This document shows, piece by piece, positions 1 through 64,000 of a DNA stretch of 64,000 nt. How positions within the stretch are numbered: the first letter of the stretch is position 1; every line of letters starts with the position of its first letter. A model generated the notes under the pieces. That model saw only the letters and a program-made list of their open reading frames with translations. It ran no database searches and had not been told where the DNA came from. Made by a program: the position numbers and the translations under genes. Location of the stretch: assembly GCF_011065405.1 (NCBI RefSeq), contig NZ_CP047056.1, positions 1,634,747 to 1,698,746 on the forward strand. Reading direction: 5' to 3'. This DNA is from Succinivibrio dextrinosolvens (lineage in GTDB: Bacteria > Pseudomonadota > Gammaproteobacteria > Enterobacterales > Succinivibrionaceae).

Positions 1-359
1 TCACGGATAATTTTTGCATATTCACTGACAGCAGCGCTTGGTCCAGTAAGCTCAGTAAGTCCGGCAATATATACCATACCGCCAGCATCCGACAATCTGC
101 CCTTTCGCTCTAGTTCCGCACAAAGTACGGTAACATTAAAGTCATCAGATGTGGCAGCTCTTGAAAGAATTTCTTCGTATACAACCTGATTTTTTGAACT
201 GGAAAATTCAGAAACCTCTAACATACCAACAGTTTCTCGAACTTTTTCCAGTAAAGAGCCATCAAGAATAAGAGAGCCAAGAAAATTGTGCTCTGCCTCT
301 AAATTTTTAGGTGGTTCCTTATAAGCGGAAAGTTCATCCTGAGAGTTATTCTTTGCCAT
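1..359 (-). CDS. dnaB: Replicative DNA helicase DnaB, N-terminal part (runs off the window)
   Basis: The reverse strand reads an open frame from an ATG at 359 down to the window edge, about 119 residues. It begins MAKNNSQDELSAYKEPP and continues with LEAEHNFLGSLILDG and GGMVYIAGLTELTGPSA, the pattern of the DnaB N-terminal helical domain that holds the hexamer together and contacts primase. DnaB unwinds DNA ahead of the replication fork. The RecA-like ATPase domain lies outside the window, so only the N-domain supports the call. It is the last gene before a minus-strand tRNA cluster. Confidence 0.85.
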   Translation of the reverse strand, partial: MAKNNSQDELSAYKEPPKNLEAEHNFLGSLILDGSLLEKVRETVGMLEVSEFSSSKNQVVYEEILSRAATSDDFNVTVLCAELERKGRLSDAGGMVYIAGLTELTGPSAAVSEYAKIIR

Positions 360-476
360 TACGAATCCAGTTAAAATCGAAAAATTAGCTAATAGATTGT
401 TTTTCTACTGCTCGAATATTTTAAGGCAAAATCAAAAACAGTTGGAAAATAAATTTGGAAAATGAGAAAGAAGAAA

Positions 477-553
477 TGGCGCACTTGAAGGGATTCGAAC
501 CCCTGACCGATCGGTTCGTAGCCGATTACTCTATCCAGCTGAGCTACAAGTGC
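477..553 (-). tRNA. tRNA-Arg (anticodon ACG), copy 1
   Basis: On the reverse strand a 77-nt cloverleaf runs from 553 to an encoded CCA at 477-479. The acceptor GCACTTG pairs with CAAGTGC, the anticodon stem ATCGG/CCGAT encloses the loop CTACGAA (anticodon ACG), and the T-arm carries TTCGAAT. ACG, normally modified to ICG, decodes CGU/CGC/CGA. The next copy is identical and 27 bp away. Confidence 0.97.
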
Positions 554-580
554 GTGCTTGGAATAAGTTTACTTTTGGAG

Positions 581-657
581 TGGCGCACTTGAAGGGATTC
601 GAACCCCTGACCGATCGGTTCGTAGCCGATTACTCTATCCAGCTGAGCTACAAGTGC
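581..657 (-). tRNA. tRNA-Arg (anticodon ACG), copy 2
   Basis: This is a base-for-base duplicate of the 477-553 gene, including the encoded CCA at 581-583. The two genes are separated by 27 bp and are probably processed from one transcript with the upstream tRNA-Ser and csrA. The csrA-tRNA-Ser-tRNA-Arg order matches other gammaproteobacteria. Confidence 0.97.
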
Positions 658-745
658 AACCAAAAGTGTTACTTACGTCGCAAAATTATATCACCAGATT
701 TCGAATTTGCAAGAAAAAATAAAATCTTTTTCAATCTCATCTGAG

Positions 746-840
746 TGGCGGATAGAGAGGGATTCGAACCCTCGATACAACCTTTATAGTCGTATGCTCC
801 CTTAGCAGGGGAGTACCTTCAGCCTCTCGGTCATCTATCC
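746..840 (-). tRNA. tRNA-Ser (anticodon GCT)
   Basis: A 95-nt type II tRNA lies on the reverse strand. The acceptor GGATAGA pairs with TCTATCC, the D-arm contains CCGAGAGGCTGAAGG, the anticodon arm CTCCC-CTGCTAA-GGGAG gives GCT, and a long variable arm is present. CCA is encoded at 746-748. It decodes AGC/AGU serine codons. Confidence 0.97.
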
Positions 841-931
841 GCTGAAATTAAGCGAGACATAGTATCTGATTTTTAACTATCAATGTCAAGAGTTTTTTTA
901 CGGCTCAAGGCATTGATATTAGTTAAGTGGC

Positions 932-1105
932 TTATTTATGGCTTTTATCTGAAGTATTTTCTTTTTGTGGAACTCGTCTGATTTCAACATCCTTAGGAGC
1001 TTCAATTCCAAGACGCACCTTTCCAGATTTTACTTCAAGAATACTAATAGTAATACCACTACTCAGCACGAGCTTTTCCCCTTCTTTTTGTGATATTACT
1101 AACAT
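932..1105 (-). CDS. csrA: Carbon storage regulator CsrA
   Basis: A 57-residue reverse-strand frame starts MLVISQKEGEKLVLSS and continues KSGKVRLGIEAPKDVEIRR. This is the CsrA/RsmA beta-swapped dimer, which binds GGA motifs in mRNA leaders and controls translation of carbon metabolism, motility and biofilm genes. Family-typical features are the L-x-x-x-x-G-E start, the V-R-L-G-I-E-A-P core and the final R-R pair used in RNA binding. The start lies 6 bp after the alaS stop, so the two are probably cotranscribed and the ribosome-binding site would sit inside the end of alaS. The last ten residues are polar and variable, as usual in this family. Confidence 0.96.
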   Translation of the reverse strand: MLVISQKEGEKLVLSSGITISILEVKSGKVRLGIEAPKDVEIRRVPQKENTSDKSHK

Positions 1106-1111
1106 ATAAGA

Positions 1112-3745
1112 CTAGACTCTTTCTGAAACAATTTTTTCAACTGAAGCTAAAGCCTTATCAAGACCTTCTGGATTAGTACCACCGGCCTGAGCCATATCAG
1201 GACGACCACCGCCCTTTCCGCCTACGTAGGCAGCAACTTCCTTGATCAAATCACCTGCTTTGAGCTTAGAAACAAGATCTTTTGAAACCGCTGCAATCAG
1301 GCTTACCTTATTATCCTCAGCTACAGAACCTAAAACAATAATGTAGGACTGAAGTCTGCACTTTAGATTGTCGATGGCAACTCTTAATTCTTTAGCACCA
1401 TAGTTTTCAATCTTTGAACAGATTACAGGTACGCCGTTTACATCATGGGCCTTCTCAACAAGAGAAGCACTCTCTAAAGCAACAATTTTCTCTTTGAGAA
1501 GCTCGTTCTCTTTCTCTAGAGACTTAGCATGATCAAGCACCTGCTCGGCCTTATCAGCAATATTTGAACTACCTCCGACCTTCAGTAAAGCTCTGGCAGC
1601 ACCAACCTCTGCAAATACCTCATCCAGATATTCAACTGCGGACTTACCTACAAGAGCCTCAATACGACGGATTCCAGATGCAATAGATTCATCTGACAGC
1701 AGAACAAAGACACCAAGGTCGCCTGTCATTGCTGTATGGGTTCCACCGCACAGTTCCTTTGAGAAATTACCCATTGAAACTACACGAACATTCTCTTCGT
1801 ATTTTTCATCAAACAAAGCAATAGCACCAGACTTCTTAGCTGAATCCAAATCCATGCACTCAGTCTTTACAGGAAGATTTGCCCGAATCTGTTCGTTTAC
1901 AAGGTCAGCAACTGCCTTGCGTTCTGACATAGTCAAAGGCTTTGAGTGTGAATAGTCAAAACGAAGACGATCGTTTGCAACATATGAACCTTTCTGAGCA
2001 ACACTATCTCCAATCACAGCTCTTAATGCAGAATCCAGAAGATGAGTGGCTGAATGATGACGAGCAATGTCAGCACGATTAATTGCATCTACCTGAGCAT
2101 GAACGGATGCATTCTTGTCAAACTGACCGATATCAACACGACCGATATGAATAGTAGCCTTAGCTACATGCTTGGTGTCTTCAACAATGAAACGAGCATT
2201 TTCTCCGATGGTAATGATACCCTTATCACCTACCTGACCTCCCATCTCACCGTAGAATGGAGTCTTATCTAGAACAATCACGGCATTCTCATCGGTTGAA
2301 ATAGAATCAACTTCTGATCCATCCTTAAAGATATGAGTAATCTTAGCTTCTGATTCTAGACCATCATAACCAGTGAATACAGTGTTCTCGGTAATCTTCA
2401 GCTCTTTGTTGTAGTCAATACCGAAGGTTGAGGCTGACTTGGCTCTGGCCTTCTGTTCCGCCATGCACTTGTCAAAACCATCCATATCAACAGTATAGCC
2501 ACGATCTCTTACAACATCATTGGTCAGATCAGCAGGGAAACCGTAGGTATCATAAAGCTTGAATGCAACATCACCAGGAACAGTCTTGCTGTCACCGAGC
2601 TTTGTCAGTTCGTTCTCTAAAAGAGCCAGACCGCGGTCAAGAGTATTTAGGAACTGTTCTTCTTCCTTCTTTAGAGTACGCTCAATTAAAGCCTGCTGAG
2701 AGACAAGTTCTGGATAGGCCTTACCCATTAACTCAACCAGCTTTGAAACCAGCTTGTAGAAGAATACATCCTTAGCTCCTAAAAGACGACCATGACGAAC
2801 GGCTCTGCGGATAATACGACGTAAAACGTAGCCACGACCTTCATTTGAAGGAAGCACTCCATCTGCAATCAGGAATGAACATGAACGAATGTGGTCGGCA
2901 ATTACTCTTAGAGATTTATCTGTTAAATCTTTTACACCTAGGATAGATGCTGCGGTTTTCTCAAGCTCTACAAACAAATCGATTTCATAGTTTGAGTGAA
3001 CCCCCTGCAGTACAGCAGCTATACGCTCCAGGCCCAGACCGTTATCAATCATTGGCTTTGCAAGCTTTTCAAAGGTACCGTCAATCTTACGGTTGTACTG
3101 CATGAACACGATATTCCAGATCTCAATAAATCTGTCACCATCTTCATCTGGTGATCCTGGAGGGCCACCCTGAACATCTTCACCGTGATCATAGAAAATT
3201 TCTGAACAAGGACCGCATGGGCCGGTATCTCCCATCTGCCAGAAATTATCTGATTCATATAGACCGCCCTTGTTATCGCCTATACGAACAATCTTGTTCT
3301 CTGGAATACCAACAATATCCTTCCAGATGTTATATGCTTCATCATCCTTATCGTATACTGTTACCATTAATGACTCTTTTGGCAGTTTGTATACTTCGGT
3401 TAACAAAGTCCATGCAAAGGTAATAGCTTCTTTCTTAAAGTAATCGCCAAAACTGAAGTTACCTAGCATTTCGAAAAAGGTATGGTGACGGGCGGTATAG
3501 CCAACATTGTCTAAATCATTCTGTTTTCCGCCTGCACGAACGCATTTCTGAGCGGTTGTAGCACGTACGTAATCGCGCTTTTCTTTACCTAGATAAATAT
3601 CCTTGAACTGATTCATACCTGCGTTGGTGAATAGCAAGGTAGGATCATTGTATGGAACAAGTGAACTAGAACGAACAATTGTATGTCCGTGCTCTTCAAA
3701 GAATTTCAAATACGCATCACGTATCTGATCAGTTGTCATGTACAT
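1112..3745 (-). CDS. alaS: Alanine--tRNA ligase
   Basis: This 877-residue protein attaches alanine to tRNA-Ala in the cytoplasm and matches the usual length (about 876). The N-terminal class II core contains [17 protein letters not shown] and [19 protein letters not shown]. The editing domain has the zinc/catalytic motifs [12 protein letters not shown] and, further on, CGGTH. The C-terminal domain ends in the glycine-rich [15 protein letters not shown]. The first ATG (3745) has an AGGA box about 10 bases upstream; the ATG two codons later is an alternative. It lies between recX and csrA. A TATAAT-like box on the minus strand at 3786-3791 could drive it. Confidence 0.99.
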
Positions 3746-3875
3746 TTATATTGGATCCTAAAATTGTAAATTTAAACAGTGATGAATTATACATGGTTTT
3801 GACGCACAGATCGCATTACTTTAAAGATTCAGGCAGAAAAAAACACAAGAAAAAGAGGGAAAGAATAAATTTCTC

Positions 3876-4367
3876 TTACAGATCAAAAGAAGAGCCAAGA
3901 TACTCTTCCATAGCATTAATACATAAGGAGTTTGAAAATCCCCTTCTGGCAAGAGCAGCAAGATATTTCTGCTTATCTTCAAAGGAAAGATTAGCTTTTT
4001 GCGGGATTTTTTTTGAAAGAAAAGCTACTGCTACAGAATTCCAGTCAGTATCTCTAAGGAACTCATCATATAATGAGGAGTTAATCCCCTTCTTTTTTGC
4101 TTCCATAACAAATCGTAATGGGCCGTAACACTGACTGATTATATGTCTATGAAGCATTTCTATATAACGACTTTCAGAAAGCCAATCATTTTCTACACAC
4201 TTTTTTACAGCTGCTTTAGCCGCATCAGAGGTATAACGAAGACATAGTTTCTGATAAAGCTCAAGTTTTGAATATTCCCTTCTGGATAAAAAACGCAACG
4301 CTGCATTAGTTGCCAATGCAGCGTCTGATTCCTTAACCTTCTTTTTTGAATAAAAAGTGTTATTCAA
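3876..4367 (-). CDS. recX: Regulatory protein RecX
   Basis: This 163-residue helical protein lies 13 bp downstream of recA in the same direction. It has RecX-family landmarks: AALRFLSRREYSKLELYQKL near the N-terminus, DWLSESRYIEMLHR in the middle and RRGFS near the C-terminus. RecX binds RecA filaments and limits their extension and activity. Its position after recA implies production by read-through from the recA promoter. Length and order are typical. Confidence 0.93.
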   Translation of the reverse strand: MNNTFYSKKKVKESDAALATNAALRFLSRREYSKLELYQKLCLRYTSDAAKAAVKKCVENDWLSESRYIEMLHRHIISQCYGPLRFVMEAKKKGINSSLYDEFLRDTDWNSVAVAFLSKKIPQKANLSFEDKQKYLAALARRGFSNSLCINAMEEYLGSSFDL

Positions 4368-4380
4368 AATTAAATGTTTC

Positions 4381-5550
4381 CTATAAATCTTCAGGGATTG
4401 GAGTAATTAAATCCTCTTCTGAGACTTCATCTCCAAGATCTCCCAGAGAATCAGTCTGCTCCTCTTCTGCTGAACCAATGGAAGCAGTATCGCCATAGTC
4501 ATTGTTGTTCTTGTAGAACTCTCTGATTTTAGCTTCAATCTCATCTGCCACCTGAGGATTCTCATCAAGATACTTCATGCAGTTGACTTTACCCTGACCG
4601 ATCTTGGTTCCATTATATGAGAACCATGCGCCAGTCTTGTTTATAATCTTGGCATTAACACCAAGATCAATCAGTTCTCCGTTCTTGGCAATACCATAGT
4701 TAAACAGAATCTGGAAGACAGCTGTCTTAAATGGAGGAGCCACCTTGTTCTTGACAACCTTAACCTTGGTCTCGTTTCCAATAGCCTCTTCCTTGTCCTT
4801 CAGAACATTGGACTTTCTGATATCAAGTCTTACAGAAGCGTAGTACTTTAGGGCATTACCACCGGTTGTGGTTTCTGGGTTACCGAACATTACACCAATC
4901 TTCATTCTTAGCTGGTTAATGAACACAACCATACAGTTTGCCTGTTTAACAATACCAGTCAGCTTTCTTAAGGCCTGAGACATAAGTCTTGCCTGAAGAC
5001 CAACATGGTTGTCCCCCATTTCACCTTCAATTTCTGCCTTAGGAACAAGAGCTGCCACAGAGTCAATTACAACAACATCCACACCACCAGAACGAACAAG
5101 AGTCTCGCAAATCTCAAGAGCCTGTTCACCAGTGTCAGGCTGCGAAATAAACACATCTTCAACCTTTACGCCAAGTCTTTTTGCGTAAATAGGGTCAAGA
5201 GCATGTTCAGCATCAATAAAAGCACAGACCTTACCTTTTTTCTGAGCCTGAGCTATCAGCTCCAGAGTCAGAGTGGTCTTACCTGAAGATTCTGGTCCGT
5301 ATATTTCGATAATGCGTCCCATTGGAAGACCGCCAATTCCAAGAGCAATATCCAGCGATAGAGAACCAGTTGAGATTGCTTCAGTATCAACAAGTTCATT
5401 CTGACCAAGACGCATAATCGCACCTTTACCGAACTGACGTTCAATCTGCTCCATTGCTGCTTCTAAAGCTTTCTGTTTTTTTGGATCTTTTGTAATATTG
5501 GCGACTAACTTTGATGATGAGCCAGTGCTGGATGATTTTGCAGCTGCCAT
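4381..5550 (-). CDS. recA: Recombinase RecA
   Basis: This 389-residue protein coats single-stranded DNA, drives strand exchange and stimulates LexA-type self-cleavage. The Walker A motif GPESSGKT is at about residues 85-92, followed by IDAEHALD and the conserved [17 protein letters not shown]. The N-terminus carries an extra Ser-rich stretch of about 20 residues and the C-terminus is acidic ([14 protein letters not shown]), making it somewhat longer than the E. coli protein (353). The start has a GAGGA box 7 bases upstream. No clear LexA operator is visible in the 210 bp upstream. Confidence 0.99.
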
Positions 5551-5760
5551 AATTCTGTTCCTCGTTTTTAAAATCTATAAATATAATAATTAGGTTAGTT
5601 ATGATTGTCAATATATAAATAAATATATTTTTTATTAGCTATCATCATGTGGTCTTAAATACAAGCATTGTCACACTTTACACGATAAGACCTTTGATCT
5701 GAGTGTATATTTAATACAGAATTATAAAAAAAACTGCCCGACAATATATAGGCCAAACAG

Positions 5761-7098
5761 ATGGAACACCCCCTTTCTATTCCCGAATTACAAGATGAAT
5801 TCTCTAAAGACAGACTTGATAAAAATCTGAACCGTATAACTGTTTACAATCAGGATCTTAAACAGAAACTAATGAACAGGAAAAATGAAGGTTCATATGA
5901 AGTCATTACAGATCAGGGATTGGAGAAAACACTTATAGTAAACAATCTGCAGTTAACCTCCAGATACGACAGACAGGCTTTTGCAAAATTCCGCTGCAGA
6001 AAACTCAAATTGGATCAAATTATTGTTGTTTTCGGATTCGGACTAGGAGACGAGGTTTGCTATTTATCCCAGGTAACCAGCTATGACATCTATGTAATCA
6101 TCTTAAATCCTAGACTTTTTTACGAAATTATAGGCAGACTCGATAAGATTGACGTTCTCCTAAGTCCCAATATTCATTTTGTAATTCCAGATGAAACTTT
6201 TCCTTTTACGGAAAACAGCATTATAAATCCAGTCGAGCTATATATAGAACAGAGCGTATATAACAACCTCAAGACAAAACTTATCAACATCATTGATGAC
6301 TTTTATTTGAAAGATTTTGTCGATAATACACTTGAGGATGAAGCTGAGGAGAATCTAAAAGCAAATTACGATTTTTTAAAAACAGCAACGCTCTTAAGTG
6401 AAGATGACCTAATCAGTTTTGATAAAAAAATAGCGATAGCTGCTGCAGGACCATCACTAAAAAATAATCTTGACACAATAAAATCTTTAAAGAAGGTTCA
6501 GAACATAACGCTGATTGCAATTGACGTTGTAATCAAATATCTTCTAAAACATGGAATCATCCCAGAGGTAATTGTTACCAGTGACTCTCATATTACACCA
6601 GAAATAATTGGCGATATTACAGAATACAAAGATAATCTAAGGAATTCATTGCTAATCTTCTCTGCAAAAACACCTCGCAATGTCATTGACCAATTTCACT
6701 GTAAAAAAAGAGTTCTTTTTACAGCAAGACAGACAAAGTTCTTTGATTACATTGCAAAAGAACAGGCGGACTTTGTGAGAATCAACGGTTCAGTTTTAAA
6801 TCTTGCAGCAGAAATTGCAATTAAAGCAAAACCAAAGAATATTCTTCTGTTTGGAACTGATTTTGCTTTTTTAGATAATCAGACTCATGCAGGAAGAAGC
6901 AATAGTGCCAATCTTTTCAGAGATATCGGAACAGTGACGGTAAAATGCAACGACGGAGCCGTCAGAAATACAGTGAAACCGTACACGTACTACAGATATC
7001 TTCTTGAACAGACAATAAGTCAGAATAAAGAAATCAGTTTTGATAACTACTCAAAAACAGGTGCAGTGATACTTGGAACTAATCTGGTTGTCGACTAG
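5761..7098 (+). CDS. Motility accessory factor / MptE-like DUF115 protein
   Basis: The 445-residue product has the two-part layout of the MAF/DUF115 (6-hydroxymethylpterin diphosphokinase MptE-like) family. A Rossmann-like N-terminal part contains FGFGLGDEV at about residues 91-99. The core domain has IAAAGPSLKNNL (about 226-237), an invariant-type D at about 255, TSDSH (about 273-277) and LLFGTDFAFLDNQTHAG near residue 365. Such proteins act in flagellin glycosylation with nonulosonic acids in several polar-flagellated bacteria. Here it stands alone, divergent from recA, with no flagellar or sugar genes in the window, so the exact role is inferred. Confidence 0.8.
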   Translation: MEHPLSIPELQDEFSKDRLDKNLNRITVYNQDLKQKLMNRKNEGSYEVITDQGLEKTLIVNNLQLTSRYDRQAFAKFRCRKLKLDQIIVVFGFGLGDEVCYLSQVTSYDIYVIILNPRLFYEIIGRLDKIDVLLSPNIHFVIPDETFPFTENSIINPVELYIEQSVYNNLKTKLINIIDDFYLKDFVDNTLEDEAEENLKANYDFLKTATLLSEDDLISFDKKIAIAAAGPSLKNNLDTIKSLKKVQNITLIAIDVVIKYLLKHGIIPEVIVTSDSHITPEIIGDITEYKDNLRNSLLIFSAKTPRNVIDQFHCKKRVLFTARQTKFFDYIAKEQADFVRINGSVLNLAAEIAIKAKPKNILLFGTDFAFLDNQTHAGRSNSANLFRDIGTVTVKCNDGAVRNTVKPYTYYRYLLEQTISQNKEISFDNYSKTGAVILGTNLVVD

Positions 7099-7141
7099 TA
7101 TCCACATCAGTGTTTACAATGATTTTTCACATAATAACTTA

Positions 7142-7405
7142 CTATTTTTTATGCTCAGATATTAAAGCAGTAAGTTCAAAATTCACGCAGTCTGCAATTC
7201 TGTTTAAATCATTATTTGTCTGAAACTCTACAAGAGAAGAAAGTATCTGCTTAAAAATAAAAGGAAACTCTTCATCTAAAAGAGGAAATACAGAGATAAC
7301 TTTATCAAGCAGATTAGAAAGTTTGCTGTATGTCGTTGAAGGACAGCCATCTATAGCTTCGCAGGCAACATCTTCACACATCAGAAGAATTTCATCAATT
7401 TCCAT
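7142..7405 (-). CDS. Small helical protein of unknown function
   Basis: An 87-residue frame converges on the DUF115 gene, with stop codons 43 bp apart. The chosen start (7405) has a GGAG box 8 bases upstream; an in-frame ATG two codons earlier and one at 7462 are poorer. The protein is acidic and probably all-helical, with cysteines near the N-terminus and a leucine/phenylalanine pattern suited to a helical bundle. I see no motif, signal peptide or membrane segment. A flagellar-chaperone-like role beside the MAF-type gene is possible but unsupported. Confidence 0.5.
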   Translation of the reverse strand: MEIDEILLMCEDVACEAIDGCPSTTYSKLSNLLDKVISVFPLLDEEFPFIFKQILSSLVEFQTNNDLNRIADCVNFELTALISEHKK

Positions 7406-7578
7406 TCCCATAGCTCCAAAAATACAGCAATGATATGTATTTGCAAAGATGGTAGAATACACAGCAAAACAAAAGCATTGCTTTCATCATCAATATTTAA
7501 AAAAAATACAAGCTAAGACAAATAATAAAATGTTCTTGGCTTTAATATAATCATTAGATTCACAGAATTGGAACTCAA

Positions 7579-10161
7579 ATGGAAGAAAATAATAAGAATA
7601 TAACCCCAATGATGCGTCAGTATCTGGAAATAAAATCAAATTACCCAGATACTCTGGTTCTATATAGATTGGGCGATTTTTATGAACTCTTCTATGATGA
7701 TGCAAAGAAAATAGCAAAACTGCTGGATCTAACCCTCACCCGCAGAGGAACCAACAATGGTGAACCGATTCCAATGGCAGGCGTTCCATTTCATGCTGTA
7801 GATAATTACATTGCCAGACTAATCAAACTAGGAGAATCCTGCGTTATCTGTGAACAGGTCGGCACACCAGGAAATCAGAAGACCATGGTTCGCAAGGTAT
7901 CAAAGATCATTACTCCTGGAACAGTAACCGATGAGGGTATTGCTCCTGATGGTACAGACAATCTTATTGCATGTGTATTCAAGGGTAAGAGATATTACGG
8001 TTTTGCCTATCTGTCATTAAGTTCGGGAACATTTAAGACAGCAGTCTGTGCCAATGAAAAAGAACTGATGCTTTATCTTGATAAGGTCTCTCCTATTGAA
8101 ATCGTGTACCCAGAGAATTTCAAGGATATGTTTTTATTCCAGGACATCAGTTCAAAAAAAGCACTGGCTCCATGGAATTTTGATCTTCAGAACTGCTATA
8201 AGCTTTTATGTAAACAGTTTGAAACCAACAGTCTGTTCGGCTTTGATATTGAAAATCTTGAAGAAGGTATCTGTGCAGCAGGAGCTCTTCTGAATTATGT
8301 AAAACAGACTCAGAACGTATCAATTGAACATATCAAGCAGATCAGCAGAGATGATAACAGTGCATTTGTTATTCTTGATAAATGCGCCCAGAGAAATCTT
8401 GAATTATTGTGTAACCTCAAAGGAGAACATTACGGTTCTCTACTGTCTGTTCTTGATAATACCTCAACCCCTATGGGACAGAGACTTATCAGAAAAATGA
8501 TCATTGAGCCTCTGCGTAATAATAATGAAATCAATCATAGACTTGATCTGGTTTCAGCCCTGATGAACTCTGATAAGGATGGAATCAAGGCAATCCTGAA
8601 CAATATCGGAGATATAGAAAGAATTATTGCCCGTATTGGTCTGTCTTCCTCAAGACCAAAGGATATGGCTGTTTTAAGAGATTCATTAAAAATGATACCA
8701 TCCTTAAAACAGAGTCTTATTCAGTCAAACCAGGAAATCCTTTTAGATTTTAACGAACAGATTGATGCACTGAGAGACGTAGCAGATTTACTGACTAACT
8801 CTATTCTTGACAATCCATCCACATTTCTTCGAGACGGAGACGTTATTGCAAACGGATACAACCAGGAACTGGATGAACTAAGAGAACTAATGAACGGTTC
8901 TGAAATGCTACTTGCCAAAATAGAGGAAGAGGAGAAGCAGAAGACCGGTATTGCAACTCTAAAGGTAAACTTCAACTCTGTTCACGGTTTCTATATTGAA
9001 GTATCCAAGGCTCAGGCAGACAAGGTCCCAGCGACCTACATCAGAAGACAAACTCTTAAGAACAATGAAAGATATATAACACCAGAGCTTAAAGCGCTGG
9101 AGGAAAAAGCATTAAGCGCCAAGGAAAGGTCCCTTGTTTTAGAAGCAGAACTCTTCAATGAGATCATCAGAAAACTGCAGCAGCAACTCCCTCGCCTAAT
9201 CAGTCTTTCTTCAAAGCTGTCTATCTTTGATGTACTTATTGGCTTTGCAGATTTGGCAGAGAGAAGGAATTACGTCAGACCACTCTTAAGTGATCAGCAC
9301 ACAATCAAAATAGACAACGGAAGACATCCTGTTATCGAAACTCTTACTGATTCTCCTTTCGTCTCCAATTCTATCTGTCTGGATAAAAAACAGATGCTTG
9401 TTATTACCGGTCCAAACATGGGTGGAAAATCTACCTATATGAGACAGACTGCGCTTATTTCCATTATGGCAAGACTTGGTTCATATGTACCTGCTACCTA
9501 TGCAGAGATTGGAAATATTGATCGTATCTTCACCAGAATTGGAGCATCAGACGATCTTTCATCCGGTCGTTCCACCTTTATGGTGGAAATGGAAGAAGCC
9601 TCTTCAATCATTAATAACGCAACAGCAAACAGTCTGGTTTTAATGGATGAGATTGGACGAGGCACCTCAACCTATGAAGGAAGTGCTCTTGCCTTGTCTA
9701 TAGCAGAGTACATGTGTTCCAATGTTAAGAGTTTTACGCTGTTTTCAACTCACTATCCAGAGATCGCCTCTCTGGCAGATACCTACGATAACATTGAAAA
9801 CATCTGTTTTAAAGCAAAAGAGTTTGAAGGAAAGATTGTCTTTATGTATCAGGCCAATAAAGGCTCTCAGAACTACTCATATGCAATTGAAGTAGGAAAT
9901 CTTGCAGGCTTGCCTTCAGGTGTTATTTCTAAAGCAAAATCCTATATCAACACAATGAAAAAGCACTCTTCAATCAAAGAAGATATCACTGTAAGAGAAA
10001 GCAAGACTGTAAATAATAAACAGGCCGAGGCTGTAGAAAAGGTTATTTACAAAGAAAAAGACAGTGAAGTTGAAAATAGAATAAAGGAAATAGATTTGAA
10101 TTCTATAACTCCGATTGAGGCCCTTAATATTCTTAACGAATTAAAAGGAAAGCTTCAGTAA
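7579..10161 (+). CDS. mutS: DNA mismatch repair protein MutS
   Basis: This 860-residue protein recognises mismatches and recruits MutL. The N-terminal mismatch-binding domain has [11 protein letters not shown] and the LGDFYELF motif carrying the base-stacking phenylalanine. The ATPase domain has Walker [10 protein letters not shown] at about residues 611-619, [11 protein letters not shown], the Walker [15 protein letters not shown] and FSTHYPE. Length equals that of typical MutS (about 853). A GGAA box lies 5 bases before the ATG. A strong terminator follows the stop. Proximity to rpoS is a common gammaproteobacterial arrangement, interrupted here by mobile DNA. Confidence 0.99.
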
Positions 10162-10173
10162 GACAGACTTAAA

Positions 10174-10207
10174 ATATTCCGCCATCAGGCGGAATATCTG
10201 TTTTTTT
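10174..10207 (+). terminator. Rho-independent terminator after mutS
   Basis: A perfect 10-bp stem (ATATTCCGCC / GGCGGAATAT, 10174-10183 and 10188-10197) with an ATCA loop is followed by a seven-T tract at 10201-10207, 12 bp past the mutS stop. Confidence 0.95.
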
Positions 10208-10563
10208 GTAATAGGTAAGAATCAGGTTAAATAGTTTAGATTTTTACCTAACCAATTACCATCCTTGCGGTGGTAATGTTTATTAAAAATTTAGTGTGAC
10301 TATGTTCACGTTACCAGTTATAAATGCTTTTTTTATTGCTTTGAAAAAACACCTGTTAAACGCAATATAACGCTGTTTTAAAGAGGTCTTTTTAGTGGTG
10401 TCGATTTTTGTCATTTAAGAATGCTGTCGATCTCTACAGATCTGGAAATAGCCTTTACAGATCTTTTAAAGATGGTCAGACACTTAGAAATAAATCTTAA
10501 AAAAAATCAATAAAATCACTTTGTTATAATACAGGTATAGGTATTGTAATAAAGGGAAAAAGA
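10208..10563. other. Non-coding stretch upstream of the IS66-type gene
   Basis: I see no gene in this 356-bp AT-rich stretch. It holds a 9-bp hairpin at 10255-10277 (ATTACCA...TGGTAAT with a G-T pair) and a TATAAT box at 10524-10529 that could be the -10 element for the transposase gene starting at 10564. It probably contains the left end of the IS66-type insertion, but I cannot place the terminal repeat. Confidence 0.5.
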
Positions 10564-11732
10564 GTGGATATCAAAGAACTTAAATCTAGTTTTGATGAGA
10601 TATCAAAGCAGGTAAAAAGGAGACTAAAGGTCAGCCTGTACTTGCCACTCTTTTTAATACCTTATTAAGTCTTTTTAAAATTCTATTTGAGCTGTTCGCT
10701 GAACAATCAAAGAAATTTGAAGAACAGAATAGGCTTATTGAGAAACTGACAGGACAATATGCCAATAAAGCATTCGACAGTCGAAAAGCCAATGATGAGA
10801 ATATCAACGGGTGTCGCTCTGAGAAGAAGAAAGGCGTCAATTCAGCTGACAAGAACCACGATAAAGATATTCCTAAAGAAGAAAAAGCCAAGCCTCAGAA
10901 AGCATTCAAGACCGAACAGCAGGTAAAAGTAATCGGCTATAACGGTGAAGAGCTTACAAAAGAAGAGGCAGAACAGAAGATAGGAACAGTCTTTGAAGGC
11001 ATTGATGGAAAAAGATACCGCTACACAAGAGCTCTAGCTTCATCTGTAAAAACTGAAATCGATATAACCTTACTTGAAATTCAGTATTACAAACTCGAGT
11101 ATGAACCAGTTGACGAGCAAGGAAATGCTGTAGCTGTCTCACAGAGGCAGACTGCAGTATGTGCCAAAACTGATTATCTAAAGAAGACTCAGGTTAGTGT
11201 AAGTCTGATGTCTTTTGTCTTATATCTCTGGATAGGATTGAAAGATCCGGTTTACAGAATAGCCAATGCTCTTTATGAATATGGTGTAAACCTAAGTAAG
11301 CAGCAGATATATAAAGACATCAATATAACCGCATGTTTACTGATGCCAATATTCAAACATATGGAAAGCTATATCAGACTTGAGAAACAAATCGGTATAG
11401 ATGAGACCTACCATAGTACGCGAGAACGAAGGTTACTGACAAAGTCACCTCCAGATGATAGGACTAAATCGAAGAAACATAAATCACAGAAGTCTAAGGC
11501 TAAGACTTTGAGGACGTACTTCTATGCTGTCATAGGAGGTAAATACGTATGCCTGTATTATCACGATCCTTACAGAGATTCTGATATTCCAAAGGAAATA
11601 CTGAAGAAAAACGGCTTGGCAGAGGATGCATTTGTCACCTCAGATGGCTTCTATAAGGTACTGTTTAACCTTGAAAATGCTGAAGGAGATGAGGCAAAAG
11701 AGCTGTTTCAGCATGGAATCTGTTGGATTCAT
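10564..11732 (+). pseudogene. IS66-family transposase TnpC, 5' portion (frameshifted and interrupted)
   Basis: From the GTG at 10564 the frame reads VDIKELKSSFDEISKQVK and then stops early. The continuation is in the -1 frame from about 10614 (A5 run) and is open to 11732. It has a helical, leucine-zipper-like N-terminus (FKILFELFAEQSKKFEEQ), a charged linker, and the catalytic part with YRIANALYEYGVNLSKQQI, the first acidic residue in IGIDETY and the second in VTSDGFY. It ends inside the C-W-x-H motif at GICWIH, where the RIT element starts. No tnpA or tnpB is visible, consistent with the tnpC-only ISBst12-type branch of IS66. Confidence 0.85.
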
Positions 11733-11782
11733 TATCCTAATGTTTTTATTATCCTAAAAGAATTCTGCAACTGGCTTAAAAT
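11727..11782 (+). repeat. RIT left terminal inverted repeat
   Basis: This 56-bp sequence is perfectly repeated in inverse orientation at 15167-15222. Inside it the 10-mer ATTATCCTAA occurs twice in direct orientation (11731-11740 and 11748-11757), 17 bp apart start to start, a spacing that could present two recombinase binding sites on nearly the same face of the DNA. Confidence 0.97.
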
Positions 11783-11856
11783 CGCCGTTTTTTTTTTATT
11801 TTACTCGAATAATAGCAATCCACTTTTAAACTTAAAAATAGGAGTATTTTCCTATT

Positions 11857-13101
11857 TTGGAGGTTGTTATTATGAAATGTTCCAGCTGTGATTTAACTAT
11901 TTTATCAGCCTTACTTATAAAACGTTTAAAAAAACTTTGTTTTAAAAACAGTTCAATAAAAATATATGAATGGGGACTGAATAAATTAGACCTGTACATG
12001 AGACAGCTTAATCTGTCTTCTTTTTCTAAATCTGTTGGATTAAAGTTCATAGAGTATCTAGAAAAACTTGATCCTAAGGTATGTCCAAAAACTGTTATAA
12101 AATTTTCTAAAACGCTAATAAATAGACTTGTAGATGAGTTAAATAATGATTTTAAAATATGTCATTTCCCTTCAGTCTTACCGGTTGTTAATGAAAACTT
12201 TCAAACAGTAATTGATGAATATTGTAATTATGTTAGCACTTTTAATAGTCCGGGCTCGGTAAGACATAAAAGAGATACAATTACAAAACTATGCGCATAT
12301 TTTGAACAGGCCGGAGGGTATTCTTTTTTAGAGCTTAATCCTGTTCTAGTTGGTCAAGCTTGTCTCAAATTTCAAAACCATGGAATCCTGTGGATTGTAA
12401 GGGATTTTTTAAGGTATCTCTTTGATAAAAAAATCCTGTTGGCTGATTTTTCTGCTATTGTCCCCAAGCATAAACAACCTCAGACTGTTCCTTCCATTTA
12501 TACAGAGGAAGAGCTTTTAAAAGTAGGGAAAGCTATAAAGTCGGAAGGTGAGACAGTAAAAGAAAAACGAGATTTCGCAATGTTTATGCTAGCAGCAAAA
12601 TTAGGTCTTAGATGCGGTGATATTGTCAGATTATCCATAGATAACTTTAATTTTTCAGATAAGACGTTAGTTTTGACTACGCATAAATGTCCAACATTTT
12701 TACAGCTTGCGTTGACTGATGACATTATCGATGCTGTTCAAGAATATTATTCAGTACGCCCAAAGTCTGAATACAAGGAACTATTTTTAAGTTTACGAGC
12801 TCCATTCGGAAATGTTACAACCAGTGCATTTAGATTCAGTCTACAGAACGCCTTTATCAAAGCTGGGATTAATACAGAGAATAAAAAGAAGGGACCGCAT
12901 GTATTAAGATCATCTCTTGCTTCTGCCATGATCAATAAAGGTGTTTCTTATAAAACAGTACGTAATATTCTCGGTCATCGAGATCCAAAAGTCATGAAAC
13001 ACTACGCCAAAGTTGATATAGAAAATTTAAGAGAATACGCATTACCAGCTCCAAAAGCTACAGGAAAATTCTTAATGTTTCTGAACGGAGGTGGAATATG
13101 A
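11857..13101 (+). CDS. RIT tyrosine recombinase, first gene (RitA-type)
   Basis: A 414-residue site-specific recombinase. The N-terminal half resembles SAM-like core-binding domains. The C-terminal catalytic domain holds the first arginine in KLGLRCGDIVRL (about residue 253), H-x-x-R in GPHVLRSSLAS (about 348-351), the second histidine in LGHRDPKV (about 374) and the nucleophile tyrosine in KHYAKVD (about 384), so it looks catalytically complete. It ends in an ATGA overlap with the next recombinase. The start at 11857 has a poor ribosome-binding site; an ATG five codons later (11872, preceded by GGAGG about 10 bases upstream) is a strong alternative. Confidence 0.9.
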   Translation: MEVVIMKCSSCDLTILSALLIKRLKKLCFKNSSIKIYEWGLNKLDLYMRQLNLSSFSKSVGLKFIEYLEKLDPKVCPKTVIKFSKTLINRLVDELNNDFKICHFPSVLPVVNENFQTVIDEYCNYVSTFNSPGSVRHKRDTITKLCAYFEQAGGYSFLELNPVLVGQACLKFQNHGILWIVRDFLRYLFDKKILLADFSAIVPKHKQPQTVPSIYTEEELLKVGKAIKSEGETVKEKRDFAMFMLAAKLGLRCGDIVRLSIDNFNFSDKTLVLTTHKCPTFLQLALTDDIIDAVQEYYSVRPKSEYKELFLSLRAPFGNVTTSAFRFSLQNAFIKAGINTENKKKGPHVLRSSLASAMINKGVSYKTVRNILGHRDPKVMKHYAKVDIENLREYALPAPKATGKFLMFLNGGGI

Positions 13102-14084
13102 GTTTTTTCAGTATATTTTCTGGTTATATTTCTGATTTTTTAGCTTTTAGGAAACAGACAAAAAGTCTGAGCTGTTATCTCCATGATCAGGCGTATTTAT
13201 CTGATTTTGATTCTTTTTTAGTAGCTCAAAATTGGAATAAGAACTTTGTTTCAGAAACTATCATGCAAAAGTGGATTTCTCAATTAAAAGGGAAAACTAG
13301 TACAATTGCCAACAAAGTTATTACAGTCAGAAATTTTCTTGTTTATCTAAATACAATTCATAACGAGAATTTAAATTTTCTGCCAATAACACCTAAAGTT
13401 CATGATGATTACCAACCATTCATTTTTACAGATGAACAGCTAAAATCTTTTTTAGAATATGTTGATTCTTTACCTCACTATGTAAAATTAAAAAATCCGA
13501 AAACCCAAATAGGATATTGCATGCTCCTTAGACTAATTATCGGGTGTGGTCTAAGAATTGGTGAAACCCTTAAGCTAAGAGTGAAAGATGTTGATTTTAT
13601 AAATGCAATTTTGACAATGAGATTTGCAAAAAATAATAAACAGCGCTTTGTTCCAATGCATGAGAGTCTTAACCAGATGCTAAAGAGCTATTGCATCGCA
13701 TTGGGCATTATTAACTCTCCTGGTAGTCTCCTATTTTGGGATCATTCAAAAGGAACGCCATTACCTCCCCAAAAAATCGGTGGATATCTAAGAAAACTGC
13801 TTATCCAATTTGGCCTTAGAACAAGAGATAAAAAGGATCATGAACGAGGAGTATGTATTCATATACTCAGACATTATTTTGCTTTTAAGTCATTTAAGCA
13901 GGCACAATTAGCAGGGAGAAATTTTAACGATTCAGTGCCTTTCCTTTCAGTATATCTAGGTCATGAGTCATTTAAAGAAACAGAGAAATATCTGAAATTT
14001 ACTTCAGAAATGTATCCTGAAGCGATAGAAAGCTTTAATGACTATACATCCCAACTTTTCCCAGAGGTAATTTTCTATGACTAA
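13098..14084 (+). CDS. RIT tyrosine recombinase, second gene (RitB-type)
   Basis: A 328-residue tyrosine recombinase whose ATG overlaps the preceding stop by 4 bp, implying translational coupling. Catalytic residues are visible: arginine in IIGCGLRIGETLKLRVKDVD (about 153), H-x-x-R in CIHILRHYFAF (about 254-257), histidine in YLGHESFKET and the tyrosine in EKYLKF (about 297). It therefore appears intact. The last 8 bp overlap the start of the third recombinase. Trio members are thought to act together in one integration complex; that is family knowledge, not shown here. Confidence 0.9.
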   Translation: MSFFSIFSGYISDFLAFRKQTKSLSCYLHDQAYLSDFDSFLVAQNWNKNFVSETIMQKWISQLKGKTSTIANKVITVRNFLVYLNTIHNENLNFLPITPKVHDDYQPFIFTDEQLKSFLEYVDSLPHYVKLKNPKTQIGYCMLLRLIIGCGLRIGETLKLRVKDVDFINAILTMRFAKNNKQRFVPMHESLNQMLKSYCIALGIINSPGSLLFWDHSKGTPLPPQKIGGYLRKLLIQFGLRTRDKKDHERGVCIHILRHYFAFKSFKQAQLAGRNFNDSVPFLSVYLGHESFKETEKYLKFTSEMYPEAIESFNDYTSQLFPEVIFYD

Positions 14085-15121
14085 AAAAGTTTATGCTTTT
14101 ATGAGGCTTCTTGAAGAATATTTTACAAACTATCTTCCTGTCTGCGCAGGTCTTAGCAAGAATACAATTAAGTCCTATAAATATACCTTTAAACTTCTTC
14201 TACAGTATATTTTTAAAGAGAAAACGTAAGTGCAGACCACGTCAAATTTGAAGACCTTACAGTTGAACTGATTGAAAATTTTTTAAAATGGCTAGAGTCT
14301 GAAAGAAATTGCGGAATTTCAACCAGAAATCAGAGACTAGCTGCATTAAGCGCATATTCTAAATATGCTCAAGATCGCAACACAGAAGCGGCTCTTGTTT
14401 TAGAAATGCCATTACCCAGATCCCAATCAAGAGAGGTGTAACACACAAAAGAAGTGTATTTTCCAGGGAAGAAATAAAGATTCTGTTAGAATTGCCTAAT
14501 GAAAAATATGCTTCAGGGCTGAGAGATAAGGTTCTTCTTTCTGTGCTTTATGGATCAGGTGCAAGAGCTCAGGAACTTTGTAATTTAAAAGTAAAAGATG
14601 TCATAAACGACAATAATAAAATCAAACTTAGATTGATAGGAAAAGGTAATAAGTCAAGAACTGTATTACTTCCTGAAAATTGTGCCAAGCTACTAAAGTG
14701 TTTCATGAATCATCGGAAATTACAAGGTCAGCTAGAACGCCACGTCTTTTCAAGCCAAACACATGAACAAATGACGGTATCCTGTATTGAAATGATACTA
14801 AAAAAATATGTAGCTATAGCCAAAAACAAGTATCACGACAAATTTACAGAGAAATCATATTCTCCACATTCACTTCGCCACAGTTTTGCAACACATTTGA
14901 TTGAAGCAAAGGTTCCTCTTATTGTTGTAAAAAATATACTTGGACATGCATCACTTTCAACGACCGAAGTGTATATACAGATATCACAGGAGCAAACTGA
15001 CAATAGTATAATGGAGTGGAATAAAAATTGGATTAGTAATTTTAAAACTGAGGTATCAAAAGAATCTCAAGAAAAAGACAGTTATCCAACAGGAGAAGTG
15101 CCAGATTTCTTAGCTACCTGA
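14077..15121 (+). pseudogene. RIT tyrosine recombinase, third gene (RitC-type), two frameshifts
   Basis: Translation from the ATG at 14077 gives MTKKVYAFMRLLEEYFTNYLPVCAG and stops at 14227 just after an A4 run. The frame then continues at -1 with NVSADHVKFEDLTVELIENFLKWLES to about 14410, where a second -1 change leads into the open frame AITQIPIKRGVTHKRSVFSREE to 15121. The catalytic domain is complete in sequence: SGARAQELCNL, PHSLRHSFATHLIEA, LGHASLSTTEVY. Two single-base deletions explain both breaks. Unless the breaks are read errors, the protein is not made whole; an internal start near 14492 could still give the catalytic domain alone. Confidence 0.85.
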
Positions 15122-15166
15122 AAAATTTGACTATAGATTATCTTAAGAGAATTCTGATTTAAGTCT

Positions 15167-15222
15167 ATTTTAAGCCAGTTGCAGAATTCTTTTAGGATAA
15201 TAAAAACATTAGGATAATGAAT
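15167..15222 (-). repeat. RIT right terminal inverted repeat
   Basis: Exact reverse complement of 11727-11782 over 56 bp, with the two TTAGGATAAT copies at 15192-15201 and 15209-15218. It lies about 45 bp after the end of the third recombinase gene. Confidence 0.97.
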
Positions 15223-15250
15223 CTTATTCGAGATCTCGAATAAGATTCAT
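15217..15250. repeat. 34-bp perfect palindrome at the RIT right junction
   Basis: The sequence begins ATGAATCTTATTCGAG and is exactly self-complementary about its centre (between 15233 and 15234). It overlaps the last 6 bp of the right inverted repeat and ends in the ATTCAT junction core. The left end of the element has no counterpart to the central 22 bp. It may be a recombinase crossover site or remnant of the donor site. Confidence 0.95.
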
Positions 15251-15943
15251 GTTAAGCGATACTATTGTATTCTGTTGAATTATGGAATGGATGAGGATGG
15301 AAATCCATGCAGAGAATTTGAAAAGATGAAATGGGAGCAGGACTTGAAGGATGCCCAAAGTTTCGTAGACAAAATCTCTAATGCATTTCATATCTGTAAT
15401 GATATCACTGCAAGGTGTAAGCAAAATCCATCTTTGGACATAGTTGTACTAAAGAACAGAGAGCTGCGGCCTCTGATTGAGGAAATCTGCGCAGATGCAA
15501 GAAGGATCTATGCAGATATAACCACAAAGAAAGATGAAGAGCCAAAAAGGCAATGCTCTAAAAAGTTAAAAGCAGCAATTGGTTATATTGTAAACAATGA
15601 AGCAGCTCTGAAGACTTTCCTGGATTCACCATATGGTCTGATGCATAACAATGCAGTTGAATCCAGATTCAGAGAGTTGGATATCCTGAGAAACAGTATG
15701 CTTGCCTCAGATACCTTTAGAGGAGCAGATAATCTGGCATTATTTTATTCACTATATAAAACTGCCCAGATGCACGGTGTTGAATTTGAAACATACATGA
15801 GAAAAGCTATTTCAGTCATGACCGAGCATATGAGTGAGATTGAATTTGAAAAGGATAACCGAGGCACCATCATTGGTTATAAATCCGACTCAATCTCAAA
15901 AGAGGTATTGGAAAGTGTAATGCCATGGAATTTACACATTTAA
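15245..15943 (+). pseudogene. IS66-family transposase TnpC, 3' portion
   Basis: The frame resumes after the RIT element with IHVKRYYCILLNYGMDEDG and runs to a stop at 15943. It carries the third catalytic acid in MHNNAVESRFRELDILRNSM, the E of the IS66 DDE triad, and a C-terminal tail typical of the family. Joined to the 5' part at ATTCAT it would give a transposase of about 620 residues. As it stands, this segment has only a TTG at 15275 as a possible start, so it is probably not functional. Confidence 0.87.
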
Positions 15944-15983
15944 AAAGGCAAGAAAAGTTATTTCTTACCTTTTACGTTTTTTT
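15943..15983. terminator. Terminator between the IS66-type gene and rpoS
   Basis: A 13-bp stem with one mismatch (AAAAGGCAAGAAA at 15943-15955 and TTTCTTACCTTTT at 15961-15973) is followed by a seven-T run on the plus strand. On the minus strand the stem lies directly after the rpoS stop with an A/T-rich flank, so it may work in both directions. Confidence 0.75.
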
Positions 15984-16950
15984 AGTTTAGATTCTGCATT
16001 CCCAGGGAATTTTTATCAATTCCGTAGTTTTCAAAGGTCTTACGCAAGGATTTTAAAACCTCACTCTGAATCTGACGAACGCGCTCACGGGTCAGACCAA
16101 TCTTCTTTCCAACCTCTTCAAGAGTAAGAACATCCTCATCATTCAAACCAAAACGGTAAAGAACAACCATCTGCTGTTTCTCTGGAAGTTCATTAAACCA
16201 GGCTCTTACAATCTCAACGACTTCTTTTTGATCGACATGTTCAAATGGAGAAACAAGTTTAGTATCAGGAACTACATCCAGAAGAGAAACTTCCTTGTCA
16301 TCATCTGAGCCGCGAACACTTACATCAAGAGGACTGGTACCTTCAAGTAAGGATAACAGATTTCTTACTGTTTCAGGATCCTTGCCAGTTTCTTCAGCAA
16401 TCTGCTGAATTGAAACAGGCTTCTGAATATCTTCTTCCTGAAGCTGACGTTTAACCTTGAGAATAATATTGATTTCTTTAATAACATGTACTGGCAGGCG
16501 AACAAGTCTGGACTGACACATAATTGCCTGTTCGATACTCTGGCGGATCCACCAGGTAGCGTATGTTGAGAATCTGAAACCTCTGTCAGGATCAAATTTC
16601 TGTACAGCATGAATCAGACCAAGGTTTCCTTCCTCAATCAGATCAAGAAGAGGAACTCCTCTTGCCCGGTAATTTTTGGCAATCTTAACTACCAGACGAA
16701 GATTTGACGTTATCATCAGATCAATCGATCTTCTGTCGCCATCTCTAGCCTTGCGTCCAATTTCTGACTCTTCCTCTGAAGATAACAGAGGATAGCGACG
16801 AATTGAACTAAAGTAGTTTGATAACAGATCTACATTTTCACGCGAAGATGATGTCTTGCCTCCCTTATATGGAGATACCTCTTTATCCAAAGTATCAGGA
16901 ATATCGTGGAATTCGGAGCTTAGCTCCTCGGATTCATTTATATTGTTCAT
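15982..16950 (-). CDS. rpoS: Stationary-phase sigma factor RpoS
   Basis: This 322-residue sigma-70-type factor directs RNA polymerase to general stress and stationary-phase promoters. Region 1.2/2 contains [52 protein letters not shown] and [18 protein letters not shown]. Region 4 has [20 protein letters not shown]. The lack of the long region 1.1 of RpoD, the size and the position downstream of nlpD identify it as RpoS. An AAGGG box lies 7 bases before the start. As in E. coli, the main promoter could lie within nlpD; 149 bp separate the genes. Confidence 0.96.
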
Positions 16951-17099
16951 GAGATACCCTTAACATTTGTTGCTTGTTGTTATAATTTTATTAAGCAAAA
17001 TTCATGCAATTTTTGCAACTATAAAAAAGTATAATTTCGCAGTTCTTCAAACTCCGCATTGCAAAAATGCGAATAGTATCTTGTTTTTTTATGTAGTTT

Positions 17100-18260
17100 T
17101 TATTTTGGTAAATAATTTCGAGGGTTTACAGAATTACCCTTGTAACGTATCTCAAAATGAAGCATCACACGTGAGGCATCGGTTGAGCCCATCTTGGCAA
17201 TAACCTGTCCTCGCTTCACATTCTGACCTTCTTTAACCAGAAGCATATCATTGTGCGCATAAGCAGACAGGAACTCGTTATTATGATTAATAATCACAAG
17301 ATTTCCGTAACCTCTAAGCGCATTTCCTGAATATACAACCTGTCCAGCTGCAGCAGCGTTGATGTTCTGCCCTCTAGAACCAGCAATATCAATACCCTTG
17401 TTAGAGGAAGAGAAGTTTCTGATTACGGTTCCTTTAGCAGGCCACATCCATGATACTCCCGATACAGATGCCGTCTTTCCAGATACTATCCTTACAGGAG
17501 CAGATTCATTTATCGCAGCAGGAGCCTTGTTTTCAGACTGAACCTGAGCTACTGAGGTAGAAGTCTTATCTTCAGAACCTGCAACAGGCACAAGTTTTGG
17601 ATTGGTCTGAGCAGAGGCAATTGATTTTGATGTATCTAAATTAAGCTTCTGTCCAACCTCAAGAGAATAAGGTTTCTTCAGCTGATTTGCTTTAACTAGC
17701 TGAGAGAGAGTCAAGCCATGTTTCTTTGCAACTGATACCGCTGTATCTCCATTTTTAACAATATAAATCTTCTGATTATTTGCGACCGGGGTTACAGTAG
17801 TAGTTTTTGAATTCAGATGAATAATCTGTCCCACACTGATATTGTATGGAACGTCAATATTATTTTTCTGAGCAAGTTCTCTGTAATCTTTCCCATAACG
17901 GAAAGCAATAGAGTAAAGAGTATCTCCAGGCTTAACCTGATAGGTCTCATCATTAAGATTTACAGTCCTGGTATTGTAGGAACCTGCATCTGGGATGTAG
18001 GGTTTTGCCTGTTTGACATTACCTGAACTGTTTACATTTCCTCCAGAGGAAGAAACAACCTCAGAGTACGGTCTTACTACACCTGCCTGATTTGTTGATG
18101 GTGTGGAGGAATATACCCTCTGAGACTTGACATTCGAGCTGACGTGAACAGGTTGAGCATATTCAACTTCAGCTATCTTTTTAGGCTTGCTTTGATGATT
18201 AGTGCAGGCCGTAGCCAACACTGCACTTAAAAGAAAAAGAGTTAATTTATTATTCTTCAT
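17100..18260 (-). CDS. nlpD: Lipoprotein NlpD, LysM and degenerate LytM protein
   Basis: This 386-residue outer-membrane lipoprotein has a signal peptide with lipobox LATAC (cysteine about residue 19). Two LysM modules follow (YQVKPGDTLYSIAFRYGKDY and YIVKNGDTAVSVAKKHGL), then a C-terminal M23/LytM domain from about residue 275. The domain is of the non-catalytic kind: NKGIDIAGS has N where active peptidases have the zinc-binding H. In E. coli NlpD activates the amidase AmiC at the septum, and the near-identical motifs GNALRGYGNLVIINH and LHFEIRYKGNSVNP support the same role. It lies upstream of rpoS. Confidence 0.95.
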   Translation of the reverse strand: MKNNKLTLFLLSAVLATACTNHQSKPKKIAEVEYAQPVHVSSNVKSQRVYSSTPSTNQAGVVRPYSEVVSSSGGNVNSSGNVKQAKPYIPDAGSYNTRTVNLNDETYQVKPGDTLYSIAFRYGKDYRELAQKNNIDVPYNISVGQIIHLNSKTTTVTPVANNQKIYIVKNGDTAVSVAKKHGLTLSQLVKANQLKKPYSLEVGQKLNLDTSKSIASAQTNPKLVPVAGSEDKTSTSVAQVQSENKAPAAINESAPVRIVSGKTASVSGVSWMWPAKGTVIRNFSSSNKGIDIAGSRGQNINAAAAGQVVYSGNALRGYGNLVIINHNNEFLSAYAHNDMLLVKEGQNVKRGQVIAKMGSTDASRVMLHFEIRYKGNSVNPRNYLPK

Positions 18261-18329
18261 ATCTTTACATGCAATCTGTGTATTTATAATTATTCTTACA
18301 CAAATTCACGAAAAAATATAAAAATTTTT

Positions 18330-18950
18330 TTAAATTAGGATCTTATACGCAACAAAAATCACAATTAAGAATACACAGATCCAGCCGATTCTATCGATAT
18401 ATTTGCGGATTAAGTGCTCCATCTTATCTCCACCGATAAGAATAATAATCGCCTCAAGGAAGAATCTTAAACCACGACCCACGAAAGAAACGAGAATAAA
18501 GGAGAATATACCTAAAGCTCCGGCAGAGCCTTCATCTGCATAACGCTGAGCAGCACATAAACCTGCGGTTATAGCAATTACCTTATATGGGATTGGAGTG
18601 AAAGCACCAACAAAAACAAACAGGATGCCATAGGTTGTCAGATACTCAGCCGCTTTAGCTGCACTCTTCTGATAGTGCATAATCCTTATGAAATCACTGA
18701 TATAAGGATCATATAAGTAATATCCAAGATAATAGCCGACTACAGCCCCAAGAACAGAGAACAGCACAGTCAGAAATGCATAGTAAAGAGATTTTCTACG
18801 CTGATAAACGCACATAGGAACCAGCATAACATCAGCAGGAACCGGCCAGAAAATTGATTCAAAAAAAGAATTTGCACACATGATAGGAGTTGCAAATCTA
18901 TGATAGGAAAGCTTTTCAAAGATGTTAAATAGAGATGTAAAAATTTTCAT
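18330..18950 (-). CDS. YqaA-type VTT/DedA-like inner membrane protein
   Basis: A protein of about 206 residues with four to five hydrophobic segments. It matches the VTT (DedA/SNARE-associated) domain: an N-terminal re-entrant region with SFFESIFWPVPADVMLVPM, then VGAFTPIPYKVIAITAG, the paired P-x-P motifs of the fold. The start at 18950 (MKIFTSLFN) has a GAG-rich stretch about 11 bases upstream; an ATG six codons earlier (18968) is the alternative. DedA-like proteins are linked to lipid scrambling and membrane homeostasis; the substrate here is unknown. It lies between ispF and nlpD. Confidence 0.8.
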   Translation of the reverse strand: MKIFTSLFNIFEKLSYHRFATPIMCANSFFESIFWPVPADVMLVPMCVYQRRKSLYYAFLTVLFSVLGAVVGYYLGYYLYDPYISDFIRIMHYQKSAAKAAEYLTTYGILFVFVGAFTPIPYKVIAITAGLCAAQRYADEGSAGALGIFSFILVSFVGRGLRFFLEAIIILIGGDKMEHLIRKYIDRIGWICVFLIVIFVAYKILI

Positions 18951-18999
18951 AGGCAAATAAACTCTCATTTCATAATTGAGAGGCTTTTTCTCCGTTTAA

Positions 19000-19485
19000 T
19001 TAAGGATTCTGTTTTTTTACAAGTAAAACAACGGATTCAACTGCTATACCTTCTTTTCTTCCGGTAAAGCCAAGTTTTTCCGTAGTTGTTGCTTTGATAC
19101 TTACACGAGATATGTCAATATTTAAATCTGCAGCCACATTCTCTCTCATTGCAGGTTCGTATGCAGCCATCTTTGGAGCCTGAGCAAGAATAGTTGTATC
19201 AACATTATTAACAACATATCCTAACTCATGAACCTTAGCTACAACTTGTCTTAAAAGAATTCTGCTGTCTATATTCAGATACTTATCATCATTATCAGGA
19301 AAGAAATGACCGATATCTCCAAGACTTAATGCTCCTAATAAGGCATCAGAGATTGCATGAAGAACAACATCTCCGTCAGAATGAGCAAGAAGCCCCTGTT
19401 CATAAGGAACCTTAACACCACCCAGAACACAAGGGCCCTGACCGCCAAATTTATGAACATCAAATCCATGACCGATTCTAAACAT
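19000..19485 (-). CDS. ispF: 2-C-methyl-D-erythritol 2,4-cyclodiphosphate synthase IspF
   Basis: This 161-residue enzyme cyclises CDP-ME-2-phosphate in the MEP isoprenoid pathway. Hallmarks are the metal-binding start [41 protein letters not shown] and the C-terminal [18 protein letters not shown]. It overlaps the end of ispD by 8 bp, so the two consecutive pathway steps are translationally coupled, as in most gammaproteobacteria. Confidence 0.98.
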
Positions 19486-20164
19486 TATCCTGTCCTTCCA
19501 TTAGTCTTCGAGCCATTGCTAGATCTTCTGGAGTTGTAAGTTTAATATTGTCAGCTCTTCCCTCTACAATATCAACTGGATAGCCTAAAAGCTCTACTGC
19601 ACTGGCATCATCTGTTATTGAAATATCAGACTCAACTGCATGATTCAATGCTTTTTTTAATATATCTGTTTTAAAAAGCTGAGGTGTGTACGCCCTAAAT
19701 ATTGATTCACGGGGAACCGTTTTTATTATTCTTCCATTAACAACCTGCTTTAAGGTATCAGCAGATCTGCAGGCTAAAATTGCTCCAATTTCAGATGAAT
19801 TTACCTTACTACACAGTGCATTAAGATCATCTAAGTGAACAAAAGGTCTTGCGGCATCATGAACCATGACCCACGAAGTCTGAACATGCTCCAGACATAA
19901 ATGCACTGTATCGGAACGTTCCTTTCCTCCTTCCGCTCTGATGATTCTAGGATTTTCAGATAAGGCAAGCTCATTGAAGTACTCGTCTTCCCGGCTTACA
20001 CCAATAATAATATTGTTAACAGAAGGACATCTGAAAATAGCCTCAACCGTAAGCTCAAGAACAGTCTTTTTTCCTATAAGAGCATACTGCTTGGGGATAT
20101 CCAGATGCATTCTTTTCCCAACGCCAGCGGCTGGGAGCACAACATCGATTTTAGTGCTTTCCAT
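19478..20164 (-). CDS. ispD: 2-C-methyl-D-erythritol 4-phosphate cytidylyltransferase IspD
   Basis: The protein makes CDP-methylerythritol from MEP and CTP. Motifs include the nucleotide-binding [30 protein letters not shown] and ITDDASAVE. The ATG at 20164 is preferred over that at 20173 because an AGGA box lies 8 bases before it. That gives 228 residues, near the family norm of 230-236. It is between ftsB and ispF in a minus-strand cluster. Confidence 0.97.
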
Positions 20165-20174
20165 AAAAAGCATC

Positions 20175-20471
20175 CTATTTGGAAGGAGAAGGCTTATCTT
20201 CTTTTTCGATTACACGGTAAAAGGTTTCATCCTGTTTTACCATGCCTAATTCGGAGCGGGCAAGCTCTTCGACAACTCTATTTCCCTGTTTTAAATCGGA
20301 AATTTCGTCCTCTAGAGCTTGATTTCGTCTCTGAAGGCGCTCAGTATGAGAAGATGCGGCCTTCAGTTTCTGTTCAGTTTCTCGATACTGCAGTATTCCA
20401 TTACGCCCACTGTATGTCTGCCATCCAAGGACAGCAATAATAGCTAAAAGAATAACGGCAAATATCTTCAT
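20175..20471 (-). CDS. ftsB: Cell division protein FtsB
   Basis: A 98-residue bitopic membrane protein: an N-terminal transmembrane helix (IFAVILLAIIAVLGWQTYSG), a coiled coil (YRETEQKLKAASSHTERLQRRNQALEDE, in part) and the family motif ELARSELGMVKQDETFYRVI. FtsB joins FtsL and FtsQ in the divisome and helps switch on septal peptidoglycan synthesis. The order pyrG-ftsB-ispD (E. coli has eno between) supports the call. The stop lies just before the ispD start. Confidence 0.95.
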   Translation of the reverse strand: MKIFAVILLAIIAVLGWQTYSGRNGILQYRETEQKLKAASSHTERLQRRNQALEDEISDLKQGNRVVEELARSELGMVKQDETFYRVIEKEDKPSPSK

Positions 20472-20482
20472 AAAACTAAACT

Positions 20483-22132
<1,650 letters not shown>

Positions 22133-22223
22133 TTAGTTTAACTTCAAACAGGAGATTATATCACACCAATTACAATCTTGACGAATGTGATCAGCACTGC
22201 AAAAGTTTCCTATTTTATCCTAT

Positions 22224-22231
22224 TGATTTTA
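22224..22231 (+). repeat. Candidate 8-bp target duplication, left of the IS4-type element
   Basis: TGATTTTA occurs here directly before the left end and again at 24080-24087 directly after the right end. Short and AT-rich, so chance is possible, but its abutment to both ends supports a duplication. Confidence 0.65.
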
Positions 22232-24079
22232 CTCTAGTTTCGCAGTTAAATATTAACTGAAAAATTGATAAAACTCCCGATACACTTGGGAAGTCGCTCT
22301 TTAATAAATTATACAAATATCTGACAGATTATTTTTGAGAGAATTGTTTGATTTTTAAGGTAATTTTACTGAATGGATGGTGATTTTCTGTTATAATTCA
22401 AGGTGTTAAATCAAATAGAAATCACAACAAGAAAATCACCGATGTCTATTCTACAAAATTTCTCTGCTAAATCACAGCCTGTTATTAACCCTCTTAATAA
22501 GTTTTTTAAAAAACTTCAGTTGAAAAGATGTATTACAAGAGCTGGATTTAAGAAAAAACGTGGACCTTCTGCCAATGACATGATTATTGGAGCCCTCTCC
22601 TCAGGTTTTATTGCGGAGAACCTTCATGCTGCAGCAACCTCTTCTGCAGGTAACCTTCTTCCTGTATGTGAGTCTTCTATGTATAGATTCATGGAAGGAA
22701 CTAATGGAAACTGGGAACAGTTGTCATTAAATGTTGCTCATGAAGCCTACAAAAAAATAGATTCTCTCAACTCCAACCGTGAAAAGAACAGATACTGTTT
22801 TGTCTTTGATGATTCCGTTCTTGAATATCCTAAGGCTAAGAAAATGGAGCTCTGTACATGGACCTTCGATCATAATGAAGGTTGTTCTGTACGAGGTTAT
22901 TCTTGTCTACAGATGGGATGGACAGACGGAGAATCCTACATACCACTTGGTTCAAAACTTCTTGCTTCCGATGAAGAGAGTGAGGCTTTTCAGAAAAAAC
23001 ATACTCAAAAAGCCTGCCCTGATGCTATTTGTAAAACAGGTCTGGATAAAAGGACACACGTTCCACAAATCCGAACCGAGGCACTAGAACGTACTAAGCC
23101 TGAACTTGTTGTCAGCTGGATAAAGAGAGCTACCAAAAATGGATTTAATGCAAACTATGTCCTGTTTGATTCCTGGTTCAACTACGAGTCTCTGTTAAAA
23201 AACATTACACCTCTCGGTTTGAACATTATTGGAATGCTGAAACAGGATCACCGCAAATACTACCTGTTAAATAATCGAGGTAACGCCACTGAATACAGAA
23301 CATTACAAAGTATTGCCGAGAAAATGAAGGTTAACTCCTCAAAAAGAAAGACCAAGAAAATTAACAATGCAATTCTATTCTCTGTAACAGTTGTTGCTGC
23401 GACAGCAAATGAGAAAATCTCTGAAGGTATCAAGCTGAAACTTGTTTTTGTCAGCAACCGTAACAATCCAGATGAGTTCGTGGTTATTTCTTCAACAGAC
23501 CTAACTTTATCTGACGAGCAGATTGTTAAATACTACTCCAGAAGGTGGAAAATTGAGGTCAATTTTGAAAATCAGAAACAGTACCTAGGATTGGGTTCCG
23601 AATCAATATCAGTTAAGTTTGATAACCTTGCTGCTTTTGCCAATCTCTCATGTGTAAGAGCTTCTTTACTCGAATTCAAAAGAAGAATCGAATCAGATGT
23701 TAGAGCTATAGGCGCTCTTGGAAAATGCATCAGTGAGCAGATAAGAGAAATGCCTATAGCACAGAGTATTCTGATTCTTTTAGCCTCAATAAAAGCTCTA
23801 CCAGAGATTCTTGCTAAAAAGAAAATCATAACAGGGGACCAGGTAAAAGCAGTAAGAAGAGAAATCTCCTCACTAATACGAAACTGGTTCAGCGGGTTAA
23901 CCTGTTACGTTACGGAATTTATAAGCCGATGGAAAAAGGATCTAAAAGATTTTATTCCAGCAAAAACCTTATAAATACACGTAAGACAGATATTTGTATA
24001 ATTTATTAAAGAGCTAACTCCCGAGTTTATCGGGGTTACTTAACATTTTTCAGTAAAAAATTAACTGCAAAAGTAGAGA
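22232..24079 (+). mobile_element. IS4-family insertion sequence with long terminal inverted repeats
   Basis: The ends are inverted repeats of roughly 95 bp. The outer part is imperfect (CTCTAGTTTCGCAGTTAA against the complement of 24062-24078). The inner 28 bp at 22296-22323 and 23987-24014 are exact inverse copies. Each end also contains a short CCC/GGG hairpin (around 22272-22294 and 24016-24035). One transposase gene fills the interior. The element separates pyrG from relA, which are near neighbours in other gammaproteobacteria, so it is a local insertion. It seems intact. Confidence 0.85.
22442..23974 (+). CDS. IS4-family transposase
   Basis: A 510-residue DDE transposase. The first acid is in CFVFDDSVLEYPKAK, the second in VLFDSWFNYES, and the signature Y-x2-R-x3-E-x6-K is exact in YSRRWKIEVNFENQKQYLGLG. 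The ATG at 22442 is preferred to a GTG at 22403 because a TATAAT box at 22392-22397 would start transcription at about that GTG. No frameshift is seen, so the enzyme is probably active. It is the only gene of the element. Confidence 0.92.
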   Translation: MSILQNFSAKSQPVINPLNKFFKKLQLKRCITRAGFKKKRGPSANDMIIGALSSGFIAENLHAAATSSAGNLLPVCESSMYRFMEGTNGNWEQLSLNVAHEAYKKIDSLNSNREKNRYCFVFDDSVLEYPKAKKMELCTWTFDHNEGCSVRGYSCLQMGWTDGESYIPLGSKLLASDEESEAFQKKHTQKACPDAICKTGLDKRTHVPQIRTEALERTKPELVVSWIKRATKNGFNANYVLFDSWFNYESLLKNITPLGLNIIGMLKQDHRKYYLLNNRGNATEYRTLQSIAEKMKVNSSKRKTKKINNAILFSVTVVAATANEKISEGIKLKLVFVSNRNNPDEFVVISSTDLTLSDEQIVKYYSRRWKIEVNFENQKQYLGLGSESISVKFDNLAAFANLSCVRASLLEFKRRIESDVRAIGALGKCISEQIREMPIAQSILILLASIKALPEILAKKKIITGDQVKAVRREISSLIRNWFSGLTCYVTEFISRWKKDLKDFIPAKTL

Positions 24080-24121
24080 TGATTTTATTTATGATTAATA
24101 AAGTTTTGAGTTTTCAGTATG

Positions 24122-26386
24122 TTAGACTCTCTGTGCTGAAATAACTCTAGTAAGATCATTAAGTTTTGCCAGAGTCCTGTTAAGCACAGGGATACTTACA
24201 ACCAGAAGATCTACATCAACAAGACAGACATTCTTTGCTGAGTCGACGTGAGATTTTATTCCCAGAACATTCATCTTTTCGTTGGCAATAACAGTAGTAA
24301 TATCGCGAAGGAAACCGGAATAATCCTCGCTTACAATTCTTACCGTTACAGTATAGCCGCTGTCAATATTAACGTTGCTGCCCCAGGTTGCATCTACAAC
24401 TCTCTCAGGAAACAGTTCCTGCATTCTTCTGAATTTTTCACAGTCACATCTGTGAATAGAAATTCCTCTTCCCTGAGTAACAAAGCCGACAATCTCATCT
24501 CCAGGAATAGGCTGACAGCATTTGGCCATATGGGTCATAATATCACCCACACCTTCAACTATAATGCCGCTCTTGGTTTTGTTTTTCTTTAGAAGCTCAT
24601 CATTCTGGCGTTTGTTTATGAGATCTTCGATAAGCTCGTTTGAATCGACAACTTCATCTTTATTCTTTTCAATATTCGCAGAAATGATACCAATGATGAT
24701 ATTAACTCCAATATCACCGGCACCAACATTTGCAAAGATGTCATCTACAGACTTCAGATTAAATCTTGAAAGCTTAAGCTTGAGAATAGAGTTAACCTGC
24801 TCCTTGCTGATATCAATTCCCTGCTTAACTAGTTCCTTCTCAATAAGACCAGCACCAAGCTCTTTATTTCTGTCAAAATCAAGTTTTCTGAAATAGGACT
24901 GAACCTTGTTTCTGGCTTTTGCTGTTTTCAGGAAGCCATTTTCAGAGTTGATCCAATCTCTTGAAGGATTAGGATTTTTAGAGGTAATAATTTCGACCTG
25001 TTCACCTGTTTTAAGCTTATAGGTATATGGAACAATTCTTCCATCCACCTTGGCACCGATACAGCAGTGACCAACCATGGTGTGAACGTGGTAGGCAAAA
25101 TCCAGCGGAGTTGCTCCTGTTGGGAGGTCAATTACTTCACCATTAGGTGTAAATATGTAGACTCGATCTTCAAAAACCTGATTCTTAAATTCTTCCTCAA
25201 GAGCTCCGGATTTAATCAGATCATCTCTCCATGAAAGAAGTTTTCTCAGCCAGTTAATTCGCTCCTCAACGCCCTGACTCTGGCCATTTCCTTCTTTATA
25301 TTTCCAGTGAGCTGCCACTCCAAGTTCTGCAGAGTTATGCATACTCTTTGTTCTGATCTGGATTTCAACAACCTTGTGACCTTCGCCATAAACAACAGTA
25401 TGAATGGACTGATATCCGTTTGGTTTAGGATTAGCAATGTAATCATCAAACTCTTTTGCAATGTGCTCAAAATTTGAATGAATTACACCTAAAGCCGCAT
25501 AACACTCTTCTATTGTAGAGACAAGAACTCTGACAGCTCGGACATCGTACAGTTCAGAGAATTTAAGATGTTTTTTCTGCATCTTTTTCCAGATACTGTA
25601 GATATGCTTTGGTCTTCCGTATACAGAGGCTTCTATACCTTCATTCTTCAGCAGAGAGGATAAAGAAGAAACGAAGTTTTCAATGTACTTTTCCCTGTCA
25701 ACTCTTCTCTCGCCTAAATCAGAAGCAATTTCCTTGTAGGTATCAGGATGCAGGAATTTGAATGCAAGATCCTCAAGTTCCCACTTTAGCTGGCCGATGC
25801 CAAGTCGGTTGGCAAGAGGAGCATATACATTTGAGACTTCCTTGGCGATAAGATACCTTGATTCGGGAGACTCCTCCTTTGCGGCGCGAATAACAGCAAT
25901 TCGTTCTGCAAGCTTGACTACAACTGCTCTAACGTCCTTAACCATTGCAAGCAGCATACGACGGACTCTATCCACCTGTTCTTCAGTTGCATTGGAACTT
26001 GTTAAAGTCTGTAGAGAACGAATAGCCTCCATATCCTTTACGGCAAGAAGCAGAGTGGTAATTTTTGGACCAAACTCTTCTCTGATGTCATCAAGCTTTA
26101 TGAAACCACTTTCATACGCAGGATAAATAATTGAAACCTCAAGGGAAGGAAGATCCATGTTGAGGGTCATCAGAATTCCTACGATTTCTGATGAAATATG
26201 ATTAAATCTCGCCACCAGATCATCAGGATTAACGAAGTCTTCTTCAACTTCGGTCTTTCTTATACAGCGCAGAACAAACTCATTGGTTTTTGAAATAGCA
26301 TCCTTGTATTCGGCAGAAAGCTCCAACGCCTCCACCCACTTAGCAAAATCAAAACTTGCATTATGAGTCTGTCTGATTGCAACCAT
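24122..26386 (-). CDS. relA: (p)ppGpp synthetase RelA
   Basis: A 754-residue ribosome-associated alarmone synthase. The N-terminal pseudo-hydrolase region lacks the HD pair (it reads VSIIYPAYESGFIKLDD), as in E. coli RelA and unlike SpoT. The synthetase domain has YGRPKHIYSIWKKMQKK, FSELYDVRAVRVLV, EFDDYIANPKPNGYQSIHT and EIQIRTKSMHNSAELGVAAHWKYK. TGS (DRVYIFTPNGEVIDLP), a zinc-finger region (MTHMAKCCQPIPGDEI, HRCDC) and a C-terminal ACT domain follow. The rlmD-relA order agrees. It should respond to uncharged tRNA during amino-acid starvation. Confidence 0.96.
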   Translation of the reverse strand: MVAIRQTHNASFDFAKWVEALELSAEYKDAISKTNEFVLRCIRKTEVEEDFVNPDDLVARFNHISSEIVGILMTLNMDLPSLEVSIIYPAYESGFIKLDDIREEFGPKITTLLLAVKDMEAIRSLQTLTSSNATEEQVDRVRRMLLAMVKDVRAVVVKLAERIAVIRAAKEESPESRYLIAKEVSNVYAPLANRLGIGQLKWELEDLAFKFLHPDTYKEIASDLGERRVDREKYIENFVSSLSSLLKNEGIEASVYGRPKHIYSIWKKMQKKHLKFSELYDVRAVRVLVSTIEECYAALGVIHSNFEHIAKEFDDYIANPKPNGYQSIHTVVYGEGHKVVEIQIRTKSMHNSAELGVAAHWKYKEGNGQSQGVEERINWLRKLLSWRDDLIKSGALEEEFKNQVFEDRVYIFTPNGEVIDLPTGATPLDFAYHVHTMVGHCCIGAKVDGRIVPYTYKLKTGEQVEIITSKNPNPSRDWINSENGFLKTAKARNKVQSYFRKLDFDRNKELGAGLIEKELVKQGIDISKEQVNSILKLKLSRFNLKSVDDIFANVGAGDIGVNIIIGIISANIEKNKDEVVDSNELIEDLINKRQNDELLKKNKTKSGIIVEGVGDIMTHMAKCCQPIPGDEIVGFVTQGRGISIHRCDCEKFRRMQELFPERVVDATWGSNVNIDSGYTVTVRIVSEDYSGFLRDITTVIANEKMNVLGIKSHVDSAKNVCLVDVDLLVVSIPVLNRTLAKLNDLTRVISAQRV

Positions 26387-26398
26387 ATAAAAACCTTA

Positions 26399-27748
26399 CT
26401 ACAAAGTAAATTCGAGAACCATCTCAACATGGGTAGTGCGAGGAAACATATCGCATACTCCCCACTGTTTAATTTTATAACCTGACTTTATCAGCTCAAT
26501 AGTATCACGTGACGCAGCAAGAGGGTTACATGAAATGTAAACTATTTTTTTCACCTTTTTCTTTGCCAGGAAAAGAGTTGCCCTTTTAGCGCCTTCTCTG
26601 CCGGGATCAAGAACTACGGCATCATAGTCAGCTTTAGCCCATTTCTGATTTTCAAACAGTTCCTCAAGATCAGCTACTTCAAACTTCACATTTTCTAGAT
26701 TTTGCTCTTTAGCGTTGGCTCTAGCATCCTCGATCATCTTGGCAACAATATCAACGCCAACAACATTTGCTCCTTCCTTAGCCAGAGGCATGGCAAAATT
26801 GCCCAGGCCACAGAATAAATCCATAACAGATGTATTCTTGTCAGGAGCAATCATTCCAATCACTGTCTCAAGCAGCTTGTCGTTAATCTTTTTGTTGACC
26901 TGTACAAAAGAAGATGGATTACATTTGATTTTTACACCGTGGGAAATGATGAAAAGATCATCGATACTGCCACAGATAAATCTTTCTCTTAAAGACTCCT
27001 TCTTCTTGATTTCTAAAGGATTTCTATATGGTTCAACAATTGAAATCACTGCATTAAGCTCTTTACCTGTACTCTCAAGTACTGATACATCGTGCTCGTC
27101 TACAGTTGCAGAAAAACGAACCAGAATTCCTAATGCCCCATCTGAATCAAGCAGTTCCAAATGTCCAAGCTTATTTTTCAGATTCAAGGAATTAATTGCC
27201 TTATTCAGAGGTTCTATGGCATTATTCATTCTTTCTGATAAAGTCAGACAATTTTTTATCTTAACCAAATCATGAGATTTCTCTTCGCGGAATCCCAGAT
27301 AAAGCTTTCCGTGATCACCTCGAATAGCAAATCTGCAGGCACGTCTATAGCGCAGTTCATCGGCTCTGTGGACAAATGAGGCCTCTCCAATATCAAAGCT
27401 TAATGCCTTTTTAAACAGCTTTCTGATCCCGGCAATCTTTGCCTCAATAAGCATCTCAACAGGAACATGCTGCATCTGACAGCCACCACACTGTCCAATT
27501 AGAGGACAGTCCTTTTCTCTTCTGTTTACGGAAGGTTTAATAATTTTTGTAATCTTTCCCTGATGGATCTTTCCTTTTGAGTTTTCAGAGAGAACATTTG
27601 CAGTATCTCCAGGCATTAATCCTGGCACAAAATAGACATTATCTCCGTCTCTGGCAACGCCTCTTCCCTGAAGATCAAGGTCGGAGCACTCAACCTTAAC
27701 TGCTTTTTTTACAGTTTCTTTTTTTACAGGTTTATAAAATGTAACCAT
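26399..27748 (-). CDS. rlmD: 23S rRNA (uracil-1939-C5)-methyltransferase RlmD
   Basis: This 449-residue SAM-dependent enzyme methylates U1939 of 23S rRNA. An N-terminal TRAM domain (about residues 12-75) is followed by the 4Fe-4S cysteines in CPLIGQCGGCQMQH. The methyltransferase core has VMDLFCGLGNFAMPLA, VVLDPGREGAKRA and the catalytic cysteine context YISCNPLAASRDT. It stands directly upstream of relA (12 bp) and abuts recO, consistent with one operon. Confidence 0.96.
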   Translation of the reverse strand: MVTFYKPVKKETVKKAVKVECSDLDLQGRGVARDGDNVYFVPGLMPGDTANVLSENSKGKIHQGKITKIIKPSVNRREKDCPLIGQCGGCQMQHVPVEMLIEAKIAGIRKLFKKALSFDIGEASFVHRADELRYRRACRFAIRGDHGKLYLGFREEKSHDLVKIKNCLTLSERMNNAIEPLNKAINSLNLKNKLGHLELLDSDGALGILVRFSATVDEHDVSVLESTGKELNAVISIVEPYRNPLEIKKKESLRERFICGSIDDLFIISHGVKIKCNPSSFVQVNKKINDKLLETVIGMIAPDKNTSVMDLFCGLGNFAMPLAKEGANVVGVDIVAKMIEDARANAKEQNLENVKFEVADLEELFENQKWAKADYDAVVLDPGREGAKRATLFLAKKKVKKIVYISCNPLAASRDTIELIKSGYKIKQWGVCDMFPRTTHVEMVLEFTL

Positions 27749-28458
27749 TATTTCACCATCAGAAATTGAGAATACAAAGCTCTGCTTTTTAGTGTTCTTC
27801 CATTCAGAAGGGAATCCACAATAACCTTGAACAGTTTTTTTAAAGCAATCCTTGTATTGCGCTCAGAAAAATCTCTATTCTTTATACAAATTAGATCTTT
27901 TCCTGAAAATAACAAATTATCTACATCACTACTTTCTATAAAGCCATTTTTCGGTAAATAGATGTAAAACGAATCAGATTTGAAACTCTCTCCATTTATG
28001 GTTTCATAATCAGGAGCATAACCAAGACTTTCAATAAGAATCCCTTCAAAATTTCTCAGAATCATGAATTCATCCTCGTCTTTTTCCAGACGCTCAAGAG
28101 CATCCAAATAAGCAGCAAAAAGATGTGGTTCAGGATCCTGAGGAATGGTCAGATAATACAAAAGTTCATTTAGATAGATTGCACTGAATATCTTTGGAGG
28201 AACTATATTAAAGCTCTGACGCTGAATAATGGCATCTGACAGTTGCCATAAAGAGCTTCTTCCCTGTCTTAAATATAGTTTCAGTGGAATAAAAGGCTGA
28301 TAAACTCCCATTGAACGGGAAGCACTGGACTTTGAAACTCTTGCCACAGCACTGATTCTGCCATAATTAAGAGTATACAGATCAAGAAGCAGACTCTTCT
28401 CTTTAAAAGGTCTGCTGTGAATTATAAATCCGGCTTCAGAATCAGCTACCAAAGGCAT
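27748..28458 (-). CDS. recO: DNA repair protein RecO
   Basis: A 236-residue protein with an N-terminal OB-fold (GFIIHSRPFKEKSLLLDLYT, GRISAVARVSKSSASR) and the helical domain (YLNELLYYLTIPQDPEPHLFAAYLDAL, in part). RecO works with RecR to load RecA on SSB-coated DNA. No zinc cysteines are seen, as in enterobacterial RecO. It is 3 bp after era and overlaps rlmD by one base, in the lepA-lepB-rnc-era-recO operon. Confidence 0.93.
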   Translation of the reverse strand: MPLVADSEAGFIIHSRPFKEKSLLLDLYTLNYGRISAVARVSKSSASRSMGVYQPFIPLKLYLRQGRSSLWQLSDAIIQRQSFNIVPPKIFSAIYLNELLYYLTIPQDPEPHLFAAYLDALERLEKDEDEFMILRNFEGILIESLGYAPDYETINGESFKSDSFYIYLPKNGFIESSDVDNLLFSGKDLICIKNRDFSERNTRIALKKLFKVIVDSLLNGRTLKSRALYSQFLMVK

Positions 28459-28461
28459 AAA

Positions 28462-29358
28462 TTATGCTTCAAAATCGTTGTATCCCAGACTCTTTAAAGC
28501 ACGAGCATCATCAGACCAGCCAGCTTTTACCTTAACAAACAGTTTCAGGAAAACCTTGCTGTCAAAAAGCTTTTCCATATCCTTTCTTGCCTCGGTTCCA
28601 ATCTTTTTAATTCTGTCACCGCCAGCACCAACAACCATTTTCTTCTGGCCATTGCGCTCAACAAGAATTGCTGCACTAATGCGTAAAAGCCCATTATCTT
28701 CCTTGAATTCTTCAACCTCAACAGTTGAACTGTATGGAAGTTCATCACCCATCTGACGCATCAGTTTTTCACGTACAATTTCCGCTGCAAGGAAACGAGA
28801 AGAACGGTCAGTAATTGAATCATCTGGGAATAAATGGTCACCTTCAGGAAGAGAATCCTTGATGATCTGCTTCAGTATATGCAGATTTGTTCCACGCAGA
28901 GCTGAAACTGGAATAATATCCTTAAAGGTAATAATCTTTGAAAGCTTGTCTATCAGTGGCAGTAGAGATTCCTTGTCTGCAATGGTATCAACCTTATTGA
29001 TTGCAAGAACAACTGGAACATCGGCGTTTTTAACGCGGTGCAGCGCCATTTCATCGTCATCGGTCCAATGATTAGGATCAACAACCATAATAATAAGCTC
29101 AACATCACCAAGCGCACTTTCTGCAGCTCTGTTCATCAGGTGATTGATTGCCCTTTTCTCTTCTCGATGAAGACCTGGAGTATCAACATAAACAACCTGA
29201 TAATCACCCTCTGTGTCAATGCCCACAATTCGGTTGCGGGTTGTCTGAGGTTTACGGGAGGTGATAGATATTTTCTGACCGATTAAATGGTTCATCAGGG
29301 TTGATTTACCTACATTTGGTCGTCCAATAATTGCAACAAAGCCAAAATGAGCTGTCAT
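28462..29358 (-). CDS. era: GTPase Era
   Basis: The 298-residue protein couples GTP hydrolysis to 30S subunit maturation. G1 is [13 protein letters not shown]3 is [11 protein letters not shown]4 is AINKVD and G5 is SALRG. A C-terminal KH domain includes [23 protein letters not shown]. The neighbouring rnc gene, upstream by 18 bp, also acts on rRNA. Confidence 0.98.
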
Positions 29359-29376
29359 TAAAATTCCTTCAAGAAA

Positions 29377-30078
29377 TTATTTCTTGTTTTTTTCAAGTAT
29401 TTCCAAAACCAGACCTGCAGCCTGCTGTTCTGCTCTTCTGCGGGATGATCCTTTTCCAATCTGAGGAGGAACCCCCTCAACAGTAGCAGATACAACAAAA
29501 ATCTGATCATTGTCTGTACCTAAAATTTCATCAACCTTGTAAACAGGTAATGACTTATGCTGCGACTGAAGTAATTCCTGTAGAGTTGATTTATGATCTT
29601 TCTGGTTTACATCAGGCTTGATTGTTTCAAGACGACTCTTGAACCAGGATAAGACAACCTGTCTTACTCTTGGAAAATTCTCATTGTCGTCAATAAACAT
29701 TGCGCCAATAATAGATTCAACGGCATCTGCTATCAGTGAATCGCGTCTGAAGCCCCCGGTTTTCAGTTCTCCTGGGCCTAATCTCAAACAGTTTCCTATT
29801 CCGAACTCACGTGCAAGTTCAGCCAGAGTTGTTTCTCTAACCAAGGTTGATCTCATTCTGGTTAAGTCACCTTCAGGGCACTTTGGAAACTTATCGTACA
29901 GTGCCTTGGCAATAACCATTCCCAGAATAGAATCTCCAAGATATTCAAGTCGTTCGTTATGCACAGCACCGTAACTTCTATGGGTTAAAGCCTGATCAAG
30001 AAGTTTAATATTTTGAAATGAATAACCTAACTTTAATTCTAGGTTCTGTAATTCAATAATATTCAGTTTGTCTGCCAT
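29377..30078 (-). CDS. rnc: Ribonuclease III
   Basis: A 233-residue double-strand RNA endonuclease that processes rRNA precursors. The signature NERLEYLGDSILGMVIAKAL contains the metal-binding acids. A second catalytic site is in DAVESIIGAMFIDD. The C-terminal dsRNA-binding domain has DHKSTLQELLQSQHKSLPVY and GKGSSRRRAEQQAAGLVLE. It is 5 bp after lepB. Confidence 0.98.
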   Translation of the reverse strand: MADKLNIIELQNLELKLGYSFQNIKLLDQALTHRSYGAVHNERLEYLGDSILGMVIAKALYDKFPKCPEGDLTRMRSTLVRETTLAELAREFGIGNCLRLGPGELKTGGFRRDSLIADAVESIIGAMFIDDNENFPRVRQVVLSWFKSRLETIKPDVNQKDHKSTLQELLQSQHKSLPVYKVDEILGTDNDQIFVVSATVEGVPPQIGKGSSRRRAEQQAAGLVLEILEKNKK

Positions 30079-30083
30079 TTTCT

Positions 30084-31019
30084 TTATTTCAAACCACCAA
30101 TTCTGTCAAAACGAACTGCAGATGGGAGCCACTCAGGCATTGAGCTTGAGGAATCGTGTTTAAAATCAAAGGACAACCAGATTCCTAAGGTCTTTCCCTT
30201 TATATTCTCCATTGGGACAAATCCCCAGAAACGGCTGTCTTTGCTGTTATCACGGTTGTCTCCCATAACAAAGTAACAGTTGTCAGGAACTCTCCACATT
30301 CCGACAGGGGTATTTTCTTGTTTATAAAAATACTGAGACATCATTGGAGCGTTGGTATTTAATCTCATTCTGTGGGAAATATCCCCTAGCTGCTCCTCAT
30401 ATACCTCATATTTATCAGCAAGACCAATTCCGGAGATTTCCTCTTCAAGAGTCTCTATAAGCTTTGTTGAAACCTGTTCAGGGATAGCATCCTTGTCTGA
30501 ACCTGCCTTTAAAATATAGATATTCTTGTTCTGATAAATAACTATATCTCCAGGAAGACCAACTACGCGCTTGATAAAGTCTACATTTTTGTCTTCAGGA
30601 TACTTGAAGACGATTACATCTCCTCTCTGCGGAGTTGATGTGTTAATCAGAATTGAATTTGTTAGAGGGTTTCTGATTCCGTAGCTCCACTTGCTTACAG
30701 CGATAAAATCACCGTCCTGAAGAGTTGGTAGCATTGAGCCAGAAGGGATTCTGAAAGGCTCAATAATGAACGCTCTGAAAACAAATACAAACAGGATCAC
30801 AAAGAAAAGAGAACCAGTCTGACCAATAATATCCTTTGGTTCTAGCATCTCCTTCTCGAGCTTTGAATTCAGATTACCGGCAGTCTCTTTTCTTGCCTTA
30901 TCCACACTTGCCAAACGCTTTGGTCTGGTAAACTTATAATCATAAAAATATGCAATACCAGTCACAATGGTTAAAACAAATAAAATCCATGAAAATAGAT
31001 TTTCAAAAATAACGTTCAT
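30084..31019 (-). CDS. lepB: Signal peptidase I
   Basis: The 311-residue inner-membrane protease removes signal peptides from exported proteins. Two N-terminal membrane segments (SWILFVLTIVTGIAYFY and FFVILFVFVFRAFIIEPF) precede the catalytic serine in RIPSGSMLPTLQDGD and the lysine in DFIKRVVGLPGDIV. The family box GDNRDNSKDSRFWGFVP lies near the end. It is downstream of lepA. Confidence 0.98.
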   Translation of the reverse strand: MNVIFENLFSWILFVLTIVTGIAYFYDYKFTRPKRLASVDKARKETAGNLNSKLEKEMLEPKDIIGQTGSLFFVILFVFVFRAFIIEPFRIPSGSMLPTLQDGDFIAVSKWSYGIRNPLTNSILINTSTPQRGDVIVFKYPEDKNVDFIKRVVGLPGDIVIYQNKNIYILKAGSDKDAIPEQVSTKLIETLEEEISGIGLADKYEVYEEQLGDISHRMRLNTNAPMMSQYFYKQENTPVGMWRVPDNCYFVMGDNRDNSKDSRFWGFVPMENIKGKTLGIWLSFDFKHDSSSSMPEWLPSAVRFDRIGGLK

Positions 31020-31092
31020 TAAAAATTCTCACCAGAGCAAAAAAAAGTGAGACCTCCAATTACATCAAGAAAATAATTCAGTTGTAGATTTT

Positions 31093-32904
31093 TTATTCTT
31101 TACCAACCTTTAGAATTGCCAGGAAGGCATCCTGTGGAACTTCAACTCTACCAAGCTGTTTCATTCGCTTCTTTCCTGCTTTCTGTTTTTCAAGAAGCTT
31201 ACGCTTACGGGTAATATCACCACCATAGCACTTTGCAAGAACATCCTTTCTGAGAGCTTTTACAGTACAGCGAGCAATAATCTGAGAGCCGATAGCAGCC
31301 TGAATTGCAATATCAAACATCTGACGAGGAATTACTTCCTTCATTTTCTCTACCACAGCTCTGCCTCGTGACTGAGCAACAGAACGGTGCAGGATAATAG
31401 CCAGAGCATCAACTCTTTCGCCCGCAATAAGAATATCCATTCTAACCAGATCATCACAATTGAAACGCTTGAATCCATAGTCCAAGGAAGCGTAACCTCT
31501 TGAGGCTGATTTTAAGCGGTCAAAGAAATCAAGGACTACTTCCGACATAGGGATCTCGTAGGTTAGAGCCACCTGATCACCATGGTAAACTAGCCCCGTC
31601 TGAATACCTCTCTTTTCCTGACAGATCTTCATGATTGAACCGACATACTCAGATGGCATCAGCATTCTGCACTCGGCAATAGGCTCTCTGATTTCTGCAA
31701 TATTGGAAATAGGAGGCAGAGATGCAGGAGAATCAATGTGAATAATCTCACCGTCAGTCTGCAGGATTTCATACACTACAGTTGGAGCTGTTGTAATTAG
31801 GTTCAGATTGTATTCACGCTCTAAACGCTCCTGAATGATCTCCATATGCAGCATACCGAGAAAACCACAGCGGAAACCAAAGCCTAGAGCTTTTGAATTT
31901 TCAGGTTCAAAAAACAGTGAAGCATCATTTAGAGACAGTTTATCCAGAGCATCTCTGAAAGCATCATAATCCTCAGTATCAACAGGGAACATTCCTGCAT
32001 ATACCTGAGGCTTAACCTTCATAAATCCAGGTAAAGGTTCAACAGCACTATTCTTTACGTGTGTTATGGTATCTCCTACTGGAGCAGCATGAACGGATTT
32101 AATATCACAAACAACCCAGCCTACTTCACCACAGTTAAGTACATCAACCTTTACTCGCTTTGGAGTTGAAATACCAAGTCCTTCAACTTCCCAGGCGACG
32201 CCTTGAGACATCACCTTGATCTTATCGCCTCTGCGCAATGTTCCGTTTTTAACACGAACCAGTGCAATCACACCAAGGTAATCATCAAAATAAGAGTCAA
32301 TAATCAGAGCCTGAAGAGGAGCGTCTGGGTCTCCGGCAGGAGCAGGGATCTGAGTTACAATTCTTTCTAATACGTCCTGAACACCGACACCGGTCTTTGC
32401 AGAACAGGTACATGCATCCTGAGCTTCAATACCAATCAGATCTTCAATCTCATCGATTGCTCTCTGAGGATCAGCCGATGGAAGGTCAATCTTATTTAAA
32501 ACAGGAATAACTTCAAGATCGAGATTTACAGCCTGATAACAGTTGGCAAGAGTCTGAGCCTCAACGCCCTGACTGGCATCCACAACTAAAAGCGCACCTT
32601 CACAGGCAAACAGTGAACGTGAAACCTCGTATGAAAAGTCTACGTGGCCAGGTGTATCAATAAAGTTAAGCTCATAGGTTTTTCCATCTCTGGCCTTATA
32701 CTTCAGAGTAACAGCCTGAGCCTTAATGGTAATACCACGTTCGCGCTCAATGTCCATATTATCAAGGACCTGAGAAGTCATTTCTCTGTCAGTCAGACCA
32801 CCGCACATCTGAATAAATCTGTCAGATAAGGTTGATTTACCATGATCAATGTGGGCAATAACTGAAAAATTTCTTACAAGGCTACGATCAAAAACTTCTG
32901 CCAT
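31093..32904 (-). CDS. lepA: Elongation factor 4 (LepA)
   Basis: A 603-residue translational GTPase that back-translocates or remodels stalled ribosomes. The G domain has [14 protein letters not shown], the G3 [14 protein letters not shown] and the G4 NKIDL. LepA-specific C-terminal signatures are [19 protein letters not shown] (part) and [15 protein letters not shown]. It is the first gene of the lepB-rnc-era-recO set. About 150 bp separates it from rseB. Confidence 0.98.
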
Positions 32905-33053
32905 ACTCTTTCCATTTGAATTCTTTTATTCGGGCGCAAACTGAAGCTGTTAATATATATATTAGTTAATAAAGAATACGCCCAAACATCATGTGCACAA
33001 TTTATGAATCGCTCATTTTATCATTTTTGCACGGAATCACAAAATTGTTGGTT

Positions 33054-33998
33054 TTATCTGGATTCGGAGATTTTTGAAAGAATCAGAGAGCACAGATCTA
33101 AAGGAATTTCTCCAACTACAGCATACTCATTATGTTTACTGTTTTTTCTCATAACAGAAAGGGTTCCGTCTGTTGCAGAAACAATATTCATAGAAGATTT
33201 GCTGTTTTTATAGACCTTGAATTCTACAATTCCGTCAGAGAAAATCTGATAGGAAATCTTATCTCCTTCGGAAGAATCCTCTTCCCCCTGCCTTTTTATG
33301 GAGAAATTAGCTGGAATTACAAGTTCAGGCCAAACAACTGGAGTAGAGCTTTCCTCAGCAGAGGACATTTTCTCAATTCTATCAAAGGTTTCATCAGGGA
33401 AAGACAGATTTAGAGCTGCGGTTGAATGAACAGCAGTAACAGTAAATTTTGCAACAATAGACTGATTAGGAGATATCACGGCAAGTTCAACCGGAAGGTT
33501 GGTATCAGCATCCTTTGAAACTATAAAGCCATATCGAATTTCATCCACAGGAGACAGTCTTAATACAGTAACTTTTCTTCCTGCTAAACGGGTTCTGCCA
33601 AGAATACTGCAGTCATATCCTCTAAGATTGGATTCATTAGAAAAAATCTTATCCCAGATCAGAGTCTGATGCCAAATCAAAGGTCCGACAAAACCGCGGT
33701 TCTGATTATAATCAAATCCCTTATTTTTTCTAATTGAATAACCAGAAACCTCATTATTCAAAGATTTCCAGGTAGTATAAGGAATACCGTTTTTGTTTAG
33801 ATGAATAAGAGACAGAGGTTCCATTTCAGTCTGAGCTGACTGAATTACAGTTGCCTCTATGTTTGAGTTTACATAGGTATCCTTTAGGGAATTAAAATCG
33901 AGCTCACACTGCTCTCCCTCTGTAGCAGAGGCGGTATTCACAAATAAAAAAACCGCAGTACACAAAGCTCCTGCGGTTATTTGAATAAATCTTTTCAT
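33054..33998 (-). CDS. rseB: Periplasmic sigma-E regulator RseB
   Basis: The 314-residue protein starts with a cleavable signal peptide (MKRFIQITAGALCTAVFLF, cleavage after the A-S-A region near residue 25). It has the MucB/RseB fold with LIHLNKNGIPYTTWKSLNN and YGFIVSKDADTNLPVELAV. RseB binds the periplasmic part of RseA and shields it from DegS until envelope stress. The rpoE-rseA-rseB order confirms the assignment. Sequence conservation with the family is modest. Confidence 0.9.
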   Translation of the reverse strand: MKRFIQITAGALCTAVFLFVNTASATEGEQCELDFNSLKDTYVNSNIEATVIQSAQTEMEPLSLIHLNKNGIPYTTWKSLNNEVSGYSIRKNKGFDYNQNRGFVGPLIWHQTLIWDKIFSNESNLRGYDCSILGRTRLAGRKVTVLRLSPVDEIRYGFIVSKDADTNLPVELAVISPNQSIVAKFTVTAVHSTAALNLSFPDETFDRIEKMSSAEESSTPVVWPELVIPANFSIKRQGEEDSSEGDKISYQIFSDGIVEFKVYKNSKSSMNIVSATDGTLSVMRKNSKHNEYAVVGEIPLDLCSLILSKISESR

Positions 33999-34004
33999 AA
34001 AAAA

Positions 34005-34619
34005 CTAATTATTTGAAGCTGTATCCAGTACATATCCTTTAATGTAATTATTTATACGTTCAACTTCAAGTTTTTGTTGTTTCTTAAGCTCAATATTATT
34101 AGCTGAGGCACTTTCCTTCTCAGACTTCTCCTGATTAAGCTTTATCTCATTTGATGCTTTACGGTTGGTCTGATAGCTTGCCAGATTTGCAGTTCCAATA
34201 GCACCGATAGTTGATGCTGCAGAAACTTCACTTGAAACGGTGCCCTCTGCATTATAGGTCTGATATCCAATAATGGTAACAGCTGCAACTGAAGCTGCAA
34301 TTGCCATCTGGGCAATACCGAAGGAAACCTTCTTAAATACATTCTTAAATGAATGGTAGGCTCCATTTTCGACTTCGGACTGATCTACAAGATCAGGGGT
34401 AATATTCTCATCCTTGATTCTATTCATTACAGATGAGGCAAAATCTGACTTAAGAGTATTGTCAGGCATCTCATTTCTGAGAGTTGCACCTATCAGAGAC
34501 CAGTTCTGAAGATGTTCAACATCGTTCTCAGAAAATTCTAGTTTTCCTTCTGGTAAATTCTCTCCGTCATACAAAGCAGACTTTAACTCTTCTTTGTCAA
34601 CATTCTGAAAATTCATCAT
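34005..34619 (-). CDS. rseA: Anti-sigma-E factor RseA
   Basis: A 204-residue single-pass membrane protein. The cytoplasmic N-terminal sigma-binding region contains ENDVEHLQNWSLIGATLRNEMP and SDFASSVMNRI. A membrane segment lies at about residues 105-125 (FGIAQMAIAASVAAVTIIGYQ). The periplasmic tail is rich in Ser, Lys and Glu. RseA sequesters RpoE and is degraded by DegS/RseP under envelope stress. It lies between rpoE and rseB. The start could be either of two adjacent ATGs. Confidence 0.92.
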   Translation of the reverse strand: MMNFQNVDKEELKSALYDGENLPEGKLEFSENDVEHLQNWSLIGATLRNEMPDNTLKSDFASSVMNRIKDENITPDLVDQSEVENGAYHSFKNVFKKVSFGIAQMAIAASVAAVTIIGYQTYNAEGTVSSEVSAASTIGAIGTANLASYQTNRKASNEIKLNQEKSEKESASANNIELKKQQKLEVERINNYIKGYVLDTASNN

Positions 34620-34640
34620 AGTTACTCCTAAAGTAAATCG

Positions 34641-35237
34641 TTACTTTCCAGCAAATTTAGACATCCTTTCCTCGATGAACTGTCTGGCTCTGAAGATCCT
34701 TGATCTTACAGTTCCTATCGGGATCTGCAGCAAATCTGCCATATCCTCGTAGGTCATGCCTTCAACTTCCCTTAGCATAATTGCCTGTCTAAGCTCCTCA
34801 GGAAGTTCATTCATCGCACTTAATATCACCTGCTGTAATTCTTGCGATTCTATTATTTTATCTGGCGACTCTCTGCTTGTAAGAACACCTTGAGAATCAA
34901 TTGACTGAAATTCTTCTGAATCAACATCTATATGATTCTTTCGTTTGCTGTTGGACTCAAGATAAGTCTTCGCAGCGTTCACTACAATTCGGTATAGCCA
35001 AGTGTAAAACGAACTTTCGCCACGGAAATTGTTAATTGCCTTGTACGCCTTAATAAAGGCTTCCTGTGCAACATCATTCACATCCGCCGAATTTCCAACA
35101 AACTTGGAAATAATCTGAGCAACCTTGTGCTGGTATTTAATTACCAGAATGTTGTAGGCACTAACATCTCCCTGCTGCACCCGCTTAACAATTGCCTCAT
35201 CACTTGAGGCTTTTTGCAGATTTTCATCGGATGCCAT
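34641..35237 (-). CDS. rpoE: Envelope-stress sigma factor RpoE
   Basis: A 198-residue ECF sigma factor. Region 2 contains YNILVIKYQHKVAQII, DVAQEAFIKAYKAINNFRG and SSFYTWLYRIVVNAAK; region 4 contains LPEELRQAIMLREVEGMTYEDMADLLQIPIGTVRSRIF (part). An AAGG box lies about 6 bases before the ATG. The gene leads the rseA-rseB operon and is divergent from nadB, exactly as in enteric bacteria. A candidate sigma-E promoter upstream suggests autoregulation. Confidence 0.97.
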   Translation of the reverse strand: MASDENLQKASSDEAIVKRVQQGDVSAYNILVIKYQHKVAQIISKFVGNSADVNDVAQEAFIKAYKAINNFRGESSFYTWLYRIVVNAAKTYLESNSKRKNHIDVDSEEFQSIDSQGVLTSRESPDKIIESQELQQVILSAMNELPEELRQAIMLREVEGMTYEDMADLLQIPIGTVRSRIFRARQFIEERMSKFAGK

Positions 35238-35254
35238 GTTTTACCTTTACCTTT

Positions 35255-35281
35255 TTTGACTGAGAGTTTTTTTAAAAGTTC
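35255..35281 (-). promoter_or_regulatory. Candidate sigma-E autoregulatory promoter of rpoE
   Basis: On the minus strand GAACTT (35281-35276) is followed after 16 bases by TCAAA (35259-35255). The -35 half equals the sigma-E consensus core; the -10 half is only a partial match to TCTGA/TCTAA. Transcription would begin about 12 bases before the rpoE start, just enough for its ribosome-binding site. Confidence 0.4.
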
Positions 35282-35555
35282 AAAAATTTTTTGTCAGATT
35301 ATCAAACTATGAAATTTATCACAAAAAAATTAAATTATATTCATCTAATTGAGTAATTTTGACATTGTAAGACAGCTAAAGCAAGTAAACACTCTTAAAA
35401 CGAGAACATTATGACATATATCTATGTATTTCTATGGTGCACAGAGATCTATCAATATGTGTAGAGTACCAAATCAACATCACACGTTGTAGAATCTTTA
35501 AGTTGGATCAAACATTCATTCATCATCGACGCTTACGCGCCTTAGGATAATTAAC

Positions 35556-37154
35556 ATGAACTATACAACAGACTGCCTTATTATTGGCAGCGGAGCTGCA
35601 GGACTAACCCTTGCATTGGGGCTTGCTGAAAAGACCAAAGTAATTGTTCTCTCAAAAGAAACAGCTTGTGCTGGATCAACAAATTATGCGCAAGGTGGTA
35701 TTGCCGGAGTCTATAACATAAAAGATGATGACGACAGTATTGCTGCTCATATAAAGGATACCTGCATTGCCGGAGGATATCTCTGCGACGAAAAAACAGT
35801 CGAATTCGTGGCCAAGAATGCACACGATGCCATTCAATGGCTGATTGATTCTGGAGTTCCATTCGACCTGAAGGAAGAGAAGAAAGGTGACGACCAGTCT
35901 CCATACCATCTGCACAGAGAAGGCGGACATTCTCACAGAAGAATCTTCCACGCAGAGGATCATACCGGAAAATCTATTCAGGAAACCCTGACTGCGCTTG
36001 CAAGAAAACACCCAAACATCACTCTTCTGGAAAATCATAACGCTATTGATCTTGTAACCACCAGAAAACTGGGCCTTGCAGGAAACAGAGTTATCGGAGC
36101 ATATGTCTTAAATAATGAAACCTCTCATGTTGAGACCATCTGTGCAAAATTCATCGCACTGTGTACAGGAGGCGCTTCAAAAGTCTACCAATACACCTGT
36201 AATCCAGAAGTATCCTCTGGAGATGGAATCGCCATGGCCTACAGAGCAGGGTGCCGTGTAGCAAATATGGAATTCAACCAGTTCCATCCAACCACCCTAT
36301 ACTGTGATGCTGACAGAAACTTCCTCCTGACAGAAGCATTACGTGGAGAGGGTGCTCAGCTGAAAAGACCAGACGGAACCAGATTTATGCAGGATTATGA
36401 CGAGAGATTAGAGCTAGCTCCAAGAGATATTGTGGCCAGAGCAATCGATCACGAAATGAAAAAACTTGGCGCTGACTGCATGTACTTGGATATCTCCTTT
36501 AAGGAACCAGAGTTTGTTAAAAAGCATTTTCCAACAATCTATGAGCGTTGCTTAAAGGTTGGTATTGATATTACAAAGCAACCAATTCCAATTGTGCCAG
36601 CAGCTCACTTTACCTGTGGTGGAATCATGGTTGATAACAATGCACGAACTGATATAGAAAATCTGTATGCAGTCGGAGAATGTGCATACACCGGATTACA
36701 TGGAGCAAACAGACTTGCATCTAATTCTCTGCTAGAGTGTGTAGTATACGGAAAAGCCGCTGCAACACATATTATGAAACATCTGTCAGATGCGGAGTTA
36801 GCGCCTGTTCCAGACTGGGATGAAAGTCAGGTAACAAACTCTGATGAGGAAGTTATCATCACCCACAACTGGCATGAGCTAAGACTTACCATGTGGGATT
36901 ACGTCGGTATTGTCAGAACCAACAAAAGACTTGAAAGAGCAATGCACAGAATTGAACTTTTGAAAAAGGAAGTTCATGAGTATTACTCAAACTTCAGAGT
37001 AACCAGAAATCTTCTTGAACTGAGAAACCTTCTGGATGTTGCAGAGATCATCGTTAAATCTGCCATGATGAGAAAGGAATCTAGAGGTCTACATTACAAT
37101 GTGGACTATCCAAATCAGGAAGAGCATTCAGGACCAACTATTCTGAATCCATAA
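35556..37154 (+). CDS. nadB: L-aspartate oxidase
   Basis: The 532-residue FAD enzyme oxidises aspartate to iminoaspartate, the first step of NAD synthesis; anaerobically it can use fumarate as acceptor. It has the FAD-binding start [29 protein letters not shown], the catalytic [41 protein letters not shown] and [20 protein letters not shown]. Divergent from rpoE as in other gammaproteobacteria. Confidence 0.98.
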
Positions 37155-37163
37155 TATATATTT

Positions 37164-37192
37164 GTCGACCGGAAGCATGACCGGTCGACTGT
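37164..37192 (+). terminator. Hairpin terminator after nadB
   Basis: A perfect 9-bp GC-rich stem (GTCGACCGG / CCGGTCGAC) with an 8-base loop lies 10 bp past the nadB stop. Only a short broken T tract follows, so termination may be partial. Confidence 0.6.
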
Positions 37193-37419
37193 TTCCTCAT
37201 AATTTCTCACGGAATTTCTTTCGTACAATAATGTTCTTTCCTTCATTATGTCCTAACACAGATGCCTAGGACAAATACTCTGAAAACTGCTAATTCCTAT
37301 GTTTACGCAATGTTATGAATGGTATAATTTGTTGGAATAAAATGTGTACAGAAAAAACAAAATCAGCATCTCAAAAAAAGCTGATTTGTTCATAAACTAG
37401 AACTCGGATCTGTCTTCGT

Positions 37420-40400
37420 ATGAATAAAATTCTTTCATTACTAATCATTGTCTTATTCAGTATTTCAACTGCAATCGCACAGCCTCAGACAACCTCTCAT
37501 ACAAATTCTGTTTCAACAAGATTTGGTCAGATAAAACTTCCTACAACAAAGGAGCTTACCGCAGCGATTACCAGTACAAAGGACAATTCAACTCTTTCTG
37601 AAAAAGACAAAGAAAAACTTATCGCGACCTACACAAAAGCTATAGAAAAAAACGAAGAAATACCAGAAACAAAGGAAAAACTAGCTGGACTGAACAAGCT
37701 ATTTTCTACAGCAAAAAAAAGAATCGTGGACTACTCAAGAAAGATTCACGAAGAAAAAAAGAAAAGCGTAATAACTGATACCGAACTTGAGTCCATGTCC
37801 TATCAGGAAATTACTGAAAAACTAAAAACAGATACAGAGGCTTTGTTTCAGGAAAACATTTCCCTAGAAAGAGCTACTCAGTATCATAATGATGTACAGA
37901 CTCTTCCTGAAAAGTCACAGAGTACAGTTACATTCAATAACGAACAGACAAAAACTCTGATGTCAGAAATAGACAGCAATCCTGATACAGAAAATATGCT
38001 GAACCGAGCATACGCAGTCATTATTTACGAGACAAATCTTGAGAATAATCTGTACAAAACCCAACTGTCAAACATTTCCATTCTACAGGACATCTCTACC
38101 CTAGAATTGGAGTATTCAACCTTAAAATACAACCGCTTGAATAGTGAAATAAAAAAATTATCTAATAGAATAAAGGTTCTTGATTCCAATTCAGAGAATA
38201 ACGAATCCAAACTGGATAATGAAGCTGTTAATAATAATCCTTTATTAAAAAAGATTATCAAGGAAACCGAAGAAGTCAAAAGCTATCTATCTCAGGCAAA
38301 GGAGCTGTACGCTGAATATAAGGAAACAAATAAGGAAGTTCGCGATGCCAATCTGAAGGTATCTCAGATTGAAAAAAATCTAGAAAACCAGATAAAGGAA
38401 TTAAACAAGAGTCTGATTCTTTCAAGACTGTTAAACAAACAGCTTACCTCTCTGCCTAAAGTTAGTCCAAGATATGATGTCGATGAGAAAATAGCCAATA
38501 TTAATATTTATCTGTACGAAATTAGAGAAAGACTGACCCAGATCAGCAATGTATTTGAAGATGTTGAGTCAGCAATCAAAAAATATCCTGAACTTGAACC
38601 TTACCGCGAAGATGTAATTACAATTTTCGGACAGAGAAAGACCACAGTCAGTGAAATTTATCAGGTAATTGCAGATTCACTTAACGAAAATATCGAAATC
38701 AAGGTAAATTACGCCAGCTATAAAAAGATTTACGACAAAATTAGTGCCGATATTGGAGAACAGCTGTTTTGGATAAAATCCAACCAGCCACTTGGAAGTG
38801 AGTTTTTAAAGCTGTTTGTACCTACAGCATCTTACGAATTGGAATCTTTAAAACAAAAAATTTCAAACAAAGACTTTCTATCTGATACCACCAAAACCGT
38901 AACTTATCTTCTAATTCCTTATTTTTTATTATGCGGAATTATCCTGATATTCATAAAAAGGATAAAGGATAACAACAACAGACTAGCAAGAAGGCTGGAC
39001 AGTGCTACCGATTCTGTTTTTCTTACTCCGCTTGCTCTTTTGAATAACATGATTCTTATGATCCCTAGCATGGGATGGATGATATGTCTTGGAGCAATAA
39101 TAATCTGTATATCTTTGGGAGAAACTCAATATCAAAGATCTGTTATTACAGCAATGATTATGCACATCTTTGTATTTGTGTTTTTCATGCAGATACTAAA
39201 ACCAAATGCTCTTGTGCAAAGACATTTCAGTGTTGAGCCATACAAACTTGCTCATTACAGAAATATTCTGAGCGGAGTGTGGACATTTGCGCTGCCACTT
39301 CTTATCTTTGCCAATGTGGCAGAAGCCGACGCTGTAACCATTTATTCTGATTTAACCTCATTTACTGTAGTACTTCTCTCCTGTATTGGTTTGTTTATTA
39401 TTTCCTTCAGACTACTTATAAAAAATCTAAGGGATCTGAATTACACCTCTGCAGGTTACATTGTCTCATGTTTAATCGGCATTCTGATTACATCAATAGC
39501 AACCGTTGCTGTATCTTCAGGATATCTGTATACGGTCGTAAAACTTACCAATCGAATTGCATATACATTTTATATTGTGCTGACATACTTCCTTATAAGT
39601 CAGACAGTACATCGAATGATATATGTTCTTACAGTTAAGATTTACGAAAAAATCTATGAAAGTAAGCTTGACATAAATTCAAGTGACACAGATCAAAAAG
39701 GAAACATGATTATAAGTCTTGTTTCAGTAATGAATCTGAATGCTCCATCTCTATGTGCCCGTGTATATAAAATATCAAGAATCATTCTGCTAGTGGTTAC
39801 AGCAATTCTGCTATACATACAGTGGAGTGACCTGTCATCTGTACTTCGTTATTTGGATACTGTTCATATCTGGAGCAAAACAGAAATTATAAACGGAGCC
39901 CACGTAGTAACAGATTATCTTTCAATAGCCAACATTTTGTTTGCTATCTTCCTGCTTATTATAACGAGCTTCCTTAACAGAACCATTCCTGCTCTTTTTG
40001 AGAAGATTATTCTTATAAAAAAAGACGAAAGATTTAAGAGTACAAGTTATTCTGTTAAGGTTATTTCATCATACATTATTATTGGTCTGGGTCTTATATC
40101 TGCTGCAGGAGCGCTGGGGATCAAATGGGAGAACCTGCAGTGGCTTGTGGCTGCCTTGTCTGTTGGTCTTGGTTTTGGTCTGCAGGAAATATTCGCTAAT
40201 TTCGTCTCCGGTATAATTCTTTTGTTTGAAAGACAGCTTCGTGTTGGCGATATAATCACCCTAAACGGACTTTCAGGAACAGTAAGCAAGATTCGTATAC
40301 GTTCAACAACGGTAATGTCCTTTGAAAACAAGGAAGTAATGATTCCAAACAGAGAATTCATCACATCTGCCCTTACAAACTGGTCACTGACAAGTTCTAT

Positions 40401-40791
40401 AACAAAAATGGAGTTTAATGTAGGCGTAGCCTATGGAACAAATATTGAAAAGGCAAAAGGAATTCTGAGAAACATCATTAACAGATGCCGTTATATAGCA
40501 AAGGATCAGGCCTCTCTCATCTACGTAAAGGCCCTGGCTTCAAGTGAAGTAACCCTTGCCTGTGATATCTATGTAACTAAGATTGGTGACAGAAAACTAG
40601 CTATAGATTACCTGTCACAGGAAACATTAAATTCATTTGCCAACGCAGGTATTGAGATTCCATTCAATCAGATGGATGTGCATGTTAAGACACTTGAACA
40701 GCAGGAATTTATTGATCAGCTTAAACAGGGGTTATTTAACAGAAATGCAGAACAGCTTAATAGCAGCAGTTCAGATTTAAAAACAAAATAA
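37420..40791 (+). CDS. Large MscS-family mechanosensitive channel (MscK/MscM type)
   Basis: An 1123-residue membrane protein. A signal peptide (MNKILSLLIIVLFSISTAIA) leads to a long periplasmic coiled-coil region to about residue 490. About ten membrane segments follow, then an MscS core with ANFVSGIILLFERQLRVGDII, LNGLSGTVSKIRIRSTTVMS and NREFITSALTNWSL. Such giant MscS proteins relieve turgor on osmotic downshift, and MscK also needs potassium. A TATAAT box at 37323-37328 and an 8-bp hairpin at 37360-37387 lie in the leader. MscK and MscM cannot be told apart here. Confidence 0.9.
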   Translation: MNKILSLLIIVLFSISTAIAQPQTTSHTNSVSTRFGQIKLPTTKELTAAITSTKDNSTLSEKDKEKLIATYTKAIEKNEEIPETKEKLAGLNKLFSTAKKRIVDYSRKIHEEKKKSVITDTELESMSYQEITEKLKTDTEALFQENISLERATQYHNDVQTLPEKSQSTVTFNNEQTKTLMSEIDSNPDTENMLNRAYAVIIYETNLENNLYKTQLSNISILQDISTLELEYSTLKYNRLNSEIKKLSNRIKVLDSNSENNESKLDNEAVNNNPLLKKIIKETEEVKSYLSQAKELYAEYKETNKEVRDANLKVSQIEKNLENQIKELNKSLILSRLLNKQLTSLPKVSPRYDVDEKIANINIYLYEIRERLTQISNVFEDVESAIKKYPELEPYREDVITIFGQRKTTVSEIYQVIADSLNENIEIKVNYASYKKIYDKISADIGEQLFWIKSNQPLGSEFLKLFVPTASYELESLKQKISNKDFLSDTTKTVTYLLIPYFLLCGIILIFIKRIKDNNNRLARRLDSATDSVFLTPLALLNNMILMIPSMGWMICLGAIIICISLGETQYQRSVITAMIMHIFVFVFFMQILKPNALVQRHFSVEPYKLAHYRNILSGVWTFALPLLIFANVAEADAVTIYSDLTSFTVVLLSCIGLFIISFRLLIKNLRDLNYTSAGYIVSCLIGILITSIATVAVSSGYLYTVVKLTNRIAYTFYIVLTYFLISQTVHRMIYVLTVKIYEKIYESKLDINSSDTDQKGNMIISLVSVMNLNAPSLCARVYKISRIILLVVTAILLYIQWSDLSSVLRYLDTVHIWSKTEIINGAHVVTDYLSIANILFAIFLLIITSFLNRTIPALFEKIILIKKDERFKSTSYSVKVISSYIIIGLGLISAAGALGIKWENLQWLVAALSVGLGFGLQEIFANFVSGIILLFERQLRVGDIITLNGLSGTVSKIRIRSTTVMSFENKEVMIPNREFITSALTNWSLTSSITKMEFNVGVAYGTNIEKAKGILRNIINRCRYIAKDQASLIYVKALASSEVTLACDIYVTKIGDRKLAIDYLSQETLNSFANAGIEIPFNQMDVHVKTLEQQEFIDQLKQGLFNRNAEQLNSSSSDLKTK

Positions 40792-40875
40792 AAATTGAAC
40801 AAAACATAAAATTTTGCTGCAAAAAAAATAAAAAAACATCATTTTTGCAGCAAAAATCGAAAAAAAGTAAAAAAA

Positions 40876-41802
40876 CTAATAAATAGAATAATCGTCTGCA
40901 CCAAGCCTTCCATAATTGCCTGACGATTTTGACTTTCTGTAGGCAAGAGGAGTCTGTCCAAATTTAATTTTGAACAGTTTAAAGAAATAACCGATATTAT
41001 CAAAGCCGTGATCAAGAGCTATATCTGTTATAGATTTAGATGTAAGTACGATCTCCTGACAGGCTCTTCTCAATCTTAAATCGTTAATAAAATCCACAAA
41101 GCTCATGCCTGTACTCTTTTTAAAATAACGACAAAAATACTGTCTTGAGACTTTTAAATAATTTGCAGCATCATTCATTGATATTTTTTCTGAATAATGA
41201 TCGTTGATAAAAGTTAGTAGGTCTTTAATTTTTTGCTGTTTATGCTCAAAATCTTCTGTTTTAGATAGAGAATCAGTTAAAAACAGTCCATTTTCATACA
41301 TAATTGCCAACAATTCCACCAGATGAGCTTTTATTCTCAAACGCATGGCCCCACTCTGAGATGAGGCATTATCAATAATAAATCTAAGTAGACTGTCAGC
41401 GCGCTCAAAGCATTCCATTTCCTTGGTTATCAGGGGAGGCATCTGTTTACCTCCTTCTGTAAGGAATTTAAGTAGCTGAGCTTCTACCTCGTCAAAATAG
41501 TTGAATTCAACAATTGAAGGATTAAAAACTAGAGAAGACTGATCTGAACCTCTTTTAATAACAAGATTATGAAGAACATTACCTGGAGAAATTGCGATAC
41601 AAGGACCTTCTATCTTGTACTCTTTCATAGCGTAATTGAAGATGAAAGTCCCCTTCTCAAATCGGTTGATTTCCACCTCAGGATGCCAGTGCATTCCAAT
41701 GTTTATATTGAATTTCTTTCCTCTACAGAAATAACTTGCCAGAGGAAAAACATTTGATCCATGCTTGGTATTTTCTTTTAATTCTTTCTTCAGTGGAGGC
41801 AT
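40876..41802 (-). CDS. AraC-family transcriptional regulator
   Basis: A 308-residue regulator with an N-terminal cupin-type sensing domain (MHWHPEVEINRFEKGTFIF, ISPGNVLHNLVI) and a C-terminal double helix-turn-helix: KISMNDAANYLKVSRQYFCRYFKKSTGMSF (part), then SITDIALDHGFDNIGYFFKLFK and FGQTPLAYRKS. The cupin histidines suggest a small-molecule ligand such as a sugar. It is divergent from the LTA-synthase-like gene with about 370 bp between them, which makes that gene a candidate target. The effector is unknown. Confidence 0.9.
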   Translation of the reverse strand: MPPLKKELKENTKHGSNVFPLASYFCRGKKFNINIGMHWHPEVEINRFEKGTFIFNYAMKEYKIEGPCIAISPGNVLHNLVIKRGSDQSSLVFNPSIVEFNYFDEVEAQLLKFLTEGGKQMPPLITKEMECFERADSLLRFIIDNASSQSGAMRLRIKAHLVELLAIMYENGLFLTDSLSKTEDFEHKQQKIKDLLTFINDHYSEKISMNDAANYLKVSRQYFCRYFKKSTGMSFVDFINDLRLRRACQEIVLTSKSITDIALDHGFDNIGYFFKLFKIKFGQTPLAYRKSKSSGNYGRLGADDYSIY

Positions 41803-42170
41803 TTGCTCTTCCCATTATCTTCAAGATAATTTATATCTAGAGAATATTAACCTTATTATTATATTTTGTATTTGATTGCAGACAGGAGAAATAATTCCTG
41901 TCACAGCTGAATTGTACCTAAAAAAAGGATTTAAAAAATTCAATTATAATTACACAATATTAAACCATTTTTTATATTCAGAGTGTAGTTTTGTCTAAGC
42001 AATACAATTTCACACAAAGAATTAGCCGCAAAAAATCCAATGTATATAAAAAGCAAAGCATTTCTCTTTGATTTAAAAGGATAAAATTTTTTCACTAAGA
42101 AAAAACTTCACTTTCAGTGTATAATTTTGCGTTTAATGGAAAATACAAGTAGAAGAATCGAAGGAAAATT
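41803..42170. promoter_or_regulatory. Divergent intergenic region between the AraC regulator and the LTA-synthase-like gene
   Basis: AT-rich and without a gene. A 7-bp inverted repeat GACAGGA / TCCTGTC (41881-41887 and 41896-41902, 8-base spacer) could be an operator for the AraC-type regulator or a leader hairpin of its gene. I cannot assign a promoter with confidence. Confidence 0.35.
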
Positions 42171-44243
42171 ATGGTGTTTTCGCAAATAATATGTAATCGC
42201 GCACAGGAAAATATGCGATTTTTTCTTTCCAGAATATTCGGCGGCATGCTTATATGTCTTACAGTCTTACTTGCCGCAAGATTTATTTTAGTATTCAGTT
42301 TTGTAAAAGATCAGTATTTTCAGCTTTCCTTAGCAGAGCAGTTTAATTTCTGGGTATTATCATTAAGATTCGACCTGAAAGTAACAACTATTGCATATGC
42401 TCTTCCTTTACTGATTGCATTTATAACCTTTGTTAACCAATCATTTGTTTTTTTCAAAGGATTTATAAAATACTACAACACATTAATTTTCTATGTTGCT
42501 CTTGTATTCAGTATTGTTAACTACTTTTATTTCAAGACCTATGACAAATCTATAGATACCTTTATTTTTGCCATCTCCAAAGAAGATCCTATGGCTGTAA
42601 TCAAAACCGTAATCAATGATTACCCTGTAGGTTATGGAGCAGTAGGACTTCTGATTTCATTTTTTATATACAAATATGTTGCAACCGCTATATTCAGAAA
42701 GCTTGAAGTCAAAGTTTACGTTCCTGACAGCAGAAAAAAGACTGTTTTAGGAATTATTGTTCTTACACTGGTATTTTTTGGATTTATTCGAGGCTCATTC
42801 GGAACATTCCCTTTAAGACAGTTGAATGCCCAGGTAACCGATAAACCTGGTATTAACTACTGTCTTCCAAATGGGCCTCTGGCCTTTTATTGGGCATATA
42901 AATGGGAAAAACTATCTACAAAAATACCAACAGTCAGACCTTCAGAAATACTAAATACCTATAAGGAATTAGGCATCGAAATTGAAGGAAATACAGTTTC
43001 ATCATTATTTACCCCTCTGAAGAAACACACCGCTAAGAACGAGTTTCTTGAGAAGAATCGTCCTGACATTGTTTTCAATGTAATGGAAAGTATGAGTACC
43101 CACATGATGACTTTCGATGATGAGAAAGAAAGAGATCTTATGGGAGAACTCCGTAAACATTTCAAGAGTGATTTTGTATTCAGAAACTTTGTTTCAGAGG
43201 GAGATGGAACCTCAGACAGTATGACCAGAATGCTGGTTTCCTCTCCTGATTTAAATCTGTCAACTTCAATATATTCGGGAAAGGATTACATCTGCAATAT
43301 AGCAAAGCTCTTTAATGATGCCGGATATGAAACAATTTTCATTACAGCATCAACAGCATCATGGAGAAACTACGACAATTTTCTAAGACAACTTAAGTTC
43401 AGCAGAGTGATCGAAAGAACACAGGTTTTACGAGATTTTCCTAATGCAACCTCTGGAGCGTGGGGCATTGATGACGAGTATCTGTTTAAGGAAACCTATA
43501 AAATTCTGTCAGAAAAGTCTGATAAGCCTCGCTTTATCATGACACTTTCAATTACAAACCATCCTCCTTTCAGGTTACCTTCTGATGTGGAGATTCAAAA
43601 GGTACCTCTGCCAAAAGAAATACTGAATCGTTTTCCTTATGAGGATACTGAAACTATATTTGCAACTTTCAGATATGCAAATGACCAGCTAGGTAGATTT
43701 ATCGACCGAGTTAAGTCAGATGAAAAGATGAAAGATAATACTTTTATTGCCGCAACCGGTGATCACAATATGCGAGGAATCGGTTATACAGATCATCCTA
43801 CGGAGCTTGTATTTGGGCACGAAGTGCCTTTCTATCTGTATATGCCAGAGAAGTTTGTTCAGAATACTGATGTAAACTTTGATAAAGAGCGTTTAGGTTC
43901 ACAGAAGGATATAATCACCACTATAGCCTCTCATGCTTTATCTGATAAAGAATTCCATTCTTTTGGCTGTGATTTGCTTTCAGATGAAAAATGTAATTTT
44001 CCATTTGCATTTAACAGCAGTGTAGCAGTTTCGTACGATAAAACACATGCCTGTGATATAAGTACAGTAGAAAGGCCTGTATCCTATGATTTTACTCAGA
44101 TGGAAAATTTACTTGTAAGCGCTTCACCTAGCAGCAAAAACTGCACTAGAGAAGCAGCCATGAAAAAACTTGAAACTCAGCTATACTACCTGCAGGCAAA
44201 TAAAGCAGAAACTGATGATTATGAGAAAATGAAAATAGAATAA
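42171..44243 (+). CDS. LTA synthase/MdoB-like membrane sulfatase-fold transferase
   Basis: A 690-residue protein. Five N-terminal membrane helices (to about residue 220) precede an extracytoplasmic alkaline-phosphatase-fold domain. The metal and catalytic residues are in place: glutamate in VFNVMESMS, the nucleophile threonine in EGDGTSDSMTRM, and aspartate-histidine in AATGDHNMRG. The family moves glycerol-phosphate or phosphoethanolamine from lipids to envelope polymers. In a Gram-negative this more likely decorates glucans or LPS than makes teichoic acid; that is inference. An AAGGA box lies 5 bases before the ATG. Confidence 0.85.
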   Translation: MVFSQIICNRAQENMRFFLSRIFGGMLICLTVLLAARFILVFSFVKDQYFQLSLAEQFNFWVLSLRFDLKVTTIAYALPLLIAFITFVNQSFVFFKGFIKYYNTLIFYVALVFSIVNYFYFKTYDKSIDTFIFAISKEDPMAVIKTVINDYPVGYGAVGLLISFFIYKYVATAIFRKLEVKVYVPDSRKKTVLGIIVLTLVFFGFIRGSFGTFPLRQLNAQVTDKPGINYCLPNGPLAFYWAYKWEKLSTKIPTVRPSEILNTYKELGIEIEGNTVSSLFTPLKKHTAKNEFLEKNRPDIVFNVMESMSTHMMTFDDEKERDLMGELRKHFKSDFVFRNFVSEGDGTSDSMTRMLVSSPDLNLSTSIYSGKDYICNIAKLFNDAGYETIFITASTASWRNYDNFLRQLKFSRVIERTQVLRDFPNATSGAWGIDDEYLFKETYKILSEKSDKPRFIMTLSITNHPPFRLPSDVEIQKVPLPKEILNRFPYEDTETIFATFRYANDQLGRFIDRVKSDEKMKDNTFIAATGDHNMRGIGYTDHPTELVFGHEVPFYLYMPEKFVQNTDVNFDKERLGSQKDIITTIASHALSDKEFHSFGCDLLSDEKCNFPFAFNSSVAVSYDKTHACDISTVERPVSYDFTQMENLLVSASPSSKNCTREAAMKKLETQLYYLQANKAETDDYEKMKIE

Positions 44244-44272
44244 CGTTCAAAAGAACCGGTTTTAAAGACTTG

Positions 44273-44388
44273 AATGGGGCTGACTAAAAAGTCATTTTTT
44301 AGCAAAATTTTCAAAAATAATATATTGAAATTTAAATAAATTATTTTCATAGTAATTGCTAAAAATGACCTTTTTAGTCGACCCCATT
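44273..44388. repeat. 116-bp MITE-like imperfect inverted repeat
   Basis: Left arm 44273-44309 (AATGGGGCTGACTAAAAA...) and right arm 44354-44388 are near-perfect inverse copies over about 35 bp, with a 44-bp AT-rich centre. It fills the gap between two convergent genes. The right arm runs into a T7 tract, so the plus-strand transcript could end here. The size and structure also suit a non-autonomous insertion element. Confidence 0.7.
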
Positions 44389-44391
44389 TTT

Positions 44392-44970
44392 TTACTTTGA
44401 AAGAACCTCTTCTATACCACGGATCATAATGTGAATAATCATGGTATGAACTTCCTGGATTCTGTCTGCATATCCAAAATGAGGAACAATAATCGGAAGA
44501 TCACAGAGATCTTTTAGCTTTCCGCCATCTTTACCTAGAAGGACAACTGATTTAAGGTCCTTCTCTTTGCAGACTCTACAGGCTTCAATAATATTCTTCG
44601 AATTACCTGAGGTTGAGATGCCAAGGAAAACATCCCCCTTAAAGCCCATGCCCTCAAGAAATCTTGAAAAAATATAATCATAGCCATAATCATTGCCTAC
44701 ACAAGATATATGACTTGGGTCACAGATTGCAATTGCAGGATAAGCAGGACGATCATTACGATATCTTCCAGTCAATTCCTCAGCAAAATGCATTGCATCA
44801 CACATACTGCCACCATTACCAGCAGATATGATTTTTCCTCTATTCTTAATAGAATCGGTCATCATATAAATAGCTTTTTCGATGACCTCTCTTGTATCTT
44901 TCTGCTCTATAAAATCGTTAAGGACTTTCTGTTCTTCGCGTAAATCATCAAGTACATCAAAAGATAGCAT
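44392..44970 (-). CDS. gmhA: Sedoheptulose-7-phosphate isomerase GmhA
   Basis: This 192-residue SIS-domain enzyme starts ADP-heptose synthesis for the LPS inner core. It carries [31 protein letters not shown] (part), [32 protein letters not shown] and [19 protein letters not shown], all GmhA-specific rather than DiaA-like. Its presence shows that the organism has a heptose-containing LPS core. It is 8 bp downstream of dnaQ and probably cotranscribed. Confidence 0.96.
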
Positions 44971-44978
44971 TACATCTC

Positions 44979-45905
44979 CTATTTCTTTCGTCCTAAAACT
45001 CTGTCAAGCCACGCTTCCTGAGCTTCATTATCTTTCTTTTTAGCTTCGGCTAAAACTTCTCGCTGCTGAGGAGTAAAAATCTTCTCAAGCATCATATTTT
45101 TCTGTTCGGATAATCTCTTTTTGAAATCGCCTTTTTTTTCATCCTCTCCTTTAACAAGCAATTCCATATCAAAATCATCTGACCAGTCACTTCCGGCAAT
45201 AGAAGGCTGCCCCTCATCCCCCTTTCTGATCATATGAGACTGAGCCAGACTCAACATCTTCTCCATATGAACAACATGGCACTCTTCACTTAATGGCATA
45301 ACGGGAATTTTAATCCCCTCTGGTCTTACCCATTTCTCATTAAAAACAACTTTGTCTTCAGAAAAATTTAGAGATGCCTGGCCGCCAGTCATAGCCAGAT
45401 AGACTTCAGCCAGAATCTGAGCATCAAGTAATGCTCCGTGTAGAGTACGAGAGGATCTGTCTACCTCGTAAAGTTTACACAGATTATCAAGGTTAACCTG
45501 ATGTCCGGGACAAAGTTTCATAGCTAGAGAAACAGTATCCACCACATGAGCCATATCACTTGTCTTTTCATTCAGCCCCATTCTGAGCCATTCCTGATCC
45601 ATAAAACCAACGTCGAACTTGGCATTATGAATCAGTAGCTCGGAACCTCTGATAAAATCTATAAGTTCATGAGCGACTTCTTCGAATTTTGGCTTGTCTT
45701 TGAGGAATTCATTTGAAATACCGTGCACCTTGAATGCTTCCTGATCAACAGGTCTCTCAGGATTTACATACAACTGAAGAGTTCTTCCTGTAACCTTTCG
45801 ATCTATAATTTCAACGCAGCCGACTTCAATAATTCGGTGTTCTCCTGGAGTTCCATCATCAGATTTACCTGTTGTTTCTGTATCAAGTGCAACTTGTCTT
45901 TTCAA
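44979..45905 (-). CDS. dnaQ: DNA polymerase III epsilon subunit
   Basis: A 308-residue 3'-5' proofreading exonuclease. Exo I is [25 protein letters not shown] (part), Exo II is [16 protein letters not shown], and Exo III is [21 protein letters not shown]. The conserved segment is followed by a C-terminal tail about 65 residues longer than in E. coli (243), ending [14 protein letters not shown]; the last stretch probably contacts the alpha subunit. It is divergent from rnhA, the classic gammaproteobacterial pair. Confidence 0.96.
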
Positions 45906-46466
45906 AATAAGCTCTCCATTTTCTATCGCTCCATTTTAGCAAAAATTGTTTTAAAGATAATGGCTATTCTATTTTCCTTTACATTGTTAACTATAACAAA
46001 ATTCACTTTTATTAAACTTTAAAAAATTTTATCGGAGAAATTACAGTTTCTTATCTTTAAAAGATAATAGAGTATATGCAGCAAAAGAGTTAAATAAGAA
46101 TATTCCTATTAGTTAGACATAACTAACAAAATGCACATAAAAAAAGCTTAATTTATTGCCGTTTTTGTGACAAAGTCCAAAAAATTCCAATCTAAGTATT
46201 AGCTAATTCTAATAAGGTAATATACATTTGCGGAGCTACTTATTTTAAATAGCTTCTTTTTTGGTTTTCAGCCAAAATGAATAAAAAATTATCTAAAACA
46301 GGTATTATTTTTATTCTAAAATTGCATTTTTACATATTATCATATTGATTTTTAACGATTATTTATTTATCGTTTTTTATGATATAATAAAAGTGTGAAT
46401 TTAATGAGATATTGCTAATAAACAGTATCCATCAAAGGGAAGGTTTGCCTTCTTTAATAAATAATA
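45906..46466. promoter_or_regulatory. Divergent intergenic region dnaQ/rnhA
   Basis: A 561-bp, very AT-rich stretch with no convincing gene. Near its right end an inverted repeat AACGAT / ATCGTT (46354-46359 and 46369-46374) followed by a T6 run resembles a small terminator, and TATAAT at 46383-46388 is a likely -10 box for rnhA. No structured RNA is recognised. Confidence 0.4.
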
Positions 46467-46937
46467 ATGAGACTTATGAAAGAGGTATTAATCTTCACTG
46501 ACGGTTCTTGTTTAGGTAACCCAGGGCCAGGCGGTTATGGAGTTATTCTTAAATACAAAGAACATGTAAGAGAACTCGCCCAAGGCTTTATTCAGACGAC
46601 TAATAATCGAATGGAACTAATGGCCGTAATAAAAGGGCTTTCATCTCTTAAAGAGCCATGCAAAGTAATAATAACAACAGATAGTCAATACGTAAAAAAC
46701 GGAATGACTTCATGGCTTGCAGGCTGGAAAAGAAATAATTGGATTTCCAGTACAAAGGCACCTGTAAAGAACAAGGATCTTTGGCAACAGCTTGATAAGG
46801 AATGTTCAAGACACTCAATAACTTTTAAATGGGTGAAAGGACATGCCGGACATGCAGAAAATGAACGTTGCGATGAACTTGCTCGAGGTGCTGCCGCAGG
46901 AGATAACAAAATCCTTGATGAAGGTTTTTGCTCCTAA
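46467..46937 (+). CDS. rnhA: Ribonuclease HI
   Basis: A 156-residue enzyme that cuts RNA in RNA-DNA hybrids. The DEDD active site is complete: [40 protein letters not shown] and [11 protein letters not shown], with the handle region WKRNNW. The ATG at 46476 (MKEVLIF) fits the family start better than that at 46467, but no strong ribosome-binding site decides it. Confidence 0.98.
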
Positions 46938-46971
46938 TTATCAATATTAACAACCGGTCCTCTGGATCAAG

Positions 46972-47967
46972 TTGGGAAGGATGATTAGAAAAACATTATA
47001 TTTGTGCTTTGGTATCGTTGTAGCTGCATTTATTTCATTAAATGCATGTTCTTCAAACATGAATGCCAATGCTCAAGAAAATAAAGATGAGCAAAGCGAA
47101 CTTGAATTAAAGAAACTACAGGAGCAGAAGTCTGTATGGGAATCAGACCTTGCCGATAAATCCCGTTTCACTTTAAATCTTAAGTTAAATGCTCAGGAAC
47201 GATCACTGGCTAGAAGTCATGCAAAATCAGTAACCACAAATTTACAAAAGAATAATTTCTACGTACATTATCTTTTAACCAAGTTAAAAGAAGCTAATAT
47301 TCCTTTGGAAATGGCTGCTATTCCTTTAGTTGAGAGCGGACTGAATCCTCATGTACACAATAAGGGTGCACACGGAGCATGGCAGTACGTAAGATCAACA
47401 GGATACTCTCTGGGACTAAAAAGATCTCGCGGTTACGACGGAATCTATGATTTTTTCGCTTCAACTGATGCTGGAGTAAAGTACCTGAACAGACTGTATC
47501 AGGATCTTGGAGACTGGCAGCTGGTTGTAGTTGCTTACAATCAGGGAGAGTACGGTGTAAAAAGAGCTATAGGAAACGCCCAGAAAAAGGGGATCAAGAA
47601 TCCTACTGCAAATGACATCGTCATTTCCAGAACTGCCCGTACCTACCTGACAAGATTCAAGGCTTACTCAGATATTCTGAAAAATCCACAGGCTTACGGT
47701 GTAACCCTGCCAAATATTAAGAACAGAACAGCTTTCAGAAAAGTTGAGGTTGCAGGAAAGGTTAGCTCCCTACATGAGGCTGCCAGACTATCCGGTGCAT
47801 CACTGGATGTTCTGAAAAAACTGAATTCCGGGTATACCTCCGATAAGATCGACCCAACTCGAGGGCTGTTAGTTCCAATTGAGCACGCAGATACATTCGA
47901 GAAGGCAATCTACGGTAAATCTGCAGAAAAATATCCAGAAGATATTCCTTTAAAGATTAAAAACTAA
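46972..47967 (+). CDS. MltD-like membrane-bound lytic transglycosylase
   Basis: A lipoprotein of about 330 residues with a lipobox in FISLNACSS. The SLT domain has the catalytic glutamate in AAIPLVESGLNPHVHN, then GAHGAWQYVRSTGYSLGL and VVVAYNQGEYGVKRAIG. It cleaves peptidoglycan glycan strands to anhydromuropeptides. The C-terminal part (KVSSLHEAARLSGASLDVLKKLN) resembles one degenerate LysM-like unit; full MltD has more. The TTG at 46972 or the ATG at 46981 may start it; the ATG gives the cleaner signal peptide. It is 34 bp after rnhA. Confidence 0.88.
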   Translation: MGRMIRKTLYLCFGIVVAAFISLNACSSNMNANAQENKDEQSELELKKLQEQKSVWESDLADKSRFTLNLKLNAQERSLARSHAKSVTTNLQKNNFYVHYLLTKLKEANIPLEMAAIPLVESGLNPHVHNKGAHGAWQYVRSTGYSLGLKRSRGYDGIYDFFASTDAGVKYLNRLYQDLGDWQLVVVAYNQGEYGVKRAIGNAQKKGIKNPTANDIVISRTARTYLTRFKAYSDILKNPQAYGVTLPNIKNRTAFRKVEVAGKVSSLHEAARLSGASLDVLKKLNSGYTSDKIDPTRGLLVPIEHADTFEKAIYGKSAEKYPEDIPLKIKN

Positions 47968-47972
47968 AAAAT

Positions 47973-48003
47973 AAAGGCTAACGATTAGTAGTTAGCCTTT
48001 TTT
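47973..48003 (+). terminator. Rho-independent terminator after the lytic transglycosylase
   Basis: A perfect 10-bp stem (AAAGGCTAAC / GTTAGCCTTT, 47973-47982 and 47991-48000) with an 8-base loop runs into a T tract. It sits between this gene and the convergent ligA. Confidence 0.93.
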
Positions 48004-48019
48004 GTATCTTTAACTAGAC

Positions 48020-50104
<2,085 letters not shown>

Positions 50105-50824
50105 CTAATCCTCTGACTTATCATAAGCTTTTAGAGTACGCTCAATGGAATCAAGCTTTTCCTCTGTCATTTCGACATTATCATTGTCATAAAGAACACC
50201 TCCAAGGTGTTCGATAAGGCAGTTAGCAGCAATTCTCATAGCCTTGAAGTAGATAAAGCATTTACCTTTGTTTGGCAGATGCATATAGATAGCAAGAGAT
50301 CGGGTAGAAAAATCAGACATATCCTTAGGGAAGGAATATGGTTCCTCTAGGGAGCAGATTCTAAATACAACGTGATCTTTTAATGAAGGATTCTCATATA
50401 CGCAGTAAATATCCTTCTCTCCTCTTATAAAACCGTAATTACCGAATAATTCTTCCAGATCAAGTCCTTTATATACACGACCGTCAGCTGCATACAGATT
50501 TAACTCATAGGTATTGCTGATCTGAGGCACTGGATTGTTTTTCTCAGAACTGCCGTCCTGAGGAATTTTCTTGGTGTCAGTCTTGTTAACAAAAGTCTCA
50601 ACCTTCTGAGGAACAACATCAGAAGAAGAAACGTCAGTCTGAGGCATAACTATTCTTACCTTGCCGACAGCCGATGAATTTGCAATCTCCTGATCTTCTT
50701 TTGAGGTTTTTACTAGTTTACGGTTAATGCTACGACCGGAGAACCACAGACCATGAACAACGAAGGCTAAAATCGCAACTGCCCCTACAATCAGAATAAT
50801 TGAACTTGAATCGTTGAAAGTCAT
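50105..50824 (-). CDS. zipA: Cell division protein ZipA
   Basis: A 239-residue protein with an N-terminal membrane anchor (SIILIVGAVAILAFVVHGLWF), a variable polar linker (about residues 30-105) and the C-terminal ZipA domain (NTYELNLYAADGRVYKGLDLEELF, in part; LFGNYGFIRGEKDIYCVYE). ZipA tethers FtsZ to the membrane. The short linker is within family variation. It is upstream of ligA; its promoter region has been separated from the divergent cysZ by an ISAs1 element. Confidence 0.94.
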   Translation of the reverse strand: MTFNDSSSIILIVGAVAILAFVVHGLWFSGRSINRKLVKTSKEDQEIANSSAVGKVRIVMPQTDVSSSDVVPQKVETFVNKTDTKKIPQDGSSEKNNPVPQISNTYELNLYAADGRVYKGLDLEELFGNYGFIRGEKDIYCVYENPSLKDHVVFRICSLEEPYSFPKDMSDFSTRSLAIYMHLPNKGKCFIYFKAMRIAANCLIEHLGGVLYDNDNVEMTEEKLDSIERTLKAYDKSED

Positions 50825-50913
50825 TGGAACTCCTAAATTTTATCTCTTATATATCCCGATCATTTTACCGCATATATGACTTCAAGTCTTTTGAAAGAGA
50901 TAGCTTAAAAAAA

Positions 50914-50922
50914 ATAAAAGTG
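50914..50922 (+). repeat. 9-bp target duplication, left of the ISAs1-type element
   Basis: ATAAAAGTG lies directly before the left inverted repeat and again at 52755-52763 directly after the right one, consistent with the 8-10 bp duplications of ISAs1 elements. Confidence 0.9.
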
Positions 50923-52754
50923 TATGGCGTCAACACCATATGATGGCGCTCACATAGTTACAAATTTGTAATTTACAAAAATTAATGTAAATTAATCAGT
51001 TAGTTAACCTACTGATTTTGTTCTTTCAAAATGTGATTCACGGATCAAACTTAATGTTGAATAATTAATATCCTTTCCCTGTAATTGTAACGGATACGAA
51101 AGAATAAAAATGACTTCAACTGACCAGAATGCTTTTGACAATACTATTAACGATGCTTCCTTTCTTCAGAGAATTGTTGAGCTGAATTTAACTGATCCTC
51201 GAGCACAGGATCGCATTATCTATCCTCTGAGTGTCATATGCTCTATAGTTATTTTAGCCAGAATATGTAACTGTAATGACGCAAGAGAACAGAGACTGTT
51301 TTGGTTAGAAAAGCTGCCTTGGCTTAAAGAAAGTTTCTATGGTTTGGATGATGACGTTCCATCAGAGCAGACCTTAAGAAGAGTAGTAAGCATTCTTAAT
51401 ACTAATGAAACGGTAAACTTCCTAACAAACTACTTTGCCAATCATAGAGAACTCTCAGAGAAACCATTGGGTTCAGTACCCTTAAAAGAAAGAGAGGTAA
51501 TAGCAGCAGATGGACAGAATATCAATGCAACAAGATCAAGCAAGAACGGTAATGATGCACGAAAAGATTCTGGCATCGACATCGTTAGTCTGCATTCCTC
51601 AACCTACGGAATTACTCTCTCCCAGAGAACTGTAGACAAGAAAAATCATGAGGCAGAAGTAATTCTGGATATGATTAAAGCTCTGAATCTGAGAAATGCA
51701 ATCCTCACCTGGGATGCCATAAATACCAGACCATATACTGTAAAGGCTGTGGTTGATGCCAATGCCGACTTTCTGGTTTGTCTGAAAGACAATCAGGGTA
51801 ATCTGATAGATGACGTAAAAACCGGATTTCAATTCTACGATATGGATAAATATCCAGGGGAATCTGTTTCATCTACCATGGTCTTTGAGGCTCATGGCAG
51901 AAAGGAAGGCAAAGAGATTGCAATTCTTGATGCCAAGTACGCCCTCTCTAAGGAAATGCGCAAAAAGTGGCCTGATGTCAATTCTGTGATAAGAGTAAGA
52001 ACCACAAGAATTTACAAAAACTCTAATACCATAGTTGAGAATGAAGACAGATTCTATATCAGCTCTCTGGTTATAGATGGACTGGATAAGGAATTTGCCG
52101 ATACCATGCTTAAAATCATTCTCCAGAGATGGAAGGTTGAATCAATGCACTGGGTACTGGATGTGGTCTTTGAGCAGGATCAGCTGCCATTAAGGAATAG
52201 AGACTATATAAACAACAGCACAATCTACACCAAAATGGCATTCAATATTCTTAGCTACATCAGGGACAATATTCCTTACCACTACAATAAACCATGGTCT
52301 TTCAAGACACTGAGAATGCTTGCACAGAAAGATGATTATGGATTCAAGTTCATGAAAGCATTCTTTACCAGGGATATGTCAGAGCTTGAGAACGATGAAG
52401 GTCTCATCGGCATTGTCTACAAAGAGGCTGAGCCAACAGGCAATGACATTCCTGACAATCTAAAAGAAACCGGTTTTGAGGCCAGTATCAATGATGATAC
52501 GCCACTTGGTAAGTTTGCTAGAGGAAGACATAAAATCAAGGCTAAACGAACTTAGATTTAATCCTTTGAATCATATTTTGAAAGAACAAAGCCAAAGTTA
52601 GTGAATAACCTTGGCACTTTGTCGTGCCTGACTATAAAACAGGGCTTTTGACAAAGATTTGTAAATTTGTAAATTGGCACAATTACCTGCCGATTTGGTT
52701 GAAAATCAGGCTTCAACAGATTTGAGATAATGATCTGATCGTGTTGGCGCCATA
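50923..52754 (+). mobile_element. ISAs1-family insertion sequence, complete
   Basis: An 1832-bp element bounded by 17-bp inverted repeats, TATGGCGTCAACACCAT (50923-50939) and the complement of 52738-52754, which match at 15 of 17 positions. A 9-bp duplication flanks both ends. It has one transposase gene. It stands in the zipA/cysZ divergent region, leaving about 90 bp before zipA and 140 bp before cysZ. The intact gene and duplication suggest a recent insertion. Confidence 0.93.
51110..52555 (+). CDS. ISAs1-family transposase
   Basis: A 481-residue transposase of the ISAs1 (H-repeat-related) DDE family. The acidic residues lie in VIAADGQNINATR, LTWDAINTRPYT and ILQRWKVESMHWVLDVVFEQD. Also visible are VDKKNHEAEVILDMI and FLVCLKDNQGNL. 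No frameshift is seen. The 170 bp before the start hold no gene. Confidence 0.93.
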   Translation: MTSTDQNAFDNTINDASFLQRIVELNLTDPRAQDRIIYPLSVICSIVILARICNCNDAREQRLFWLEKLPWLKESFYGLDDDVPSEQTLRRVVSILNTNETVNFLTNYFANHRELSEKPLGSVPLKEREVIAADGQNINATRSSKNGNDARKDSGIDIVSLHSSTYGITLSQRTVDKKNHEAEVILDMIKALNLRNAILTWDAINTRPYTVKAVVDANADFLVCLKDNQGNLIDDVKTGFQFYDMDKYPGESVSSTMVFEAHGRKEGKEIAILDAKYALSKEMRKKWPDVNSVIRVRTTRIYKNSNTIVENEDRFYISSLVIDGLDKEFADTMLKIILQRWKVESMHWVLDVVFEQDQLPLRNRDYINNSTIYTKMAFNILSYIRDNIPYHYNKPWSFKTLRMLAQKDDYGFKFMKAFFTRDMSELENDEGLIGIVYKEAEPTGNDIPDNLKETGFEASINDDTPLGKFARGRHKIKAKRT

Positions 52755-52894
52755 ATAAAAGTGAAATTGAGAGGAATTTTCGATTAAAACGTTTTACGAA
52801 ATGATAGTATTTAAACAGAACGATCATAGTAAGTGCTTAGTTTTTTTAGAATCAGACTTTTTTCATGAAATAAAAAAATTCACAAAGAGGAATT

Positions 52895-53674
52895 ATGCAA
52901 GGAACTAGTCAGTTAAAACTTGGAATAATGGATGCTGTAAGCTATCTTAAAAACGGGATCAGATTAGCACTATCCAAAGAATGTCGTCTTTACATTATTC
53001 TGCCTGTGCTGGTAAATTTAATTCTGTTGTCCTCTCTTGGCTATTATCTTTTTTCAAATCTAAAGACTCTTGTCTTTAATATTTTCGAGGATATTCCTTC
53101 CTATCTTAACTTTCTGGCATACATTATTTCAGCAATCTTAAGCATTACCATTATTTTTGTCAGCTGCTATATTTTCTCCACTCTTGCTACCATAATTGCG
53201 TCTCCTTTCTACGGTCTTCTTGCAGATAAAGTTGAAATGATTCTCAATCAGAGTCATGGTGAGGATATGACTATACCTCAGCTTATTAAGGACATACCAA
53301 GAATCCTTTTAAGAGAGCTCAAAAAACAGATGTTTTTCCTGCCACTGGCGCTGGCATGTCTGATAATCTCATTTATTCCTGCCTTAAATCTTATAGCGCC
53401 AGTGCTCTGGTTTGCACTCACCGCTTGGATGGGCTGTCTGCAGTACTGTGACTATGCTTATGACAACCATAAGATCCCTTTTAATTCCATGCAGCGAGAT
53501 CTGAAAAAAAATCCAGTTGCAACCCTAAGCTTTGGCACCGTGATTGCGCTGTCGCTTTCAGTACCTGTTCTCAATATTCTGATACCTCCTGCAGCTGTAT
53601 GTGCAGGAACAAGATATTATCTGGAAATACAGAAAAACATCCTCCAGAACATTCGTCATAACAACCAGGAGTAG
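52895..53674 (+). CDS. cysZ: Sulfate transporter CysZ / DUF540-type membrane protein
   Basis: A 259-residue inner-membrane protein with four hydrophobic segments and CysZ motifs: LKNGIRLALSKECRLYIILPVL (part), ASPFYGLLADKVE, DIPRILLRELKKQMFFLPLA, WMGCLQYCDYAYDNHKIPF and AAVCAGTRYYLE. In E. coli it feeds sulfate to cysteine synthesis and precedes cysK-ptsH-ptsI-crr. Here cysK is missing and the next frame, 2 bp on, is the Enzyme I homologue, whose ribosome-binding site (AGGAG) lies in the cysZ stop region. Confidence 0.93.
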   Translation: MQGTSQLKLGIMDAVSYLKNGIRLALSKECRLYIILPVLVNLILLSSLGYYLFSNLKTLVFNIFEDIPSYLNFLAYIISAILSITIIFVSCYIFSTLATIIASPFYGLLADKVEMILNQSHGEDMTIPQLIKDIPRILLRELKKQMFFLPLALACLIISFIPALNLIAPVLWFALTAWMGCLQYCDYAYDNHKIPFNSMQRDLKKNPVATLSFGTVIALSLSVPVLNILIPPAAVCAGTRYYLEIQKNILQNIRHNNQE

Positions 53675-53676
53675 AT

Positions 53677-55332
53677 ATGTATACACTATCAGGAGTATCT
53701 GCCGGAGCAGGAGTTGGAGCAGCTCCATCCCTGACCATATCCAAAACAAAAAATACAAATTCGACTGAAGAAATTTTTGCTTATGACGTTGAAACCGAGG
53801 TTGATCGTTTTAATAAAAAATCATCCCGTTTTTCACAGAAACTGCTTCAAATTGTAAATCCGGCAAAAGACTCAGTAAGAGATCTTATCGGCGCAACTGC
53901 TGGCTTTATAACATCTTCGGACAATAAACTTGAAATACTTGAACTTATCAAAAGAGGCTGCTCTGCTAGCATGGCAGCAAGAACAGTTTTGTTCGAGAAT
54001 CTGGATAACTTTTTTAAAAAAGAAAATGATCTGAAAACAGATAAATCAGAAATACAGTCTCTGCTGAATGAATTTATTCATACTCTTGAACATTCCAAAG
54101 CTGATGAAATTGAACTCCCAGAATTAAAAGAGGATGTGGTTCTTATTGCAAGAACAATTTCCCCTGCTCAGCTACTTTCACTGGATACTAAATTTGTAAA
54201 GGGAGTGGTTTTGGAGGAAGGAAGAGACTCAAGTCATCTTGGAGTAGTTCTCAGAGAGCTGAATATTCCTGCTGTTTTTGGTGTTTTTGATGCAACCAAC
54301 ATCAAATCAGGAACATACGTGATTGTAGACAGCAACGCTGCTGTTGTAATCGTTGAGCCTCCAGAGGATATGACTCAGGGAATCCTGCGAAGACAGGAAT
54401 CCCAGCTGTTTCAGATTAATGACGAATCCCTTCTGAATATAACACTTGGAGCCGCAGTTGGCGCAATAAGCCAGAATGATGATGTGGAAAAAATAACCGC
54501 ACACGGACTTGGGCTTCTGCGGTCAGAATTTCTATTCCTAAGCTCCATGACAGAACCAACCGAAGAGGAGATGACACAGAGATTCAATCTGATTTTTTCA
54601 AAAGTAAAAAAGAATGCCCCTCTAACCTCAAGAACCTTTGATTTTGCCGATGATAAAAAACCTTTATTCACTGTAATTACAGATGACGAAGGTCCTTTAA
54701 AGGGCTATGGAGCTTGCGTAGGGACTGCTCTTTTAAAAAAAGAAATCAGAGCCATGCTAAGAGCTTCTGTTGGACAGGAGATTACTATTGTTTTTCCTCT
54801 AATCACAAAAATCAGCGAAAAGGACTATCTATTTAAACTGGCAAATGACTGTCAGGCTGAACTTGAGGCTCAAAAAATCCATCATGGAAAAATGTTAATC
54901 TCTTTCATGGTGGAAACACCTGCGGCTGTATTGCTAGCACCAGCCTTTGCAACAAACAGTGCAATGATGCTTTTGGGAACAAGCTCTCTTGCAGAATATG
55001 CCTCTGCGCCATGCCCTGCAGATTCAGCCTTTACCCCTGTTTTAGCAAAAATGATTGCCATGGCAGCAAAGGCTGCACACGAAGCGGGTGTTACTCTTGG
55101 AGTTGCAGGCAGATTCGCTTCAAGAACTGAGCTTTTACCTTTCTTTTACAAAATGGGGGTATCTTATCTTGTAACAGGTACTTATAATATTCAGAAAGTT
55201 AAAGGTGTAGTTGAAAGGCTGAATCTTGAGCATGACATTCAGCCTTGCTTTGACATTGAACTATACAATAAGATTATAACCTGTTACACAGGCTCAGAGT
55301 TAAGTGAAATTCTGAATTCCTTCTCCTGTTAG
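53677..55332 (+). CDS. Enzyme I homologue of the PEP phosphotransferase system, catalytically degenerate
   Basis: A 551-residue homologue of PtsI (about 575), colinear throughout. The phospho-histidine region survives (RDSSHLGVVLRELNIPAVFG, His about 187), as do R in GLGLLRSEFLF, R in RTFDFADDK and E in MVETPAAV. However, the usual G-W/L-R-A-I-R becomes GYGACV, the Mg-binding G-T-N-D-L-T-Q becomes GTSSLAE (Asn-Asp to Ser-Ser, about 436-437), and the catalytic cysteine of C-G-E-x-A-G-D becomes A (VAGRFAS, about 477). PEP-dependent self-phosphorylation is therefore unlikely. It follows cysZ by 2 bp and precedes the EIIA homologue. No ptsH lies nearby. A separate, active Enzyme I might exist elsewhere. 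Confidence 0.9.
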   Translation: MYTLSGVSAGAGVGAAPSLTISKTKNTNSTEEIFAYDVETEVDRFNKKSSRFSQKLLQIVNPAKDSVRDLIGATAGFITSSDNKLEILELIKRGCSASMAARTVLFENLDNFFKKENDLKTDKSEIQSLLNEFIHTLEHSKADEIELPELKEDVVLIARTISPAQLLSLDTKFVKGVVLEEGRDSSHLGVVLRELNIPAVFGVFDATNIKSGTYVIVDSNAAVVIVEPPEDMTQGILRRQESQLFQINDESLLNITLGAAVGAISQNDDVEKITAHGLGLLRSEFLFLSSMTEPTEEEMTQRFNLIFSKVKKNAPLTSRTFDFADDKKPLFTVITDDEGPLKGYGACVGTALLKKEIRAMLRASVGQEITIVFPLITKISEKDYLFKLANDCQAELEAQKIHHGKMLISFMVETPAAVLLAPAFATNSAMMLLGTSSLAEYASAPCPADSAFTPVLAKMIAMAAKAAHEAGVTLGVAGRFASRTELLPFFYKMGVSYLVTGTYNIQKVKGVVERLNLEHDIQPCFDIELYNKIITCYTGSELSEILNSFSC

Positions 55333-55423
55333 GAGAGGCATGTGCTCTCTTTAGATTGAAAGCAGATCTTGTTAGAATACGTTTTCAGCCAAATGCAGCA
55401 ATCTGATTCATATAGGATTATAT

Positions 55424-55990
55424 ATGGGACTCTTTTCATTCTTTTCTAAAAACGACGATGCCATCGATGAAGCAAAAAACGAAGCAGATTTAGAGCTGCT
55501 TGCTCCGGTTTCAGGAAATCTTGTTCCTCTTGGTGAAGTGCCAGATCTAGTTATATCAGAAAAACTGATTGGAGATGGAGTTGCCATAATTCCAGATGAT
55601 TCTCATATACTTGCACCTTGCTCAGGTATAGTCTCACGTCTGGTAGCATCCAACAATGCATTTGCAATCAGAACCGACAGCGGAATTGAAGTTTACGTCA
55701 CTTTTGGAATCGGAACCTCTAATTTTACGGGAGAGGGGTTAAGCTCTAATGTTGGTATTGGAGACAGAGTAGAGACAGGAACCCCAATTATCAACATTGA
55801 TATCAATCATGTATCAGAACAGCTAGAATCCACCATTACCTCAATGATTGTGGTTAATTCATCTGCCTCAATCGCCAGAGTGATCAGCGCCTCAGGAAAG
55901 GTTGTGGCAGGACAGACCCCATGCACCTGGGTTATTCTTGAGGATGACAATGCACAAAAAAAAGATGAAGAGAACTCTCAACATCCTTAA
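55424..55990 (+). CDS. EIIA-Glc (Crr) homologue lacking both active-site histidines
   Basis: A 188-residue homologue of the soluble EIIA-Glc protein, matching from MGLFSFFSK to GQTPCTWVI with family motifs LLAPVSGNLVPLGEVPD, GDGVAIIPD and DSGIEV. The two histidines of the phosphotransfer site are replaced: N-H-A-F is NNAF (Asn 78 for His 75) and V-H-F-G-I-D is VTFGIG (Thr 93 for His 90; Gly 97 for Asp 94). It cannot carry phosphate there, but the binding surface used to control permeases and adenylate cyclase may persist. A charged 20-residue C-terminal tail is extra. It lies 91 bp after the Enzyme I homologue. Confidence 0.92.
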   Translation: MGLFSFFSKNDDAIDEAKNEADLELLAPVSGNLVPLGEVPDLVISEKLIGDGVAIIPDDSHILAPCSGIVSRLVASNNAFAIRTDSGIEVYVTFGIGTSNFTGEGLSSNVGIGDRVETGTPIINIDINHVSEQLESTITSMIVVNSSASIARVISASGKVVAGQTPCTWVILEDDNAQKKDEENSQHP

Positions 55991-56002
55991 TCACAAACAG
56001 AG

Positions 56003-56036
56003 ATCTGCATCCGAACTTTTCAAGATGCAGATTTCA
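56003..56036 (+). terminator. Hairpin after the EIIA homologue
   Basis: A 9-bp stem ATCTGCATC / GATGCAGAT (56003-56011 and 56024-56032), 13 bp past the stop, with a weak T-rich flank. It probably ends the cysZ-ptsI-crr-like transcript. Confidence 0.5.
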
Positions 56037-56061
56037 GGTCAATTATCACGCAATTACATTT

Positions 56062-56703
56062 TTATACATTACTTAGGGTAGCTGACTCTGACATTTCATC
56101 AGCTCCACTTACAGTAGTATCATTCTGAGAAACTGACTCGTTCTGAACAGGCTCAGGTCTTCTTCCATGGGGAGCTGTTGGCCCCTCATCATCTGACTCC
56201 GTCTGAACTTCTGCTCTAGGCTGAGTATTTATTGATGAAGAGGCTGATGAAGCTTCATCAGCTACTACAGGAGCAGATTCGCTATCCTCAGACAGGGTTG
56301 AGCTTTCATCCTGAACTGCTGTCTTTGGTTTATACCTGTCAGCAATTTCCTGATCGATCTTTGCCTGATTCTGCTCGCGCTGCTTCTTCAAAGTCATGTA
56401 ATCGTAGGTATAGGATACATCTGATGTTTTCTTATCAGTTTTTTTTGCATCCTGAGTACCAGACTCATTGAATTTCTTCAAAGCCTCAATTGCATCTTTG
56501 CTAATCTCAACATCTTCAGAACCAGTAGCTTTCTTAAGTTTCTCTTCAAAAGCCTTCTTAAACCTAGTCTCTGTACTTACAGAAGCACTGGCTTCAGTTA
56601 AGATCTGAACATAGTTCTTAGAATCTGTATTCTGAGTTCCAGAAGAAGAAAAGCTGGAAATAGCATTCTGAATGCTGGTAAGTGCACTTGCATCTATACT
56701 CAT
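56062..56703 (-). CDS. Low-complexity Ser/Glu/Thr-rich protein of unknown function
   Basis: A 213-residue acidic protein without signal peptide or membrane segment. A more ordered N-terminal half (SIDASALTSIQNAISSF; RFKKAFEEKLKKATG; ISKDAIEALKKFNESG) is followed by a coiled-coil-like stretch (MTLKKQREQNQAKIDQEIADRYK, in part). The rest is a disordered Ser/Glu/Asp/Ala tail. I do not recognise a family. A good GGAGG-like box lies before the start (AGGAGG complement at about 56708-56713). It is monocistronic between crr and pntB. Confidence 0.6.
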   Translation of the reverse strand: MSIDASALTSIQNAISSFSSSGTQNTDSKNYVQILTEASASVSTETRFKKAFEEKLKKATGSEDVEISKDAIEALKKFNESGTQDAKKTDKKTSDVSYTYDYMTLKKQREQNQAKIDQEIADRYKPKTAVQDESSTLSEDSESAPVVADEASSASSSINTQPRAEVQTESDDEGPTAPHGRRPEPVQNESVSQNDTTVSGADEMSESATLSNV

Positions 56704-56786
56704 ACTTTCCTCCTAAAAATTAGTTTAAATTTAACCTCTACACATGTTATCGGAATTCCTGCAGGTGAACTTTAGAAAAAAATAAA

Positions 56787-56822
56787 AAAAAACCTCTAAT
56801 TTTAATAACTAGAGGTTTTTTA
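56787..56822 (-). terminator. Terminator after pntB
   Basis: The stem AACCTCTA / TAGAGGTT (56791-56798 and 56810-56817), extended by A/T pairs, has T tracts on both strands. It lies about 20 bp beyond the pntB stop and may work in both directions. Confidence 0.9.
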
Positions 56823-56840
56823 TAAAGATTTTGTTAATAA

Positions 56841-58364
56841 TTAAATGTTAGCAACAATCTCTTCAACTGTCTTCTTAGCATCGCCAAAGCACATTGCTGA
56901 GTTTTCCTTGAAGAACAGCGGGTTCTGAACACCGGCGTAACCAGTATTCATTGAACGCTTAAATATAACTACATTGCGAGCCTTCCAAACCTCAAGAACA
57001 GGCATACCTGCGATTGGACTGGTTGGATCTTCAGCAGCTGCTGGATTTACAGTATCGTTAGCACCGATAACCAGTACAGTATCAGTATTCTCGAAATCAT
57101 CATTGATTTCATCCATCTCGAATACAATATCATATGGAACCTTTGCCTCTGCTAACAGAACGTTCATGTGACCAGGCAGACGACCTGCTACAGGGTGAAT
57201 TGCAAAGCGAACATCAACACCGCGAGCCTTTAATTTCTCAGTTAGAGATGCTACTGCATTCTGAGCCTGAGCTACAGCCATACCATAACCAGGAGCAATG
57301 ATTACAGAGCTTGAATTCTTGCAAAGCTCAGCAACATCTGCAGGCTTAAGCTCACGATACTCGCCCATCTGCTCGTCATCCTTGCTTACAACAACTTCGT
57401 TACCGAAGCCACCTGCAATAACAGAGATGAATGAACGATTCATTGCCTTACACATGATGTAGGACAGAATAGCACCAGATGAACCTACCAGAGCACCTGT
57501 AACAATCAGAAGATCATTTGACAGCATGAAGCCTGATGCAGCTGCAGCCCACCCAGAGTATGAGTTCAGCATTGAGATAACAACAGGCATATCAGCACCA
57601 CCGATTGCAGCAACCAGATGAACACCAAATACTAGAGCAATGATGGTCATTGCCAGTAGAGGTAAAACTGGAGCATACAGAGTAGAAACTTCAGCTCCGG
57701 CTACGAACCAGATTAACAGAAGGAATGATACAACCAGAGCACCTAGGTTCATAGCATTGCCAAAAGGTAAGGTTAAAGGAGCTGATTTAAAGATTCTCAG
57801 CTGATAAGTACCATTTAACTTACCATAAGCAACGATGGAACCGGTAAAGGTTACAGCACCGATAAAAATACCTAAGAAGATTTCAACCAGCTCAGTATTG
57901 AACATTGCCACTGTCATCTGTGGGTGAGCTAAAGCTGATACAGCCTGCTCCTTACACTGAGCAACCTTCTCTAAAACTTCCTGTGTTGAGCCTTCAAAAG
58001 GAACTGCGCAGCTTGCAACAGTAGCAGGATCAGCACCTAACTTGATAAAGCTGTTAAAGCCTACAAGAACAGCAGCTAAACCTACGAAACTGTGCAGACA
58101 GGCGATCAGCTCTGGCATCTGAGTCATCTGAACTTTCTTAGCGACATACAGACCGATAGCAGCACCGATCAGCATTGCAACGATAATTGCTGCAAACCCA
58201 AATGGACTTACGGTGGTAAAGGTTGCAATAAGAGCAATGGTCATACCAACCATACCAGACAAACAGCCCATTTTTGCAGTTTCCTGCTTTGATAGACCTG
58301 CAAGCGCTGTAATGAACAGTAGCGCTGCAAGAATGTAGGCCATATGAGTTAAACCTAACAACAT
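56841..58364 (-). CDS. pntB: NAD(P) transhydrogenase subunit beta
   Basis: A 507-residue inner-membrane protein, usual length about 460-465 with a longer loop here. An N-terminal block of about nine membrane helices is followed by the NADP-binding domain: [48 protein letters not shown] and [17 protein letters not shown]. With PntA it uses the proton gradient to make NADPH from NADH. The extra region is about residues 105-155 ([20 protein letters not shown], with two cysteines). It is 21 bp after pntA. Confidence 0.97.
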
Positions 58365-58385
58365 ACTAAATTATCTCCTTACCTA

Positions 58386-59921
58386 CTATTGCTGTTTTCT
58401 GAACATTGCCAGCATACGACGTGTTACTGCGAAGCCACCGAAAATATTGATGGACACAATTAACACACCAATGAAGGCAAATATGCCGATTAGAATTGAG
58501 CTGTTGCTGATCTGGACCATGGCACCAACAACCACAATACCAGAAATAGCATTAGTTACAGACATCAGAGGTGTATGTAGAGAATGAGAAACATTCCATA
58601 CAACGTAGTAACCAACCACAACAGCAAGTACGAATACAGTGAAGTGAGGCAGGAACTCTGATGGAGCGTATGCGCCCATTAACATAAACAGCACAACCAT
58701 GCCAACCAGACAGCCGATCTTCAGAGCTGTGTTTGGTTTCTTTGGCTCTACCTTAGGAGCCTCAGCGGCCTTTGTTGCCTGAGGAGCAGCAGAAACACTG
58801 ATCTTTGGAGGTGGGAATGTAACTTCTCCATCCTTGGAAACAGTCATGTTGCGTAGAACAACATCTTCAAAATCTACATCAATCAGACCGTCCTTGTTCT
58901 TGCATAGAAGTTTTGCCAGATTAACAAGGTTGGTTGAATATAGCTGAGATGACTGAGCAGGCAGACGGGCAGCAAGATCAGTGTAACCAATCATCTTGAC
59001 GCCGTTTGGAGTAGTAATAACCTTGCCGGCTTCAGTGCCTTCGCAGTTACCGCCAGTTGCAGCAGCCAGATCAACAATTACTGAACCAGGCTTCATTGTG
59101 GCAATCATTTCCTTGCTGATTAGACGAGGAGCCGGCTTGCCTGGAATCGCAGCGGTAGTGATAATGATATCCACTTCCTTACACTGCTTTGCGAATAATT
59201 CCATCTCAGCTTTGATGAACTCATCAGACATTACCTTTGCGTAACCGTCACTTGAGCCACCGTCTTCATTCTTGAAATCGAGCTTTAAGAACTCACCGCC
59301 CATTGACTTAATCTGGTCAGCAACTTCAAGACGGGTATCAAATGCACGAACAATAGCACCTAATGAGTGAGCAGTACCAATTGCAGCAAGACCTGCTACA
59401 CCAGCACCAATAACCATCACTTTTGCAGGAGGAACCTTACCAGCAGCTGTAACCTGACCGGTAAAGAATCTGCCGAAAGCATGAGCAGCTTCAATAACTG
59501 CACGATAACCAGAAATGTTTGCAGTTGATGATAAAGCATCCAGAGACTGGGCACGTGAAATACGTGGAACCATATCCATTGCTAAAACGGTTACCTTTTT
59601 AGCATTGAGCTTATCAACCAGCTCCTTATTCTGAGCAGGACGTATAAAGCTTACTAAAGTCTGACCTTCATGCAACAGATCAATTTCAGCATCGGTTGGA
59701 GCATTGAGCTTGAAAATAATATCAGCACCCCAGACCTGCTTTTTATTGACAACCTTTGCACCTGCCTGTTCATAGGCAGCATCGTCAAAACTTGAAAGCG
59801 CACCAGCTTCGCTTTGAACTGTGACTTCAAAGCCTAATTTTTTAAGTTTTACAACAGTGTCAGGAGTTGCAGCAACTCGAGTTTCACCGCTTAAACTTTC
59901 TTTAGGAATACCTATAAGCAT
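58386..59921 (-). CDS. pntA: NAD(P) transhydrogenase subunit alpha
   Basis: The protein is 511 residues from the ATG at 59921, chosen because AGGG lies 7 bases upstream and MLIGIPKES matches the family start; a GTG nine codons earlier is open. The NAD-binding domain has [52 protein letters not shown] and [14 protein letters not shown]. Four C-terminal membrane helices complete it. Length equals E. coli PntA (510). Confidence 0.97.
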
Positions 59922-60295
59922 CGCATTTCCCTGTTTGATTAAAGACACTTTCGTGACAACATTGTATTTTTAAAAGAAGACGATTAGTCCTACTTCCTTA
60001 TGTATTATAGGTTCTATACCCTTCCTACAAAATGTAGCTTTCTTCAAAAATGTTTTTTATTCGCTAATAATCTCCCTTGCTACTCATTAAAAGCTTAAAT
60101 TTCAATTAGTTAAGAAATCTTAAAATAATTTCTGTAGAAAAAACAATTGCTTCCATTTAGTGCATAACATTTTGTATTATCGCGTTTTTTTTATAAACTA
60201 TAAAAAAACAGACAGAATAATCTATTTAACACTAAAGATAGAACATCACTAAATACTTTTAGCAAAATAAGCTGAAGAAATAAACATGAACAATG
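59922..60295. other. AT-rich intergenic region upstream of pntA
   Basis: About 370 bp between the pntA start and the rimI stop. I see no open frame worth reporting, no structured RNA and no clear operator; it should contain the pntAB promoter. Confidence 0.4.
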
Positions 60296-60796
60296 TTAAA
60301 GTGAGAGCGTCTTATCAACATTTTCTTTAATATCACACAGATGCATGGTATAGGCATCTTCTGCAGGAGAATTTCCGACAGGATTGTAATAGGCGGGACG
60401 GGTTCCAACGATCTTGAAACCGAATTTCTTATACAGATTCTGAGCAACAATATTGCTTACCCTTACTTCAAGAAAACACTCCTGAACCTGATTGTTAAGA
60501 GCTACCATAAGGGTATCCCTTAAAAGAAGGCTTCCCAGTTTCTTTCCCTGGAAATCAGGATCAACCCCTATAGTAAGGAGATCTGTGGTAAATTTTGTGT
60601 TGTAAATGACAGAAAAACCGATTAAAGACTGTGAATTAAAAAGGCCAATGATTAAATAACTGTCATCAAAGCACTCGATTAGCGACTGGGCATTCCAAGC
60701 ATTTTTCTGAGTACGAAACTCGATTTTTTCCATACTCTTGACCAAAGAAAGATCCTCTCTGGTCAGAATTCTTGTGTAAAAAGGATTATTTGCCAT
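60296..60796 (-). CDS. rimI: Ribosomal-protein-S18-alanine N-acetyltransferase RimI
   Basis: A 166-residue GNAT enzyme. It has the acetyl-CoA loop in TIGVDPDFQGKKLGSLLLRD (Q/R-x-x-G-x-G/A type), the following FLEVRVSNIVAQNLYKKFGF and GTRPAYYNP, all RimI-specific. It acetylates the N-terminal alanine of ribosomal protein S18. It overlaps the upstream frame by 11 bp, matching the holD-rimI operon of enteric bacteria. Confidence 0.93.
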   Translation of the reverse strand: MANNPFYTRILTREDLSLVKSMEKIEFRTQKNAWNAQSLIECFDDSYLIIGLFNSQSLIGFSVIYNTKFTTDLLTIGVDPDFQGKKLGSLLLRDTLMVALNNQVQECFLEVRVSNIVAQNLYKKFGFKIVGTRPAYYNPVGNSPAEDAYTMHLCDIKENVDKTLSL

Positions 60797-61490
60797 TCAG
60801 TCGCGCTCCGAACTCTTTTAAAAGAGCTTCCCAGATATAGCGTTTTCCTCTCTGTAAAACGAGAACTGTACCAGCATCGATAAGTCTTGATGCATCAGCA
60901 AGAATAATGTCAGATGGAAGATAACGAACTTCATCGTTATACTCTTTTACATCAAGACCTTTTTTCTTAAGGAAATCCACCAGAGAGTTAATGTAATCGA
61001 CAGATGACTGCATATCCACAAATACATCTGCCCTTTTGGGTCTAAGTCTGTAAGGTAACGACTGCCATCTTGCACTAAAATTCTGTATTTTTGAAGATGT
61101 ATTAACTGCCCCCCCTTCGACTATCGGATTTGTATTTGCTGGATTAACTAAATGAGGATTGATACTGTCAGGATATGTCTGTTCAACACGATCCTCACAA
61201 GTCTCAGAAGAAACATCCTTATCAGTACAAGCAGCAGATACTTCAGTTACAACTTCAGAATCTGGAGTATTCTGAGCATTTGAAGCGGGCGCATTTAACA
61301 TCTCTGAAGTCTGATTCAGACCTTCAGAATAGTTTTGCTTCTGAAAGGGAACTTCAGATAGAGACTCAGACTTTACAGAAACACTCACTTCTGAAGCATT
61401 ACTTTCTTCAAAAGAAGCTTGAGCAGGACCATACGGTAAAACGGTTCCCTCTTTTAGTTTCCATATAATCCGAGTACTTTTTAATATCAT
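60786..61490 (-). CDS. Probable DNA polymerase III psi subunit (HolD-like) with a long disordered linker
   Basis: A 234-residue frame overlapping rimI. The N-terminus STRIIWKLKEGTVLPYG resembles the short W-containing peptide of HolD that contacts the clamp loader. Residues about 22-125 are Ser/Glu/Asn/Thr-rich and probably disordered. The C-terminal part (RADVFVDMQSSVDYINSLVDFL, YLPSDIILADASR, RGKRYIWEALLKEF) follows the HolD layout of strand, helix and terminal W-helix. HolD is about 137 residues in E. coli, so the linker is extra. The call rests on weak similarity and on synteny with rimI. Confidence 0.6.
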   Translation of the reverse strand: MILKSTRIIWKLKEGTVLPYGPAQASFEESNASEVSVSVKSESLSEVPFQKQNYSEGLNQTSEMLNAPASNAQNTPDSEVVTEVSAACTDKDVSSETCEDRVEQTYPDSINPHLVNPANTNPIVEGGAVNTSSKIQNFSARWQSLPYRLRPKRADVFVDMQSSVDYINSLVDFLKKKGLDVKEYNDEVRYLPSDIILADASRLIDAGTVLVLQRGKRYIWEALLKEFGARLNGK

Positions 61491-61669
61491 AGTCTTTAAA
61501 TAGAGATGTGCCGCTGTTAAGTTCAGAGCGAAAAGTTATCCTGCAATGTTGTTCAAATACATAAAATTAAGCTTAGTAAATTATACCGAAATGATAGGAA
61601 AACATTAACAAACAACGCTATTCTGAATAACAAAATATTTCTTTTGGAAAATGCGATTATTAAGAAGAG

Positions 61670-61745
61670 TGGCAGGGGCAGTAAGACTCGAACTCACAAC
61701 CGTCGGTTTTGGAGACCGCTGTTCTACCATTAGAACTATGCCCCT
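61670..61745 (-). tRNA. tRNA-Trp (anticodon CCA)
   Basis: A 76-nt cloverleaf lies on the reverse strand: acceptor AGGGGCA / TGCCCCT, anticodon loop CTCCAAA, T-loop TTCGAGT and an encoded CCA at 61670-61672. It stands alone. Confidence 0.97.
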
Positions 61746-61944
61746 GTAGATTTTGCCGTAGTATTATCTTTAAAACCAATGTATTTGTAAAGAGTTATTT
61801 GTAAAATTGTTCATATAATTAAACACCACTTATATCATAAATAATATGAAGAAATATTTACAAACAACTCTATCTATATGTTTTTACAGGTTTTAGCTAA
61901 ACATTTACTAAATTTCAAACCTTTTTTGAAATGTGTTTTTTACA
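61746..61944. other. Intergenic region without recognised features
   Basis: About 200 bp of AT-rich DNA between the His-rich gene and tRNA-Trp; it presumably holds the tRNA promoter. I see no frame or hairpin of note. Confidence 0.4.
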
Positions 61945-62202
61945 TTAGTCATCCCAATGATGGTGATGATGGTGGTGATGGTGATGATGAGGACGAGGTA
62001 GCTCATGATAAAAATGATGATGCTCCACTACATGCTCATGTGGACGATGATGTCTAGGATAGAATGGGTAACCACTGCTATAAGAGAGATTGCTTCCATC
62101 CTTACTGTAAAAGAATCCAAAACTATCTCCTGCATACGAAACATTTGCAGATGATAAGCCTAATAATAAAGCAGAAACAGTCAGGATTTTACATAATTTC
62201 AT
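61945..62202 (-). CDS. Small exported histidine-rich protein
   Basis: An 85-residue protein with a clear signal peptide (MKLCKILTVSALLLGLSSA, cleavage likely after VSYA). The mature part is about 60 residues and contains 19 histidines, ending in 11 consecutive His and WDD. Histidine-rich exported proteins typically bind Ni, Zn, Cu or Co; the metal here is unknown. The tract is coded by mixed CAT/CAC codons, which limits slippage. It is divergent from a TetR-type regulator. Confidence 0.8.
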   Translation of the reverse strand: MKLCKILTVSALLLGLSSANVSYAGDSFGFFYSKDGSNLSYSSGYPFYPRHHRPHEHVVEHHHFYHELPRPHHHHHHHHHHHWDD

Positions 62203-62368
62203 ACAAAACAGCTCCTAATTAAACAAGTTTGTCTTGCTGAGTCAAAGAGTATCGGAGCTCGCTTAGTAATGACTTAGAAATAATGGATTTAAAACAAGCA
62301 GATATTTTAAATATGACTAATTGTATAATATGTAAAAACTAAGTATATTGTCCCTAACGAGGATGAAT

Positions 62369-63004
62369 ATGGAAGAACAGAAACAAAGAGTAAGAAGAAA
62401 AGAATCTCGAGCAGATGAGATCTTAGCATGCGCCGACAAGCTTTTTCTTGAAAACGGTTTTGAGGAAACAACTTTTTCAGATATTGCCAAAGAGGGAAAG
62501 ATGGCGAGATCAACCATCTATCTTTATTTTAAGGACAAAAATGAAATCCTTAAGGCAATTCTACACAGAAGTTTTGTCTCTCATATGCCGATCATTCAGC
62601 ACGAAAGTCTGTATGAAAGCAAAACTGTTGGAGAACTTTTCAACAATGCGGTTATAGGAATTGAAAAGTTCTTTGATGAACCTCGTTTTATCCATCGTTA
62701 TCAGATGCTTTTCAATCTGGCAATAAAACATCCGTATATTGCAAAGATGATGAACGAGGAATCAATTCTTCCAACCAAAAACCTATGGAATCAGCACTGT
62801 GCCAGACTGAATGTAAGCCAGAAAATGACAGATTACTTCTTTTCGTCCCTGTACAGTATTTTCCTTATGGCCTGCCTGTCCGGAAATATTTTTGGTGAAG
62901 AAAATCCTTTACTCGAATTTAAAGATTTTTCAAAAATATACAGAGAGGGAATTCTGCAGTTGGAGGTTCTTCAGAAAAACAAATGCAACAAAAAAGGTGA
63001 ATAG
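62369..63004 (+). CDS. TetR-family transcriptional regulator
   Basis: A 211-residue regulator with a TetR N-terminal helix-turn-helix: DEILACADKLFLENGFEETTFSDIAKEG (part), MARSTIYLYFKDKNEILKAIL. The C-terminal ligand domain is not recognised. The ATG at 62369 is chosen because GAGG lies 6 bases before it; a TTG seven codons earlier is open. A TATAAT box at 62323-62328 may be the -10 element. It is divergent from the His-rich gene, with about 165 bp between the start codons, so control of that gene is plausible but not shown. Confidence 0.9.
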   Translation: MEEQKQRVRRKESRADEILACADKLFLENGFEETTFSDIAKEGKMARSTIYLYFKDKNEILKAILHRSFVSHMPIIQHESLYESKTVGELFNNAVIGIEKFFDEPRFIHRYQMLFNLAIKHPYIAKMMNEESILPTKNLWNQHCARLNVSQKMTDYFFSSLYSIFLMACLSGNIFGEENPLLEFKDFSKIYREGILQLEVLQKNKCNKKGE

Positions 63005-63148
63005 TAAAAATTACACCAAGCATTGTCAGCACATTTTTGGTGCAGATTAAATTTAGATGAATCCAGAGTAAAAAGCGATTTATCAGGCGGTTAAGCATCC
63101 TTAGGATTTAAATTTCCGCTTTCGCACAAAAATAATTATCTTCTAGAG

Positions 63149-63244
63149 TATAATGTAGCTTTCAGGAACAGCGTAAACGCAAGCGCTCCTGAAAGCGAAT
63201 GCGTCCCAGTTCTTGCTGGTTTTCTAACAGTAAAGGGACAAAAC
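63149..63244 (+). promoter_or_regulatory. pyrB promoter and structured leader
   Basis: TATAAT at 63149-63154 would start transcription close to 63161. The leader then holds a 10-bp hairpin GCTTTCAGGA / TCCTGAAAGC (63158-63167 and 63187-63196). A short CCAG / CTGG hairpin followed by TTTTC (63205-63223) comes before the ribosome-binding site AGGGA ahead of the pyrB ATG. The layout suggests attenuation or 5'-end-dependent control, as for other pyr genes; no -35 box is clear. Confidence 0.5.
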
Positions 63245-64000
63245 ATGACAAATCCACTTTTCCAGAAAGATATAATTTCTATATCTGAATTCTCAAAAGA
63301 TCATATCGAATTAATTCTAAAAACTGCGTTTGAACTCAAAAAGAATCCACGCACTGATCTGTTAAAAGACAAACTTATCGGTGTAACTTTCTTTGAAGGA
63401 TCTACCAGAACCCGTCTATCATTTGAAACAGCTATTCAGAGACTCGGCGGAAGAGTTATCGGTTTTCCAGATGCAGCCAACACCTCATTAGGAAAGAAAG
63501 GCGAGACCTTCATGGACTCTATGAGAATCATCACCTCCTACACAGATGCCCTTGTAATAAGACATAACAAGGAAGGTGCTGCAAGATTAGCTGCAGATAT
63601 ATCACCAGTGCCTGTTATCAATGCAGGAGACGGTTCAAACCAGCATCCTTCTCAGACCATGCTAGATCTGTTCACTATCAAGGAAACTCAGGGTAGACTT
63701 GAGGAGATTTCAATTGCCTTTGTAGGTGATCTGAAGTATGGTCGTACTGTACACTCTCTTGCAGAAGCCTTATCCTTATACAATGCAAGAATTTATTTGG
63801 TTTCTCCAGAATCACTGGCAATGCCTCAGTACATTCTTGATGATCTGACCAAGAGAGGTATTACTTTCTCAGTACACACCAGTCTGGAAGAAGTAATGCC
63901 AAAGATTGATATTCTTTACATGACTCGTGTTCAGAAAGAAAGATTCGATGAAACAGAGTATCAACACTTAAAATCAAAATACATCCTTACCCCAGAAACA
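63245..64000 (+). CDS. pyrB: Aspartate carbamoyltransferase catalytic subunit, N-terminal part (runs off the window)
   Basis: The open frame covers 252 codons to the window end. It has the carbamoyl-phosphate motif [45 protein letters not shown] and [12 protein letters not shown], all of PyrB. The enzyme starts pyrimidine synthesis from aspartate and carbamoyl phosphate. An AGGGA box lies 5-6 bases before the ATG. Whether pyrI follows lies outside the window. Confidence 0.98.

Follow-up and report, generated by a model that had tools for sequence, protein, structure and literature searches.

EIIA-Glc (Crr) is the textbook case of a protein that signals by its phosphorylation state. According to the available portion of one report, dephosphorylated EIIA-Glc stimulates FrsA, and adenylate cyclase is stimulated by the phosphorylated form only (PMC6877527). 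Likewise, the accessible text of another describes binding of CsrD by unphosphorylated EIIA-Glc (PMC5027483). Laboratory H91A alleles mimic the unphosphorylated form, and the part of PMC6123446 available to us cites a His91Ala EIIA-Glc as restoring csrB decay in E. coli. Given that this allele restores csrB decay and that unphosphorylated EIIA-Glc binds CsrD, an EIIA without its histidine can be a working regulator.

Loss of the phosphorylated histidine is known from Crh, an HPr paralogue of Bacillus and Parageobacillus that in P. thermoglucosidasius has Gln for His15 (PMC9631020, available part). Crh retains a PTS fold for regulation after the loss of its phospho-His, yet it is HPr-like and is still phosphorylated, on Ser46. 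The PTS-Ntr of E. coli (PMC2405797) and the Brucella PTS (PMC2937029) are, in the portions accessible to us, systems with no sugar permease of their own that are thought to be regulatory; PTS-Ntr is a parallel phosphoryl-transfer chain (PMC2405797). KPN00353 of Klebsiella is, by the available text, an EIIA of another family that keeps its histidine (PMC5770620), unlike the protein described below. Among the papers that a partial coverage of the literature returned, judged from titles and the beginnings of abstracts, we found none on a dead EI-EIIA pair, and the words 'phosphotransferase' and 'PTS' are absent from the available part of the S. dextrinosolvens Z6 genome paper (PMC7507024).

The window analysed here, a stretch of 64,000 nucleotides from a Succinivibrio dextrinosolvens genome of 3.47 Mb in a single contig, encodes a Crr homologue in which both histidines of the phosphotransfer site are replaced:

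55424..55990, plus strand: His-less Crr, EIIA-Glc homologue without both phosphotransfer histidines (open reading frame, profile, PDB alignment, AlphaFold2 model)
55655..55657, plus strand: Asn78, codon AAT, facing E. coli His75 (76 counting Met; alignment to 4jbw)
55700..55702, plus strand: Thr93, codon ACT, facing the phosphorylated E. coli His90 (91 counting Met; alignment to 4jbw)

The reading frame starts with ATG and is open throughout its 188 codons, and its product scores above the family cut-offs of PF00358 (116.2 bits, cut-off 27.2) and TIGR00830 (101.9, cut-off 97.5). It stays below that of NF006962, the equivalog profile for the PTS glucose transporter subunit IIA (141.4 bits, cut-off 212), a weak criterion, since an EIIA of the same genome with both histidines is also below it (123.6). 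E. coli EIIA-Glc, as solved in 4jbw, aligns to residues 12-167 (E 1e-33), with NHAF and VHFGID of the E. coli active site facing NNAF and VTFGIG. The original prediction of an EIIA-Glc homologue with an intact frame, whose active-site histidines are replaced by Asn and Thr, is borne out by the frame, the PF00358 score and this alignment. A Gly in place of the nearby conserved Asp, pointed out at the same time, is indeed present, but as a mark of inactivity we reject it: the paralogue with both histidines that this genome encodes shares the Gly (HLGIGT), and some His-less orthologues (G031, G035, G037) have Asp. Modelling on EIIA-Glc had also been proposed; the AlphaFold2 model (pLDDT 82.9) finds as its best Foldseek match in the PDB E. 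coli EIIA-Glc itself (1f3g, E 9.7e-16, TM (target) 0.92), and it matches the solved EIIA-Glc structures 2mp0, 3our and 1gla as well (E <=1.2e-14, 1f3g included). By hydrophobic moment there is little to support an N-terminal membrane helix: 8 of 40 rows reach p<=0.05, and the window's own protein has 0.23. Named records that carry the protein are RUG260 (uncultured Succinatimonas, 100% identity) and S. dextrinosolvens strains ACV-10 (96%) and DSM 3072 (90%).

Is the loss peculiar to this genome? We surveyed 56 genomes of the family, taken as Succinivibrionaceae, most of the relatives being partly incomplete, and some EIIA match is present in all of them. Eight genera (g1-g6, g8 and g10; 41 genomes) form the His-less clade, here clade A, and the other genera, with 15 genomes, its sister clade. 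An orthologue of the His-less Crr occurs in 40 of the 41 clade A genomes, the sole one in which we found none being G017 (88% complete). At the His90 position these 40 carry Thr (22), Ser (12), Arg (3), Val, Asn or Gly (1 each) and never His; at the His75 position they carry Asn (27), Thr (7), Ser (5) and, in G036 only, His. In the sister clade, His90 is present in 15 of 15 Crr proteins and His75 in 14, the remaining one having Asn. The pair that defines the EIIA-Glc family, a phosphorylated His90 with its partner His75, is thus lacking throughout clade A, His90 in 40/40 and His75 in 39/40. Stop-to-stop frames of at least 170 residues are found in all 39 clade relatives of the window. Forty orthologues without His90 rule out a sequencing error or a one-off mutation, and on these alignments the loss is confirmed and is stronger than first stated. 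The sister-clade Crr with Asn at the His75 position, His90 kept, is that of G054 (L075, G054:C57), a genome whose single TIGR01417 match sits in a 785-aa frame, a PtsP-like length.

On the tree, clade A is one side of one branch (support 100/98) and a single label change is needed; the histidines were therefore probably lost in one event. E. coli Crr, the sister-clade Crr and the His-less Crr share one branch side (95/91) and the locus, set against the E. coli gene order, is the enterobacterial one, so a horizontal origin is not favoured. Other residues have become fixed in the clade only (E. coli numbering with Met): Phe42 is Ile and Phe89 is Tyr in 40/40, position 140 is Ile in 40/40 and Arg166 is Trp in 39/40. 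The protein therefore resembles the EIIA-Glc of E. coli and Vibrio in locus, fold, length and position after an EI gene, and differs from it by the loss of both phosphotransfer histidines and by the fixed or nearly fixed changes at Phe42, Phe89 and Arg166.

Thr or Ser stands at the His90 position in 34 of the 40 proteins, and such residues could in principle have kept a phosphorylation switch alive. However, PTS transfer to this site of EIIA uses histidine, Arg, Val, Asn or Gly takes the position in the other 6, and no kinase gene lies among the named neighbours of these loci; we consider a switch of this kind highly improbable.

The gene is also under selection. NG86 dN/dS lies between 0 and 0.18 in 13 of 14 clade pairs, the last being undefined, and many dS values in these pairs are near or above 1; the pairs with moderate dS both give 0.05 (G001-G010, dS 0.38; G019-G026, dS 0.20). 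Crr proteins with histidines have the same range (0.009-0.17 in the 5 of 6 pairs that are defined). A ratio near 1 had been named as the sign of drift; the values are far below it, and drift is unsupported. Mean identity to the window is 54.2% for the His-less Crr against 55.7% for CysZ (35 genomes), 59.7% against 56.8% for ZipA (19 genomes), 57.8% against 81.0% for PntB (23 genomes) and 72.3% against 81.7% for LigA (8 genomes). Because the protein is no better conserved than CysZ and far less than PntB, we regard the constraint as moderate. Given that neither histidine is present, that the loss is clade-wide and that selection is purifying, the proposal of a permanently unphosphorylated EIIA is, at the level of sequence, well supported.

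In the window the order of the genes in this neighborhood is ligA, zipA, a transposase gene, cysZ, an Enzyme I gene, the gene for the His-less Crr, a gene of unknown function and pntB-pntA, with these landmarks upstream:

48020-50101: ligA, locus landmark together with zipA
50105..50824, minus strand: zipA (PF04354; synteny where the fetched stretch reaches)
52895..53674, plus strand: cysZ (PF07264 and NF003433 over cut-off)

cysZ lies beside the Enzyme I gene or the crr homologue in the window and in 35 of 39 other clade loci; in three of the four exceptions (G010, G013 and G015) the contig stops there, and in G020 an unlabelled open reading frame takes that place. The counterpart in E. coli is cysZ-cysK-ptsH-ptsI-crr, which here stands without cysK and ptsH. 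No HPr match was found on the contig of the His-less Crr in 39 of 40 clade genomes, and in the window genome HPr is encoded 1.2 Mb away. In the sister clade, G039 and G055 encode HPr next to EI and crr, and g9, which keeps the histidines, encodes it elsewhere; absence of HPr from the locus is therefore, on its own, no mark of the His-less clade. The transposase, of the DDE type, lies between zipA and cysZ (51110-52555 of the window), and no match to it was found in 55 compared loci, not all of which reach that far. Between the crr homologue and pntB lies a gene without a Pfam match (56062-56703, minus strand), with similar open reading frames in 9 of 55 loci, all of the same genus.

The Enzyme I encoded directly upstream is itself altered at its active site:

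53677..55332, plus strand: Enzyme I pseudoenzyme (pseudo-EI), 551 aa (Pfam, TIGR01417, Enzyme I folds)
54235..54237, plus strand: His187, counterpart of the phospho-His, kept in 37/37 (alignment)
54982..54987, plus strand: Ser436-Ser437 in place of Asn-Asp of GTNDL, 37/37 (alignment)
55105..55107, plus strand: Ala477 where CGE has its catalytic Cys, Ala in 36/37 and Val in G029 (alignment)

PF02896 and PF00391 match above their cut-offs (PF00391 56.9 bits against 23.1), PF05524 falls below (20.8 against 24.4), and the best PDB fold matches of the model are Enzyme I entries, taken from domain matches alone as its pTM is 0.58. The TIGR01417 score is 200.8 bits (cut-off 341.7); two sister-clade Enzymes I with their motifs kept also just fall short (339.8 and 340.6), so the motifs weigh more than this score. 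Alignment to the EI2 and PtsP of this genome and to six sister-clade Enzymes I shows that GTNDL has become GTSSL and CGE has become AGR; Asn-Asp is retained in those six and in the second piece of the G055 enzyme. His187 presumably corresponds to E. coli His189, Ser436-Ser437 to Asn454 and Asp455, the latter a Mg ligand, and Ala477 to the proton donor Cys502. Thus the phospho-His of the mobile domain is present, and the NDL of the PEP site and the catalytic Cys are not. The Arg that follows AG is not invariant. All 37 proteins retain two other Arg (in GLLRSEF and RTFDF) and the Glu in ETPAA. Where EI2 and PtsP have an Arg, the pseudo-EI has Gly345, part of a Tyr-Gly pair, and the sister-clade sequences align poorly at this site. 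These counts are made without G010 and G015, whose sequences are truncated by contig ends, though both show SSL and AGR. The alignment has 102 near-invariant columns, and NG86 dN/dS is 0.015-0.10 (12 of 14 pairs). Because the tree counts the concerted loss only once, its joint occurrence in Enzyme I and EIIA carries no statistical weight.

Among 394 genomes drawn from the order, matches to the pseudo-EI at E<=1e-55 occur in 23, all within the family, which rules out its presence outside the family in this sample. An apparent fusion of the two genes in G035 (a 731-aa open frame) was rejected, as a TGA separates them. In one genome, G014 (86% complete; L116, G014:C90), cysZ is followed by the His-less crr, their aligned ends some 130 bases apart, and the pseudo-EI is missing; two other Enzyme I matches are found there, one EI2-like and one PtsP-like. 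The pseudo-EI is, in this one case, dispensable for keeping the His-less Crr. In the sister-clade genome G055 (L082, G055:C34), the Enzyme I gene next to crr comes as two separate frames, owing to a break or an assembly error.

What would such an Enzyme I do? The set of residues in its pocket (SSL in 37/37, AG for CG in 36/37, Tyr-Gly for Arg, with two Arg and a Glu kept) would fit a phosphate-free two-protein sensor, in which the pocket binds another metabolite and signals to the His-less Crr by conformation and contact, the phosphorelay having turned into an allosteric switch. We hold this reading to be tentative and rather unlikely. Less likely again, the pseudo-EI may accept phosphate instead of sensing a ligand, with His187 taking phosphate from HPr~P and the protein signaling to the His-less Crr by binding. 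The invariance of His187 (37/37), the score of the mobile domain around it against PF00391 and the one HPr, with its histidine in the usual place and encoded away from the locus, would all fit; however, the HPr-binding N-terminal domain is the weakest in the protein (PF05524, below cut-off), His187 could be kept for structure, and the His-less Crr persists without the pseudo-EI in G014.

Elsewhere the window genome encodes a further Enzyme I with its motifs (EI2, at 1377743-1379371, with the His, NDL and CGE), an EI-Ntr (PtsP, which keeps NDL and CGE), HPr and an EIIA with both histidines. A TIGR01417 match of at least 470 bits, judged outside the window genome by score alone and inspected for motifs within it, is encoded away from the locus in 39 of 41 clade A genomes and in 0 of 15 others; it is absent from G006 (59% complete), and G010 holds it as two pieces on two contigs. 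HPr was found in 50 of the 56 family genomes. In g2-g6 and g8 a second EIIA has both histidines in 18 of 18 stretches fetched, those of G019, G026 and G035 being left out of the count, and 16 of the 18 stretches hold an EI and 16 an HPr. PF02378, which is one EIIC family, is found in 23 of 56 genomes, including 2 of 19 of the window's genus; the window genome has no EIIC of this family.

With another Enzyme I in the same genomes, both proteins may be thought of as decaying relics of a replaced PTS that are heading for loss. The absence of the pseudo-EI from G014, the failure to find a His-less Crr in G017 and the low identity of this protein within the genus (44-64%, nearest relatives aside) agree with such a fate, yet 40 genomes from 8 genera have the gene as an open frame, its dN/dS falls well short of 1, and newly fixed clade residues together with the 102 near-invariant columns of the pseudo-EI would be unexpected under decay. 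This makes relics very doubtful.

We find that the two proteins are best described as a conserved pseudo-PTS pair. Our preferred reading, to which we give a probability of roughly two in three, is that the EIIA is a regulator blind to phosphorylation, that the EI next to it is a pseudoenzyme and that the case compares with Crh. What the analysis shows are the residues, their distribution, the selection on them, the order of the genes and the fold, and from there we infer a partner and a means of control. The retained G036 histidine at the His75 position, inside the clade, counts against it, as do the moderate constraint, the dS values near or above 1 and the weak membrane helix. The His-less Crr would be the descendant of the enterobacterial EIIA-Glc, retained after losing its phosphotransfer job. 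In an ancestor of clade A, the resident Enzyme I and EIIA may both have lost their phosphate-carrying residues, another Enzyme I, encoded elsewhere in the genome, replacing the resident one. The protein would then dock constitutively on a classical EIIA-Glc partner, its signal being set by protein level or by binding of the pseudo-EI and not by phosphate. As in Crh, the phospho-His is lost and the protein kept, judging by distribution and dN/dS, and the likeness would extend to a regulatory role; unlike Crh, it is an EIIA, at the crr locus itself, with a degenerate EI. It resembles the H91A alleles in mimicking the unphosphorylated form, but its substitution is natural, clade-wide and next to a degenerate EI. 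Like PTS-Ntr and the Brucella PTS, the pair has no sugar permease of its own and may be regulatory, whereas in contrast to the parallel transfer chain of PTS-Ntr, this chain itself looks dead.

Which partner would be retained? CyaA is encoded in 54 and FrsA in 52 of the 56 genomes, in both clades; this presence singles out neither, because genomes whose Crr retains the histidines encode both as well. Activation of CyaA is disfavoured since only phosphorylated EIIA-Glc is said, in the accessible part of the source, to stimulate adenylate cyclase (PMC6877527). FrsA is our best candidate, with CyaA or a transporter next, stimulation of CyaA being less likely. Glycerol kinase is a less likely partner: GlpK is above its cut-off (590 bits) in 15 of 56 genomes and not in the window genome, where it reaches 505 bits and lies beside another EIIA. 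Taken as a whole, the interpretation first offered is partly supported, in that a permanently unphosphorylated protein agrees with the sequence, while a fixed inhibitory EIIA signal or a new partner would be candidate roles. The degenerate Enzyme I next door, the lack of an HPr at the locus, the further PTS proteins encoded elsewhere and the second His-less EIIA lineage, none of them part of that interpretation, change the picture. With both proteins kept but their phosphate-carrying residues gone, this clade of rumen and gut bacteria offers a natural separation of EIIA binding from EIIA phosphotransfer, in which the partner worth keeping (FrsA, CyaA, transporters or CsrD) can be put to the test. 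It also carries a warning for annotation, as family scores make the two genes resemble crr and ptsI, yet they should not count as a sign that Succinivibrio takes up sugar by a PTS.

Within the window's genus, another EIIA lineage lacks its histidines as well. An orphan EIIA-like protein of the window genome (C1:3295425-3295787; L013:9372-9872) has Asn at both positions, as in all 11 of the g1 genomes in which it was fetched; a twelfth stretch fetched, the second copy of G015, holds another EIIA with both histidines. The 11 proteins form their own long branch (support 100/100). Going by these residues and this branch, an EIIA has probably lost both histidines and yet been kept on two occasions here.

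The EIIA with both histidines in the window genome lies in an operon-like run (C1:2003920-2013427; L012:3921-13428) of genes for a sugar-binding protein, an ABC ATPase, a permease, the EIIA, a 467-aa protein without a Pfam match at 1e-10, two transketolase halves and an FGGY kinase, the latter GlpK-like at 505 bits and below the GlpK cut-off. In at least 13 relatives a single contig carries an EIIA gene and a gene for a GlpK-like kinase no more than about 6 kb apart.
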